From Pseudo-nitzschia pungens (Eukaryota > Bacillariophyta > Bacillariophyceae > Bacillariales > Bacillariaceae), in NCBI GenBank assembly GCA_037355855.1, contig CM074761.1:2623346-2687345 (forward strand): a stretch of DNA of 64,000 nt, given 5' to 3'. The notes below the pieces were generated by a model. That model was not told the DNA's origin, did no database searches, and saw only the letters and a program-made list of their open reading frames with translations. This document shows, piece by piece, positions 1 to 64,000 of this stretch. Position 1 is the first letter of the stretch, and every line of letters begins with the position of its first letter. The position numbers and the translations under genes are program-made.

Positions 1-1462
1 AGCAACTGCTATCATCCAACAAAAGAAAAAATAAACATGCGTTGAACGATTTGCCATGCCGTGTCTAGTGTAGTGTCGTAATCTCCTGCAGTTCTCTTTG
101 TATCAACAGGTCACATTTGAGAATACAAGTCAAAAATACTTTTCTCACTACCCTTGAAGGTATTAGGTTCAAATACCATTTATTGAATGGACTGCAACTG
201 ATGTCAACATAAGATGCACTTTTTCTCTCAAACGTTTTGTTGCTTACCAAGGGTATCTTAGCAACTGGTAGATTTGCTAGTCGCATGTTGCCGCAACCGT
301 ACCTGCCTATTTAAATAACAGGAAGTAGACACTTTTGTTCATTTCGTCGGAAATTCTTGACTACGGAGCATTTCTTCGTCAACTCGCAAGGTGCGAAGAC
401 TTCGACTCACCTACTACTATTGGTATTGCTTAGAAGTTCCTTTTAACTACGGTACCAGTACTGTAACTTTGCCCCTTAACTGCACAAGGTACTAGGGGTC
501 GGTTTTTGATGTTGGCGATAGTTGATAACAATACCGTATGCAATACGAAGTATTCAGTTTGTTGCTCATTGCTCTCTTGTTTTCCCTTCTACCGGTCCTT
601 AGGAGTCTGATCGATCATACTGTTGGTGTTCTCCTTGATTCCTTCTGACCTAATTACCGTAAATACCTGAAAAATTAACTTTTGGCATGTATCGTGGACT
701 CCTTTTCTTCTACCCACACGTAAGGTTACTGCACGTTTGCATATCAAAATGAAACAGCCAGTCGGCGAGCCAGCAATCCATGAATGTGCCATGTTTTTTG
801 TTTGTGAACAACTAAGGTTACCGTAAGATGAATGGAAACTTGATTCAAAAGAAGACAAGGAAAGAGAGGTAAAATTTGACGTCATGGTATATGCCTTGAC
901 TTTCGATGACGCATTTAAAAATAAAAGAACAGCTAATGTTTATCAAAGCGAACCCTATTCCTCAACCAACATCATGGTCTTCGTAAAGTGACACCGTGGT
1001 GTCCATTCCTGACAAGAAGCTGAACGTTCGTACGAGCAAACGAACGACTGACGTCTTTTCAACAAAAAATCATTCATTTACCTACCGTACTGTTTCTACG
1101 GTTATATACGGCAATTGCGGAACGCAGTACTTCGTATTTTTTGGTTGGATAGATCGTCTGGGATTGAAAGTAAGTTACATCCATCTGTCTTTTACACCAC
1201 TCTTCCGTCCTCCAATGAATGGTTGTACGATAATAGTAATACCTCACCGATTTGCGAGCTACTGCAAATTATTTGTGCTTTACCTTTTGATTATTTCCTG
1301 AAGAGAAGCTGAATGCGCTGAATGAAGAACTGTGTTCTAGGATTGTGATCTAACGCCAGAGAGTTTCGTTACGTTTCCGGCAGCACATCGTACGGATCCG
1401 TCCCAGCGAAATACTCGGGAAATAATATTAACTACCATTCTACTCGACATAACACCACAAAG
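1..1462. other. Intergenic region, left edge
   Basis: No convincing gene is seen. The open frames at 65-286, 589-885 and 996-1301 are short, lack recognisable domains and overlap on both strands. The stretch is AT-rich and contains one copy of the dispersed TAAGGTTAC-type motif near 721 that recurs in most intergenic regions of this window. Confidence 0.5.
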
Positions 1463-1689
1463 ATGGTGCAGAGCCTGATTCAGAGGATCCGGGAAAACAA
1501 ATTGGATGCCCTCTATTTGTTCATAAATGAATCACTGCGTGATCGCAACAATTTCGATGTCTTCTTCGACGATTTGATGGTTGTGTTGCCAAACAACTGG
1601 AGCATCAATCGGGTCGAGATAGGACATGAGTTCTTGTCTCGAACTGTTGTTTCCCACCACCATCAGCAGCAAGTAGGACAAGCACAAGG

Positions 1690-1720
<31 letters not shown>

Positions 1721-3319
1721 GACCAAATTGAAAACGGGGATTTCAACACGAGCAAACAGGATCAACTATTTCGGAATGTGTGTTCTCTTGAAAGTCTGCG
1801 ATCGTTGATTATCTCCGATGGATACATTCCGCGAAAGGATCACGGATTCGTTGAAACAAAAGCTTTATTGCGGAACTTGCCCCGCGCGAGCAATTTGCAA
1901 TATTTAGATGTGCAGCGATTGAAGCTGCGAATAACGAGTGACAGCATAGAAAATAACGATAGCAAATTACTTGCGGAGTGCTTGCACTCATTGCGGGATT
2001 CCTTGGAGGACCTCCGACTCACGGCGATTTCTTTCTGCGATACCACAAAATCAACAACCCCTTCAACGGTAACTACATCTGAAGATGGGAAACTCTGTAG
2101 GTTGCAAAACGCACTTGAGGAAGGTCAAAGAACGAGGAGGTATCCACTCGATTCTGCCATCCGGGTCTGTGGTGACATGGCAAACCTACAACTGTTGGCA
2201 ATCTCTTGTGCGACTGGATGCGGATGCAATTGCAATAACGGCGAAGATCAACAACACCAGGAGCAGCATCAGCAACGGCAAGATGGTGGATTTAACCAAA
2301 TTGCGCAAGGTGACACTGATGGCAGCAGCAGCAACAGCTTATCGTCATCGTCCTCATCATCCTCTGCGCCATCCACTATATCGGGTTGTTTGATATCGAG
2401 AGAAGTCCTTCTCCATTTGTGCCGGTCGTCTACAACCCTTCAAGAACTCGCCTTAAGGAGAATGCGCATAGACGATGATACGTGCAAAACTTTGGCAAAA
2501 GCATTTGATCCGCCGAAAAACCAGAAGGAGAGTCGTGCCTGTTCCTCCTCATTGTTGCCCTTGTCCAACAGCAATGATGGTTGTGACAAAGATGATGACA
2601 ACGATAGTGACAGTAATAGCCATCACTCTCCTTCGTTCTGGACAAGTTTGGATCTGCGCCAGAATCCGTTCATAGGGAAGGACGGATATGAGGCCATCTT
2701 ATCTTCGCTGGAACGCAACTACGATTTGTGGTGTTCACTCATGGTGGTATGTGAAACACAGCAGTTGGAGAAAAAAAAGGATAGCCTAAGCTTCCAATCG
2801 TCTCTTACCTTTCTTCGTTCTTTTTCAATTTCTATTATATTGTGGTCCTGCGCAATGGCAAAACAGGATAACGAATCCTTCCAATCAAAGTTTAACGCGC
2901 TAATTGAATTGAATCAAGCAAATCGTGGCGCTTTAGTTCGTTCCCCCACGTCCGAGAAACTTGCCGTCTTTTTGGATCGCTTGAAAGACGATCCGACGGC
3001 CTTGTGGTATTTTTTAACCATACACAGAGATGCGATACTACTTCCCCTTATCAGTTTTTTGAAATGGAAGAATACCTTGATTGCCAAAAAGCAAGCCGCA
3101 GTGGCAACAACAAGGGGTGACCATCAGCTACCGGTCGGTCACAAAAGAGTATTCAATGATGCAATAGCGTTGCAACCGATACCTGGTACATCTACTGTTG
3201 CTTCTTCTACCGAGGCTAATGGACTCGGGACCCAAGCCGAAAGTAGCAACTGTGACAACCAGCATCAGCTATTGCATAGCGATAGTGAGGGCGTATTCAA
3301 ACGACCAAGGCAAACTTGA
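1463..3319 (+). CDS. Leucine-rich-repeat-type protein with diatom-specific C-terminal region
   Basis: A single uninterrupted 618-codon ORF starts at ATG 1463. Irregular LRR segments can be read, for example a Leu-x-x-Leu-Asp-Val stretch near residue 150, Leu-x-Glu-Leu-Ala-Leu near 320 and Leu-Asp-Leu-Arg-Gln-Asn near 400. They are separated by low-complexity inserts: poly-Asn near residue 80, Gln/His and poly-Ser around 260-300, and an Asp/Ser run near 385. The C-terminal third has a Leu-Ile-Glu-Leu-Asn-Gln-Ala-Asn-Arg-Gly block followed by a Leu-Trp-Tyr-Phe-Leu helix. The 51.4-53.7 kb gene has the same C-terminal order (Leu-Leu-Asn-Val-Asn-Glu-Cys-Gly-Arg, then Leu-Trp-Pro-Leu), so I infer one family. 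LRRs generally mediate protein binding, but no partner or location can be named. No signal peptide is seen. Confidence 0.8.
1699..1728 (+). repeat. AAC trinucleotide run (poly-Asn) inside a CDS
   Basis: About ten AAC codons in a row encode an Asn tract in the LRR protein. The reverse strand is open over it (poly-Val), which is only a shadow. Such runs are prone to length change without breaking the frame. Confidence 0.85.
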
Positions 3320-4831
3320 AAGCGACATCGCTGTCGTGAAGAACGAGTCACTTTCAAGAAGATTAAATCGATCACGCGTATTGATGACCGGGAATATCTG
3401 CAATGCTGTTTTCGGAAGATCGAGATCATGCGTCTAGCAATTCATTATGATGATTGAAATTTTACCCAAAAAAGTATCTCCATTTTTCATCGGCGCACTC
3501 GCGCCCAAATCCAATTTTCCTTCTAATCCTCTAAAAAGATATGCTAAGAACTTCACTTTGAAACAATTTTTCTGCTTCTTGTTGTCGAAGAACTCAGTTG
3601 TAGCCAATCATAACGGAACAAAGCAAAATTGTGTTACTGTCCGCTCGGAAATTCGTATGTCCAAAGAAAAGAAACCAAAGAAATATTCTTGCGTTAAGGA
3701 ACTACTTCGCTCCTTCAATGAACACGAGATAGGAGAAACGTCTGCTGCCACCGTGCTGTTACTGTTGCTGTTATCATTCTTGCTGTCATCATTCTTGCTG
3801 TCATTGAAATTGATGTTTGGTTCACTGCGGTTCCAACCTAAAGCACAGCGATTCGACGGGAATACGATGTAGACAAAGAATACACTTAGTCGTCATCAGA
3901 ATTAACGAAACGCAGTTGTCTCATTTTACTATCATTTGTGCAAGAAGAATATGAACACTACAAGATCAGCAGTTGTGAAAAACTTCGATGGGAGCTCAGC
4001 AGTACACTCTTTAGTTTTAATTTTCTGACCATGCAGAAATAGGATCTACCAAAAGGACGCTGTTGCTATTCCCAAAATGGAGACCAATGGGTTGCCATCT
4101 TTTCTGCAGGAGGACGCTGGATCATACTATCTAGTACCATACTCAGCACAACCTGTGCTGATTCCCAACGTAATGTGTTCTACTACTAGTAGGCCCGCTT
4201 TAGCCTTGCTAAGGTTCCATGAACATTGTTTGACAACGCTGAGGTTCTACAAACGAATCAATCCAAATTTGCATGTCATAGTCGATTTCCCTCTGCCTGT
4301 AACCATGAGACATGTTACTTTGCGTCTTCATTTGCTAACTGCCTGGACTCATACAGATTAATTGGTGGTGCTGCTAGCTGAATAACTCGTGATTCAATGA
4401 AAAGCTAATCACGGTCCAAAAAGAACTCGCCATTTGCTTCCATTTCAAGTTGGTGTCAGTCTCCGTCGTCGAAGTCGACAAATTGGATGATTGGATGAAG
4501 AATGACGCAGAAAAAAATACTTCGGTAAAAAGGATAATCTTACTCGTTGTACTTGGTCTAACTTTGTGAGAACGATGAGACTGATCCTTTGCCCACGAAG
4601 GACAGTTCGACAATCATGAGAAGCAACAGAATCCAAGTGTGAGACCGATTTCTGCGACTTCGCATTCATCTCCGAACCGTCACAAAAGCAGAGGAATTCA
4701 GAAGGTACATTTGTACAGGACGACACAAGCTTAACTATCACCACTGTCCATCGGATGCATCAGTTTCTAGCTGCTGTGGAATTGTAGCTTAGTCTTTATC
4801 AACTCAGAATTACGTGGAAACCATAACCAAA
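3320..4831. other. Intergenic region
   Basis: This is about 1.5 kb between two plus-strand genes. The open frames at 3447-3872 and 4077-4361 have no recognisable domain. The first ends in an imperfect repeat of ttgctgtcatcattc-like units that gives an artificial Leu/Ser run. I support no gene here, and no promoter element can be identified by eye. Confidence 0.45.
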
Positions 4832-5936
4832 ATGACGCGGAAAAAGATGGCAGACGTTGTCGTCGTCGCCGTCGCCGTCGTCATCGCCCTGGCATTGTCA
4901 ACGGCGCACTTCGGGCAGTACGGTGCCGATGCTTTCACAATATCACCGATATTGGAATTGGCATCAATGAAACCGAATCCAGCAGCGCCAGGGTCTTTGA
5001 CGCCATGGAAGGTGGATGTTCCGAGTCACACTTCTATTTCACCTTTGATTTTGTCACTTTCAACTGAAGAAGCGATGTGGAAGAACGCAACCTCGGTAAC
5101 TCCTTCTGTAACTGGCCTAGCGAGCAACATAGGAACGGACACCACAAAATCCGATTTGGATCCAGTTGTTCCAAGCCATGCGAACGAAGCCAAGAATCTC
5201 ACGAATGCTCATTTTTTCATTCGTCCAGCACTGTTGGTAGACATGAATCGAGCCTCTAAGATATTGGCAGACGCCTTTTTCAAAGGGCCCAATACGAACT
5301 GGATTACTTTTCAATACGAAAAACTTGTGACTTATTTGAGTCTGGAGGCAAATTTCCCAAAAAGCAAACAGCAACGATCTAGATATGAAATTTTTGTCGC
5401 ATGCGATTCAGACTCGGGGACCGTGGTGGGCATGGTTGAAATAGATGCCCGCGGTCTTACCGACGAACGAACCTCAAAAGTTTTCGAAAAATCGGGTGGG
5501 AGTGCCTACATGTGTAATCTAGCAGTCGACGAAAAACAGCGGCGAAAAGGAATTGCTACCTTTCTGGTTTACGAATGCGAAGGTCAAGTTCGGAAATGGT
5601 ACAGTGAAGACAAGATGAAGGAAAGCATGAATGGTGAGAAAACAAACAGCGAATCCGGGCAAAAAAGTGATTTGATATACGACACCAAGAACGAAATAAT
5701 CAACGATATTTTTGGGGACGGAAACAACAAGAAGTCGACTGCAACCAAGAACAAAATGAGGCGAGAGTGTTTGCTTGAAAGTTCGAGAAACGGACAAAGC
5801 TGCTGTTCAGATGTATCGAAAGTTGGGATACTCCATAATTTCTCAAGAAATTGAGGAGAATCCTAACAAAAGCAAAACGAAGGGGAACATTTTGTTGATG
5901 AGAAAGGTTCTGTCATCTGACTCGTCATCCCTCTAA
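4832..5936 (+). CDS. GNAT-family N-acetyltransferase, predicted plastid-targeted, two exons
   Basis: Exon 1 is 4832-5633 and exon 2 is 5761-5936, giving 325 codons plus stop. I start at ATG 4832 because the longer open frame upstream begins only with GTG. Residues about 5-30 form a Val/Ala-rich signal peptide followed by Ala-Asp-Ala-Phe, a variant of the diatom ASAFAP plastid-import motif. The acetyl-CoA site (GNAT motif A) is visible as Cys-Asn-Leu-Ala-Val-Asp then Gln-Arg-Arg-Lys-Gly-Ile-Ala. Exon 2 supplies the missing motif B: Leu-Lys-Val-Arg-Glu-Thr-Asp, Ala-Val-x-Met-Tyr-Arg-Lys-Leu-Gly-Tyr. Splicing is strongly supported because unspliced reading destroys motif B and ends at 5854. The substrate is unknown. 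Plastid GNATs can acetylate proteins, but that is only a family-level possibility. Confidence 0.85.
5634..5760 (+). other. Intron of the GNAT gene (127 bp)
   Basis: The donor is GTGAGA directly after AATG, and the acceptor is AATGAG before GCGAGAG. Removing 127 bp joins G with GC to make a Gly codon and restores the frame for the conserved Tyr-Arg-Lys-Leu-Gly-Tyr motif. The intron has no in-frame stop in the exon 1 frame, so retention would give a 340-residue variant with a wrong tail. Confidence 0.8.
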
Positions 5937-6313
5937 TCGTCATCGTCATTTTCAACAGACGACCAGGTATGACGGGATCCCTTTTGGTTTGGATTGCGAT
6001 TTGGGAGCGCGAGATCATTGCAAATGCTGTGTGAAACAGTGAAAGCGTGTTTCTGCCACAACAAAAGAACAGTTTTTGATTGCGAGGCAACAAATTGTTA
6101 TTTTTCTTCGAATCTTGTGTGTCCCTGCGAAGTACTGTATTGAATACGAAGTGATTCATAGCAACATACTTAACATTGACTTTTTACGGCTGTCAGCTAT
6201 CTATTTTGAGAAACTTAGAACGATAGTTGATGGCATGGGTCTTTGGATCAAACTGATTTCCACTGTGACGACCATACCGGATTTCATGTTCTTGTGATAG
6301 CACCAAAGTGGTT
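5937..6313. other. Intergenic region between convergent genes
   Basis: About 380 bp separate the GNAT gene (plus) from the membrane-protein gene (minus). It is AT-rich with no ORF of note and presumably carries both 3' untranslated regions. Confidence 0.5.
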
Positions 6314-7204
6314 TCAGGCTTCAGGGCACTCACCATCTGCCAATGTTCCTTTGATTATTCCAACGTAAATGTACACGATGTACAAAGAAACTACCGTCGT
6401 ACCGAAAAATATGCTGTCGAGATTTGTCAAGAATGCAGACCATTTGTTTGACCCTCTGCGTCTTGGAAATGTGATTTGTCTGCATAGTATTGACATTTCC
6501 TCCAAATCATCACCGAAAAATCCCTTTTCGATCAATGCATAAAACACATCATCGATATCCTGCAAGAAATGTAGAGCCGCAAAATTCAAAAACACATTTA
6601 GGACTGCGTCGGTTTGCATCATCACGAGGAAGTTTACTGCGAGGGAAAGTATCGCATCAATTGTTCGCAATAGATATCCCAAAGCATATTTGTTTCTTGT
6701 TGCAGCATTGCTGAGTTGGAGAACATCGGCGCTGTATCGAGCGTTTGCTGCACCAGCGAAAACGGCCATCAAATCTTCTTGCATCGCAACAGCGACAGGA
6801 ATCAAAACGAATTTCACAACACTTGCATTGCCTTGCATGCATTCAAAGCCATCTTTGTAGTCGATGTCGTAGAGTAAGCAAGTATACACGATGTACTTCA
6901 TAAGAATGACAAGAAGTGCGACCGCAAATGACACCGACATCACTGGAGCGCCGATGATGAACGCGTATACGTCTTCCGACAGTTCATAACTCCCTTTTTC
7001 CTTGAAGGACTGCATCTGTGCTTGAAAGAGCGACTCTCTGCCAAAAGCAAATTCACTCATTCTTTCTGATTCATGCTTTGGCCTGCCAAATCGATCGCTC
7101 GGATTCTGCAATGGATCAAATCCATAACCCAGATCCTTCGATGTATCATCATAAAACACTTTGTCATCTTCGATGGTTTGGAGAGAAGATGAGTTGAACG
7201 TCAT
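6314..7204 (-). CDS. Polytopic integral membrane protein of an uncharacterised family
   Basis: A 296-codon ORF starts with ATG at 7204. The first 85 residues are hydrophilic and acidic. At least four hydrophobic segments follow: about 82-113 (Phe-Ile-Ile-Gly-Ala-Pro onward), 128-150, 185-215 and 265-287. Between the third and fourth is an acidic Gln-Asp-Ile-Asp-Asp-Val-Phe-Tyr motif followed by Glu-Lys-Gly-Phe-Phe-Gly-Asp. I recognise the layout (membrane helices, then an Asp-Asp-Val-Phe block) as one seen in hypothetical diatom proteins, but cannot name a transporter or channel family. It is convergent with the GNAT gene and has no obvious functional link to it. No intron is needed. Confidence 0.7.
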   Translation of the reverse strand: MTFNSSSLQTIEDDKVFYDDTSKDLGYGFDPLQNPSDRFGRPKHESERMSEFAFGRESLFQAQMQSFKEKGSYELSEDVYAFIIGAPVMSVSFAVALLVILMKYIVYTCLLYDIDYKDGFECMQGNASVVKFVLIPVAVAMQEDLMAVFAGAANARYSADVLQLSNAATRNKYALGYLLRTIDAILSLAVNFLVMMQTDAVLNVFLNFAALHFLQDIDDVFYALIEKGFFGDDLEEMSILCRQITFPRRRGSNKWSAFLTNLDSIFFGTTVVSLYIVYIYVGIIKGTLADGECPEA

Positions 7205-8285
7205 GTCCTTGAAATGGATGTTGCTCGTGCTTTTCGTGTTCTTTTTCGTGCCTACCGGTAGCCATTAGCCATGAAGGTGAGATAAAAATCCAAAATGAAA
7301 GAGAGGCTGTTACGCACCTCCGACGTCTCGAGCGTGAGATTTTAAAAGTTTTTACGGAATGGCAAGCACAGCTTGTAAATCGTACCGGTATGTACGGTAA
7401 AGCTTAGTCGTAGAATTACCAGTAAGGTTACTCGTAGTTCGAACTCGATAACACAGCAAAAAAAGACTCGACTTGTTGACGGATTGATGAAAGACCTTTT
7501 TGATTGATTGATGAAAAAACAGCGCATCACGAAATCAAAGGATGATCGGACGAATAAGCTTTAGTTTCGGCCAGATTTTCCCCTCATAACTTTGTGTCGA
7601 CACGATTAATCGCCTTGGCCCGTGACCAAACGGTTACGGATTCCGAATGTTGGACCGAGCGCGCGTTTGGTAGGTGACAAAATTATGCATCGTTGACTCG
7701 TGCGTGGTCTCTAATTGTTTACTTGCGTCAATCGATGGGAGGAAAAATAATGTTACTAACTCCTAAGGTTAATCTTACCCTAAAAAACGATAATAACGGC
7801 TTTGGCTTTGGGAACAAGACTCAAAATCGGCATGTTTTGCTCTGCGATCACAATCAACTACAGTAATTACTTCTTCCTGTTTTGGAGTCCCGTTTTCATG
7901 TTGTGGAGCTGGCCGACCTTCCACAAAGTCAAGGTCCGAAAGTAAGGTTAACTTACTCTGCCATCGCAAGGGGCTCGGGCAACGAAACAAAGCAATACCA
8001 TTAGCAGATAACCTTACTGTAATGAGCAATACTATATCTATAGTAATGATGGAAAGATACGCAACTATATTTAGCACGGTAATCGAGTAAATGGAATGAT
8101 TACTAGAAGGAGAAAAACAATAATGCTTTCGACCGCTATGAATGCAATTATGAATAGAACCAATCTACTGTCCTCTAGCTTGGGAAGTTCGACGATGGAT
8201 GTAACAGAGATACTGTAGTCGACTTGTCAGTCTTTGTTTGGTCGATTTCAAAAATATATTATTTCCACTTTGCCCTGTTTTTGTC
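7205..8285. other. Intergenic region rich in dispersed TAAGGTTA motifs
   Basis: No gene is supported. The region holds several copies of the short dispersed motif, at 7422, 7764-7779 and 7942. The copy at 7764-7779 (TAAGGTTAATCTTACC) is an imperfect palindrome and is repeated exactly at 10393-10408. Confidence 0.5.
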
Positions 8286-9948
8286 CTACTTTTCAGAAAT
8301 AGCATAACTGCGCCCGGAAAGAGACGGTCGTTGACAAATATCATCGGGTGTCTTCCTTTTTCGGGGCCGGCATTTTCGTTCGTGCTCGGAACCAGAAATA
8401 GAAATGATGTTGGCACCACGACTTAGTCGTATAAGTGGGGTGTAATATAATAATCGCCGATGCTTTACCTTTTCCGGTATCCCCAAGTCTTGCCACTCGC
8501 GTGTGTAACCGCAATCGTACCACCACGTGTAGCAGGGTTTATCGGCAGGATCATCTTTCCCGTCCCATTTGGGATGTTCCCTGCCATCGTCGCAGCACAT
8601 GTCAACTTCGCCATCTAAATCGATAACGTTTTTGAACTCTCCTGTTGCGGGCAGATTTTGGCTCGGTCCGTTGTACTTTGTATTCTCGGGTCCGATCAAA
8701 TCAGACTCGTGAGTGACCGGTTGAAGGCGGTGAGGCATCAATACATTACCACGTTCCTAGCGCTTTGTGGATTGCCGGGAGAGACGGAATTCTCGTTTGG
8801 AGAATGAGATCTGGCTCGGTGAAATAAACATACTTCCAATAATTTTTGTCACGAACAGTTCCCAACCACTTGTCCGTCGCTGTTTGGGTCTCTAAATTTC
8901 CATTCAGTGCTTCCTGCAAACCGTAGAGTGTGGCTCTTGGTCGATTGACGGGTTCGTGTTTGGTTTTATACCATGTCTCGTTAGCTATCTTTACGTACGA
9001 AAATTCTGTAGTCACGATGTAATCTCCGTTCAGTGTTTCGTATTGTGCTCGAATCAGACGGAAGGCCTCCTTCGCAAGTTCTTCGTCAATTTCCTTCATT
9101 CCGGTAACCACAATTCGTCCAACACCTACCCGCAACAAGGATGCGATTGTAGCGCTTAGGGTTGCCACTGTCAATTTTTTGCCGCGTTCATAGGATAGTT
9201 GTGTATCGTCTCTGATAATTGCACCGTGAGAGATGACAGCAATGGTTGGATGCAACAATGGCATTTCTGATTCTGTTTTCAGCGTTGACTTGAGAGCCTT
9301 GGTCTTTTCAGGCGTCGCTTGGATGTAGGTCAGCAAGTTTCCGGTGATTTTATCGATAGCCACACTATTGTGGTGGGGAGCGAGCAGATCCAGTTTTTTA
9401 CACCATTTACTCAAATGTTCGACGGCAAAATCCAACCAATCGACCGACATTCGAACATTTTTTTCGTTTTCGTAATAGACCCTGTGGCTCGCGTCCTCGA
9501 GGCTCTGCATGGTTTCTATGTTTAGATCTAGAAAAGGCTCTATGGGTTGTATCCACGATCCGGAATAATAAAAATCTTTGACGGCAGTGTGATCCATCCA
9601 ATACAGCGTTCGTCGCAGAGATCCGCCGCCGTCGTTTTCTGCTTCGTCGTTTTCGACATCGTCGGAGTAGGTGTATTCGTAAGTGCTGGTGGTGGTGCTG
9701 GCGCTAGTGCCGGAGGGATTATCGCTTTCGACTTCATCGTCGTTTTCCGATTTCATTTCCGTCGTCTCAGTTGAGGTAATCTTCTTGGAGATTTTTTCTG
9801 TGTTTCCTTTTAGGTTGGCTTCCATAGTCTTGTTTTGGATTGTGTCGTACATGACAACTATTTGAAATATAGCCAGGGATATCAGCACATAGCGACTCAA
9901 CCTAGAACGAAACGGTTTCGTCGTTAGAGCTTGAAGTTTGTCTCCCAT
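8286..9948 (-). pseudogene. Type II signal-anchor protein, one gene split by a frameshift
   Basis: The first part (9948 to 8746, 400 codons, ATG start) has a cytoplasmic basic N-terminus, one hydrophobic anchor at about residues 20-35 and an acidic Ser/Thr-rich stem. A conserved-looking lumenal domain follows that ends Tyr-Phe-Thr-Glu-Pro-Asp-Leu-Ile-Leu-Gln-Thr. The second part (8741 to 8286) continues in another frame with Leu-Met-Pro-His-Arg-Leu-Gln-Pro and a Cys-rich tail (Cys-Cys-Asp, Cys-Tyr-Thr-Trp-Trp-Tyr-Asp-Cys). The break is near 8750: one extra base in GGAACG produces an early stop, and deleting it reads Gly-Asn-Val-Leu-Met-Pro-His-Arg-Leu through the junction. The topology and the Glu-Pro-Asp motif suggest a Golgi glycosyltransferase-like enzyme, but this is inference. 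The break may be a real mutation or a base-calling error. Confidence 0.65.
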
Positions 9949-11218
9949 TTTAAAATCGTGAAACTTTCAAGTCGAAAAGTAGAGACAGCGTCTGTTTTTT
10001 GATTTGATCAGTTCAGTTCAGTTCAGTTCAGTGAACTACCAGCATCATCACATGAAGAACAGAGTTGGGAAATGGAAAACACGCCTAGAGTAGAATGCGA
10101 GAAATCCGAACCGCATTGGCTGTTATGTTGTTCGATGTATTGGTAAATTTTCAATTTACTTGTACACGTAGATAGTATCAATCAATCATCTCAACAAAAA
10201 AAGGAAATGCGAATCACTCGCAATCATGTTGATGTCGGATATCTCACCTGTCGTTGTAAGCTTACCTGCTTGTACGCGTGGCTGTCGACCAAAATTTTTA
10301 TTTTCAAAACATAACCGTTCCACCATCGCGCACCTTGCCGCGAAAGAATTCGCTTCTTTTGTCGTGGACACTTGAACACGGATACATTATGGTAAGGTTA
10401 ATCTTACCGAGTTATCTTGCCATAGTACAGTACAGACGAATGTTGTAATTTGCTTACTGCATTTCACATATCAGATAAAGGTGCCGGCAAAGAGAACGCG
10501 ACGGCGTTTCCCTTCTAGATCGCCACATTTTTTTTCCAAGTTGCATTATTTTCAGATCGGCGTCTAAACTGAAAACGAAGTAAATTAAGATTACCTTTTA
10601 ATGAGTTACTCGTGCGTCCCCGGTATTTTGATTGAATACATCAGTAGAATGATATTATGATCTTATTCGAGACCCGTTTGCTTGTTTGCGAGTCGATTGT
10701 TAGAAACGTTGGGAGTCGTGTTCTTGTGTTGTGATTTGGATTGTGTTTACAGTATACACTGAAACTACCAATACTAGGGAATTCCTAACATTTGCCCCCC
10801 AGCAGTTCACGTACGAGATAGCAAATCCGGAGGACAGTCTATTTCAGCATTGGGAGTTGTTCCAGTAGCGCTGAGTTACATTTTTGTTCCAAAGAAATGG
10901 ATGAGCACCAGACCAAGGAATGGATCCCAGCCGAATCCCTTCCGTGTTGAGTAGTATGAGGACGACGTGCCGAATCGAAATGGATGGATTTGATCACGAG
11001 CTATACGATCTAGACTAAGAGAGAAAACAACTTAGCAATGTGTTATACAACAATTGTATGGCTTTAGGAATACAGTCGGCTACTGTATACATATCTCAGC
11101 GGTAATAACAGATGGAGAAATGTGGCGACGCTCGAAACATTTTTTGGTCGCCTGATTCGCAAGCGTCTCGTCTTGTAGCGAAGAATGATCGCGATCATCG
11201 TTTTTCTTCTCGTCAAAA
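9949..11218. other. Intergenic region
   Basis: No gene is supported. It contains a short pentanucleotide tract (10012-10036) and the palindromic TAAGGTTAATCTTACC at 10393-10408. The tail of the broken LRR gene lies just to its right. Confidence 0.5.
10012..10036. repeat. GTTCA pentanucleotide microsatellite
   Basis: Five consecutive GTTCA/TTCAG units are seen upstream of the signal-anchor gene start at 9948. Confidence 0.8.
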
Positions 11219-13055
11219 TTAACCCTGCGTACCGCTGACGATGGCGATTTCCTTCGGAGGCCCGGCATCTCCTTCCAATCGATCCGTCTCTTTTGTCCCA
11301 TCGAGGACGTAGCGAGACCTGAGATCCGTATCGCAATTTATCATGCACAGTTTCAGAGTCCCGATCCGTTTTCTCAGGGCTCTCCGAACGACGTCGTGAT
11401 CGCCGTGGCACACGTGGCGGCGGTTTTGGCTGGTGACCCACAGCACCTCGAGATTGGGACAGGCACCGGGGCCGTCGAGCGCGTTCCAGCACTCGTCGCG
11501 AAAGAAGCCGCAATCGACGACGTACAACCACCTCAATTCGGTGCATTGCGCGATGATTGCTTCGAGGCCCTCGTCGACGGCCAGGGTTGCTCCGGAAGAA
11601 CCGGTGCAGGCTTGTGTCGTATACAGCGTGAGCCCTCTGAGTCGTTTGCACGATGGCCAGGGCGTGCAGTATTTCGTTGCTAATGATGCACTCGGTCAAG
11701 GAAAAGCATAGCAAGCTGTCCCTGCATTTGTCGATCAGTTTGACCAGGACGTTCGGGTCCACCTTTTGGCTGTGCTTCCTCGAAGGGCCCCCGTTTTGGA
11801 AACCATTTAGAAATAAGCACTCGGTTTCGGGCGTGACAGCCTCTAGAAGATTGGTTTCCCTAAGGAGGACATTCCCCAGTTTTGGGATGGATCATGTCCA
11901 GGTGGCACGCGTCCACAATGGTCGGGTTTTTGGAGTGGTGGTTCAGATCGGTCTTCGGTAAAAACGCCACGGCCGGGTAGGTCTGATTTGGCTTTCGGAA
12001 GGTCGTGTACTGAACGCCATCCCCGTCGATGCAGAGCCCCCTCATAGCATAATTGCGATCCGACAGGCGCTGGACGAGATAGTAGTAGGAATGCAACGGG
12101 GGTCCATGGCCGGTTTTGGCATAGTCTTTCGCCGGGTGCTGCTGTCCTCCAGCAACGCAGCAGGGATTGCGAAGGAAGCGATCGGTGTCAATGGTCGCGA
12201 GGATGGCTTTCTCGGCGTGCTTGACCTCTCCGAACTTGCGATTCTGTCGGAGCCCGTGGAGGCTCCGACTTGACGAGATATCGCTTTATCTGCTTCCCCA
12301 CCATGTCCTCTTGGTCGCCGTCCTCGTACTTAATTCTGTAGTACTTTGTTTTGACGTCGTACGATAGCACCTCCCCGCTGTAAGAGACTCCGCCAAACTT
12401 TTTGGATATTTTCGTTCCAAGCGGGATACGTCGTTGTGTTTGTCTCGATGTACCTTTTGATCTGCCTCTCCACCATGTCCTCTTGGTCGCCGTCCTCGTA
12501 CTTCACTTTGTAGTATTTCGTTTCGTCGTCGTACGAAACGACTTCTCCGCTGTAATAGGCTCCGTCGAACATTTTGGATATTTTCGTTCCGACGGGATAC
12601 GTCTCGGACGATGTTTCGTCTGCTTCGGTTTTTGGCATTTTGTTGCTCACTACCGCTCTCGTCGATGACCGGGTCCTCTTTGCCGGGATGTCGACTTTTT
12701 CGCTCTTTGTTGCCGTGGCATCCTCGATGCGAATGCAAAAGTCCTCGCCGTTGAGGCTGCGATCCGGGCTGTCCGGGGTGTTGTACGTGCTGTCCAGGGT
12801 GTTGTACGGAGGAGGCTCGTTGCCATAGACGCCTTCCGCCCAAGATTGAAAGTGGGGGTTGTCGGAACGCTCCCGCTTGGCCGCCTTGATTGCATCGGCT
12901 TTCGTCACGTACGTCCCGATAACGCGGCGGGTGATGTAGCCCTCGTGCGGGTGCAGACCACCGATGCGCGGGCATGATTCGAAGACGACACGGTATCCTC
13001 CCGAAGACGCGTCCACCACGGAAACCTCGTCCGCTTCCTCCGGCTTGCCGCTCAT
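11219..13055 (-). pseudogene. Tudor-repeat / LRR gene broken by four frameshifts
   Basis: Reading minus from ATG 13055 there is an N-terminal region followed by two tandem copies of a Tudor-like module. Each copy has Gly-Thr-Lys-Ile-Ser-Lys, Tyr-Ser-Gly-Glu-Val, Lys-Tyr-Tyr, then Lys-Tyr-Glu-Asp-Gly-Asp-Gln-Glu-Asp-Met. Copy 1 is intact (about 12590-12450). Copy 2 has one extra base near 12417, which throws its first half out of frame. A second break lies around 12240-12265, a third near 11864 (a TAG replaces Leu-Arg), and a fourth near 11640. Past the last, LRR text appears (Leu-Glu-Ala-Ile-Ile-Ala-Gln-Cys-Thr-Glu-Leu, then Leu-Tyr-Val-Val-Asp-Cys-Gly). Tudor modules bind methylated Lys/Arg in chromatin or RNA proteins. 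Tudor and LRR parts could be one gene or two neighbours. Four breaks in 1.8 kb argue for decay. Confidence 0.65.
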
Positions 13056-14216
13056 TGCGATTGCAATTCGATTGCTGTATCCGATCCCGCAACCAACCAA
13101 TCCGTTCAACGACAGAAAGAACAACCAACGGCGCTGGGACTCAATGCAATATGTAATAGAACGGAACCAAACCAAACCAAACCAAACCAAATCACACGAA
13201 TGTCAACTGGTGACGAATGAGTACGAAGTAAGATTGCTGTAAAGGGCAAGAACTATATCGTATTTTGCTACTGTACGATCTCAAAAAAGAATGAATGAAT
13301 CGCAAGATCTTTTGCTCAACCGTAAGCCTTACCGGTACTTGTGTCGTACAGAAAAGTGGGGTAAGATTACAGATACCAATGTTAACCGTACCGGTAATTA
13401 CCGATCGATCCTACCGGTATTATTGCCGTTCGGGTAAGTTACGGTAAGATTACGGTAAGATTACGTACTGCGAAGGGTAATATATGCAGAGGAACCTGCC
13501 ATCAACAGAACACCACCGCTCTCTCGGATGGATCATTCTGGACGGGGGCGCACTTTTTCAAGAAAAGGGGGGAACCATTCCGGTGTGCGCCAAGTCGTGA
13601 CCAAAAAGAATCCCATCCAACTTTGATCTTGGAAACATTATCAAAATGCTAAAGTGCTGGGTGATCAACAAGAACAACCACCACTTCACCAGCAGTACTA
13701 CCTGCCTCCTCCTCTATTAGCACTCTCCACCAGCAGCTCGTCCCAGAGGACCAGGTACAAACTCACCATGTGACTTACTACTCTCAATCGCACTGGGAGA
13801 AAAAGAGCTCGGAGAAAACAGAGATGAAGAGGGGACAACTTTTGCATGGCGCACGATACGTACCGTACCGTTACTGTACGGTAGGAGGTATGCTGTACTA
13901 GGACTATTCAATACGGTTGTGAAGTCGACTTCGGGGGTAAGATCTTCCGTATTTTGTATTTTTAAAAAAGGTAGGTATGTAGTATTCTCAATTCCGCGCC
14001 CGACAAGCAAACGGTCTCGTAAATAATTACGATCGCGAACTCGGATCATCGCCAAATCTAATCCCCGAATAAAAATTTACGATTGAGTAGAATGTAGAAT
14101 GTGTGACTGGTGTTCAGTGTTCAGTGTTCCTTTCACGAAAACGAACAAACTGATCGATGGGGCAAAGGTGGAGTAATCATCTATACACTTGCTAAAACTG
14201 TCATCAGAAAACCTAA
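13056..14216. other. Intergenic region rich in ACCGGTA/GTAAGATTAC motifs
   Basis: No gene is strongly supported. A minus open frame at 13717-14055 (112 codons) has no domain. The sequence contains GTAAGATTAC at 13361, 13443 and 13455 and several ACCGGTA copies, the densest cluster in the left half of the window. A CCAAA-type microsatellite lies near 13165-13192. Confidence 0.5.
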
Positions 14217-15197
14217 ATGAACGAATATGACGAAGTAGAAAGAAGGATAGGCTGCACCAGAGGCAGAAACACGGGTCGCATGATGCCGTTGCCTCCGGCG
14301 TTGTCGTCCTCGCCTTCCTATTCCTTATCGATGTCTTCGGGGATTTCCGCGTCTTCTTTTCAGTCGCAAAGATCACTAGGATCGACGACTTCCTTCAATT
14401 CGTCGTCGAATTGGAAATCGAGGTGCAGAATGACGGGTGAATATTGTGCCGCTGGCCACGAATTGATTCAGATACCGGTTGTGGACCGTCAGCGTTATTT
14501 GCAGCGAAAAGAATGGCTTTTGCAACAACAAGAGGAGCTGCGGTCGGGGGGCTATCATCATCCACACGAGGCACCGATTTCAATCGCCGAAACAGCATCA
14601 CACGCACCCATTATTATAGAATGCGATTGTTGCTCCAAAGTAATGACAAAGAACCAGTACATTGCGGGTTGTTGTTTGGAATGCGACATCGATGTTTGTG
14701 GCGATTGCTTCAAGAAGGGACAGTCGTACATTGATGTAGTTCTGCAAGAATCTCGGGAAAACGATTTGTGCGATGAACAGCGTCAAGAGCAGGAGCTCGA
14801 ACGCCAAGCATATCAAAACCACGAACGCCACAATCGTCACAGGCCTACGTACATTGGGACAGGCAGGGTCAACTACGACGACTATCCCGATCCTACTGTT
14901 TTCCAATGGAAATTTACTGGAAGCAGTGATCCCAACGCTTCTGTTGCACCGATCGAATACTTTGAAAAAGATTTCGGGAAAGAGATCGGGGTGATCCGGT
15001 TGGATTTTTACTACACTATTGGAACCGTGCATACGTTCATTGTCGATCCAGTGAGCGGAGAAGTCCGTGAATTGTTCACTAAATCTCAGCAAAAAATGTC
15101 GCAGCAATCGTATCGGAAGATCCTGAAAGACCCGCGTTCCTACAGAAACGAACGCTACAAAAAGGGATCAAACTATTACAGAGAAAGACGACGATAA
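14217..15197 (+). CDS. ZZ-like zinc-finger protein
   Basis: A 326-codon ORF starts at ATG 14217. Residues 1-65 are Ser-rich and disordered. Residues about 134-168 hold a cysteine cluster with spacing Cys-x-Cys-Cys, then Cys-Cys-x2-Cys, then Cys-x2-Cys-Phe, which fits a ZZ-type cross-brace zinc finger. A Tyr-Cys-Ala-Ala-Gly-His lies earlier, at residues 77-81, and could supply further ligands. The second half is charged and ends in a basic Arg/Lys/Tyr tail, which could suit nucleic-acid contact. ZZ fingers usually bind protein N-termini or act in scaffold and ubiquitin pathways. The exact role is unknown. No signal peptide or membrane segment is seen. Confidence 0.75.
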   Translation: MNEYDEVERRIGCTRGRNTGRMMPLPPALSSSPSYSLSMSSGISASSFQSQRSLGSTTSFNSSSNWKSRCRMTGEYCAAGHELIQIPVVDRQRYLQRKEWLLQQQEELRSGGYHHPHEAPISIAETASHAPIIIECDCCSKVMTKNQYIAGCCLECDIDVCGDCFKKGQSYIDVVLQESRENDLCDEQRQEQELERQAYQNHERHNRHRPTYIGTGRVNYDDYPDPTVFQWKFTGSSDPNASVAPIEYFEKDFGKEIGVIRLDFYYTIGTVHTFIVDPVSGEVRELFTKSQQKMSQQSYRKILKDPRSYRNERYKKGSNYYRERRR

Positions 15198-15469
15198 CAT
15201 ATCATGATTCCACGCTGCAACAAAATGACAAGTGACATGGTCTGAGAGAGATGAGGGAATTTCCGAAAGTGGAAAACGGGGAGTTCTACCGCCGTGTGAC
15301 AAAAGTTGTCCGCGTTGCAGATGCGTAGCAAGAGTACCTAACATCCGGAATTCCGGCAAGCAATACTATACAAATTAGAATGGCAATCGTTAGAGTAATC
15401 AATTGGTTGATACTATTATATACCGCAAAACCATGCAGCAGCTATGCAATACATTTCCCTCCTCCGACA

Positions 15470-18356
15470 CTAGTTTGAAATTTCATCATCTTCATCTTCA
15501 TCTTCATCCATGTCGGTCAATTTATCGTAGAATGAAAACACCATGAGAAGCGAGATGGCACACAATAGAGCCATGGGGGCAAACAAACCGTTGAGAAGCA
15601 TGCCCATTCCGAGAGATCCGGCTACGGCGCTGATAAGTACATCCCCAGTGGATCGCGCAAAAGTTCCGGCTTCGGTTGCCAAAAATCCACTGTTGAATGT
15701 GCCTCTCGCCCACGAGGTCGGAATGGTCTTGCTCAACAAGGACATATTCACCCCTTCGAGACCGTTTGTACTCAGAAAAATACCCACCCCAAAAACAACA
15801 TACTGGTAGACCGAGTATGAATCAGGATCATAATCGATCACTCCGAGTACACTTATTAGCATTATTATCAATGCCGCTACGATCAATTCTCGGTCCTCGT
15901 ATTTTTGGCTGAGCTTGGCAACCACGAAATTGACAGGAAACCTATAAAATCAGCGACAACAACACATGTCGGGAGACAAGAAAGTATATCAGAAACCTCC
16001 AAGGAGAAAACTCTGTCGCGGAGAATCAGTCACACAACTTTGATGGAAACCATTGTGCCCTTACATCAACAAAGCGACACAAGCCAGAAAAAGACCGGAT
16101 TGTTTGGAATCCCAGCTGAAGTAGTACTTTCCGATTGTGCTCGTGGATGACATGAGCATTTCTAATACCAATTTCAAAACAAAATACATCCACAATGACA
16201 CCATGACTGCGACATTCTTCCACAATGGGGGCTCCTTGGAGTCACAGACAAACTTTGAACTTGTGTCGATCGTATCCGTTTCCAGATCTCCATTTCTGTA
16301 CGATATCAACGGTTCGGTTTCTCCTTTCTTAATAATATCATCAAAATTTCCATTCGTTACAATCATTTCCATTTTTTGAATAAGTCTTGGCGATAAATGA
16401 CTTGTTGGCTTTCCATAGAGGTGAGAGCGATCGGGTTCTTCAAAGAATGCCACTAACGCAACGACGAAAATCCCCCAAATAACCACCATAATCCAGGCAG
16501 TTGCATTTACATCGGACCAGAATAGGTTCGAAGCATTGAAACTAAGATGACCAACACCGAACGCAGCGGCAGGTCCAGCAGCCATACCAAGAGCCGCATA
16601 CGTAACGAAATCAGCAGAAGCAGCCGTTCGATCTGCTTTGCTGAATACGTCCGCAATGTAACGTCGATTGATCGATCTTGCGCTACCGAAACCGACTAAA
16701 AAGCGTCCGATCAATACCATGTTGATCGAATTGTATCTCAAGGCTAGGGCATAAAATATATTTCCGGAGAAAGAGGAAACTGCTGCAAAAATCAATGGAT
16801 TTCGGTAAGAATAATTCGACCAGAAACCATACAAGACTGTTGCGATGAGTGCGGCATTTGGTGTCATCCCGATAATCTGTTTTGAAAAGCAACTCCGAGC
16901 AATCGAAAGAGGAATGAGAGGACCCAAATCATTTTTGGACAAGCTTCACTCGCATGCAGCTCTGTGCGACACTTACATATCCAGACATGGATTCATCGGA
17001 CCCCAAACGCAGGGCGTAATTTCCGACACTCGGTGCAACGATGTAATAATTCGCCATGTACAAAAAGGTTGACACCAAGTTTAGCATCGAACTCAATTTT
17101 TGAACCGACGTGAATTCCGAAGCCGGAGTTTTCTCGTCGTCGGCCCCATCCTGATCCTTGTCGACAAATATCAGGGCTTGCGCCGCTACTAGTTCCGCGT
17201 ATTTGGACGTTTGCCTAAGACGACTACGCGCGGCATTGATTTGGTCCAATATTGGTTCCCACTGACATGTAATGGTTGTAGAAAGCAAGTGACTTGGTTG
17301 ATTGGCCGAATTCAGAACAAGCATGTGATCGTGGCGATCGTCGTACGTTTCGTGGCGATCCTCGTACGTTTTGTGAGAAGCACTGTCTGACCGAGTCGAT
17401 AGTTCCTGAGACGGTATCGGACATTTGTTGTTGTGCTGTTGCGTGGAATCCATTGCAATCTCGATATCAGCATCCATAGAGTCATACGAAGAAATATGTG
17501 GCATTGACCTACTCCTCCTGCGTCTTTGGTGTTGGCTAGCAGTCTTCGCGGCATCGGTTAACGTTAACAAATGGAGCTCAAGGAAATATAGGTCATCAAA
17601 TGCCCTCCGAAGCGACAGAATGAGTGCTGACAGGCCGCCGAAGTTAAAGAGCCTTTCCAAATGACAATCCTTCATTACTTCGCCATCAATGTCACGATCA
17701 TTTCTACCACCGGCGTGATTCAGGTAGATCCCACTCAGTTGGTTGTGAGGGAAGTTTTTGTCGTGTTTCTTCAATATCTTCCGAAGTCCGGTTAGATTCA
17801 TGTCCACAAAGTTGACGAATTGCAACAAATCTTGAGCAAACGTTCGGTGCCGATCGGTCGAATTTTTGAGATGAGCCCATACGTCCGTTTTGTCCTCTTC
17901 GGATGGCATTGTCTGTGTCCAATCATCCTGGAGGTGTCCCGGCTCTTGCATCAAAGACACGACCTTTCTTTTCAGACTCTGTCCATCCTTGGACATTTCG
18001 AACAAGTGCTCCGCGAGCTGACCTTCTCGAACTATCACAAACAGGACAATCTTTTGGATTTCGTGGTCCAGCATGCGCCGGAATTCCAACTCAGCAACAC
18101 AGCCGTCGGACAGAATATCGTTGATCACGAGGCTCGTGGTGCTTTTCGTTTTGCCACGTATTGGACTCCGCATTCTTGAACTCAATGTCTGGATCAGAGT
18201 GCTGTCATCGGCATGCTGCAATTGCTGCTCTAGCAGGTGTTTATGTTTGGCTTTCACGGCCTTCTTGATGAGTTTTTTCAGAGCCTTGTAATCGATGTAA
18301 TATTCCTTCCACTCGTCAACCTGCGAGGTCAACAACGTCTTTCCGAATTCCACCAT
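15470..18356 (-). CDS. SPX-MFS phosphate transporter (vacuolar type), three exons
   Basis: Exons are 18356-16977, 16876-16065 and 15941-15470, totalling 887 codons. The N-terminus starts Met-Val-Glu-Phe-Gly-Lys and has Tyr-Tyr-Ile-Asp-Tyr-Lys-Ala-Leu-Lys-Lys. Near residue 195 comes Lys-Ile-Leu-Lys-Lys-His-Asp-Lys. These are the SPX signature helices whose Lys residues bind inositol pyrophosphates. From about residue 410 a major-facilitator fold begins (Tyr-Ile-Val-Ala-Pro-Ser), with Gly-Arg-Phe-Leu-Val-Gly-Phe-Gly-Ser-Ala in the next part, a central hydrophilic loop, and a C-terminal helix set with Gly-Thr-Phe-Asn-Ser-Gly-Phe. It ends in an Asp/Glu tail. SPX-MFS proteins load or release vacuolar phosphate according to cell phosphate status. 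Both introns obey GT-AG and restore frame exactly, so I regard the gene as intact. Confidence 0.92.
15942..16064 (-). other. Intron 2 of the SPX-MFS gene (123 bp)
   Basis: The minus-strand donor is GTAAGGGC inside an ATG codon (AT|G) and the acceptor is TTTTATAG. The join reads Leu-Leu-Met-Phe-Pro-Val-Asn-Phe-Val-Val, which is a continuous hydrophobic helix. Confidence 0.85.
16877..16976 (-). other. Intron 1 of the SPX-MFS gene (100 bp)
   Basis: On the minus strand the donor is GTAAGTGTC after Met-Ser-Gly-Tyr, and the acceptor is CAAAACAG before Ile-Ile-Gly-Met-Thr. It is phase 0. Skipping it joins the first MFS helix to the next without a stop. Confidence 0.85.
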
Positions 18357-19431
18357 GATGGATTGGAGCGCAGAGTCGAGGGGAACAATGCGCTTGATTG
18401 ATTGTTACTGCGAGCGATAACAGAAATGACACACTTGTAATCGTCCCTCCCTTTCGAAGACAGAAAGTTCAACAACGTGGGATCACGCGTTGTTTGCCTT
18501 TCCGTTCTCAACAAAAGAAGGGATGTGAAACGTCACAGGTGCTTCTGCAATGCAAATCCCGCAAATACGGTACCGTAGAGATCGACAGGTTGTGCTCAGA
18601 CAATATATATCGATTGAACACCTTACTCGTACACAAATAATACGTAGTAATACGAAGTAAGAATGGCCTAATAATGTGTTGCGAGTACAACATGTAAGGT
18701 ATGTACTTGTACGATTAAGGTTTCTTGTACGTACTTGTATTGTAATCGGATTCAACCTATTTTGGAAATCGAAAATCGGTGCAATCTCAATCTCAAATCG
18801 GAATAACAACACTAATACTAATAATGCGTGATCGACGACGTGGATTCATTTAAATTCGTCTACCGGTAGTGTCGGGCTTTGGTGATTGGCCCTGTCATGA
18901 ATCTTCCCCAAAAACAGGAAGAAACGACATCATGCCAGACAAGTTTTGTGTTATGAAAACCTCTGATTTCAATATTATTAAGCCTTAATCTGTACCGAGT
19001 AAATTATTGCGTGATCGACGACGTCGATTCATTTCAATTCGTCTATTGTCGGACTTTGGTCCTGCCATGAATCTTCCCAAAAAACGGAGAAGAAAACATC
19101 ATGTTGTGTGTCAGATGAAAGCCTCTGATTTCAATACTCTTTACCGAGTACATCACGCAGGTAGTAAATTCTCCCACGTTCAATCTGTGCGAGATTAAAT
19201 GGATACATGACTCTCACAAGAAGTTATGGAACAAGCATCTCCCTCCGTGGCATATCGATCCAAATTATTGTAGACAGAAACATTTAAAAAAACGGAAACA
19301 AACTGTATTTCTTGATATATATATTTAGTTCTTGCACCAGAAAACGATGGTGACCATTTTGGAATGCCAGTCATCGTGTCAACCATGGATGATCGTTGCT
19401 TTGGTATTGTTTCTTGCCTGAGGTAACGCGT
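18357..19431. other. Intergenic region with a tandem duplication
   Basis: No gene is supported. It includes the direct repeat listed at 18822-19180 and several GTACTTGTA/TACGTA-type short motifs. Confidence 0.5.
18822..19180. repeat. Tandem duplication, period about 183 bp, two diverged copies
   Basis: Both copies begin with TGCGTGATCGACGACG (18825 and 19008). Both then contain GATTCATTT, ATGAATCTTCCC, ACATCATG and CCTCTGATTTCAATA in the same order, with small indels. Divergence is clearly more than a few percent, so this is an old non-coding duplication. Confidence 0.8.
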
Positions 19432-22320
19432 CTACTCTTTCCTGATAACGACAGAGTTTCGATAAGGCGCCATTGGATTCTTCAGTCCCATTGTGGCATG
19501 ATCAAACACCTCGGCATTGGAAAGGCGTTTCCAAAAGGAAGAAGAAATGAACAAATGGTTCGAAGGATTCTTGTGGGTGCGTCTGCGAATGCAATCTGCT
19601 ATACCCTTCCTTTCCATATCATTGTTTTCAGAAATCAAGATCACGCCACCGTTTTTTGTGATTCGAATCAGCTCATTGATGGATTGCTCCACATGTTCTT
19701 CATCATTCAAGTATGGAGTCACTCCAAACATAAACGAAAAATCTTTTGAGGCATCGGGGACGCGCGACAAGTCACTTGCATCTCCCACCCAGAAGCTTCC
19801 ATTCTCCAAGCGGCGATTGGCAATATCCACACAACCTGATGCTTGATCACATCCTTCCGATTCTTTGCAACCGTAGAGGCGACCCAGTGAATCGAGGAAG
19901 GCGCCGGCTCCGCATCCGCTTTCGAATATTTTTGTTGACGAGTTGAGGTTCGTGATACCGCAACCCTCAAGCAACAGTCTCACTTGGTTGTCCCATTCTT
20001 CTTGAGAAAACATATTGTAGCCTCCAATATGGTGCAAAGGAGTATCGAGCATTGCATTTGATGCAATTCGGTTGTAGATACGCCTCCATTCTGTAGCGCG
20101 TTGCTTGATGGAATTCCGAATAATGGATCCAACAGTATACTGATAAAGCCAAATACCATCTGCGCGTCGGGTGCATCCTGGTTCACCGCCTGTCTCTTTA
20201 CTGGGCTGTAGGCCAGCTCCAAGTCCGAAAGCATAGATTTGATGATCCTGGAAATAAACGACCGTCGGAACTTACAGAAGTCCCAGACCATTCCGAGTTG
20301 GGGCACAGTTCCATCCCATTCCGATCGAACATTGGAACAGTCTTCATTCGAAAACCACATGCAACAATGATGTGGTCATAGTCATCTGGATTTAGAACAT
20401 TCGACGTCTGATACGAATCTTTCGTCAGAGCAAATGTGCGAGCATCACCTCGCAAACCGCCAAAGCGATGAACCCGGCCGGTATCGGGATCTACATCAGA
20501 GTTTTCGAAGACATAATTACATTGATTGGCTGCGTCCGTGGAAGGAAAGTATATCCGAGGCTGCGTTCTGGTTGAAGATGGCTGCTTAATGTACGTAATG
20601 ACGGACGATGGATGACGAGTTCGCAGCAGATGACCAATCGAAAACGCAGAGTGTGAAAATCCAATGACAGCGATTCTGGGCCCCTTCAGCTCTAGATTGC
20701 TGCCGTTGAAGTAATCAAGAGCCGATTCGAGTCGTTTCGCATCACAAGCTCCATGCAGCCACTCTGGTACATATGGGATTCCACCAGCACAAAGACAGAT
20801 ATTATTTGCCTACAACTTCGCGGACAGAGCACTCCGTAGCGTCAGATTTTTTCTCCGTCGAGTAACGAATCGAGTACAGCCCGTTTGCCATTTCGGTGAC
20901 ATCAAGTACCGTGGCATTGCTGATCGATCTTGAGATTGGGTGCTGAGAGAGTCGTTGATTGTGCCAGGATCCAATGGTGACCTGAAGTTTTTGCATATCC
21001 TCCATTGGAATCTCGGTGGCGACGTTGAGATCCTTGTCATGGGTTTCAATGTCCAGGGCAGTAATGGCATCAAAGAATGCGCAGCCATGCGAGTTGGAGC
21101 GCAAATTGGAATAGTTGCAAAGTGATCCACCACCAAGGTTTTGTGACGAATCGAATATGGCTACTCCACGATCCAAAAGCTCTTCGTATTCGTCGTTTAA
21201 AGCATAGTTGGTTAATAGACCACATCCTGCGGGACCTCCACCAATGATAGCTAGGTGAAGGACTTCGTTTTTGCGGTACATTGCATTGAAGCGAGTACTT
21301 CCTCCCCACCAAGGGTCCGAGATCACAAATCCATCGAGTTCTTTCCTTTCGGAGAATTCGCTCTTCTGGAACAAACAGTGAGCAAAAGTACCTGGAAGGA
21401 CGTACTTGTCGGGTCTGTAGGAATGTTGAGCGCTGCGAAGATCGCCCAAAAACACAGTTTTCCGTGCCACACGCTGCATTTCCTTCATGGCTTGAATCGC
21501 TGCTGGCTTGCCTGGCATGTATTCCAACATGGAATGGGAAATGACATGATCAAAAGATCCATCTTTGAATGGCAAGACTGTCGCGTCTTGGACAACAACA
21601 ACTCGGCCGGAACGTTGGATGAAGTTGTCCGCCTGAGATTGTGACTTTTCGAGTCCGACATAGCCCTTCGAAGGCAAATAGTCCCCCAAAAATCCGGCAC
21701 CACAGCCCACGTCTAGGACCGTCTCGCCCTCTTTCCATTGAACTGCTTTCTGCCAGCGATCGGCAAATATCTCTGGTTCAAAATCGGTTTCGTCGAAACC
21801 CGTCAAAAGACGAGTGTTCGAGGAATCATTGACCCGGCCTTTGGTTTCCCAGACTTTATCCCAGCCTGGGATCTCGCATACTTGGGTTCCAGGATCAAAG
21901 TTAATGGTATGAAAAATACCAAGAGCGATAGGAACTGCGAATCGCTTTTTGGAATCATAGGTGATGCTCACAAACGGTTTCGTTTTGTGTGGTGTCCGAA
22001 GGAACCAAGTGGTAAACAGCATCAATATTCTGGTCCTTGATGAAGGATTCGGTAAGAACCGATGGCGCAGGATTATCAACCGAAGCCACAGATTTCAAGC
22101 TAGAAAGAAGGCTTGCACGTTGATCTAAAGTATATTTCGTGGAGTCATTCTTTGAACTATTTGGGGCGGCACAGTCATTGTCATCCACATTTTCATCGGC
22201 ATCCAGAATGCCGACAATGAGCTCAACCTCAGCATCGTCATCATTGGATGCAAGAGTATCCAAACGATCTAAGAGCCCAATCGGGAAGGATCCAAATTCA
22301 GCAACGCAGTATATCTTCAT
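19432..22320 (-). pseudogene. Fusion of cytidylyltransferase-like, methyltransferase, flavin monooxygenase and methyltransferase domains
   Basis: Reading minus from ATG 22320: (1) residues 1-115 look like a nucleotidyltransferase-type Rossmann domain. It ends with the family-like block Gln-Arg-Ala-Ser-Leu-Leu, Val-Ala-Ser-Val, Leu-Thr-Glu-Ser-Phe-Ile-Lys, Ile-Asp-Ala-Val-Tyr, but the HxGH motif is replaced by Phe-Pro-Ile-Gly-Leu. (2) A SAM methyltransferase has Val-Leu-Asp-Val-Gly-Cys-Gly-Ala-Gly and Asp-His-Val-Ile-Ser-His-Ser. (3) A flavin oxidoreductase has Ala-Ile-Ile-Gly-Gly-Gly-Pro-Ala-Gly for FAD and Ala-Val-Ile-Gly-Phe-Ser-His-Ser-Ala for NAD(P). (4) A second methyltransferase has Phe-Glu-Ser-Gly-Cys-Gly-Ala-Gly. 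Frame breaks lie at about 21970 and 20808 (one extra base each), plus a 28-nt stretch at 20248-20275. Removing these gives one 952-residue frame. It could be a decayed gene or an intact gene with sequencing errors. The product is unknown. Confidence 0.72.
20248..20275 (-). other. Possible 28-nt intron
   Basis: On the minus strand the stretch begins GTAAGTTCC and ends TTTATTTCCAG. Removing exactly 28 nt joins Trp-Ser-Gly-Thr-Ser to Asp-His-Gln-Ile-Tyr-Ala-Phe-Gly-Leu-Gly, which reads as the end of the flavoprotein domain and leads in frame into the second methyltransferase. The splice-site sequences match consensus, but the length is far below the 100-171 bp introns elsewhere in this window. 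A plain indel is therefore possible. Confidence 0.45.
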
Positions 22321-22345
22321 TTCTTTGTTGTTGTTGTTGTTGTTG
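22321..22345 (-). repeat. CAA trinucleotide tract immediately upstream of the fusion-gene ATG
   Basis: About seven CAA/AAC units lie directly before the ATG (minus strand) and so probably in the 5' untranslated leader. Unstructured CAA leaders are known to favour efficient ribosome scanning, but any role here is inference. Confidence 0.6.
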
Positions 22346-23313
22346 TTGTTGGTAGTGGGCTCGGTTCACCTTGAATCCAGGATATGGGACACGGAATTTC
22401 TTATTATGTCCGTGGGTTGGAGATAATTTTCTAAATCGCGATTCAAGCAAAATTTATTTCGTGTTCGTAGTACATTTTCTACGTCTGAGTACGGTAAACG
22501 TTCAGTTCATCGGAACGCAAACGTCTCGGTCAAAGTAAGTCTTAGTTGTACACATTCGTTGAATCAAACATTTTTGTCTAATGTTCTCTCGAATGGAAAT
22601 CAAACTCAACCTAGATTTTTACTTATTGTTTTCCTCCGAACGATGTCACCCTTTAATTGACTTTGCAGACACACAGGACACTTAACCACACCGCATCGAC
22701 TATTCGTAGAAGTAGTAAGGTTAGCTTAAGTTTGAACCTAGAAGATTTCGAACTCAGAAATCGACTTAGTTCGTCCCCATATAAGTCTGTAATTAGTACC
22801 GTTGCTATACGAAGTATTATTTAAGGGTCTCTCTTTGTCTTCGGAGGAGATACAAGCAATAATTATTCGTTTCTTCGTAGATCTTACCGTAATCTTACTT
22901 CACACCAGAAATTTTCTTTTATCAATCAATAACCTTACTCGTATTCTCCAGTCATTATGATGTGAAATATCCTCACTGTAACACTTCAGAAAGCGAGGCC
23001 TGTTGAAAGTGAGCATGTACTGTATGTCTTCAAGATGCCTCTATTCTTACGTTAGGGTTACGATCGTGTAAGGTTACTTCTCCTTTCATCTGTTTGTACG
23101 GTAACTTTCGTATCCCGGCAAAGGTAACTAAAAGTTTACCGTATGTACGGTAGATTTACCTTCCCTTTCTTCACACCAAAAAAATCTTTATTAATACCGT
23201 ACTCGTATTCTTCAGTCGATTACTGTGACGATGACCATCATGCACAACATATTTTCCGAATCTAACAACCAAGAGGAACGACAAACAGCCAACGCAAACA
23301 CCGATTGACCAAA
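22346..23313. other. Intergenic region between divergent genes
   Basis: About 1 kb between the fusion gene (minus) and the nucleotide-sugar transporter (plus), so it should hold both promoters. No TATA box can be asserted. It is rich in GTAAGGTTA-type motifs (22715, 23068), TACGAAGTA-like and TACGGTA-like pieces. Confidence 0.5.
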
Positions 23314-24561
23314 ATGGGTAGACTAAGAGACGAATCAAAGACAATGGATAGTCTCAAAAGCCGTTCTGAAACGACGGAAACAAAGACACCCAAAATTCTG
23401 ATCAAAATCTTAATGGGATGTTACGTTTTGTTGTGGGTCGTCCACTACATGCTTGTTCACGCAAGTGCTCATCCGCGATACAGACATCTTTCGAAGGGAA
23501 AACTGAACCAGCCCTTTGTCATAATGATGACAGAACTCTCCAAGCTCTTGATCTCGGCAGGCATATTTTTGGCGCAGAAATTTCTCGAGAAGAATGAAAC
23601 TGGCACAAATAAAACTGATGACTCTATTGTTCAAACGTTCCAGTTCGGACCGGTACTCACCCTTTTCAAGCAGTATCTTCCTGTCGCATTTCTCTATTCA
23701 CTGGGAAATAACCTCATGCTCAACAACTTACAGCACTATGAGCCAACGATATATCTCATTCTGGCGTCTTCGAGGCTAATAATGACGGCAGTGCTCATGA
23801 GGATTTTTTTGGAAAAAAAAATTTCCCAAATGCAGAAGATCGCTATTCTGATTATTACACTCGGGCTGTTACTTCAAGACTCTTCGTCCTCCGAGGAAGC
23901 GGGCGAAAACCAGGGTATATGGGCGAGCTTGTCACACCTAGGTTTGATCCTTCTTCAGATGCTTTGTGGAACGCTTGCATCAATTTACAACGAAAAACTC
24001 TTGAAAAACAGGAACAAAGGAGGGGATGGCAACTTCAAGCCCATAACAAGTGTTTTTGCGGCAAACATATGCCTCTATGTCGAGTCTATTCTTCTAAATG
24101 GGTTGGCCTTCATGCTCATGTCACATGAATCCGCGGACTCGGCAAGGGCTAAGATGAATTTGTTTCTCTCAGATCATCTTCAACAGGGCATTATCTTGAC
24201 ATTGGCACTCGTTGGCATTATCACGTCGTTCATCATCTGCCACGTTGACTCTTTATCGAAAGCCGTTGCCTCTGCGAGCACTGTCGTATTCACAACAACA
24301 TTGGGCTACATCCTTTTCGATTACGAGATTTCTATGCGAATTGCATTCTCCAGCATTCTAGTCAGTGTCGGTGTTCACTCGTATGCATTTTCCAATACCG
24401 CAGACGAGAACATGACTTTGGGTGTCGTTTTCCTTTCCTTGAAAGACACTCTAGTTCAGCTGTGGTTTATTCCAGTTTTTTTTTGGGTCTTCAACACGAT
24501 CCAATATTCAAGACTTGTGTTAGATGCTCAACAAAACATTACGAACTACCGGAAAGGGTAA
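23314..24561 (+). CDS. Nucleotide-sugar transporter, SLC35A-like
   Basis: I start at ATG 23314; the open frame nine bases upstream begins with TTG. The 415-codon protein has about ten hydrophobic helices and the hallmarks of the UDP-galactose/CMP-sialic acid type transporter family. A Pro-Phe-Val-Ile-Met-Met-Thr-Glu-Leu-Ser-Lys-Leu helix is followed by Leu-Tyr-Ser-Leu-Gly-Asn-Asn-Leu. Then come Asn-Leu-Gln-His-Tyr-Glu-Pro-Thr, Tyr-Asn-Glu-Lys-Leu-Leu-Lys and Ser-Leu-Ser-Lys-Ala-Val-Ala-Ser-Ala in the expected order. These proteins exchange nucleotide sugars for nucleoside monophosphate across the Golgi membrane. Substrate cannot be assigned. The C-terminus carries an extra hydrophobic segment before the stop. 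The next ORF begins two bases after the stop, so a missed 3' exon is possible. Confidence 0.85.
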   Translation: MGRLRDESKTMDSLKSRSETTETKTPKILIKILMGCYVLLWVVHYMLVHASAHPRYRHLSKGKLNQPFVIMMTELSKLLISAGIFLAQKFLEKNETGTNKTDDSIVQTFQFGPVLTLFKQYLPVAFLYSLGNNLMLNNLQHYEPTIYLILASSRLIMTAVLMRIFLEKKISQMQKIAILIITLGLLLQDSSSSEEAGENQGIWASLSHLGLILLQMLCGTLASIYNEKLLKNRNKGGDGNFKPITSVFAANICLYVESILLNGLAFMLMSHESADSARAKMNLFLSDHLQQGIILTLALVGIITSFIICHVDSLSKAVASASTVVFTTTLGYILFDYEISMRIAFSSILVSVGVHSYAFSNTADENMTLGVVFLSLKDTLVQLWFIPVFFWVFNTIQYSRLVLDAQQNITNYRKG

Positions 24562-24563
24562 CT

Positions 24564-24932
24564 ATGAGACCAAATTCGTTACTACCATTGAAACCGGCTT
24601 CTGGGTTATCACGTGCCGAGAGTTGGTATCCGAACCACCCGATGTACATGCCCAACGATCCTGCTTGTTATGTGGAGAATGTTTTTGGTCCCGAGTTTCG
24701 CAGTCCGAAGAATACGAGCTTCTTTCGAACTAACGCAATGGACCGTCCTTCGTGTAAAACGAATCCAGATCTCGACGCAACGGAAAAGCTACAATTCATG
24801 ACACAGCTGATGTTCTGTGGAGTATGCGACAAAGCTAACATGAACCACGATGTCATCGCAGATTTTGCAAACGGTTTGCCCGTGACTTCCGAAGTTTGTC
24901 CAGACGAGGACATCTGGGCGATGTTAGGATGA
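24564..24932 (+). CDS. Small hypothetical ORF directly downstream of the transporter
   Basis: ATG at 24564 opens 122 codons in a different frame, two bases after the transporter stop. Its composition looks coding: Pro-rich start, Trp-Tyr-Pro-Asn-His-Pro-Met-Tyr-Met, and Cys residues in Ala-Cys-Tyr-Val, Pro-Ser-Cys-Lys and Phe-Cys-Gly-Val-Cys. It ends Glu-Asp-Ile-Trp-Ala-Met-Leu-Gly. No family is recognised. It may be a separate gene, or a 3' exon of the transporter joined by an intron or frameshift I could not define. A simple GTAACT donor at 24558 with nearby acceptors did not give a matching phase. Confidence 0.5.
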   Translation: MRPNSLLPLKPASGLSRAESWYPNHPMYMPNDPACYVENVFGPEFRSPKNTSFFRTNAMDRPSCKTNPDLDATEKLQFMTQLMFCGVCDKANMNHDVIADFANGLPVTSEVCPDEDIWAMLG

Positions 24933-25732
24933 ATCCCGACTAGAGCTAGTGAATAAGCATCTCCCTCTTCACTAAATACGAAGTAAGATTACTTGCAATA
25001 CGTAGTAAGGTTTACAAGTATTTACTACGTACATGCGATTATATTACCGATGTATCGACAGTGGAGAGCACACGTACATTTTGCACGTTATAAGCATCAC
25101 TGACTGCAATGGCATCACCCATCGAACAGACCAGTCAAAGCAACACTACAGCAGAGTGATTACCGCTTTCGCCGCAACCGACGAGCCATTTGATTTGCCC
25201 GAGTTTTTTTCGATAGCTTCTCGAAGCCCGAGTATTTTCCCGGAGTTTTTGCGAAATCGATGTGCCACATCACGCAATTGTAATTACCCGGTAACCTTAC
25301 GTGTACGGTACACGTAATCAATTACTCGATCCGGGAGGAAACACAAAACGATCGCGAAAACCCCAGTCGTTGATTGAACCGACCAAAAAAAAGATGCGCA
25401 TCGCTGCTGTTGTTAAGTCGACCATAATCTTACCGTAGCAGAGCAAGGACAAGGCTGCGAATGACAACTCGTTGCGGCCCGAGTGAAACACGAAAACGAC
25501 CGTCGCTCTCACTTGGGCCTAGTACAATCCCCTTCCAGAAAAAAAAAGAAAATCAATATCACAAAAAAAATCAGAAATGAAACGATAAATGACGAGGCAT
25601 TTGAACCAATCATGAATAGTCCGGACAAATCCAGAGAGAGGTGCCCGACGACCTTATTCCTTATCGTCGTCTCCCCAATCTTCTCGTGGTGAACCGCGTC
25701 GATCGCCTTCCAATTCCTATACAGATCAAGCG
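24933..25732. other. Intergenic region
   Basis: No gene is supported. It holds GTAAGATTA at 24983, GTAAGGTTT at 25005 and CGTAAT/CCGGTAACCTTACG near 25290. Confidence 0.5.
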
Positions 25733-26176
25733 ATGAGCAACAGCGGAACCATGGCTCCCTCGTCTCCCCCGGGCAGCATCTTGACGCACGGTATACGAAT
25801 ACGGAGGTCGCCTCACGAAAGGCTTCGGTCGCTCTCGTCGATCGAATCGCGAAACGACCACGACGAGAACCAAAAACAATTGCCCAACCACCAAGCAGCC
25901 AAAACGGAAGCAGCCAAAACGGAAGAAGACGAAGGCAACAATCCTACGTGTACCTCGGATTCCACAACAACAACAACAACAACAACAACAACGACGACGA
26001 CAACCCTACAGTCGAGTTTGCGAAACAGCAGTCTCTTTTCCAAGGTACCTACGTGTACCGAACAAAAGATACTCGAAGCCAGGAGGTGGGACAATTTCGA
26101 AACAGTGGCGAAAGTGATTTCCAAGAGAAAGGTGATGGCAACCTCGAACAACAACCTTCCAAACCACAAGCAGTAA
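25733..26176 (+). CDS. Hypothetical Ser/Thr-rich low-complexity ORF
   Basis: The open frame is 147 codons; the ATG at 25733 or the one six codons on could serve as start. It has a Ser/Pro-rich N-terminus, a repeated Ala-Ala-Lys-Thr-Glu pair, a run of about 14 Thr from an ACA/ACG tract (25969-26005), and a short helix-like C-terminus (Ile-Leu-Glu-Ala-Arg-Arg-Trp-Asp-Asn-Phe-Glu-Thr-Val). That last part resembles the first helix of ankyrin-type repeats, but is too short to call. A GTAAAT donor-like site sits three codons before the stop, so the gene may continue. Low-complexity strand-symmetric sequence can be open by chance. Confidence 0.4.
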   Translation: MSNSGTMAPSSPPGSILTHGIRIRRSPHERLRSLSSIESRNDHDENQKQLPNHQAAKTEAAKTEEDEGNNPTCTSDSTTTTTTTTTTTTTTLQSSLRNSSLFSKVPTCTEQKILEARRWDNFETVAKVISKRKVMATSNNNLPNHKQ

Positions 26177-26506
26177 ATCAGCAACAAAAAAGTGAAACGT
26201 TGAGTGAAGTAATCTTTTAAGACTTACCGGTAAGGTTATCGAACATGAACAGGCCTTCAGCCTGTGGGTTCACAGAGACTCACTGGTGCGTACGTGTAAC
26301 CTTACCGGTACATTTTCCAACAAGTCGCGATACCGGAAACGCTTGTTTTGAAACCTGTTCTTGTCCTCGCGCATCGGCGGTGGCAACGACGATCGTGCTC
26401 GGAGCGAAGAACCCTTTTTTGGATTCAACATCAAGGTTGTGTTGTGACGTGTCGACATTTTTTCGGGTGGTTGCCGTCCTACCGGGCCGAAGAACAACAC
26501 AGATAG

Positions 26507-27450
26507 TTGTCGCGGATCGGTCCACCGTCCACGTTGCACCACAAGACAACGGTAGGCACCATCAATAGCAACAATGCCAAGATCTTGTATCCCTACAATG
26601 GTTATGTTCCGGGAATCATGGAGTACATCGAGTGGTTTTTGCACAATATCACGCAACAACACAAGGATCCAAACGTAAAGCTCGCGTCCTATTCAAAGCG
26701 CTTTCCAAGGGGCAACGCAGCGCGAGGCATTGCCGACTCCCCATGGATCGATCCGGGCGCATTTACAGCGGTCGTTGGAATTTGAATAGCACGATCGAGT
26801 TGACGTTTTTGACATGCACCAACAACCATTGAATCCGGACGACGAAGCTCGGGCGCGTACACATACACGGAAAACGAAATCTATTGGCGGATTTCGTAGT
26901 GTCAAATGTTACCGACCGCCACCAAATTCAAAACCTGTCCGTTATCTGATCGACGAGACAAGCGATGACGACTTTCGGAAACGCATCTGTCCAATCAAGG
27001 CATGTGCCGCATCAAAAAAATGGCGAAAAAGCAAGGGCGAAAAATAAAAAAACGCACCGAGTGCCTTGCGAAGTAATTACCCGCGCCGACTGTCACGCGG
27101 TGGTTTCGAAAGCAAGCGAAAACAAACAGCGCGGAGAGCTTGAAACGATGCCTCGGCAACGAGACCCTGTAACGATCGAAAATTGCGTCCCGGAACTTTT
27201 TGCCGCAGCAAACCATCGACGATCGGATTTATCGCCTTTGTTCCGGTCCACGACACCAACGAGCCACTTGCTGCCTGTCCGAGTCGGCAGGAGCAGCTCA
27301 ACGACGTTTCGGACGGTTCGTGGATCGGACCGGTCGGAGAAGAGCACGATTCGATCGTTTGCAGAACACGTCGCCAGGGATGTCTTCTGCGAGATCGACG
27401 TGGATCGGCCGTTCGAAAACAAGCGTTTCATTCCATACGTTTTGGTGTGA
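26507..27450 (+). pseudogene. Possible gene remnant in several frames
   Basis: Three consecutive plus-strand pieces have protein-like text in different frames. The first (26507-26785) has Asn-Ala-Lys-Ile-Leu-Tyr-Pro-Tyr-Asn-Gly-Tyr and Glu-Tyr-Ile-Glu-Trp-Phe. The second (26814-27047) has Ile-Gly-Gly-Phe-Arg-Ser-Val and Tyr-Leu-Ile-Asp-Glu-Thr-Ser-Asp-Asp. The third (26965-27450) ends Val-Phe-Cys-Glu-Ile-Asp-Val-Asp-Arg-Pro-Phe-Glu. No family is recognised. A minus-strand frame at 26270-26662 also looks plausible, so even the strand is uncertain. Confidence 0.25.
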
Positions 27451-28710
27451 TGGGCTGCTTGCCAAGGTGTGGGTCTCTGCTCGCAACCGATTCCATCTTG
27501 CATCACCTCACTTCGCGCATGGATACAGTGTTCAGATCGCGTCGTTTCGTTTTTATTTTGAAGCGTGAAATCATCACTTCCCATTTTCATGTTTATACCA
27601 TCCCTCTGTACACGTACTATGATGCTGCGACACTCAGCAATCATCCTCATTCCTGATGATCACGACGCGGAACACTTTTTGCTGAACCACCAAACGGCCT
27701 AAATCCCATACCGAGGAGAGCATTGGTAGTGTTTCTGCGCAACCCTCGGGCCGTGTGAATTTGCCAACGTCTAGACACCTAATACAACAGCGGCATCCCG
27801 AGGGTATCAAGGTGGGACATTGCAACTGCTTGTGATGTTGTTGTTGCTGAATTTTCAGCTGCAGATTTGCTTTGATGTGTAGCTTGTGTAAGAACAAAAC
27901 ACATACCAGTACCTAACGCCCAAGTATCCATGCGTCAGAACGTGCGAAGCAACCGAGATATGATTTTGAATGCGATAAATCAAAAGTTAATCAGTTCATT
28001 ATAATAATACTATCATCAATGACGCTTTATTTGTTCCTTGGCACTTTCGACTCTAAAACCAAGAAGTCGATCTACTGCATGAGTTCTATTCAAAGTGCCC
28101 CTAAGCTATTCCGATAATTGATGCCAACAGAGCAAATGGAAAATACAAAGTAGTTTTTGTACCATTATTATTATTTTCATCACTACCGTATATTCAGAGA
28201 CTGTAGAAGTACGAAGTACGAGTACTTGTATGTACTGGGGGTATATGGGAGCACGAGTAGGTAGGTTACTCCTCTAGAGATTCATTCACAGTTCCCTCTC
28301 GACCAATGTTTCACCCTCATCTGGACATCTTCCGATAAATAGGACTTCCAATTTTTACTCGTACCGTACGACCTGATCAGACTTCAGCCCTTTCGTTACA
28401 CGTACCCGTACGACCTGACCAAGCTTCCTTTTCGATGTCGCTCGGAACGATGACAAAAGATGTTTGACAACACGTGCGAGTACTTGTACTCATACCCTAT
28501 TTTCAATTCGTTCCATACTAATACCAGAAAAGAATAATCCCGTTGCAAAAATTCAAATAGCAAGTCACACCATGCCTCCAAAATAGAGACGCAAACAAAA
28601 ACCGGAAAGCAACCAGATCTCGGACAGATGTCTGCTCACAAATATAAACTTACACCAGAAAGTTCCTGGCGAGAAGGAAATACCAGAGAGTACAAAATTC
28701 CGTTGTCTAA
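27451..28710. other. Intergenic region
   Basis: No gene is supported. Short frames at 27183-27656 and 27634-27897 have no domain. The region 28195-28260 is rich in tacGTACTTGTA-type words seen elsewhere between genes. Confidence 0.45.
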
Positions 28711-29004
28711 CTCCAATCAGTCGTAAGAGGTCATCTTGCGCGTGATGACATCATCGACAAGCATGTCTGCGCCATTGAGATTAAAAGATTCGTCCGTGGT
28801 TATCTTGCAACTACGGACGTTTCCGAAGAGATTTACAAAGTGACTCTTGTTCAAAGTTTGGTCCGTATGAAAATTGCGATGGATGGTGCTGCGTACCGCA
28901 TGTCTCTGATAATACAGCTCCAGGCAGTTGCGCGCGGCTTTTTGGTTTGTCGACAACGTGCTCGCTTATATAAATCTGCTACAGTGATTCAATCAAGATC
29001 ATAA
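28711..29004 (+). pseudogene. IQ-motif fragment (myosin- or IQ-protein-like)
   Basis: A 97-codon open frame without its own good start ends at TAA 29002-29004. It contains successive IQ-type motifs. These are Leu-Gln-Ser-Val-Val-Arg-Gly-His-Leu-Ala-Arg; Ile-Glu-Ile-Lys-Arg-Phe-Val-Arg-Gly-Tyr-Leu-Ala; Leu-Val-Gln-Ser-Leu-Val-Arg-Met-Lys-Ile; Ile-Gln-Leu-Gln-Ala-Val-Ala-Arg-Gly-Phe-Leu-Val-Cys-Arg; and the start of a fifth (Val-Ile-Gln-Ser-Arg). IQ motifs bind calmodulin or myosin light chains. CTAAC and CAATCAG just before the fragment resemble a branch point and 3' splice site. No motor domain is visible upstream, so this is either an exon of a gene I cannot complete or a relic. Confidence 0.65.
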
Positions 29005-30369
29005 CCTTACCTTTAAAATGGTTGCTGTCTACATACAGCTCATTCGTCGTGGTTATGACTCAGCTGAGAGGTCGATTCAGCTGCTGTCTGCCATCTGCTG
29101 TCTGTACAGCTTGTGTCATCCTTGGACATCATCCGTGAGCAAGCTGTCCCCGGAACAGTACAACTGTTACTGATCCACTCGGTCTTCATAGGAACGCTTG
29201 TCCGGTTGTCATCGTAGATCCAAAAGATGCTGCTCATGCAACTCGTTCATTCGGTCAATCATGAGCAAGCTGTCCCCGGAGCAGCACTGTTACTGTTCCA
29301 CTCGTTCTTGGAATCGTTTGTCACTTCTTGTCATTAACCCGAATCACGTTGCTCCTGCATTGCTCTTGGAACAGCAGCTCCTGATTCGTAGATCATATAT
29401 TCGAACCATGCTGCTCCTGTAGTAGTGGGGTTAACCGGTTCGTTCAATTGGTGGTTGTCCCCGGAACAGCAGTTCTGTATTCATGGTATCGAACACCATG
29501 ATGCTATGCAGCGTTCTCTTGCTTTAGCAGTGTCGATGCTAATCTTTGGACTGAATAGTAACCGATCTGAGACACTTAAACCGATCGATCGTAGTAATTA
29601 GCATCATTTGAAGTAAGTTACCTGAGGCACTGCTAGGTCGTGTAATTCACTTCTGCACGAAGCATACACCACGTGCTAGCCTAGCTGCCTATCTCGCATC
29701 AAATTCGATGCCGTTGCTATTTGTTCAAGCCTATTGGCATTATGCCTGTAACAGGGACAGCATGGCCCCGTAACTGGAGGATCGGTACTGCTTGGCCATG
29801 TGCAGTGCCGTTATCTTCTTGATCGTGTGGGCAGTACAAAAAGCAGTTCTGTACGCACAGGCTTGGCATTGATTGCGAGACGCGGAGCATCCTCTTTTCC
29901 CCGCGAGTCTTCAATGAATCGCCTCGTCATCGTTGCTCTTCTTTTCACTTACACGGAAACATTGACAACATGCCCCCGTAATAATGGCATCGTTCCACGC
30001 GGTACTCACACTTACACATAATAGTGCAGCATTTGGTCCGACTGCATTCAGCAATTGTCTTGTCTTGGTTCTTGGCGGCAGTACCAGCCATAGCTCTGTA
30101 CATGCAGGCGCAATCCTTGCAAGGCTCGGATAACATCTTCTTTGTCCCCGCGAGTCCTTAAGGAATCACGTAAGAGCTTATCCCCTCGAGACAATCACCA
30201 ATCCAATGCTACGCACGGAACAATGCGAGTGGCGTATTGCAAAAACCCGAAAGCAGTGTCTTCTTTCAATATGGGTTCCAACATGATCGAATTTGCAAAC
30301 GTTTAGAGACGAAATCAAATACTCAATAAATGGCAACAAAAACGTTCTTCCAAAAACCAAGATTCATCC
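29005..30369. other. Non-coding region with tandem duplications
   Basis: No gene is supported. It contains the 126-bp duplication listed next and further diverged pieces with TGTCCCCGGAACAG near 29457-29470. The stretch to 30369 is AT-rich with short chance frames only. Confidence 0.5.
29136..29390. repeat. Tandem duplication, period about 126 bp
   Basis: TGAGCAAGCTGTCCCCGGA occurs at 29136 and 29262, each followed by (A/G)CAG, CTGTTACTG and TCCACTCG. A shorter related piece (GTCCCCGGAACAGCAG) lies at 29457. The core is a non-coding repeat with CTGCTGTTCC-like words. Confidence 0.75.
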
Positions 30370-32267
30370 TTGCAAAAAATAGCCTTTGGGTTAAAGATCA
30401 CAATCGAACGCCTTCATTCAGAAAGCGATTTAAAGCAATTGTTTCGTGAGTCAGCGCTGTTTTCTGCTGAAGCGATGGTAGAAACAATCGGAGCCGATGA
30501 TAGAGGAAAGAATGACAATCAGGAGTCAAAAAGGGACATTCCTGTGCATATCCTCGCTATCAAGTCGGAAAGCTACGCTATGAAATACATGGTGGGTAAC
30601 ACCTTTCTACTGAGTACTCCAAGCAGTTTGAACAGCGACTTACGTGAAGCAGAGGTTCAAGGACAAGTTGATTTCATTACAAGTGCTAAAAGTGATCCCA
30701 AATCATGCTTGCCCGATAGCCAAGAAAATCCAAGTTGACGAGTCAGTAGAAAAGAAAAATAAGCTACTAAACCATATGGTTGAGGCAAATGTTAGCAACC
30801 TTGATGACGCAATTCAGCAACTCAAAGCGATGGTACAAGAAAATGCCCTATTGTGGAATACTGTATTACAATTGTTGCTAGAAGAAGACGAAATGGAAAT
30901 GAAGGAGTCCCACATCCGAAAGGTAGTGGAGGAAATTGGTAAAATGGAGGAAAACTACGACAAAGTACGACAACGTATAGCAATCTAGAATCGCAAGCAA
31001 AAAAGGAACAGGACCAAAGGAAAGAAGAGGAAAACTTGAGAAAGGAATTACAAATTCAAGTCAATACCTTGCGTTGGAAAATTGATCAATTCAGAAAACG
31101 AGACGAGTCGACACCCAGAAAATTAGAGACAACGAAGGTGCATTTCGCTTCACTGCAAAACAGATTTGAAAATGCATTGCATCAAGAGCAAAGCAAGTTT
31201 GATCGAGAAATGAGACAGTTGCAAGAGATTCATTCGAAGACTTCGAATGACTATGAAATGCAATTTTCGGAGTTACAGGCAAAGCTTGAGGAGGTTAATA
31301 GACGATTGGCCAAAAAGTATGAACCAATAAGAGACCACGCGATTCAAAACTTGAAGAAGAACTACAGCTAACACAAGAAAAAGTCAAGACTTTGGAAGCC
31401 AAACTCGGTGTACTAGTAAAGTAATCAGTGTAAAGAACACCTTCCAGCGGAATGTTCGCTCGCCGATCGGCTTAGCCCCGAAAATACAAAATCAAAAAGT
31501 ACAGCTGGTGAAGCTGCGCCAACCAAAATCGTCGTAAATTCGGATCCTAGCAGAACAAACATTAACGACAATGGAAAACCTAGTCCGAAAGCCCGTCAAC
31601 CACAAAGTCTTGTCAACGTTTAAGCTGTTATTATTTGAAGGGCACCACCAACTTTTCGAAATGATTGCGACGAAGAAAATGTATCATTGAGAAATGAAAG
31701 CAAGAAGAACAAAAAGAGAAGCAAAGTGTCTCCGCTGCGAAAAGAAGAGCAACTCGAAAGGTCTGACGATGAGCATTACAGATATCAAGAATCTTACGAT
31801 CGACGTCTAGATGAGTCGACGAGTGGTCGATTAATGTACACGATAGATGAAGTCTGGATGTTGAATGATAATTGGGATATTGTATATCATCGTGTTTTAT
31901 TGCCCATCGACGATAACAAAGATCACGGTGTCGAAGCTGTCACTGCAGAATTGACTTTGACTGTTCCTGCCGATTATCTCTCTCTAGATTCTTCCGACTC
32001 GCTTTTGAAAATTGAAGCAAATTGACTGCGACCGATCAACACGCCAACAATGACACTGCGGCTCGCAAGGTAGTCTTAAATGTCTTGCCGAGGCTGGTTA
32101 CAGCTTGTTCGAGGGAATCCAGAGCTCGTTGCGGTCACGAGGCCATCGTTAGAATTTTGAATGCTGCAAAAATCTGGGTACAAAATGATTGGCGTGCCAT
32201 TCTTCAGAAGCTATTGTTGGGGATAAAAGGTGAAATTATTAGCGGCGCCAATTGCAATACAAACTGA
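30370..32267 (+). pseudogene. Decayed coiled-coil protein gene
   Basis: Five plus-strand segments in shifting frames (30370-30738, 30644-30988, 31036-31371, 31687-32025, 32022-32267) carry consistent heptad-type text. Examples are Glu-Glu-Asp-Glu-Met-Glu-Met-Lys-Glu-Ser, Leu-Arg-Lys-Glu-Leu-Gln-Ile-Gln, and Leu-Gln-Ala-Lys-Leu-Glu-Glu-Val-Asn-Arg-Arg-Leu. After the stop at 31371 the neighbouring frame still reads Glu-Glu-Glu-Leu-Gln-Leu-Thr-Gln-Glu-Lys-Val. So the coding potential continues through the breaks, which is how an inactivated gene looks. Together with the IQ fragment 1.4 kb upstream on the same strand the order IQ, then coiled coil, matches a myosin tail, but this link is only a suggestion. 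Confidence 0.5.
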
Positions 32268-33149
32268 AGCAATGAAAGCTCCAAGAAACGATTGAACGGG
32301 AAAGGAGACTTGGTCATGATTCGGCTTCTTCTATAGTCACTTCACATAACCGATCCAAACAGGACCAAGCTTGTAAAAGATCTCACCTCCCTTTACAATC
32401 TTGGTTGCTGTATCAAGATTGGAAGGTCCGGCCTTGTGTTGATCGAGGGATTGGAAGAAAGTTGCAGTGCCTGTGCCTCCGAACTCATGTAGAACCGAAC
32501 GAAACAACGAACTATGCGCGATTCCAAGAAAACGGGGAAGGATACGGCTACCTTTGCCATTCGTGGATCCGTGACTAGCAACGGCAAGATTGAGAGTGGA
32601 TCGGAGCTGGAAAACAGTCGCATTCTTCCTATGGAATTCGAGATACTAGGCAGCTCAAAGATAAAGAATTTCAGGCGCAAGAGCGAAAGACTGGGGTTAT
32701 CGAAGTGGATTCAACCGCTTGTATAGAAAGAAGTCGTGCTATCATCTACTTCTACTTTTGGTCTGTTGCCTATAATCGTTATTGTGCGATGTCTAATTTG
32801 CACAAAAATAAGATCGATAGTCTATAATTTATGAATCGAGTTCAACTATGTTCGAAGGTGAGGCGACAGTACGGAGCCGCGGTATGCAATAAGCATTTCT
32901 TGCTGTTTCCAGAGTGTCCACGCATCAATCAGTACGGTATCTCGAATTTTCCTTTTTCGGCATGAAGTGCATCACTCCCTGTTTATCCGTGTTCACTTTT
33001 CGTGTAATAATACCGTTGCATATCTAACCCTGATTATCCTTCTGATGGTTCATGCCTTCATAACGAGTATTTGTGGAATGCGATTCACGGATCCGACAAA
33101 GAGATTCTTCCCCTTTGAAAAATATATTATTCAACCGTCACATTGTCAT
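32268..33149. other. Intergenic region
   Basis: Short open frames at 32393-32726 overlap on both strands and have no domain. No gene is supported. Confidence 0.45.
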
Positions 33150-33893
33150 CTACAGCTCCAAATAATTTTGCCTCCCTCTTATCGAAAGATAGGGAACCAT
33201 AACACGATCTATCGTTTCGTACTTGAAGGTTGTTGAATCTCCTACGGTTGTCGGAGATACGTAGAGTTCGTCGTCACCAAATTCTGCAGAATGGGCCTCC
33301 CAAAATTTACTTCCTAGAACGAAATCGATGTCATTGCCCCCATAGTTGACAACCCGCAACTCAGGAGACTTTTCTATCGTTCCTTCCAAGCTGCCCATCC
33401 TCAGACGAAAGGCTCCTGCAGGAATCACGCCGAGGTCTGCGTCACCGGATTGCTGTACGAGTTGTCGGAGCTGTGGATATCTCTCCAAGGCACTAGCGTT
33501 CAGGGTGGATAATTCGGTAGTCACTTGGCCACTTTGGCTCGGAAGAATCGCCGCAGTTGTCAATGGGAGCACATCCTCTTCTTTACTGTCTTCTGCGATG
33601 TTCGCAAACGAAGGATCAATCACAATTAATCCGCAGGGAATCCTGCGATAGTCAGAAATCTTCAATTTAATAGTTCCAGACTCGGCATCCACGTAAAAGC
33701 TGCTTCCTTTCTGTAGCAAACTGAGCCTTCGCTTGAGGCCACCGATAACACGATCCTTCAAACCCGGGGTTGTCGTAATTCTGTGCGACAACCATAACAG
33801 ATATAGAGCGAAGAGTAGGGCAAATCGTTTCCCAATAGGAAAGCGAACCTTCCTCGTCGTCGCAGTCGATGGTTTTTGATCCGTTGTAGTCAT
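33150..33893 (-). CDS. Hypothetical single-pass signal-anchor protein
   Basis: I take the ATG at 33893 (247 codons). The open frame extends upstream to 34121 but that part is poorly protein-like. Residues about 14-36 are a basic stretch then a hydrophobic anchor (Phe-Ala-Leu-Leu-Phe-Ala-Leu-Tyr-Leu-Leu-Trp). The rest is soluble with Lys-Ile-Ser-Asp-Tyr-Arg-Arg-Ile-Pro-Cys-Gly and a C-terminal half with Gly-Ala-Phe-Arg-Leu-Arg-Met-Gly-Ser-Leu-Glu-Gly. I do not recognise a family. It is probably a type II membrane or secreted protein. The frame is uninterrupted, in contrast to its decayed surroundings. Confidence 0.6.
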   Translation of the reverse strand: MTTTDQKPSTATTRKVRFPIGKRFALLFALYLLWLSHRITTTPGLKDRVIGGLKRRLSLLQKGSSFYVDAESGTIKLKISDYRRIPCGLIVIDPSFANIAEDSKEEDVLPLTTAAILPSQSGQVTTELSTLNASALERYPQLRQLVQQSGDADLGVIPAGAFRLRMGSLEGTIEKSPELRVVNYGGNDIDFVLGSKFWEAHSAEFGDDELYVSPTTVGDSTTFKYETIDRVMVPYLSIRGRQNYLEL

Positions 33894-34594
33894 AGCGTTT
33901 AATTTATTCTTCGTCTCAATCTCTTTTCGTAATCGATGATCTAGATTGCGGTTGACTATGAATCCAATAACCAAATTGGGTTCTTGGTCACTTCCTTCCT
34001 GGATCTTCAAACTGAAAAAAAAGTTATGTCGTTGATTGTTGAGATTCATTCTGCGATACGTAATGTTACTGGTACTTGTAAGGTTACTGGCACGTAAGGT
34101 TACCGGTAGTAACCTTACCATCGAATTCGTAGTACGATTCCCATCGAACCAGGAATCATCGGTACCGGTAACCTACGGTACGTAAGACTTAGGTGGAAGA
34201 TTGTCCAGTGTTGATTTTGAGTCGTGGTTAAACATAAGTACTTTTGTAACGTTTTTGCCACGTTTCGCACGATTGACTAGTGAGTCGTGCACAAACTAAT
34301 TTCGAAAAAGATACTCGACGGGAGTTATGTACACGTATGGTACAAGTACTAGATATGATAAGTATGCTACAAGCTACTGCGAGACCCAAACGTATGATTA
34401 TAGTATACTATGGATATCTATCCCAAGAAAGATCGGCGCAGTAATTTGGATAACTTACGGCGAAAGCGCACGGTACAGCGTATGCTAATGTACTCAGTGT
34501 ACAGGATGCTAGGGCGAGGCTTGGTAAGTCCGTAGGATGAAGTAAAATTACTACGGTAGGTTACTTCAGTTTGATCAATCCGTACGGTACTCGT
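33894..34594. other. Intergenic region, motif-rich
   Basis: No gene is supported. GTAAGGTTA at 34079 and 34094 and inverted TAACCTTACC at 34111 cluster within about 50 bp upstream of the signal-anchor gene. Confidence 0.5.
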
Positions 34595-35016
34595 ACATCC
34601 GGAATTTTTGGACAGTTATACATCCGGATTTTTTTGACACTTATACTTATACATCCGGGTTTTTAATACTTATACATCCGGATTTTTTAACACTTATACT
34701 TATACATCCGGATTTTTTTACACTTATACTTATACATCCGGGTTTTTTTGACACTTCTACATCCGGATTTTTTTGACACTTACCGTATAAGGTACATCCG
34801 GATTTTTTGGACAGTTATACATCCGGGTTTTTTTGACACTTATACTTATACATCCGGATTTTTTTGACACTTATACATCCGGATTTTTTTGACACTTATA
34901 AACCTGAATCTTACTTATACATCCGGATTTTTTGGACAGTTTTATACATCCGGTTTTTTTTGACATTTATACTTATATCCGGGTTTTTTTACAGTTATAC
35001 ATCCGGATTTTTTTGA
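34595..35016. repeat. Minisatellite with ACATCCGG(A/G)TTTTTT core
   Basis: About 15 units share the core ACATCCGGATTTTTTTGACA, with G or A after CCGG and a variable spacer of (CTTATA)1-2 or AGTTATA. Unit length alternates between about 22 and 37 bp. The T-run makes the two strands very asymmetric. No ORF spans it. Confidence 0.9.
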
Positions 35017-36622
35017 TTCGTTCCTATGATACATACTGTGGTCACAGGGAAAAAATTAAGGCGCATGTAAGGTTACACCTACAAGCCGCATCACCGTAGC
35101 AGATAAATAATACGAAGTAAATTACGTAACTGATAGTAAGTTACGGTAATCTACGGAACCGTTCTCCTCTGTATCGGCGGAGCTCAGTCTCAGCAGGCTA
35201 TGGAATACTCTTTCAGTTTGATGCCAAGAAAATAAAGAAATCATGCCCTATCTCTCTCTGACACCTCTCATGCACCTCCTAGCTACTAGTGTATCATAGT
35301 CTATGCGGTAATTCCTTAATGCTGATAGCTAGTGCCGTTGTTCTTGTTGGTGCCTTCTTGTTCGTCGTGCTGTTTCTTGTTCTTGTTTCCAGCAGCACTC
35401 GTCCTCCGTGCACCACTCCCGTTGTTTGTGCTAGTATCCCTCTAGTAGTAGTAGTAGTATCGTCATTGCGGACGGGCAAATGCTTCTTCACATGCTTCTT
35501 GTTCAATGAATTGCCATGGTAGATTTACCGGCAATGCTGCTGGTGCTGTCTTTGAACACCACTACTCTACTAAATACAGTCACACGAGTCGCAATCAATG
35601 TCGTGAGGGAAATACTGAATTCTCAATGATGGCGAACTCTGTAGGTACTGATATTCATCACACCTTGTTGTCTTCGTCTTGTCCCCATGCGGATTCCATG
35701 TTGACACCACTTTCATCTTTGTTCCTTCCTTGCATTTCTAGTTTACGTCGGGAATCTTTTGTCCGAATACCAAGCATTGGTTCTAAGATTTGTTCTTCGC
35801 GCAGCACATCACCCAGTGATAGAGGGAGCCGTTTCGCCGAAAGCGGCTGTGGTTGAATTCGCTCCCATCTTTGTCCTTTGTGAGGTCGGGTTCTGGCATC
35901 CTACCTCTATCAATTCGGTATTCAAACTACGATTGATAGTCGATTAGCAACTGCATCAAATTATCCTTCTTCTCCCTAAATTTTATTAGATTTCGATCGT
36001 TGTTATCGTCTTTCCATCATGTGTTTTCGCTTTATCATCCCTTCCACGAAAACTGTTTCTAGTATAAGTTTGCTTGACTGGGTGGGTAACTTCCGCTCCT
36101 AGGGTACATGATTCGAAGTATACTTCGTCTTTATCAATCCCTGCCAATGTCCTTCGACTCTACAACGATTTGCTAATCGGTGTATTGATTCCAAAACCGA
36201 TAATATTGGTGCGAGCTAGATGATATTAAAAACTTTCCCTGGGTCTGGGAAGAACACTCGCCACCTACGCAATTCATTTACTCAGAAAAGAAGTGATAAA
36301 GATGAATGCGTACAAAAATAGTACGATTCATGCAACTACATTGAATGCAAAGAGCTCATTGGGTTGCAAACAGAAATCACCAGGTCCAACAGGAAGAAGA
36401 GTTGCGTAGGAAACCAATATGAGTCGCCATCTGAGTAGGAAGAACCAGCAACTTGAACCTTCCAGTCGCATTCTGCGGTACTTGCAACCAAGGTGATATG
36501 CGCAACGTTGGCCGTTGCCTAGATAGGTGTTGCATACATCGGCTTACTTCAAAACTTGAGATTTAGTCGAACAAAAACGTCATTGGCGATAGTGACGAAA
36601 GTGTTTGATGTCATGACCATGA
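35017..36622. other. Intergenic region
   Basis: No gene is supported. Open frames at 35289-35522 and 35506-35856 lack domains; the first is driven by a GTAGTAGTA run (35443-35460). Confidence 0.45.
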
Positions 36623-37173
36623 TCACCCCAAAGGCAAGAGTAGACAAGCATCCGAAACAGTACACCAGCATGCGACTTTCAGATGTTTCGGGGGGTGCGT
36701 TTCTTGTGGAAGAAAGTTATTCGCAGTCAAATTGGTGAATTGATTGACTTCATCCCACTTGACGTTGGCGTTTGATAGAAATCTTGTCTCAAAGAGCAAA
36801 AAGAACATATCGGTTTTCGCTAGGTCGACGAACGAATTCTTCTGAGTGATGTTGTCAGCTGTAATCTGATCACCATCGATCCAATCCAGATTGAGACTCG
36901 TTCTGGTACTACAATCACTGTTCGTTTGCTTCTTCACAAAATTGCTGTAGTGACTCAAGCACGTTGCGGGCAACTGCTTCAAAGCGTTTTTCGTATGATT
37001 GATCGGCATCGACTTTTCGAAACCAACTCTCTTTCTCTCAGAAGAACATGGTTCGTTTCGATTTCGCGACGGCCCTCAAATCTACTGATAGTGAATCCCC
37101 CGATGAAAGTCACCGCAAGCAAACAAAAAGCAATAATTGGCATTTGACAAGTGCATCTGTGCGGGGCCATCGA
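36623..37173 (-). pseudogene. Remnant of a single-pass receptor-like protein
   Basis: Reading minus from ATG 37173, a hydrophobic anchor (Ile-Ile-Ala-Phe-Cys-Leu-Leu-Ala-Val-Thr-Phe-Ile-Gly-Gly) is followed by a charged helix in mixed frames. The stretch around 37010-36900 reads as Asp-Ala-Asp-Gln-Ser-Tyr-Glu-Lys-Arg-Phe-Glu-Ala-Val-Ala in one frame, then stops, and protein-like text continues in another (Asp-Trp-Ile-Asp-Gly-Asp-Gln, Phe-Val-Asp-Leu-Ala-Lys-Thr-Asp). The anchor plus juxtamembrane helix resembles the ectodomain start of diatom receptor-type nucleotide cyclases, but no catalytic domain follows. I regard this as a guess. Confidence 0.35.
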
Positions 37174-39225
37174 TCCAAAACGTCGCAAATCTGGTCTCGA
37201 AGACAATGACGCTTATAGTTTGTGCGCCCACTTAGTTCGTTGCCTCGGCGTTCTCTAAGCTTTTTCAATCATTCATTTCCTCGCTGCACCCTACAGTGAG
37301 TCAACTAAACCGTGAGTGGGATCATCGGAATCCAGTTCCTCGTTTTTGCCACAAGTTGAGGTTGTTCGACATTCTGAGTTTGCATTTTTCCAGAGGTAGC
37401 CATGGTTTTTCGTGCTACATCACCAACCTTGCTCTCTGTAACCAGCAAGCTGCCTTCCCGGAAACACGCGCTCGTTGAAGAGAGAAATGAGAATGCCTCT
37501 GGCAGAATTCTTTTCAAGTGCCGTATCGCATAGATATCGTTGATACGAACTCTGCATTGAGAAGATTACTGATTTCCATGCAGACAAGTAAAGATTGGTG
37601 TCTCGACAATCGACGCTTCTTCTGAACTCTGAACCGCGGTAAAGGATTGCTCGACCCTTTAGCGACTTCACCGATGTTGAGGTCTTCAGTGCGAGTAAGT
37701 TTATTGATGTCTCCTGCCTGATCCTAACTTTAGAAGAAAAAGTTGTTCAAATCAATGGCATACGGTCCAGTGAACATTTAGCCCCTAATTGGCATATGCA
37801 GCTCACTATCTGGTGCTTCTCTTGACGTCTTCGTCTTGCCTCTCTTGAACTCGTAGTTGCTGGGCTCTGTTGTTTTTCATTATCGTTGCACGAAGCTGTG
37901 TAATTGAATGCCAACGTATCTTTCGTCTCTCCGGCTCCATATAATTTCTTCGCATGATGAGAGAAGCCTCGACATCATTAGGAAACGATTAGGTTGTTCC
38001 CTGCTCTTGGCAACACATTCTCCAATCTGTGAGCATTCGATGATGGCAATGTGACTTCTGCGAAAAAGTCATGTACTCATTTAGGTTTGTTTAAGCTACT
38101 GGATGTTAGAAGTTACGTATAAAATACGAATTCAAGTAAATTCGATATTCTTGTTGACTGCGGACTTGTCTTATTTGCCTATTTTTGAGACAAGTACTGT
38201 ATGCTGGATACTAGTAAGCATTGAGCATGGGTGATTGAGAAAAACTGGAGCAATGGAACATAATAGTCAGATCAGTACATGATAAAGTGTAGCTGCAAAA
38301 TCGTTCTTCATTTTGCAAATAGCAGCAACGAAAAGGGGAACTATGTCTCTAGTAGCAATGTCACCGAAGACTAGTACGTCAGTTGGCTTTTGATATAAAT
38401 GGCACGGAGAATTTCCATTTATTGCAACAAAAACGTTAAGTTTGGCAAAAGTAATCTGACCGTCACGACACTGAATTGGTTGCAGGGAATGTTTTCATCT
38501 GTACAAGTTGTTGTTGTTCGATTCTCTGACGGAATGTTTCTGGGTAGAGATCTTCTTGTTTGAAGTCCTTTTTTATTTCAGCCATTGCTTCAACAGGGAT
38601 CTACATGAAATGTGGTCAGTTTTGATGTTTCTGTTTTTGCAATGTTCAGCTTGAAAATGTCTTGAGTCAAATCTCCTGTTGTATTCCACACAACCTTGGC
38701 CGCCTGTTCCTCCGAGAGTGCTGTGGGATTATTTAGGTCGTCGGAGGGGTGATATCCATTCAATTTTGGCAAGATCGAGAACACCCGATTTCGGCAAGTC
38801 CGTCCCTATTCCATCCAATGCCGCGGTACCCTAACCAGGTAGCTTACTAATTCAAGGCCATGTGCAGACTCTTTCGGCATGCTGACACTAATTGACATTG
38901 GTTTTCGATCATTGCATGGTGTAACGCCACGTAACGATAGTCATAACCGGTTTCACCAGAAAGGTTTCGAGCTCTTTGCGAATAACATCTTCAAAGAAGT
39001 TTTCCCAGTAGAGCGCCGCAGAATGGAATTTGAGAATGAAGTAACAGGAACCGTGAGAAGCGTTGACCCTCGCAAAGAAAATAGTAATTGGACAAGATTT
39101 GTCTTTCCAATGAAGATCACTGTTGCATGTGGCCTCCCGAGTGTTGCAGCTCTTATTGTAGGTAGTGTGATTGGACTACCGACCTATTTGGGACGTCCTG
39201 GAAGTCTTGTCGTCATTAGTTGGGA

Positions 39226-39487
39226 AGACACGATCTCAAATAGTTGCTGATTCTACCAAGAACTCGATTTCCTCTTTTGAATTCTATCAGTATATTTAGG
39301 TTCCAATCCGTGAAAGTCGGATGGCCCTCAAACTGTAAAAAAGAACTTCATTGTGTAGACACGATCGCAAACAATTGCTGAGTCTACGAAGAACTCGATT
39401 TCCTCTTTTGAATTCGATCACTGTAATTCGGTTCCAATCTGTGAAAGTCGGATGCCCCTTAACCTGTAAAAAAGTATTTCATTCATT
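39226..39487. repeat. Tandem duplication, period 131 bp
   Basis: AGACACGATC begins each copy (39226 and 39357). Both share TTGCTGA(G/T)TCTAC, GAACTCGATTTCCTCTTTTG, GGTTCCAATC and GTGAAAGTCGGATG, followed by CTGTAAAAAAG. The copies are close in sequence, so the duplication is fairly recent. Confidence 0.85.
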
Positions 39488-40413
39488 CATTTCACTATCC
39501 TTACTGAGAGTCTTTGTCAAACTATTTTCCATGTCTATCCTCCCTGCCATTTGACGTTTATTCGAGATACATATGTCAAGTGCATCTATTCTCCCTCTTT
39601 GTGTCACGAGGCGCCATCGCGATGCCATTCCGTTTGAGAAAGATACCTTCGACGCCTCGTTTGACAGGAGTTGCGACAGCGTTGAGATCTAGGTCATCCT
39701 GATGCTACGCTAAAGCATGTATCTTAGGTTTAGATCTTCACCGTCCGATCTAGCAGTATCTTGCAACCCGATATTGATATATTCTTCGATAGCGCATCCA
39801 TCCCGCGTTGCTATGCTAAGCCTAGTCGTGCACCCATGTTGTAAATCCCTGCGTTCCGACCCCGCCCTATTTCCGAGGCAAAGGCGTTGCGTCTCCCTTC
39901 GATACTCGTACCCACGGAATATTTCTCTTGTGGCAACAAAATGCACCGCTAGACTTCGGCATGCATACCTGACACATAACTCCACTAACTCACCTAGCAT
40001 TACATCCGAGCTTCAACGCTTCGCTTTGTGCTCCAATGTCACGAGTACGGCCATTCGGCGAGACAGTGCGCAGTATGCTTGGGCTGATACCCATGTTACA
40101 AATCCCTAACTGTCAACCGATCCTTCGATCAACATTCAATCTCGCACGAAGGCGATGCATTGCTAGGCTAGGCTACGTACATGATACGGATTTCCCGACC
40201 AGTACCACCTTTGATTACATAAGGAGACTGAAACAGGGTCATGTACACTTGGTAAGAATTCCCACAGTTCAACACAGCACTACCTTCGGTCGTACGAAGG
40301 AGGAGGAGGAGGCACTGCACGCAACTCGACCGATTCACACACGATTCACCGTCTGTGATTGGGCAGGGACCTTTGATAAACCACTTAATGGACCAAATTG
40401 CTACGTCGCAATG

Positions 40414-40572
40414 GCGTTGAAAATGAGGCGCCACTCGTGTCTTCGACACCTTCGGCGGTTGCTACGGCGTTGAAAATGAGGCTCTACTCTTGTCTTCGAT
40501 ACCTTCGACGGTTGCTGTGGCGTTGAAAATGAGGCTCTACTCTTGTCTTCGATTCCATCGACCTTTGGGTGC
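40414..40572. repeat. Three-copy tandem repeat, period 53 bp
   Basis: GCGTTGAAAATGAGGC starts at 40414, 40467 and 40520. Each is followed by CACTCGTGTCTTCGA or TACTCTTGTCTTCGA and a TTCGRCGGTTGCT end. As 53 is not a multiple of three, the array does not look like a coding repeat. Confidence 0.85.
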
Positions 40573-41266
40573 GACACTTCGATGCTACGCGTACCGTTAT
40601 CCGGATCAGCATCGTTTCAACGCTTACTGTGACCTACGACAGCGTCGTTGGGGCGCTTTCCATCGGTGCCGTCATCTTATCTTCGACGACGCTTGGCTTC
40701 GGTGTGCACAGCCGGTGCAACGAACTAATCGTTCATGGTCAAGATGCTACCTCATCATATCTTTCCCTTTCAGCCATCTGGGGCTGGAAATGGGTTCGGA
40801 GAAAAACGACTCGATCCAGCAGCGTCGCGATTCGTGCTGGGAAGATAAGCAACGACCCCAACTTAGAAAGAAGGGAATAGTCGTCACGATGAGTTGCAAT
40901 GTGAGTGCAATTCGTGCACCCATTGGTGCAGGTACAAGGAATGTCATTGAAATGTGCCTGTGTGACGGTTTTGTATTGCATGCCTAAAATTACTTTAAAA
41001 TGAGTGCGATATGTAACATCGAAACATGATGCGTATACTGAATGTAATCCGGTGCGATTTCTATATTGCCCTTTTTGCCCCCGCCCCGGTGTGTGTGTGT
41101 GCGAATGTATGTGCGCTTTGCATAATGACGACACATCAATGAGGTGAGCTACCTTCTTGTCACGAGTACAAGTGTGGAATAAGCAACACATTGATGGTGT
41201 CGTAGTTGCAAGGAAAGAAATGAACGAACGAATGGATGAACGGAAATAAGAACAATTCGAAAGTTT

Positions 41267-43810
41267 CTACAACAACTCGTTCAGATCGTCGAGGGACAAT
41301 CCGCGATCACGGTTCCCAGAACCGTTGATTCGTCCACCACGAGAGCCTAGCGGTGGGTTGTAGCTCCCGTTCACGGTCGACCCACGTCCCGTCCGCGGGT
41401 CCTCCTCGGGTCTTCGCATTCCTACACGTTGCCGGCCACCTCCTTGGCGATTTACGTCCATTCGTGGATCCCGACCTCTTTGGATGCGCCTTTTGTTGCT
41501 GGGTGTGTTTCCAGTTTCGAATCCGTATAGATCATTCTTTTGCACGTCCTTGCCCTGTCGAAATCGTTCCATAGAATCATCTCCACGGAGCTCGGGCCCA
41601 CCGTAGTCCCCGGAACGGTAGTAGTCTCGTTCATTGTCCATATCCCGCCGTCCCAGACCTCTCCTGGCACCGCCTCTTCGTGAACGACCATCGACATCAT
41701 ACTCGTTGTAGTCGTGGTAATAGTCGTCACCGCGGCGATCTCTGTCACCAGCTATGAATCGTCCGTCACGCTCTCTGTTGTCGAATCCATCAAGGCCGCG
41801 ATCATATCCGTCTGCAGGGTACTCATCATCTCGGAACTTTGGGTATCTGTCGTTCGGTCTCATGGAGTAATCGTCCCGGCCATTTGCTTCGCCCCACCCA
41901 CCTGGAGGATCTTGCCGGTTCATTCTTCGGCGCGGGACGACGCGATGGCTCATGTCGTCACTACGTCCGGTGGGGTTGTAATGCCTACTTCCCTTCACCT
42001 CACTTCCGTAGAGAGAGGCCTCGTCGTAAAGTCCTTGGTTGGAGTCGAGTTCTGGATTGTACCGCCGCAGAGTCGCACCGGACTTCACATCTCGGCCATC
42101 ACGACGACGCTGGTTCTGAATCATGCGTTCTGGATCGGTGATGTCGTTGGCAATGCTGTCGGGATTGTAGTATCCTTCCGGACGGTCGAAACTGGGATCG
42201 AATCGCCTCACGCGCTTTCCTTCGTGATTGTAAAAGGATCCGGACGAATCGAAATAATCGTCGTAGTAATATTCATTGGAGTTGTCGTATCCATTTCCAC
42301 CTCGCTGGTTGTAGTTCGGTCGGTATCGAAAGAGTCCGCCACCGCGGTCCATCCGACGATTCGAGTCTTGATAGTCGAGATTGTAATAGTTTTCGTTGGC
42401 ACCGGGTGCCCCACGTCTCGTTGATCGCCGTCGATTGTCCACTACGTTGCCGTTGCGGGAATAGTAATCGTCGTCGCTGTCTCGGTTGCGACCGAAACCA
42501 CCGTTGTCGTAACCATTGTTGTAGTACGCGCTATCATAAGGGACATTGCCCCCAGAACCACCTCGACCGGGTTCATATCCAAAGGGTCCACCACTGACGG
42601 CTGGAGCCGTGACGTATTCCCCGGGAGGAATGGGTTTGAAACCGGAGGAAGGTACAGATGATGACTCGTACCGGTTATTTTCTCTCGAGTTCGAGTAGCT
42701 GGGCCCATTTTGGACATTGTAGTCATTAGGATCTTTCCAGTATCCGTCTCGCGAGTCTCGGGTGTAGCCACCCCGTGCGTAGTTATCGTTGGGAAGTCTC
42801 GTCTCAAAACGAGAGTTATTGTCAGGCGCAAACTGCGTGTACGGGTCGTCCATCATTCTTCCGCTTCGCCCAGCGTTGTTCGAATCCCTGCGATTTTGGA
42901 ATTGCAAGGAACGACCATCCCGCGAAAGATTGGCTCCGTTGATGGTACCGAGACCTCCGACCGTGTTAAAACGGGTATTTCCACGTGGTCCGTTGCTGCC
43001 AGAGGGTGGCTGTTGCCGGTATCGATCATTGTTGTAGGGACCCTCTCGGTTTCGATTCCGGCCGCTGTAATTATCGTAATTGTCGTTGTAGTTATTGCCG
43101 CGATTGTTGTAATTGTTACCACCGTTGTTGTAATCGCTGCGGTCATTGTTGTAATTGTTGGAGTTGTTGCTGTTGTAATTATTGTTGTTGTAATTGTTGT
43201 TGCCTCCGTTGTTGTGATTTCCAGACCGTGGACCATAGTTGTTATTGCTTCCAGGCCCACCGTTTTGCATGTAGTTCGCCATGGATAGGGCTGGAGTGGC
43301 CCAGGGCCGGGAGTTCGATCTACGACTGCCCCTGGCTGTTCTGGGTTTGCCTCCGACGAAAAGATTGTTGTACCTCCATACTTGTGCTGGCTGGTACGAA
43401 GTCATGGAGAGGGCACTGCTGGTGAATCTGCGTCTGCCAAACGATTTGGTTCCGTGCGAATCACCATAATAGTCATATCCGTGCTCGTGGGAGTAGTCGT
43501 GAGAATACGGAATCGCAGCATTTGAATCGACGGGCAATAGTGGGGAGTAGGCATCGTTGTCGTCGTCGTCGCCGCCGTCGAAAAAAGTGCCACGTGAAAA
43601 AGAATCGGCATTAATACAAGCCCCTGGAATCGTAACACTTCCGAATGATCCCGGCGAACCCCATTGGTTCCTTACATTGGTTGGATCCGAGGCTACAGGA
43701 AAACTTAGTCCATCGACTCGTTGCGGTGCGGAAAACCCACTAAAGAAGAGAACGGCGGTGGCCAAGAGGTTTCCGGTGGCGTCGATGCTGATTCTTCCAG
43801 AGACTGTCAT
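41267..43810 (-). CDS. Large secreted Asn/Tyr/Gly/Arg-rich low-complexity protein
   Basis: An intact 847-codon ORF starts at ATG 43810. Residues about 14-28 are hydrophobic, followed by Ser-Gly-Phe-Ser-Ala-Pro, so it is secretory and possibly plastid-directed (ASAFAP-like, though the phenylalanine context is weak). Residues about 165-260 are an Asn/Tyr/Gly array (Asn-Asn-Tyr-Asn type). The rest is dominated by Arg, Asp, Gly, Tyr, with repeated Arg-Gly-Gly, Asp-Tyr-Tyr and Tyr-Asn-Arg words and very little Lys. There are almost no Cys. Disordered Tyr-rich secreted proteins in diatoms include cell-wall and adhesive matrix proteins, while Arg-Gly-Gly arrays are typical of RNA-binding condensate proteins. 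Both are open. Reverse-strand frames here (poly-Val) are shadows. Confidence 0.75.
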   Translation of the reverse strand: MTVSGRISIDATGNLLATAVLFFSGFSAPQRVDGLSFPVASDPTNVRNQWGSPGSFGSVTIPGACINADSFSRGTFFDGGDDDDNDAYSPLLPVDSNAAIPYSHDYSHEHGYDYYGDSHGTKSFGRRRFTSSALSMTSYQPAQVWRYNNLFVGGKPRTARGSRRSNSRPWATPALSMANYMQNGGPGSNNNYGPRSGNHNNGGNNNYNNNNYNSNNSNNYNNDRSDYNNGGNNYNNRGNNYNDNYDNYSGRNRNREGPYNNDRYRQQPPSGSNGPRGNTRFNTVGGLGTINGANLSRDGRSLQFQNRRDSNNAGRSGRMMDDPYTQFAPDNNSRFETRLPNDNYARGGYTRDSRDGYWKDPNDYNVQNGPSYSNSRENNRYESSSVPSSGFKPIPPGEYVTAPAVSGGPFGYEPGRGGSGGNVPYDSAYYNNGYDNGGFGRNRDSDDDYYSRNGNVVDNRRRSTRRGAPGANENYYNLDYQDSNRRMDRGGGLFRYRPNYNQRGGNGYDNSNEYYYDDYFDSSGSFYNHEGKRVRRFDPSFDRPEGYYNPDSIANDITDPERMIQNQRRRDGRDVKSGATLRRYNPELDSNQGLYDEASLYGSEVKGSRHYNPTGRSDDMSHRVVPRRRMNRQDPPGGWGEANGRDDYSMRPNDRYPKFRDDEYPADGYDRGLDGFDNRERDGRFIAGDRDRRGDDYYHDYNEYDVDGRSRRGGARRGLGRRDMDNERDYYRSGDYGGPELRGDDSMERFRQGKDVQKNDLYGFETGNTPSNKRRIQRGRDPRMDVNRQGGGRQRVGMRRPEEDPRTGRGSTVNGSYNPPLGSRGGRINGSGNRDRGLSLDDLNELL

Positions 43811-45404
43811 TCTGATTCTGAATTATGTTGGAATCCGGCTCAAACGATGGTAAAAAAGGAGGTGAAACCGATACAATTGCACGTGCATGCAAACGCGGAC
43901 TAGTTGTTCGTTCGTTGCTGGAGAAGTCGAAATCTCGGTCAAGCGGGAGAGATTCTCTCGATCTTCCAAATACAGTAGCAGAATATCTTTACGAAACCGG
44001 GTGCAAAATACCAGATGGAACCGCAAGTAACTTCACTCTCAAGGAGAAGCGTCTTCGTTCTCGGCGAGTGCAGTAAATCTTAGTCTTTTGAGCTACCGGA
44101 GTTTATGGGTAACTGCAACACTTGTGTACAACGACTGTTGTGCCTTCAACATGTGATAAGAGTTGCGTCAACCGGGAATCTGCTCGGACACGAGGATAGG
44201 CTTGTTTTTGTCCCGAGACGGCGGCATCCCGCCTCTCCAAAAGTTCCGTGCCTACCGTGCGCGCTCGCTCATTATGGAATGTGAAAAATGCGGCAGATGG
44301 TTTGGCAACGTCAGCATCTCTGAAAGGAAACCCTTAAACCGTCGAATCACGAAGTGTCAGCAAGTCAGCAAAGCAGTGGAAAGAATTCTGGGATATGGTA
44401 TCTAAAAAGAATCTAAAAACAAAAAAGCAGGATGCAGAATTATCGTCTTCGTTCATTTCAACAGCATTGTTGCGAAAAGCAAAAGCTCTTCTCGAGTCGA
44501 ATGATCATCAAACAGGTAAACCTAATACAAGTACCTAAAACGATTACTTGCAATACCATACCTACTTACGATACAATTCATTTCCAGTTCGAACTGCAAG
44601 CCCTCAATGCAACTCGAGTGGAAGATTCATTCACAAAGAAGGTTTTCGGTCGTCTGGTCAGCAACGGCCGCCAATCTGTGTCATGTTGTAGACCAACGCT
44701 CCTAGCTACTTGACCTCTAGTGTACTGTGTTTAGTTGAAATAGAGTGTATTGTTGACAAGGATTGTCAGGTTATCAATCAGCAATAGTAACTACTAGAAA
44801 GAAATGCTTTGATTGCGTGTGCAGCAAGTGTTTCTGAATCTCACAGTTCTGGTGCTTCAGCATTCAATTGGTTGGAGGTTGGTAAAGAAGCATCACAAGG
44901 GCGGAAGGGGTGCTACCATTGCCAGTCTCATCGACGAGAGATCACAAAAACAACGAGGAGGTTCTACACCTCGGAACCTCCTGCGGTGTTCATAGTACGG
45001 CCGCCCAAAAATACCATGCCTACTCCTTGTGCTCATATCAAATCAAACTCACTACTAAGCGCTCTGTTAGACATGTGTTAGGCTAGAATCCACGTTTGGA
45101 TCATACGATCCTCCACTGCCTTCACTCTTGCCTTTCCATCCATCATCCGACGGAAAACATTATGGTTACTTGAACTTGGGTAGTAGTGCACAACCATGCT
45201 TTATGGTGGTGATACGGGTACATTCCTAGAGCAAGTTTTTACGCTTATTGTACAGAATACCAGCCCTGTTGCCATGTGTGACGAAAGTTGTTCCGTTTGG
45301 TTTTGCGATGCATTTGGTTCTCACAACCTCATTTCAGGTAGGCGGTAGGCAGCAGTTACGAATTATACGGTAGTGTAGTGAAGTGCAGCAGTGTTGCGGT
45401 GTCG
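43811..45404. other. Intergenic region
   Basis: No gene is supported; short frames at 43825-44076, 44163-44405 and 44432-44713 lack domains. Because the flanking genes are both on minus, this holds the promoter of the 847-codon gene (near 43.8 kb) and the 3' end of the YqaJ gene. Confidence 0.45.
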
Positions 45405-46919
45405 TTACGCCGCTACCGGTTCGCTTTCTGCTGCTGTTCCTGCTTCTGTTGCGGCGGTAGTGGTATCCTCCCGGGTGTGTCCCGCCGCGGCTCGCTCTTC
45501 GACCTCGTCGCAGAACCGAATCAGTTCGGGCAGGACCCTGTCGTTCCAGTACGATTCGTTGCGCTTGACGCGAACGATGCAGTAGTTCTTGCCCCGGCTC
45601 TTTCGGGTCTTGGCCGCTGCGGCGGCCGCCTGCTTCTTGCGCTTCTTGGCGCTCTTGCCCTTGCGCTTGCTCTTTTTGGTGCCCCCACCGCCACCACCCG
45701 ACGGCGGAATGAACAGCATCAGATCGCACCATTCCCTGTCGCAAATGGCCATCTGGCCCTGTATTTGGTCGTAGAATCGGCTGGGACAGTTGTGGAATTC
45801 GGGCAGGGATCCCTTGTTGCGTCGTCCCCACAGGGACTTGATCTCGAGCAGGCCGATCGATGGTTCTCCTCCCTTGGATTGTTCAGTGACTATTCCGTCC
45901 GGGGACGCGCCAAAGACGTAGGTTTTTTGTGTGACCGGGTCCACGTGTCGCAGCAGGTGCATGCCGGTCTCTTCGACTTTGTTGCGCTGACCATCGCCGT
46001 CGTCGTCGTCGTCGTTATCGTTGACCGCCGTCACGACCGCGGAATACTGCGCAAAGGCCAGGGGTTCCATTTTGATGCCCCATGCACAGGCCTTGGAATT
46101 CGATCGGGAACCACCGGTGTTGTTGTTGGGTTCCTCCTCCTCGTCGAGGAAAATGGCGTCTCCGTCGTAATCCTCGTCGTCGTTGTTGTTCTTTGAGCCG
46201 CTGATCCGAGCCCGGACCTTGTCCTGCAGCAACTTTTCGCGGCTGGTGAAGTAATTGGTACCCAGAACGACGCTAAGCTGGGAGGCCGAGACATCGACGA
46301 CGTTTTTGCGCAGGGCCATCCAGAGATCGAAATCGCTCGTCTGGTGGAGATCCCGGGGATCGATGACCGCGACACGGTTGCCGTCGCCATGGTCATGGCC
46401 ATCGCCATCGCTGACACGGAGGCCGAGTTCGACGCGAACGCCAATGCCGCTGTCTTCCTTCTCCGGTGCACCAATCAGTCTGACGGATTCGACGGACTCA
46501 AAGGGAACCATTGGCTCCGGAAGGTCGACCTGCTTTTGGACGTTGTGGAAGACGGACGCGCCGTCGCTGTTGTTCGCGCTTTCGTTGGTTCGGGCATCGC
46601 TGTTTTTCATGCGCTGCTTGCGACGACGACGGTTGGAGCTGTTTCCTCCGGCCTGATGTTCCATCAAGAGGGTGCTTGCTTGGTCGGAAACAGCGGGGTT
46701 TGCCTGGAAGAGCGAGGACCCGCGGTGGTTATTGCCTTTGCTGTTGCTGCTGCCGATGGTTCGGTGCGAAAAGGACGGAGACGGAGCAAAGGATGACGCC
46801 CTGGGCAGAACGAGCAGAGCAAAACCAATGAGAACAATCGCCGTGACAAAAATTGGGGACGATGATGATGCCGAAGAGTCCGAGCGCGAGGCCGTCGAAG
46901 ATGTCGTCACTGTGGGCAT
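45405..46919 (-). CDS. Plastid-targeted YqaJ / lambda-exonuclease-type nuclease
   Basis: A 504-codon intact ORF starts at ATG 46919. Residues about 22-40 form a signal peptide that ends Ala-Ser-Ser-Phe-Ala-Pro-Ser, a near-perfect diatom ASAFAP plastid-import motif. The second half has the PD-(D/E)xK core of the YqaJ viral-recombinase family: Gly-Ala-Ser-Pro-Asp-Gly-Ile-Val (catalytic Asp), Leu-Leu-Glu-Ile-Lys-Ser (Glu-x-Lys), then Tyr-Asp-Gln-Ile-Gln-Gly-Gln-Met (Gln helix), and Val-Lys-Arg-Asn-Glu-Ser-Tyr-Trp near the end. In phage such enzymes chew one strand for recombination; eukaryotic members are little studied. Long inserts of Asp/Asn, poly-Gly and Lys/Ala separate the motifs. A role in plastid DNA recombination or repair is my inference. 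Confidence 0.85.
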   Translation of the reverse strand: MPTVTTSSTASRSDSSASSSSPIFVTAIVLIGFALLVLPRASSFAPSPSFSHRTIGSSNSKGNNHRGSSLFQANPAVSDQASTLLMEHQAGGNSSNRRRRKQRMKNSDARTNESANNSDGASVFHNVQKQVDLPEPMVPFESVESVRLIGAPEKEDSGIGVRVELGLRVSDGDGHDHGDGNRVAVIDPRDLHQTSDFDLWMALRKNVVDVSASQLSVVLGTNYFTSREKLLQDKVRARISGSKNNNDDEDYDGDAIFLDEEEEPNNNTGGSRSNSKACAWGIKMEPLAFAQYSAVVTAVNDNDDDDDGDGQRNKVEETGMHLLRHVDPVTQKTYVFGASPDGIVTEQSKGGEPSIGLLEIKSLWGRRNKGSLPEFHNCPSRFYDQIQGQMAICDREWCDLMLFIPPSGGGGGGTKKSKRKGKSAKKRKKQAAAAAAKTRKSRGKNYCIVRVKRNESYWNDRVLPELIRFCDEVEERAAAGHTREDTTTAATEAGTAAESEPVAA

Positions 46920-48126
46920 GGTACCGGGCGGGAGGTGGCTGCTCTAACGCTGCTGCTGCTGCTGCTTTCTGCTTTTGCTTGTCCCGGGCTGTTTCCAAAC
47001 GAACCGTGTCTCGCGAGGGTTACACCGACAAACAAAGGTGTCGTGGTCGGTTAATTTGCTCGTTCGTTGGGATCGACTCGAACTCGGACAGAGAGATACG
47101 GTACGGAACGACTAATAATAATACTAATACCAATAACTTAGGGTAGCTTGGTCCATTTACCGATATGAGATAAGTTAGCGTAACCTGTCACAGAATTATT
47201 TGATGGACCAAGGAAAAACGAAAAACCATCATGCATCATGCCAAGAACGCCGTACGTACCGTACAGTACGCACCCACCGCTACGTGAGACAGTAGGAAAG
47301 GGTGTCGTGAAATAATACGAAGTAGAGTTTACTTCGTAGTAACCCTAATTACCTTACCGTACGTCGTAGTACTTTACTACTTTCAACCGTTACGAACGTA
47401 ACCAGTGGATGGATGGTGTGAACAGGCTAGGGTTAATGATACGAATCATACTATCCTACCGTACATTGCAGTTTCACTTGCCTCCCATCCCAAACCTTGG
47501 CAACGTGATGGACTTCGGACGATGACAGACGGAAATATTCCACGACTCAAATTTCAGCACTCGTGGCTTCCGGATGCACGATCCAAACCGATGCCTAAAA
47601 AACAAAAAAAGGAAAAGTTGTCGTCTCACCCGATGCTCCCTCTCTGGAATCGATACGTAGCATTTCTACTATAGACTACGTACGAGTAGGCAACGCGAAA
47701 CTTTTTGCATCGCTCCCTCAGTTCCGTTGCACGAATCCTGAACGCCATCGACACCCCGCATGTGATGCTCATCCTTCCGGAGAATGATCGAGACCACGAT
47801 CAAAAAAATCTTCGCAGTCAGCCCCGTTCCCTGTCGTTGCCAGCAAGTCAGTTATCGAAACCCTTTGGTCCATTCGGACAAGACAAAATCTTTGGCTCAT
47901 CCCACAAAAGCAAAAGCGAGAGCCAAATCAAAACGGACCAGACCGGACCGGAAAGACAATACTGTAATCAGTAATCAGTAATCAATAATCATCTAACCAA
48001 CCCACCAATATCGTATTTGCCAACGGGAAAGACGACCCGAACGGTTTCCAGCTCCCAAGCCAAGCACACACGAATCAATCAATCAATCAATCAACCAATC
48101 CAATCAACCAACCAACCAATTCAAAA
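46920..48126. other. Intergenic region between divergent genes
   Basis: About 1.2 kb. A CTG trinucleotide run lies at 46951-46966 directly upstream of the nuclease ATG. The right end is a tetranucleotide AATC/AACC tract (48073-48120) just before the CC2D1-like ATG. GTAAG/TACGAAGTA-type words occur near 47320-47360. No gene is supported. Confidence 0.5.
48073..48120. repeat. AATC/AACC tetranucleotide tract in a 5' leader
   Basis: About eleven imperfect tetranucleotide units end 6 bp before the ATG at 48127, so they are probably transcribed in the leader. Confidence 0.75.
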
Positions 48127-51100
48127 ATGTCGATGACGAACCGGGAAATGTCGGAGGACGAATTGATGCTGGTGCAGGTCCAGGCACGAAAACTGACCGC
48201 CCTGGACCTGAAAAAGCAGGCTCTGGCCGCCAAGCAGAGCGGGAGCGTCGAGGAAGCCATAGAATTCCTCCGGCAAGCCAAGAAAATCGAACAGGAAGAA
48301 GGCCAAGAAGACGACGACGACGACGACGACGAAAACGACGAGCCTCCCTTCTCGAGCACCTTGCCGCTCTTTTGGAAAAAGGTTGCCGTGCTGTGCAAAC
48401 AAAAGGGCGATCTGGATCGTGCCAAGCAGGCTCTGCTGCATTCCAAGGAATTGGAATCGGGAGTGGGAGTGGGAGTGGGAGTGGGAGTGGGAGTAACGAC
48501 GGAAACAGGAAACAGTAACAGAAACCCAACCGCAAACTCCGAGCGGTGGGGACAGCGACATTTCACCCCCGTCGTACGATCACATTGGATCGTTCGAACC
48601 GCCACCGCCTCCTTCCTACGGCAATGTCGTGGGCAACGAAAAGGCCGGCGACGACAATGAGGACGAGCCGGTAGACGAGGAAGAAGCCGCGATGCTCGCC
48701 GAATTGATGGGTGGAGGAGGGAACGAGTCAGAGCACCAGCGCAACTTCTGCCCCCGTTGCTGCCAGTGCCGGTGCCAGTGCCAGTGCCAATCCGATTTCC
48801 GGCGCCGACGTACAGCGACAGCGACCACAGTCTCGAACCGGAGAGCAACGCCATGACCTTTACGGACGAAGAATTGATGGACGAGGAAATGATGACCGAA
48901 TTCCGCCTTGGGGAGGTCCAGGGCATACCCACCCAGGAAGAGTACGCCGCCAAGGTCCTTTCCTACAAAAAACTCGCCCTCAAGTGCAAGCAAGAAGGCG
49001 ACATTCCGAAAGCGACACAAAACCTGCGCGCCGCCAAACAGCTGGAAAAGGTTGCCCTGGCGCTCAAGGCCATGGACGACGGATCGGCATCGGGAATGGG
49101 AATGGGAATGGGAATGGGATCTGGCGCGAACGAGGATCTCAGTGGTTTTATGGAGACGCTGAATCCGGAGGAAAGCGAACTGCTGGGCGAATTGTTTGAG
49201 CCCTCGTCGAACAACGGAGCCGAAAGCATCGGAGTCGGCGAAGCAACAACAGATCGGTTGACGGTAGAAGACTTGGAAGACATGGGCGACGATAATGACG
49301 TGATTGAGATGGTGGAAATGATGGGACCGGATGCCTTGCCGACGGTGGAAGAACTCACCGTGAAAATCACACAGCACAAGCAAGAGGCTCTCAGCTACAA
49401 ACAAGAGGGGAACATCGAGATGGCCAAATCGAGTTTGTTGCAATCGAAAAAGGTTAAATTGCAAGCCGTGCGATTGGCAGAAATCTACCGAAAAATAGAA
49501 GCGAGAAAGTCGAACGGAGGAGCCGACGGCGAGGACCACGGCGAGACCGACCAGACCGTCAGCATGGAAGCACTCGAGGCCCTGGTGAGCGGTGGTCAAA
49601 CCACCCCCAAGGCAAAGCCAGCACCAAAACCGGCACCTCCCGCACCGCCAAAGGATCCCTGGCTGCTAAAGTCATCGAGTGAAATCAAAGCGGAAGTGAT
49701 TCGACTGAAAAACGAGAACGAGGTTAAGGAAGCGACGCGGTTGCTGTTGCTTCTCAAGCAAAAAATAGCAGAGGAAAAACACAAGGCGGACCTCGAACGG
49801 AGATCCAAACTCACCGCCGCGATCCAAAAGCGCGCGGACGTGGCCAAGGTGCAACGCAGATTGTGGCAGCATTACCATTGGTTTGGAACAGAGGCCGCTG
49901 TGGGCCGTGGTCAATACCAGGAGTGGACCAAGTTCGAAAAAGATTGCAACCGTGCGATTCATCTCATCCAGACCGAAGGCCCGGATTCGGTGGGACTGGG
50001 CCCGCGAGTCCAAGATCCAGCAAAAACCAACGATGATTCTTCTACCGATTCGACGACCGGAAACAAGGATTCCGTTGCGAAGAAACTGTACATGCTCGAC
50101 GACGATGTTCTCTCCTTGGTCGAGACCTGCACGAATGCCACCACCGCTTCTGATTCCGATTCGACCGACGACGTTACCAATCCGAATCATCTAGACAACA
50201 ATGCGCTTGAAGTTGCTGTCATGGGACTGTTCGACATGGAACAAAACGAAAAACTGCAAAAGATCCTCAGCAAGCAACCGAAGCGAGAGAAGGCAAGCTA
50301 CGAGTGCCCGGATTTGAGGATCAATGCCAAGCTGCAACTACCGATCCACATGGAAGACGCAAGCAAACCAGTCTTTATGGACTTCGATCCCAGCGAAATA
50401 TCAATGGCGCGACGAGCATCGACGGAAACGACACCAAAATCCCAAGCGTTACAGTTTCGATACGGCTTTGATCCTTCCAGCAAGTCCTGCCGGCAACAGG
50501 TAGGCCTCCCGAGAAAGGATCCGAAACACGAGCGAGTACTCCTGAGGAGAATGGAAACCAAAACGATCCAATTGAGCGTATACTACCTGCACAATCAGAA
50601 AAAACGACAAGAGGCCGCGGCACGGAAGAAAGCGGCCGAAGCTAAGGCGAAATCGTGGTTCTTTGGTTTCAAAGGCAGTGAACCGAAACCATTGGAAGCC
50701 GAACCTGGCGAAGGCGACCCAAAGGATATTTTCCTCGGAAAGGTGAGTATCGGCAAATATGCGAGTGCCCTGCTTCTGGTTCGATTGTTTGGGTCGGATA
50801 TTCTTTGTGGTTGCGTATTTGTTTGTCATTGATCATCGTAGAAAGTGCCCTCGTTCTGACTTGCGCGTTTCGACTCGATGAATATATGTATCCACCCTGG
50901 ACCGTCAACTCAGGTCATTATTGACTTCAAGCAGCTGCTTTCGCGGGGATGCATAGCCGGAGACTTCCCCATCATGGTCAATTCAAAAGAAATAGGAGGC
51001 GTTCTCCGAGTGTGTTTGAGGACCAGACCGGTCATGGATCCGGATCGATACGATGGAGTTCCGCTTGTGACCGAGGACGGCAAGGCTCCCTCGCCGTCCA

Positions 51101-51195
51101 TCAAAACCTACAAAAATGGACTCGCATTCGTCTTCAAGGACAAGGACGGGGACGAAACTACCAGTATCGAGGCCATCAAACACGAAAGTGATTAG
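48127..51195 (+). CDS. CC2D1/Lgd-like protein: DM14 repeats plus C2 domain (ESCRT-III partner)
   Basis: Two large frames and a 3' exon form one gene. DM14 modules (Lys-x-Ala-Leu, Lys-Gln-x-Gly, Ala-x-x-x-Leu, Lys) occur at about 48195-48290 and 48370-48450 in the first frame, and at 48940-49070 and 49360-49480 in the second. The C-terminal part has a basic linker then a C2 domain that ends Asp-Ile-Phe-Leu-Gly-Lys | Val-Ile-Ile-Asp-Phe. After it comes Ile-Gly-Gly-Val-Leu-Arg-Val-Cys-Leu, which matches the last C2 strands of CC2D1A and Lgd. Known relatives bind CHMP4/Snf7 and support ESCRT-III function in endosomal sorting. Between 48490 and 48830 the good frame moves from 1 to 2 and back to 1 across low-complexity sequence, so there are two frame breaks or missed introns. 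The intron at 50743-50913 is well supported. Confidence 0.75.
50743..50913 (+). other. Intron in the C2 domain of the CC2D1-like gene (171 bp)
   Basis: The donor is GTGAGTATC after a Gly-Lys codon pair, and the acceptor is CAACTCAG before GTCATTATT. It is phase 0, and the join completes the C2 domain; unspliced reading runs into a hydrophobic chance tail and stops at 50832. Confidence 0.85.
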
Positions 51196-51401
51196 CAGGA
51201 GTAATAGAATCCGCAAGTTCGAACAAAGCGGATCAATCGGAACGATTTTCCCGTTCACCGTCGGTAGAATAAAAGGCATGAACGACACTTAGTTGAATCG
51301 TTCCTATGCCGGACTCTTGTATTCGACAAGTTATTTCAATCAGAGAGTAAACATTACAGATTTTAAGGGTTGTCGTGTAGAATCTTTATTCAGTCTTCGT
51401 G

Positions 51402-53663
51402 TCATGAAAAACACTGTTTCAGTTGCCGACAATCCGGCTCGTCGTCTTCGTCGACACGATTGCATCGTTTTCGTTTCGTCGTGGTATTACGCGACTGCTG
51501 TTTGTCGACGGTTTCCTTTTCGTGCAAAGGCAACCGCTCTGCATGTTGTTCACAATTTTGGTCGTCTCTCTCTTGGATGCCCAATGACGCAGAAGCCTCT
51601 GTCGACATCCCGACTGCATCACTGCTCGATCGCCGAGGAATTATCGCAACGTTGTGTCGAATCAAGAAATAGATTCCGTTGGCGGCTAGCATTCGCGAAT
51701 CCTGGTTCAAAATTCCCAAACCGTGCAGAAATCTTCGATTGATGTATTCGAAGACCAACGGCCACAGGGTGATGGCAATACTCTCCCCGCGAGAATGGTT
51801 GCGTCGATGCTTGTCGTTGCTATTCCGCAAAGAGAACAACAAGACGCGTCCACATTCGTTGACGTTGAGCAAGTGCCGGACTCGATTCTCGTGGACGGTG
51901 CCTTTCCAAACGCACTGTTTCCGCGAATCGAACGCAATGGTTTTCAGCATTGGATACCGATCCAGAATCTTGACCACGGACGAGGACGATTTGGAGGACA
52001 GTTTGTCGTTTCCCGAGAGTCGCAATCTCCGCAGCGAAGTGTTCGGGACTATAGGAGCTTCCAAGGATCCGGCCTCGATCGGTGCGGGTGATATTTGTGC
52101 TTCTCGTGCATTCTCCGGTCTTGCTGTCACGAGAGATGATGATGGTGACTCCAGGCATGACGCGGTTGCAAATCTGGCCAACCCCGCGTCGGAGATGCCG
52201 CACGAATCCAAATCCAGTTCTTCCAGCACAGTCAAATGCCTCGATACAAACAGACCGAGGAATCCCATATCGTCAACACCGTCCACCTCTCTCCCGCCGA
52301 GACGAGGATTGCCATTCAACCAAAGTTTCTTCAGCGTTCGATTGATATACGTTTTATTGGAATCGTGGTCCATTTCGTCATCGTTTCCAGAATTGATGAT
52401 TTTGAGCATCGGATGCGTCAAATATCGGAGCATCGATGAAGTGCGATTGTGATCGCTGTTTTCGTCTTCACCTTCGTGTGCGCTTTCGATGCTGTTCGAA
52501 ATTTTCAAGCATTCCAGGGAGCAAAAGCAACAAAGAACATTCGACGTCGATTTCAGATCTACATGATTCATTAACCAGCCACCCAGTGCTTCGAGAGCCT
52601 TCTCTCCGCATGCATTCAATGATATGTCAAATTTGCATAAACTACTTTTCACGGTGACGGGAGCAGCGATAGGAACAGCTGTCCCAGAAATGTCGGTTCT
52701 TGCCTCCATTAAGGACCGTACTATAAGTTCTAATTGACCGTCGGACAAGTTGCAACGAACCAAATTCAATTCAGTAAGTCGCCTTTCATCAAAGGACTCT
52801 GTCGTTGACGTCTCGGACGAGGGATCCCTCGCATTGCAGTCACTTTGCGTCTGTGATTGAAGCTCGAATTGAGATAGCGCAGCGACAGCTTCTGCTAGTT
52901 CTTGCACCGATCCATCATCAAGAAACACAACATTCGAGAACGACAACACTTGTAAATTGCTAGAAGTTGGGGAGAGAATTCCTATCCGCAGCAACTTCAT
53001 GTCCTCGCACGAAATGCGAAAACACGACAGGGAGAATTCACGTATGTTCTTGTTGGCTTTGTGACCATTGTTTCTGTTGGTGCTGGTGGTACTACGGCTG
53101 TTTTGCTCAATACCGGCGAATGGTTGAAGTGATGGCTGGGCAAAATTTTCAAAATCTAGAGGTCGTTCCGAGGGAGGAATCGACATCCATCTCCGAATTC
53201 GTCGATTTGGTTGCTGCTGCTGTTGCTCTGCATTATTTCTGGTCCTATCTTGGTCGAAACTAAAATTGTTGTCCCCTTTGATTTTATAATGCTGCACTAC
53301 ATCCAATTCAATGGCGACTCGTAAGACTTCCTCTAAGTGACTGTTCCCGGGACAGGAAATCAAATTCAATTCCCGAAGCACACGAGGGCCATTCCATTGC
53401 TGGTTGTCTCGCAAAGGTTTAGTGAGATTGCGTTCATTTGGCTTGCAGATTCCCAAATCATCGGAGGATATCGATCGGAAGAAGCGTTTCAAGGCAGATG
53501 CAAGTTGCGGATCGAAAACTATCTCGTGAAACGAAAGGGCGTGAATAATCCTTTTGGTAGAATTGAAAGAAACATCGCCGTAAGTGCTCTCCCGAATAAA
53601 TTGTACGATTCTATCATTCGTTGTGAATCTCGTAAAAGAAACAGTTGGATAGTCGAATGTCAT
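51402..53663 (-). CDS. Leucine-rich-repeat protein, same family as the 1.5-kb gene
   Basis: I start at ATG 53663; the open frame 24 bases upstream begins with TTG. The 753-codon protein has LRR blocks with clear Leu-x-x-Leu-x-Leu spacing. Examples are Leu-Arg-Glu-Leu-Asn-Leu, Leu-Thr-Glu-Leu-Asn-Leu-Val-Arg-Cys, Leu-Lys-Lys-Leu-Trp-Leu-Asn-Gly-Asn, Leu-Glu-Glu-Leu-Asp-Leu-Asp-Ser-Cys-Gly-Ile-Ser-Asp and Leu-Arg-Arg-Leu-Arg-Leu-Ser-Gly-Asn. A low-complexity Gln/Asn/Arg insert lies near 160-200. The C-terminal block (Leu-Leu-Asn-Val-Asn-Glu-Cys-Gly-Arg, then a helix with Trp-Pro-Leu) resembles that of the first LRR gene. It faces the CC2D1-like gene tail to tail across about 200 bp. No signal peptide is seen; a cytosolic scaffold or sensor is likely. 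Confidence 0.8.
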   Translation of the reverse strand: MTFDYPTVSFTRFTTNDRIVQFIRESTYGDVSFNSTKRIIHALSFHEIVFDPQLASALKRFFRSISSDDLGICKPNERNLTKPLRDNQQWNGPRVLRELNLISCPGNSHLEEVLRVAIELDVVQHYKIKGDNNFSFDQDRTRNNAEQQQQQPNRRIRRWMSIPPSERPLDFENFAQPSLQPFAGIEQNSRSTTSTNRNNGHKANKNIREFSLSCFRISCEDMKLLRIGILSPTSSNLQVLSFSNVVFLDDGSVQELAEAVAALSQFELQSQTQSDCNARDPSSETSTTESFDERRLTELNLVRCNLSDGQLELIVRSLMEARTDISGTAVPIAAPVTVKSSLCKFDISLNACGEKALEALGGWLMNHVDLKSTSNVLCCFCSLECLKISNSIESAHEGEDENSDHNRTSSMLRYLTHPMLKIINSGNDDEMDHDSNKTYINRTLKKLWLNGNPRLGGREVDGVDDMGFLGLFVSRHLTVLEELDLDSCGISDAGLARFATASCLESPSSSLVTARPENAREAQISPAPIEAGSLEAPIVPNTSLRRLRLSGNDKLSSKSSSSVVKILDRYPMLKTIAFDSRKQCVWKGTVHENRVRHLLNVNECGRVLLFSLRNSNDKHRRNHSRGESIAITLWPLVFEYINRRFLHGLGILNQDSRMLAANGIYFLIRHNVAIIPRRSSSDAVGMSTEASASLGIQERDDQNCEQHAERLPLHEKETVDKQQSRNTTTKRKRCNRVDEDDEPDCRQLKQCFS

Positions 53664-54930
53664 ATCGCCGTCGTCACATTTGACCAATGCAATGATGGCA
53701 ATGGCTCACTGCTTTGAAATGATGCTCCTCAACAATCACCTTCAGTCACCGCTCCTTTCTTGCTCTGCAGCTTGGATTTCCTTCTCCTCTCTCTCCAACA
53801 AGGGATAGTGGGTTGTTTGGAATGAATAAATATCGATCACGTTGATATAGCCTTACCGAATCTATGTTGCATGTACGGTAACTTAGTGTATGGAACATGC
53901 TGCATATCCTTTTTCTGTCGAATGCTTTTTTAAAAGAGATTCCCGTTACGTCGATACTCGATACTAATCGTCAGAATGTTGAATGTTGTTCTGAAAGAAA
54001 TTCCGAGTAAAAATTGAACCAATTAAAAACATCCGTCCGATACCATTCATACCCTCCCGGACTAAAGGGTGTGTGATAATTCTAACTTTGGTTCATTACA
54101 GTACTTTTTCTCCTTTGTTTGTTGTTTGAGGATCATAGATGACTGACTAATTCCTCTCTGTCCTTCGTTCGACCCAATGTCATAAATTGCACCAGCCCCT
54201 AGCCATTCCCAAGGTCAAAAAATACGAGTAGCAAGCAAGACGCCGACGAAGCCAACGAGAGCGTGCACATTTCTTCGCATTTAAGAAGAAAAGATGTTTT
54301 CAAAACATACCCATCTTTTCCGTCTTCTCTGTATCACACGATTTCGTCGTGGTCGTCGTAGATGATTGATGATCGATGATTTTTTTGACAGCTGACTGAT
54401 TGCTTGTTGATGCTGAATGCTGATTGAGTGCTCGGTCCCGATAACAGATGTTTCTGACAGTTTTGATGCGTTCTGTTCTCAACTCGACCATGATGCAACA
54501 AACCCGTAGTTAGATCTATTGTGATTACGCGACGGCTAATGATCGAAAGGCAAACATCTAATTATCCCGTTTGCCAGAAGTCTTTGCGTGCGAAAGGAGG
54601 AAGGGAGATAGCCATAAAACGAACGAGATCTGACAAGTTCGAGGGCGAAACAAAAAATACTGCAAGAAGAATATTTCGGTTTCAAGGACAACGTCGAACG
54701 AGACACAATAGTAAGTACGTACGGGTAAAAGTGAGAGAGAACACTGTTGAGTATTTTGGTTATCGCACAGTACCTGCTAATTCACATTGAACGGCGTGAT
54801 CTTCTTGGTCTCATTTTTTATTCCGATCGGATTCAACCATTTCGAATACTGACAGGATAGAGGGGAATAACAACACCGCTTCATCAGAACGTAGTTATTT
54901 TGATTGTATAATATCAAATCAGATACACGA
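53664..54930. other. Intergenic region between divergent genes
   Basis: No gene is supported. A 63-codon minus frame at 54300-54491 is low-complexity. Promoters of the LRR gene (minus) and the MFS gene (plus) must lie here. Confidence 0.45.
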
Positions 54931-56547
54931 ATGTTTTCGACACGGGATGCACTGAGTCTCGTGCCACAATTGTCGTTGGCGGCAACGAAAGTGACCAATT
55001 CAACTTCGACGGGGGCCACAGCGGCGCTTTTCAACAATCATTCGGACAGCAGTTCTATAACTGATTCCGTGGCCAAAATCCTTCTATCATTATTGCCCGG
55101 GACACTCGCCAGAAACAATGTGCGGACACTCCACGCATTGTTGGTTGCCACTAATTTGTTTTGGTACCAGGCTATCCGGCAAACGGTGGCCGTCATGTCG
55201 GTCTTTATGTGCGCTGAATTTGCCGATAGGGGGATGGACACCAGTCAACAGGCTAAATTGATTGCGGCACCGTCCGTTGGAAATATCTTCACACAGGCGC
55301 TCGGAGGTTCTCTGATAAATATTCTTCCCGGCGGAACAATAACAGCGATAGCGATAGGATTGGCGGCGTTAGCGACGGGATGTACGTTACTGCCACTATC
55401 GATTCGTCCCCAATCCAAGTCCCCGCTACTGAGCAAGGCCTTTGTGTTGTTGGCAATGCAAGGGGCTTTGTTTGGGGCGATGTTCCCGTCGCATTCGGTC
55501 CTCTTATCCAAGTGGTTGACACCGAATGAACGTGGGTCTGCCATGGCTTATGGGGAAATAGCAATGTCCGTTGCATCCATGGGTGTTCCAGTCGTTGTTA
55601 CGTCGATAGCGGAGTACACCGCAAAACCGTCGGCAACATCACCAACATCACTGATCATGGGTTGGAGAAATGGATTTTACGCAACCGGCTTTGCGTGTTT
55701 TTCATACCTTTGCGTTTGGGTCATGTTGGGACGCAATGGACCGGACTCATGTTCTTATATTTCCAAGAAAGAATTAGATTTGATACATTCCGTTCAAACC
55801 GAGAGCGTTCAAACCACCGCCAACGGGAAGCAAAGTGACAAGGGAGACACTGCGACACCGCTGCCATGGCAAAGAATATTACTTCATCCATCGATACTTT
55901 CACTATTTCTGGTGCACATGCTTTACAATTTTGTCGCTCTATCCCTCAATTCTTGGATGCCGACCTATTATAATGATGTCTTGCAGATGAATCCCAAAGA
56001 TTCAAAAGTGCACATAGTTTTGCCACAACTTGCTGCTTTTCTGGTCAAACTTTGTGTGTCGAAAGTTGCGCTGATTGTTCGGGAAGTTCGAAAGAAACAA
56101 AAGCGACTTTCGCAAGAAACTGTCAACGACGAACGATCGATGATTCTTTTTTCACGCAGATTTATGTCAAACGTTGGATTCTTGATTATGGCAATTCCGT
56201 TGTGGTTGTTGCCTATGGCAGTGCCATCGGTGCAGGGGTCTTCGTACTCCCCGTGGTTGTCGACAGTCCTGTTTTCAGTTGCATTGGCCGGAACCGGCTT
56301 CCACGCCGAATCTTTTCGAGCAAACTATCTCGATGTGACTCAAAAGCACGTTGGATTAGTTTCGGGCGTTGGAAATTGTTTGTCCAGTGTTTCTGCAATG
56401 TGCTCCCCGTTTGTGGTTGGAAAAATCATAAAGATGACTCGAGGGGACTGGTCACCTGTTTGGAAACTTTTGGGTGTGTCCTGCCTGATTGCAGGATTCT
56501 TGTTCGGCAATTTTTCCACCACGATTCCTGTTGAAGAAGTTCAATAA
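54931..56547 (+). CDS. MFS transporter, SLC17/ANTR-like anion transporter
   Basis: I start at ATG 54931; the frame before it begins with TTG. The 538-codon protein has about twelve hydrophobic segments. The SLC17-type layout is clear: an N-terminal Ser/Thr-rich tail, then Ala-Pro-Ser-Val-Gly-Asn in helix 2, Ala-Met-Phe-Pro-Ser-His-Ser-Val-Leu before a loop with Leu-Thr-Pro-Asn-Glu-Arg-Gly-Ser-Ala, and a central loop. In the second half are Asn-Ser-Trp-Met-Pro-Thr-Tyr-Tyr and Gly-Leu-Val-Ser-Gly-Val-Gly-Asn. Relatives carry phosphate, glutamate, ascorbate or other organic anions; plant ANTR proteins act at plastid and Golgi membranes. Substrate and location cannot be named. No intron is needed. 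Confidence 0.85.
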   Translation: MFSTRDALSLVPQLSLAATKVTNSTSTGATAALFNNHSDSSSITDSVAKILLSLLPGTLARNNVRTLHALLVATNLFWYQAIRQTVAVMSVFMCAEFADRGMDTSQQAKLIAAPSVGNIFTQALGGSLINILPGGTITAIAIGLAALATGCTLLPLSIRPQSKSPLLSKAFVLLAMQGALFGAMFPSHSVLLSKWLTPNERGSAMAYGEIAMSVASMGVPVVVTSIAEYTAKPSATSPTSLIMGWRNGFYATGFACFSYLCVWVMLGRNGPDSCSYISKKELDLIHSVQTESVQTTANGKQSDKGDTATPLPWQRILLHPSILSLFLVHMLYNFVALSLNSWMPTYYNDVLQMNPKDSKVHIVLPQLAAFLVKLCVSKVALIVREVRKKQKRLSQETVNDERSMILFSRRFMSNVGFLIMAIPLWLLPMAVPSVQGSSYSPWLSTVLFSVALAGTGFHAESFRANYLDVTQKHVGLVSGVGNCLSSVSAMCSPFVVGKIIKMTRGDWSPVWKLLGVSCLIAGFLFGNFSTTIPVEEVQ

Positions 56548-57919
56548 ACAATGGTATCAACAAGCAAAGAAAAATAGGAATGATGCATTGGACTAGTGAG
56601 GTTAAAAAGCGAAGGACGAAAGGTTGATGAACGATTGCAACGAAAGAAGGCACTATGGGAGATAATGTTTGACAACTTTTGGTGAATCCTATTGATTATG
56701 ATCAGGCAAAGATCTTTTTCTTTTTGCAATCAAAAGGTTGTCTTTCAAACTTTAAATTAATCCTAGTGAAGTCTTCAATCAAGCACATGAAATAATAATA
56801 ATGTGGGTCCTTCACAATCCAACTTTGCAAACAAAATCAATAGAAGTACGGTACTCATAGATCATCAGAAGGACTAAGCACTTTGTTCTATATATTTCGA
56901 ATTCAAAGAGTACCGCACGTAGGTGGTAAGTATAGATGGTATGAGGGTTTGCTGTGTTCCAGGTGGCAGAGTGTCAGACGATCTTGGAGTGACATGATGG
57001 ACGTGCAGGCAGATATGGTTACAAACGAACGAAAAATAGACTTAGCTGGCTACAACCTGATCAGGGCGTGCTTTCCTGTCTACTGGATATTGTTTCACTG
57101 AGTTAGTCACTCAAAGCAGGGGGAGAAGTCCAGCACAAGTGGTCTTCAATATTGCTTATGAGCTCACTTGCTTCCTAACGCTTTGCTGCAGAGGAACTTG
57201 CTGCTGTTGTTGTGTTTGCTGTTTGGACACACAAGCGCGCTAGTCTTACCTTCTCCCGTCTCTCCGTCGACACCCTTCGTAGGTAAGATTATCGCATAAT
57301 CGTTGTGGGTGTGTATTAGGCAATGGTGCCTATTTCGGAGTAAGATTATTATCTTGCATAAGGTCTTACCTTATGCTCTTAATTCCTATGGCTTGTATGA
57401 CTCCGAAGGTCATTAGGAACTCAATTATTTATGCTCAAAATGACCATAGCCGTCAACAACGACTGAACTTTTCCCTCCAACCTCTTACCGGTACCTGTAC
57501 CGGTACCGGTAAGAATATTGCGCTGCCGTCTCTTTTCTTGTGCGCTCAAGGCAATCTCAACTCGAACCATCTGTTGCGAAAAGCAGGGTTGCTGGAAGCC
57601 GAGAATAGTCGCCATCAGTAGACCCGCTGAATCTCAAAACACACCGTGTGTGTGATTGCTTCGTAACGTTACTGCTACACAAGGAAAGAACAGCAGTCTA
57701 TTGCTTTAACGTCTCTGCGTTGGATATCGTCCAAAAGGAAAGTACATACGACAGCAAAACAATAAAAGAAAAAAGCGGATTCAGAGCATACGTATCGGTT
57801 TGGAAAAGTAACCGAATCCTTGAGCAAACATCATTTTCTAATTTCATGGAAACCTAGATTGGTCCAGAACCAAGACAGACATCAAGTATCCCAACGAAGC
57901 CAACAGCATTTGAAGCACA
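56548..57919. other. Intergenic region
   Basis: No gene is supported. A dense ACCGGT palindrome cluster at 57484-57512 combines CTTACCGGTA, ACCTGTACC, GGTACCGGTAAG. The rest is AT-rich. Confidence 0.5.
57484..57512. repeat. Near-perfect inverted repeat around GTACC/GGTAC
   Basis: The stretch opens CTTACCGGTA and closes TACCGGTAAG, its reverse complement, with tandem TACCGG units between. It contains the common intergenic words of this genome arranged as one palindrome. Confidence 0.7.
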
Positions 57920-58867
57920 ATGTGTATTCACGATGTGTACGGACCGTGTTCATGTCCTCACGGAAGATGTTTTACCGCGATTGCCCAATTGTTCGTGATC
58001 ATGTCTTGGGTTGCTTCCATGGCGGCAATGACATCATGTTTTTATGTCTTTGTCCGACCCATACCGGAGGAGGGTATGCCAGAATTGCCAAAGGAAGGCT
58101 TTGGCTGGATCAGCCGGCAAATCAGAGTTCGAGAACCACCCTCTTATGGAAAGATGTGCGCGTGGTATACAGCGGAAGAACGCGAAGAATACTTTGATTC
58201 GATGTGGAACGCCGGATTGGCGATGTCGGTTTTGTCCGTCGTTGTGGGATTGGTAGCGATGTCTATCGTCTTTTGTACATGTTGTGTGGCCTTCCAGTTG
58301 CCTATGTTTGATGGACTATTTTGGACCTGCATGTTCTGTTTCGTCGCCCAATCCTTGACGTTTTTGAGCTGGGGGAGCGAGCTATGTACCGAAACTCATG
58401 AATGCACGTGGTCAAGCGGAACCGGTATGAACCTGACGGCTCTTATGGCGTGGGTATGGGCTGCGAACATGGTTAAAAGTTTTCCAGAAGCTTTGCCGCC
58501 GAGAAAACGACGCAGGCGTCAGCAAGATGACTACTACGACGATGATGATGCAGGTGATGTGTATTTGAGCAACCGAAATGGAAGTGGAAATGAAGCACCG
58601 TACCAAGATGAATACGTCGACGATTGGGATAGTGCCGATGATAATGGCGATGGATATTACGATGAGGATGGCAATTGGGTCGAAAATGATAATTACTACG
58701 ACGAAGATGCAGGTAACTACGATAGTTACGATGATTACGACGAAGGTTCCAACCACAATAATGCTGGCTACGATTATTACGACAATGAAAGTAGCAGCAA
58801 TTGGGCAGAAGAAAGCGAAAGTGATTCGCCTGCCAGTAAAAAGACGAAAAAAAAGGTATCATCATAA
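57920..58867 (+). CDS. Four-helix membrane protein with acidic Tyr/Asp-rich tail
   Basis: A 315-codon ORF starts at ATG 57920. Hydrophobic segments are at about 18-46, 94-127, 132-150 and 170-190. Extracytoplasmic Cys residues (Cys-Thr-Glu-Thr-His-Glu-Cys-Thr-Trp) lie between helices 3 and 4. A basic Arg-Lys-Arg-Arg-Arg-Arg block follows helix 4, then about 110 residues of Asp/Tyr/Asn low complexity with Asp-Tyr-Tyr-Asp repeats, ending basic. The early Cys-rich residues suggest the first segment may be a signal anchor. The architecture is that of hypothetical diatom tetraspan proteins, but I cannot assign a function. Confidence 0.7.
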   Translation: MCIHDVYGPCSCPHGRCFTAIAQLFVIMSWVASMAAMTSCFYVFVRPIPEEGMPELPKEGFGWISRQIRVREPPSYGKMCAWYTAEEREEYFDSMWNAGLAMSVLSVVVGLVAMSIVFCTCCVAFQLPMFDGLFWTCMFCFVAQSLTFLSWGSELCTETHECTWSSGTGMNLTALMAWVWAANMVKSFPEALPPRKRRRRQQDDYYDDDDAGDVYLSNRNGSGNEAPYQDEYVDDWDSADDNGDGYYDEDGNWVENDNYYDEDAGNYDSYDDYDEGSNHNNAGYDYYDNESSSNWAEESESDSPASKKTKKKVSS

Positions 58868-59470
58868 GGGGAAACTGAAGATAGAACGCCTTCTCTCTCA
58901 GTTGTATAGCATGTAGATGGCGAAAATCGAAGTGACACTCTACAATCTTTCAAGCAACTGTAAAAAGTCTTGACATGGATCGGATCATCAAGTCGACACG
59001 ATGCCATGGCGATGGCAGTGATTCAATTATTGTAATTTTAGTATCTGGGAATACTCCGAAACCATTCATCTTGCACGCAAGTGAGGAAAAAGTTATATTT
59101 GTAATTTAAAGAGTGGATGCTCGTTTGGTTGCAATGGCTTCAACGTCAATGAATGATTCTGTGAAAATAGAGGGGTGTAATTGCAGTTCGTTTCACAGAG
59201 ATATGACATCTGAGCAAATGTAATGAAGGTAACAAGTAACTCTAAGCCTCATACTCTTTTGGAAATCTGCACAGGAACAAAGCCATGCTTTTGATTGTTA
59301 CTGTATCATTAAGGTTGTGTTTCTGTTCCCTACTGTACTATGGATTGTTTGGTGTTGAATTGATTTAGAACGCTCCCCTTCTGAAATTGTGTTGACCTAA
59401 TTTTGTTTGTATAATACTTTGGACCACGTGGTGTAGTATTGATTGAGACCGGTGCTCTTGTGCACTTGTG
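58868..59470. other. Intergenic region
   Basis: No gene is seen. It is AT-rich 3' sequence between the membrane-protein gene and the small minus ORF. Confidence 0.5.
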
Positions 59471-59929
59471 TTATCCTTTGTTGTGATTATTTTTCTCCTT
59501 TATGTACATCGTCTGGGTCATTGTGACTAATTCCAAGCAGTCATAGAGAGGTGATGATTGAGAACACTCATCGGATCGTATTGGGATTGCTAACGAATCC
59601 CTAGAAGGAGGCCGTCTGGTATCCCTCCTCCGTGGGGATCGATTTAGCATCGACGCCATATTGAAATAGTCAAACTGTTCATCAGTTCCCGTGGCTACGT
59701 CAAAAATGCAATTCATCTCCCGCCGTTTGATGACGATTGAGTCGTCTTGGCCCTTCGAAGCATTTTTGATATCCTTCGTGATTTCTTGATAGGTACGTTT
59801 CGATGCACTTGTCATGCTGATTTTCTCTTTTGGCTGTACTTTGAATGAGTTTGGTTCCGATCTCCGACTGATGCAAGGCGTTGCCATTGACGCCGTATAG
59901 TTTTCTTTTGGGAAAGTAATAGAATTCAT
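59471..59929 (-). CDS. Small hypothetical basic protein
   Basis: The open frame is 152 codons from ATG 59929. It is hydrophilic and rich in Ser, Arg, Lys and Glu, with Arg-Arg-Asp-Thr-Arg-Arg-Pro-Pro-Ser-Arg in the second half. Gln-Phe-Asp-Tyr-Phe-Asn is a short hydrophobic patch. There are no membrane helices, signal peptide or known domain. Its length and composition are plausible for a gene but do not prove it. Confidence 0.4.
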   Translation of the reverse strand: MNSITFPKENYTASMATPCISRRSEPNSFKVQPKEKISMTSASKRTYQEITKDIKNASKGQDDSIVIKRREMNCIFDVATGTDEQFDYFNMASMLNRSPRRRDTRRPPSRDSLAIPIRSDECSQSSPLYDCLELVTMTQTMYIKEKNNHNKG

Positions 59930-60350
59930 CGACTTACAGAAACATCACTGAAGACAATACGGCACAACACTCATCCGCGGTGTTATCCGTCTCATATCTG
60001 TACTTTTCGAATTTCGCTAGGTTCGTGGTGTTGACAGATTAGCTACAAAAGAACAATAATTCATCAACTCCGACTAACCCGAAAACGTAACACCGATCTC
60101 ACATACCAGTTTATGATACTACGAGTACTTATGCACAATCAAAACACAACTTGACATTATAAAGATATAAGCCACAACGCCCTTTTGTTGAATTGTACTA
60201 CGTATCTGCGAAAGTAAAGTCGTGGATAGGAGCTACAAGCATGTCAAATCAAACTTCAAAACATGTAACCTTACTCTTGTTCGAGTAACTTCGGGTATTA
60301 TTTTTTGCATACTCCTGTCTACTACTCGTATTCCTTCATCGTTCTCAACG

Positions 60351-60560
60351 AGGATGAAAGGATGATTGATGATCAAAATGACTCAAAGAGGATTGCAAAA
60401 CCAGAATGAAAGCGTTCCATGTCAAGTCAGATATTTCAATGATATGGAAGAAAGAATATGGAATAACAAAACCTTCTAGTAGCACTCTGTCTCCGTAGTT
60501 CTTCACGAGGATGAAAGGATGATGAAAACGATTCAGACAAGAAGAGGATTGCAAACCCAG
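60351..60560. repeat. Direct repeat, offset 157 bp
   Basis: AGGATGAAAGGATGAT occurs at 60351 and 60508, each followed by AAGAGGATTGCAAA and CCAG at similar spacing. The intervening sequence differs. Confidence 0.65.
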
Positions 60561-61282
60561 CAGTACTATGAAATCGTTCGATATCGAGTCGGGCATTTGA
60601 ATACGAAAAGAATATGCAACAACAACCCTATGCGTTGATATTTGCTCGTCAGCAATAATAAGGGGATTGCAATAACAACAATAGCACGTAGAGTCCTGGC
60701 AAATAGTGAGACTACAGAGGATACTGTTCAGTCTCTATTGCATACACTTAGTTACTACAAGGTACTTCCCTAGAGGTACATCGGAATCATCGAAAGGGGA
60801 GGGCATGATAGGTTGTTTATTTTAGAGTGGAAAAGAAAGAGTGGAAGAATAGTGGAGGGAGCTGACCGCAGCTCAGCTCTGTATCGTATCGTGACAGCGT
60901 TGTTCGCTAACTCGTAGAATAACAGAGCTCTGTAGCTCCAGTACTGTATTCTACGGAGTAGCGAAGCGGGTTTAGGTCCAATGGTACGCTAGCACTAGCA
61001 CGTGCTAGCTCACTTAATGACTGTCTGGGTCAGGTGTCCGGTTATAGTACATATCGTACACCAATGACCCGACCCCGGCGGTAGCATAGTATCTTAGCAA
61101 GGTATCATGGTAGGTTAGCATCTTCAGTATCTCGTAGCATTAGCAACCCTAACCTTGTAGCACCCAGCTACACTATACTACGTATATTAGTGCGGTTGCT
61201 ATACCCGGGGTACGTACAACTGGTACAAATTGTACGCGACAACCCTGATACCTTCGGAGTTAGCACCCATACCAAACAGGAT

Positions 61283-61334
61283 AAGCCTGTTGCTAAGTCT
61301 GTTGCTAAGCCTGTTGCTAAGCCTGTTGCTAAGG
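61283..61334. repeat. 12-bp tandem repeat CCTGTTGCTAAG
   Basis: Four adjacent copies of a 12-base unit, the second with TCTG in place of CCTG. The unit length is a multiple of three, so the overlapping 61190-61453 frame shows an artificial Lys-Pro-Val-Ala repeat. Confidence 0.8.
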
Positions 61335-62633
61335 CTGTATGCTACCAATTAGCACACAGCTCAGCTCCTAGTGTTGAGCTACCAGGTGCTACCCACTGTA
61401 GCCCCAGTACACTCCTCTACACAGTAGCCTTAGCACAGTCCATAGCACCTTGAATATCTTCATACCTACACAGCACTGCCTCTAGTAGGACCACTAGTAC
61501 TACTAGTATAACAACAAGTCATGAAGGTGAATATTTTTTGGTCATTTTAGTTGTACTAGTAGTACGACTACTAAGATGTCACGCACAATTCAAATCGGGA
61601 AGATGTATGCTATCATTCTGAGGGTTACATCATGTCTATCTACTAGTAGCACAGCGAGGCGTCATCATCATCAATATTACTCTAGTATATCATGTCACTT
61701 GAGAACTACTTCGTACTACTACTAGTAAGGAATGGCAGCGATAGTATGAGCAAGTTACCTACCAGTATCAACACTGTACCTTCTGCTACTAGATTGTCCT
61801 TTCGGGACTTCCAACTCCTGGTAATTATGTTAAATTGTAACCGTAACACGGTTCATGACTGGATTCAATCCAGTCACACGTTGCATATTTTCCATGCGCA
61901 TATTGTGCACGGAAATAGTTTTCTACTGGGTTCCAGTACTGCTTGTACAGACACAACAAAATACAGTACTATTTGTACACGAACAGCAAGCAGAACACCC
62001 GGTAGCACTAACAAGACAGCAACGTCGAATCCTCGACAAGCTTGCTGTCCTCACATCTTTAGTTTAACTCTGATTTGAATACCTTGATACTTACATCCTG
62101 CTCCTTGCTGAGCAGCTCCCTGTAGAACTACAAGCCTAAGGTCTAACTGACTGAGCCCACAGGTAGTTAGAATAGACCTGGTTGATCTCGTTCGATCAGC
62201 CGTAGTGGTGAATCCGAGACTATCGATAGAACAGACCGGCACCTCAACCGGTTTGCGCGCCCTTGCCCTTGCTGTATATCTCCAAGCTCGCCCTGGGATC
62301 TATCAGCTTAAACCAGTTTCAGCTACATTTTAACAGATTAACAGTCGCAAGCTTATTTTAAGCTTGCAAAGCTGGAGATCTACAAGCTACGCAAGACAAC
62401 AAGGAACAACGACGACGGCGAAAAGACGACGAAACGCCGCTGTTACAGATATAATCTTATACTGGAACCCCAAGCCGTACGTTGGCAGGCCGTTCCAGGT
62501 ATTATTGACCTTCTTGTTATTGCTGATAAAACGGTACAAACGGCGTCTCCAAACTCCAAGAATTGACGGAGAAAGAATTTTTTTTGAAATTCTTGCTGCT
62601 GCGCCCATTTCCGCCGTCACCGACACAACCTAT

Positions 62634-63265
62634 CCCTGTTATTACGCCACGACGCCTTGCTGATACGGCGTTCCCTGTTATTTCGCCACGACGCCCTGCT
62701 GCTACGGCGTTTAACAACAACCACACACACACGACCGTTGTTTTCGAATGACAACACGCTCTCGAACAACAACAACGGCGTTTTTCGAACAACACGGCGC
62801 TCAGCAACATATAACCTCCCACTGATAGATCTGTATTCTCCGAATACAGCTGTATCCATCTTTGTATCCACCAGGCAAATATACCCCTGTTCCTTTGCCC
62901 GGACACACCTTCTCGGATTTATCCACACCACACGAACGTTGTTTTCGAACGACAACAACGGTGTTTTTCGAACAACAACAACAACAACAACGGCGTTTTC
63001 GAACAACGACAACAACGGCGTTTTTCGAACGACAACAACGTCCCTCCATAAATTCAACGCTCAGCAACTGCTGTTTTAACCGTGTTTTCGAACGACAACG
63101 ACGCTCTCGAACAACAACGGCGTTCTAACGTGCTTTCGAACGACAACGGCGTTTCGAACAACGACGGCGCTTTCGAACGACACAACACAACGCTCGGCAA
63201 TATATAACCTCCACTGAGTTCTCGAATACAGCTGCAATAACATCTGTATTTCCCCCCAGGCACAT
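62634..63265. repeat. Array of TTTCGAAC(G/A)ACAAC(A/G)GCG units and larger duplications
   Basis: Short units with TTTCGAAC, ACAACAAC and GGCG occur many times between about 62730 and 63190. A 39-bp unit with CCTGTTATT and CGCCACGACGCC is repeated at 62634 and 62673. A larger piece with TATATAACCTCC and CGAATACAGCTG is repeated near 62812 and 63202. The minus strand is open across it (poly-Val), a composition effect. Confidence 0.75.
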
Positions 63266-63441
63266 AACCTCCTTATTTCTGGATCTTATCCTATTCCTGG
63301 CTACTGGATCCTACCACGCTGAATTTTGGACATTCTATGCCATACCGAACCCGACAACGAGCTCCGTTTCCTATCACCGACGACGACACCTACCGCACCT
63401 TCCAATCTATCTAAACTGCAGCTCGCACACGTTTCAACACG

Positions 63442-64000
63442 ATGTCCGACGGCCACGGCAGCACCCACATCGATGCCAATAATGCATCCACCGGCCACGA
63501 CGGTGATTTCTTCCCGTCGTTTGATCCCCATGTTACACATATCCTTCGCAACTTCCTTAACCTCCACACCGAGGATGGGGATCTCATCTGTGGTGCACTC
63601 CGCTATAATGGCTATAACACCTGGGGTGAATTTCGGTTCTTAACCCACGATCTCATCTACTACCTCCAATACGAAGACCAGGGCCGCTTTGTTCCCATTT
63701 CCGCCGGTCATGCCCTCTGCCTTCATACCCTTGTTGCATACATGATCCACCTTAATGACACCATCGGTCCACGGGCTTCCTGGGATATCACGAATTATGT
63801 TGCCAACGCCTTTCGTCAATTCCGAAAGACATACCAATCACCACTACCACCACCAACGATGTCCGACAATCATGTCAGCACCCATATTGATGCCACTCAT
63901 GCATCCACCGCCGACGACGATGATTTCTTCCCCTCGTTTGATTCCAATGTTACACGTATCCTTCGAAACTTCCTCAACATACAAACTGAGGACGGCGATA
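63442..64000 (+). CDS. ORF built of a 139-codon in-frame tandem repeat, cut by the window edge
   Basis: ATG 63442 opens a frame with no stop to base 64000 (186 codons seen). The codons at 63442 and 63859 both start Met-Ser-Asp. Each copy then has Thr-His-Ile-Asp-Ala, Ala-Ser-Thr, Asp-Phe-Phe-Pro-Ser-Phe-Asp, Val-Thr-x-Ile-Leu-Arg-Asn-Phe-Leu-Asn and Thr-Glu-Asp-Gly-Asp in the same order; the offset is exactly 417 bases, 139 codons. Copy 1 is complete and has a middle with Tyr-Asn-Gly-Tyr-Asn-Thr-Trp-Gly-Glu-Phe and Tyr-Val-Ala-Asn-Ala-Phe-Arg-Gln-Phe-Arg. A Pro-rich linker joins the copies. I recognise no family. A retroelement gag-like protein is one possibility because the upstream DNA is repetitive. 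An uncharacterised host repeat protein is another. Confidence 0.6.
   Translation, partial: MSDGHGSTHIDANNASTGHDGDFFPSFDPHVTHILRNFLNLHTEDGDLICGALRYNGYNTWGEFRFLTHDLIYYLQYEDQGRFVPISAGHALCLHTLVAYMIHLNDTIGPRASWDITNYVANAFRQFRKTYQSPLPPPTMSDNHVSTHIDATHASTADDDDFFPSFDSNVTRILRNFLNIQTEDGD

Follow-up and report, generated by a model that had tools for sequence, protein, structure and literature searches.

The gene described here lies on the minus strand of the window, by which we mean the whole 64,000-nucleotide stretch of Pseudo-nitzschia pungens DNA that was analysed, and runs from an ATG at 22320 to a stop at 19432 as four open segments in changing frames. Read across its three frame breaks (19432..22320), it encodes four domains in this order: a member of the cytidylyltransferase family (CT), the methyltransferase MT1, the flavin monooxygenase FMO and another methyltransferase, MT2. 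CT (21867..22320, minus strand, as are all features below) is of the choline/ethanolamine-phosphate type, as assigned from domain matches of the relative P0008 and from alignment, and its catalytic motif is degenerate, with both histidines of the HxGH site (22273..22284) replaced as judged from the alignment and the rows of the tree. MT1 (21261..21866) and MT2 (19435..20067) each combine a SAM motif I with a match to Methyltransf_11 (1.6e-13 and 5.2e-10 respectively) and are class I SAM methyltransferase domains, their motifs reading Asp-Val-Gly-Cys-Gly-Ala-Gly (21693..21713) and Glu-Ser-Gly-Cys-Gly-Ala-Gly (19903..19923). Between them lies FMO (20068..21260), a FAD/NAD(P)H monooxygenase domain of N-hydroxylase type by sequence profile, with a FAD motif Gly-Gly-Gly-Pro-Ala-Gly (21225..21242), an NAD(P) motif Gly-Phe-Ser-His-Ser (20648..20662) and a match to Pfam Lys_Orn_oxgnase (PF13434; 1.1e-4, 21.9 bits) just over the cut-off of 21.3, the assignment drawing also on a family profile and on fold. 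The two SAM motifs and those for FAD and NAD(P) lie where an earlier note on this DNA had placed them. When the MT1-FMO piece was searched against its own genome (66.9 Mb, 28 contigs) the single match was the focal gene. The silicon-transporter family PF03842 has 11 matches in the same genome, the best at 4.1e-232, which marks it as that of a diatom.

A search of the joined four-piece protein against 5.8 billion proteins returned 11 matches, seven of which (P0001-P0005, P0008 and P0009) span 100% of the query without interruption, at identities of 84, 73, 71, 62, 58, 49 and 48% (E 0.0 to 1e-286), the remaining four (P0006, P0007, P0010 and P0011) being shorter. As these seven full-length, uninterrupted relatives share the domain order, chance is excluded and, judged from the protein sequences, the fusion of CT, MT1, FMO and MT2 in one polypeptide is genuine. 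The earlier note had proposed just such a single polypeptide, with nucleotidyltransferase-like, methyltransferase, flavin monooxygenase and methyltransferase parts in that order, and had suggested a search for the architecture elsewhere; the seven intact relatives bear the proposal out and are the opposite of the separate genes that it had named as the contrary outcome. Its term “tailoring enzyme” holds as regards the one polypeptide, the tailoring role itself being suggested by the domain families and by the bacterial neighbourhoods described below, and the kinship that it saw between the N-terminal block and the nucleotidyltransferase fold is upheld, but not the extent given (the last strand and helix), as in relatives with an intact motif the domain is complete, at about 140 residues. 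Shorter proteins with CT-MT1 only or FMO only also exist, some of which may be truncated fragments of the fusion or true shorter proteins; P0047 terminates inside the start of FMO, and P0050, a shorter relative of the CT-MT1 part, comes from Eucampia antarctica, which we take to be a diatom. Our searches of open-licence papers found no description of the four-domain architecture, the papers listed being judged by title and the opening of the abstract.

Frame break 1 (21957..21979) is near the end of CT, in a loop of variable length among the more distant relatives, and breaks 2 (20805..20809) and 3 (20247..20275) are within FMO; the first two were placed from the reading frames and the alignment, and across the third, which has an intron-like GTAAGT...CAG, the relatives align coding sequence. 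At all three, the joined protein (a row built by hand, with the junction residues themselves chosen by us) aligns gap-free to P0001, the nearest intact relative, and so the breaks do not have the look of introns or gene borders and introns were rejected as their cause. In the adjacent SPX-transporter gene the two frames are separated by a likely GTAAGT intron, unlike the pattern in the focal gene. On inspection by eye, a programmed frameshift at stop codons does not fit all three breaks, as the frame change at break 3 comes well before the next stop.

That the focal gene is a young pseudogene in this species, with a working enzyme in its relatives only, is a decidedly unlikely reading, which draws on the occurrence of three breaks within 2.9 kb in an assembly where several other genes are intact (four HSP70 matches, for example, run unbroken across 595 of 599 positions). 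However, each of the four segments has 0 stops in the expected frame, compared to 4 to 14 in the other frames, and changes are fewer in the window than in P0001: of the 777 columns with the same residue in P0002 and P0003, 25 were changed in the window alone, 41 in P0001 alone and 103 in both, and over 255 columns where the remaining relatives present agree the corresponding numbers were 3, 4 and 2. The end branches tell the same story (0.064 for the window and 0.10 for P0001 in the CT-MT1 tree, 0.066 and 0.079 in the FMO tree), and a protein that evolves no faster than its intact relative makes a long drift with three frame changes unlikely. Control genes of the same assembly also speak against a pseudogene, since the recognisable sequence of an HSP70 gene on contig C11 is likewise split over three frames, though the C11 copy could itself be decaying; a silicon-transporter match on contig C6 switches frame within an overlap and also holds one stop. 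Real decay in this assembly looks different, as an HSP70-like run on contig C5 carries several internal stops. The three breaks have the look of assembly errors, or else of defects that arose very recently, and are probably absent from the living gene. The worry of the earlier note that the breaks left the integrity of the frame open was well placed in that the breaks are present, and it is partly answered by the gap-free alignment to P0001 and the lack of excess divergence.

Similarity of CT to PF01467, the family of the choline-phosphate and ethanolamine-phosphate cytidylyltransferases (CCT and ECT), is significant over the domain via P0008, residues 1-146 of which match ethanolamine-phosphate cytidylyltransferase 3elb at 8e-27 and choline-phosphate cytidylyltransferase 4zcp at 2.3e-23, whereas the N-terminal piece of the window alone reached 13.1 bits (E 0.11) against Pfam CTP_transf_like, short of the cut-off of 21. 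The HxGH motif is intact in P0005, P0008 and P0009, while P0004 keeps both histidines with the glycine changed, and the motif is absent from the window, P0001, P0002, P0003, P0006, P0050 and P0051. A tree of 28 CT-MT1 rows includes 10 scored as lacking HxGH, among which P0007 is without the region and P0052 has an N-terminus that is unlike the others there, by eye; the other eight motif-less rows, the window and the Eucampia protein among them, group in a single clade (100/97). CT is also the least conserved part of the protein between the window and P0001 (78% identity compared to 87, 87 and 88% for the other three domains). This distribution suggests that the activating step was probably lost once from the fusion protein, in an ancestor of several species, with the domain retained. 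The likeness of CT to ECT and CCT thus lies in the domain family and, for P0005, P0008 and P0009, in the intact HxGH; it differs from them in being fused to tailoring enzymes, in the loss of HxGH from the window's clade and in the replacement, in P0008, of the Arg of RTxGxST, presumably a motif of ethanolamine-/choline-phosphate cytidylyltransferases. A clade in which the domain was kept and the catalytic motif lost offers a ready test of a binding or structural role.

FMO carries, besides its FAD and NAD(P) glycine-rich motifs, a sequence-profile match to N-hydroxylating monooxygenases of the SidA/KtzI group. Its family profile matched KtzI at 1.8e-6 and SidA at 6.2e-6 among PDB chains, the other flavoproteins starting only at 0.003, and the 47 matches with E up to 10 included no chain named FrbG (as judged by chain name). 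The sequence profile places FMO closest to the amine N-hydroxylases, and N-hydroxylation is predicted. In fold comparison N-hydroxylases and other flavin monooxygenases tie, the fold matches covering almost only the FMO region and the other domains being assigned by sequence; the predicted model of P0001 has a mean pLDDT of 71.3. The focal FMO differs from SidA, KtzI, PvdA and DfoA in being fused, and is 10-16% identical to them in structural alignment, with other flavin monooxygenases equal by fold. One branch of the FMO tree splits the fused-type from the bacterial sequences (20 and 21 rows, 100/100).

A scan of prokaryote genomes with patterns derived from FMO only, and hence blind to relatives of the other domains, found three FMO relatives, two from Streptomyces and one from a Kutzneria MAG (loci L002, L003 and L004). 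At all three the gene next to FMO encodes an NTP_transf_3 and Aminotran_1_2 didomain protein, the second domain of which at L002 has the threonine-phosphate decarboxylase CobD as its best NCBIfam match (1e-53, below the family cut-off). Two of the three loci have a third gene with an AAC(3)-like acetyltransferase domain (joined at L002 to an FkbH domain) and a fourth of the MaoC/SDR type, and at the S. hydrogenans locus the third and fourth genes have AMP-binding and condensation domains. FMO was found in at least 3 of 293 Streptomyces-order genomes (one strong match and two weak) when up to six candidates were scored per genome at a threshold of E 1e-20.

An FMO relative is also present on 8 of 72,556 plasmid records, five of which were viewed. 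The Erwinia rhapontici and Rahnella sikkimica plasmids each carry FMO, a 620-codon PLP-enzyme gene, a CDP-alcohol phosphatidyltransferase, a HAD hydrolase, a HAD-IIIC protein and further genes. Pfam shows, on the Erwinia plasmid, a nucleotidyltransferase and Aminotran_1_2 gene followed by a CDP-OH_P_transf domain; the gene order and didomain of the Rahnella plasmid were taken from annotation and size. Of the two halves of the Erwinia didomain protein, one matches the CTP:phosphocholine cytidylyltransferase LicC (1.6e-14) and the other threonine-phosphate-decarboxylase-like enzymes (5e-32), with histidinol-phosphate aminotransferase close behind for the PLP half (2.5e-29). On the Granulicella and Sphingomonas plasmids FMO forms a single protein with a DegT-type aminotransferase and glycosyltransferase genes adjoin it, and on the Shinella plasmid FMO is surrounded by NRPS/PKS genes, so that this last locus does not suit a nucleotide tether. 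Searching the plasmids with the CT-MT1 query gave four records, each covering less than half of the query and its methyltransferase part only.

The reading that we prefer, tentatively and at not quite an even chance, is that the fused protein N-oxygenates and methylates a phosphobase of the ethanolamine type that is, at least ancestrally, tethered to CMP; for it we infer substrate, reaction order, product and partner. CT, ancestrally and probably still where HxGH is intact, would join CTP to a small phosphobase, either ethanolamine phosphate or a compound much like it, FMO would oxidise the amine nitrogen of the CMP-tied base and MT1 and MT2 would add methyl groups to the nitrogen and/or the new oxygen, giving a CDP-bound, N-oxygenated and methylated headgroup for which a lipid or glycan may be the acceptor. 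As the catalytic histidines of CT are lost in the window lineage, activation there would take place in trans (for example by the LicD-cytidylyltransferase fusion described below or by housekeeping enzymes) or be dispensable.

Parts of this scheme have precedents in bacterial phosphonate pathways, where nucleotidyl activation is common and enzymes of both PF12804 and PF01467 are used (PMC6697681, in the part drawn on here). FrbG, of FR-900098 biosynthesis in Streptomyces rubellomurinus, acts on aminopropylphosphonate, which is hydroxylated in its CMP conjugate with the CMP crucial for specificity (PMC7347517, in the part cited), and FrbH is described as a cytidylyltransferase-decarboxylase fusion (in the relevant part of PMC8976061). 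The common logic is that of a flavin N-hydroxylase working with a cytidylyltransferase, the amine being a CMP conjugate in FrbG/FrbH, and several bacterial FMO relatives adjoin a gene of FrbH-like make-up; going by the same parts of those papers, FrbG and FrbH differ in being separate proteins, with a PF12804-type cytidylyltransferase and a phosphonate substrate. Fom1 of the fosfomycin pathway likewise has its CT domain fused to another pathway enzyme and a CMP-tied product, but its fusion partner is PEP mutase and its substrate a phosphonate (PMC6697681, same part). Coupling of a cytidylyltransferase to the flavin enzyme appears among our sequences as fusion in the relatives with an intact motif, and as an adjoining nucleotidyltransferase/PLP didomain gene in five of the eight bacterial neighbourhoods viewed (that of Rahnella by annotation and size). 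We know of no methyltransferase partner of FrbG/FrbH.

Other functions can be envisaged for the same set of domains. In a choline-type branch, which we consider unlikely, the methyltransferases would resemble phosphobase N-methyltransferases and FMO would make an amine N-oxide or strip a methyl group, leading to a choline-like CDP base. The top match of MT1 in a sequence search was indeed a plant phosphoethanolamine N-methyltransferase (1.8e-6), but an 18S rRNA methyltransferase came next at 3.1e-6 and in the family profile the plant enzyme (2.6e-4) ranked under many others, which points to a generic match; the FMO profile is closer to N-hydroxylases, and ECT- and CCT-like genes, recognised by eye from their motifs, lie elsewhere in the same genome. 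Diatoms contain phosphatidylsulfocholine, and a sulfonium headgroup of this kind could be made if the methyltransferases methylated sulfur and FMO oxidised it. The lipid occurs three times in the part consulted of a review of diatom metabolites (PMC4483651), but the focal protein has no sulfur-specific domain, the FMO profile is nearest to amine N-hydroxylases and several bacterial FMO relatives adjoin a PLP enzyme gene, a possible amine source, all of which makes this highly improbable.

A phosphonate pathway, with 2-aminoethylphosphonate or a relative as substrate as in FR-900098 biosynthesis, is the least probable of the readings considered, although the logic resembles that of FrbG/FrbH as described in the parts cited above. 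CT of P0008 matches 5x3d, which we take to be the Fom1 cytidylyltransferase domain, at 2.9e-10. Against it, PEP mutase was over the family cut-off in neither the one diatom genome nor any of five FMO-bearing bacterial genomes, and the EDKxxxxxNS motif was in none of the 10 sub-threshold PEP mutase matches examined (11 in all), so that a home-made phosphonate is unlikely, though import of an external one would be compatible with these results. We return to the preferred reading, that of an ethanolamine-type base N-oxygenated and methylated by the fused protein, to ask what might activate it in the window lineage.

A possible partner lies on contig C2 of the same genome, at about 611 kb, where a 1058-residue frame has a CT domain with an intact motif (1.9e-16), a LicD-like match that scores 17.5 bits against a cut-off of 22.6 and so falls short of it, and an extended C-terminal region with no Pfam match. 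Outside the focal gene, nothing in the genome matches a CT-MT1 protein better than the CT domain of this frame does (40% identity over query residues 3-130). The LicD-CT protein P0066, which comes from another source, scores 26.0 for LicD, over the same cut-off of 22.6, and in both LicD-CT fusions a LicD-type part stands in place of the methyltransferases and FMO. The C2 fusion is offered as a lead: with the focal CT dead, it could be the protein that activates the base and transfers it. More broadly, it is possible, if doubtful, that a fused Kennedy-pathway-like line in algae (diatoms and probably others) N-oxygenates and methylates a CMP-tethered ethanolamine-type base to give an undescribed lipid or glycan headgroup with an N-O bond, with CT a dead carrier in one diatom-containing clade and a LicD-CT protein activating or transferring the base. 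If so, a eukaryote would carry out nucleotide-tethered N-hydroxylation, which to our knowledge is known only from bacterial phosphonate pathways, and an N-oxygenated headgroup would be predicted in diatoms, with one gene responsible. The authors of PMC6697681 (2019) wrote, in the part cited, that they were unaware of cytidylyl activation in natural-product biosynthesis outside small-molecule phosphonates.

Viral sequences held no relative of the whole protein, none of 18 pattern-matching stretches encoding one. The CT-MT1 alignment does match eight loci on viral contigs; no HxGH-type or FMO motif was found in frames of at least 150 residues at six of these (L040-L044 and L047), L045 has a CT-like gene, and at L040, L041 and L043 an MT1-like gene stands amid epimerase and other sugar-nucleotide-type genes, as judged by eye.

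The focal gene is adjoined, in divergent orientation, by a forward-strand nucleotide-sugar transporter gene (window 23266-24558; PF04142, 2.3e-22), and it is also flanked by a reverse-strand SPX-MFS transporter gene (window 16064-18404), in which an SPX domain is followed by a sugar-transporter-type domain and the two are separated by a likely GTAAGT intron. On contig C2 of the same diatom genome, at about 610-613 kb, a single 1058-residue frame (L022 79-3252) combines an intact cytidylyltransferase domain with a LicD-like motif, and its long C-terminal region, judged by eye, resembles a 2-oxoglutarate oxygenase. The protein it encodes is a possible partner of the focal enzyme.

P0009, a full-length relative of the focal protein, shows within residues 1-240 an additional N-terminal part ahead of its cytidylyltransferase domain, with a weak Pyr_redox match at residues 6-62. 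The flavin monooxygenase domain's own family is also found fused to DegT sugar-type aminotransferases at two bacterial loci (L032 8007-10706 and L034 6828-9317), the domain order being reversed between them and glycosyltransferase genes adjoining both fusions, which perhaps act in N-oxidation of nucleotide-linked amino sugars. P0040 is another fusion, in which an ATP-grasp domain is followed by a domain related to the bacterial flavin domain. By eye, an epimerase and other sugar-nucleotide-type genes surround the gene resembling the first methyltransferase domain on three viral contigs (L040, L041 and L043).

Elsewhere in the diatom genome, an HSP70 gene (L027; C11:2400500-2402500) has its recognisable sequence distributed across three frames, which suggests assembly errors, and several tandem silicon-transporter matches lie inside one 1696-residue frame (C3:7803825-7808126).
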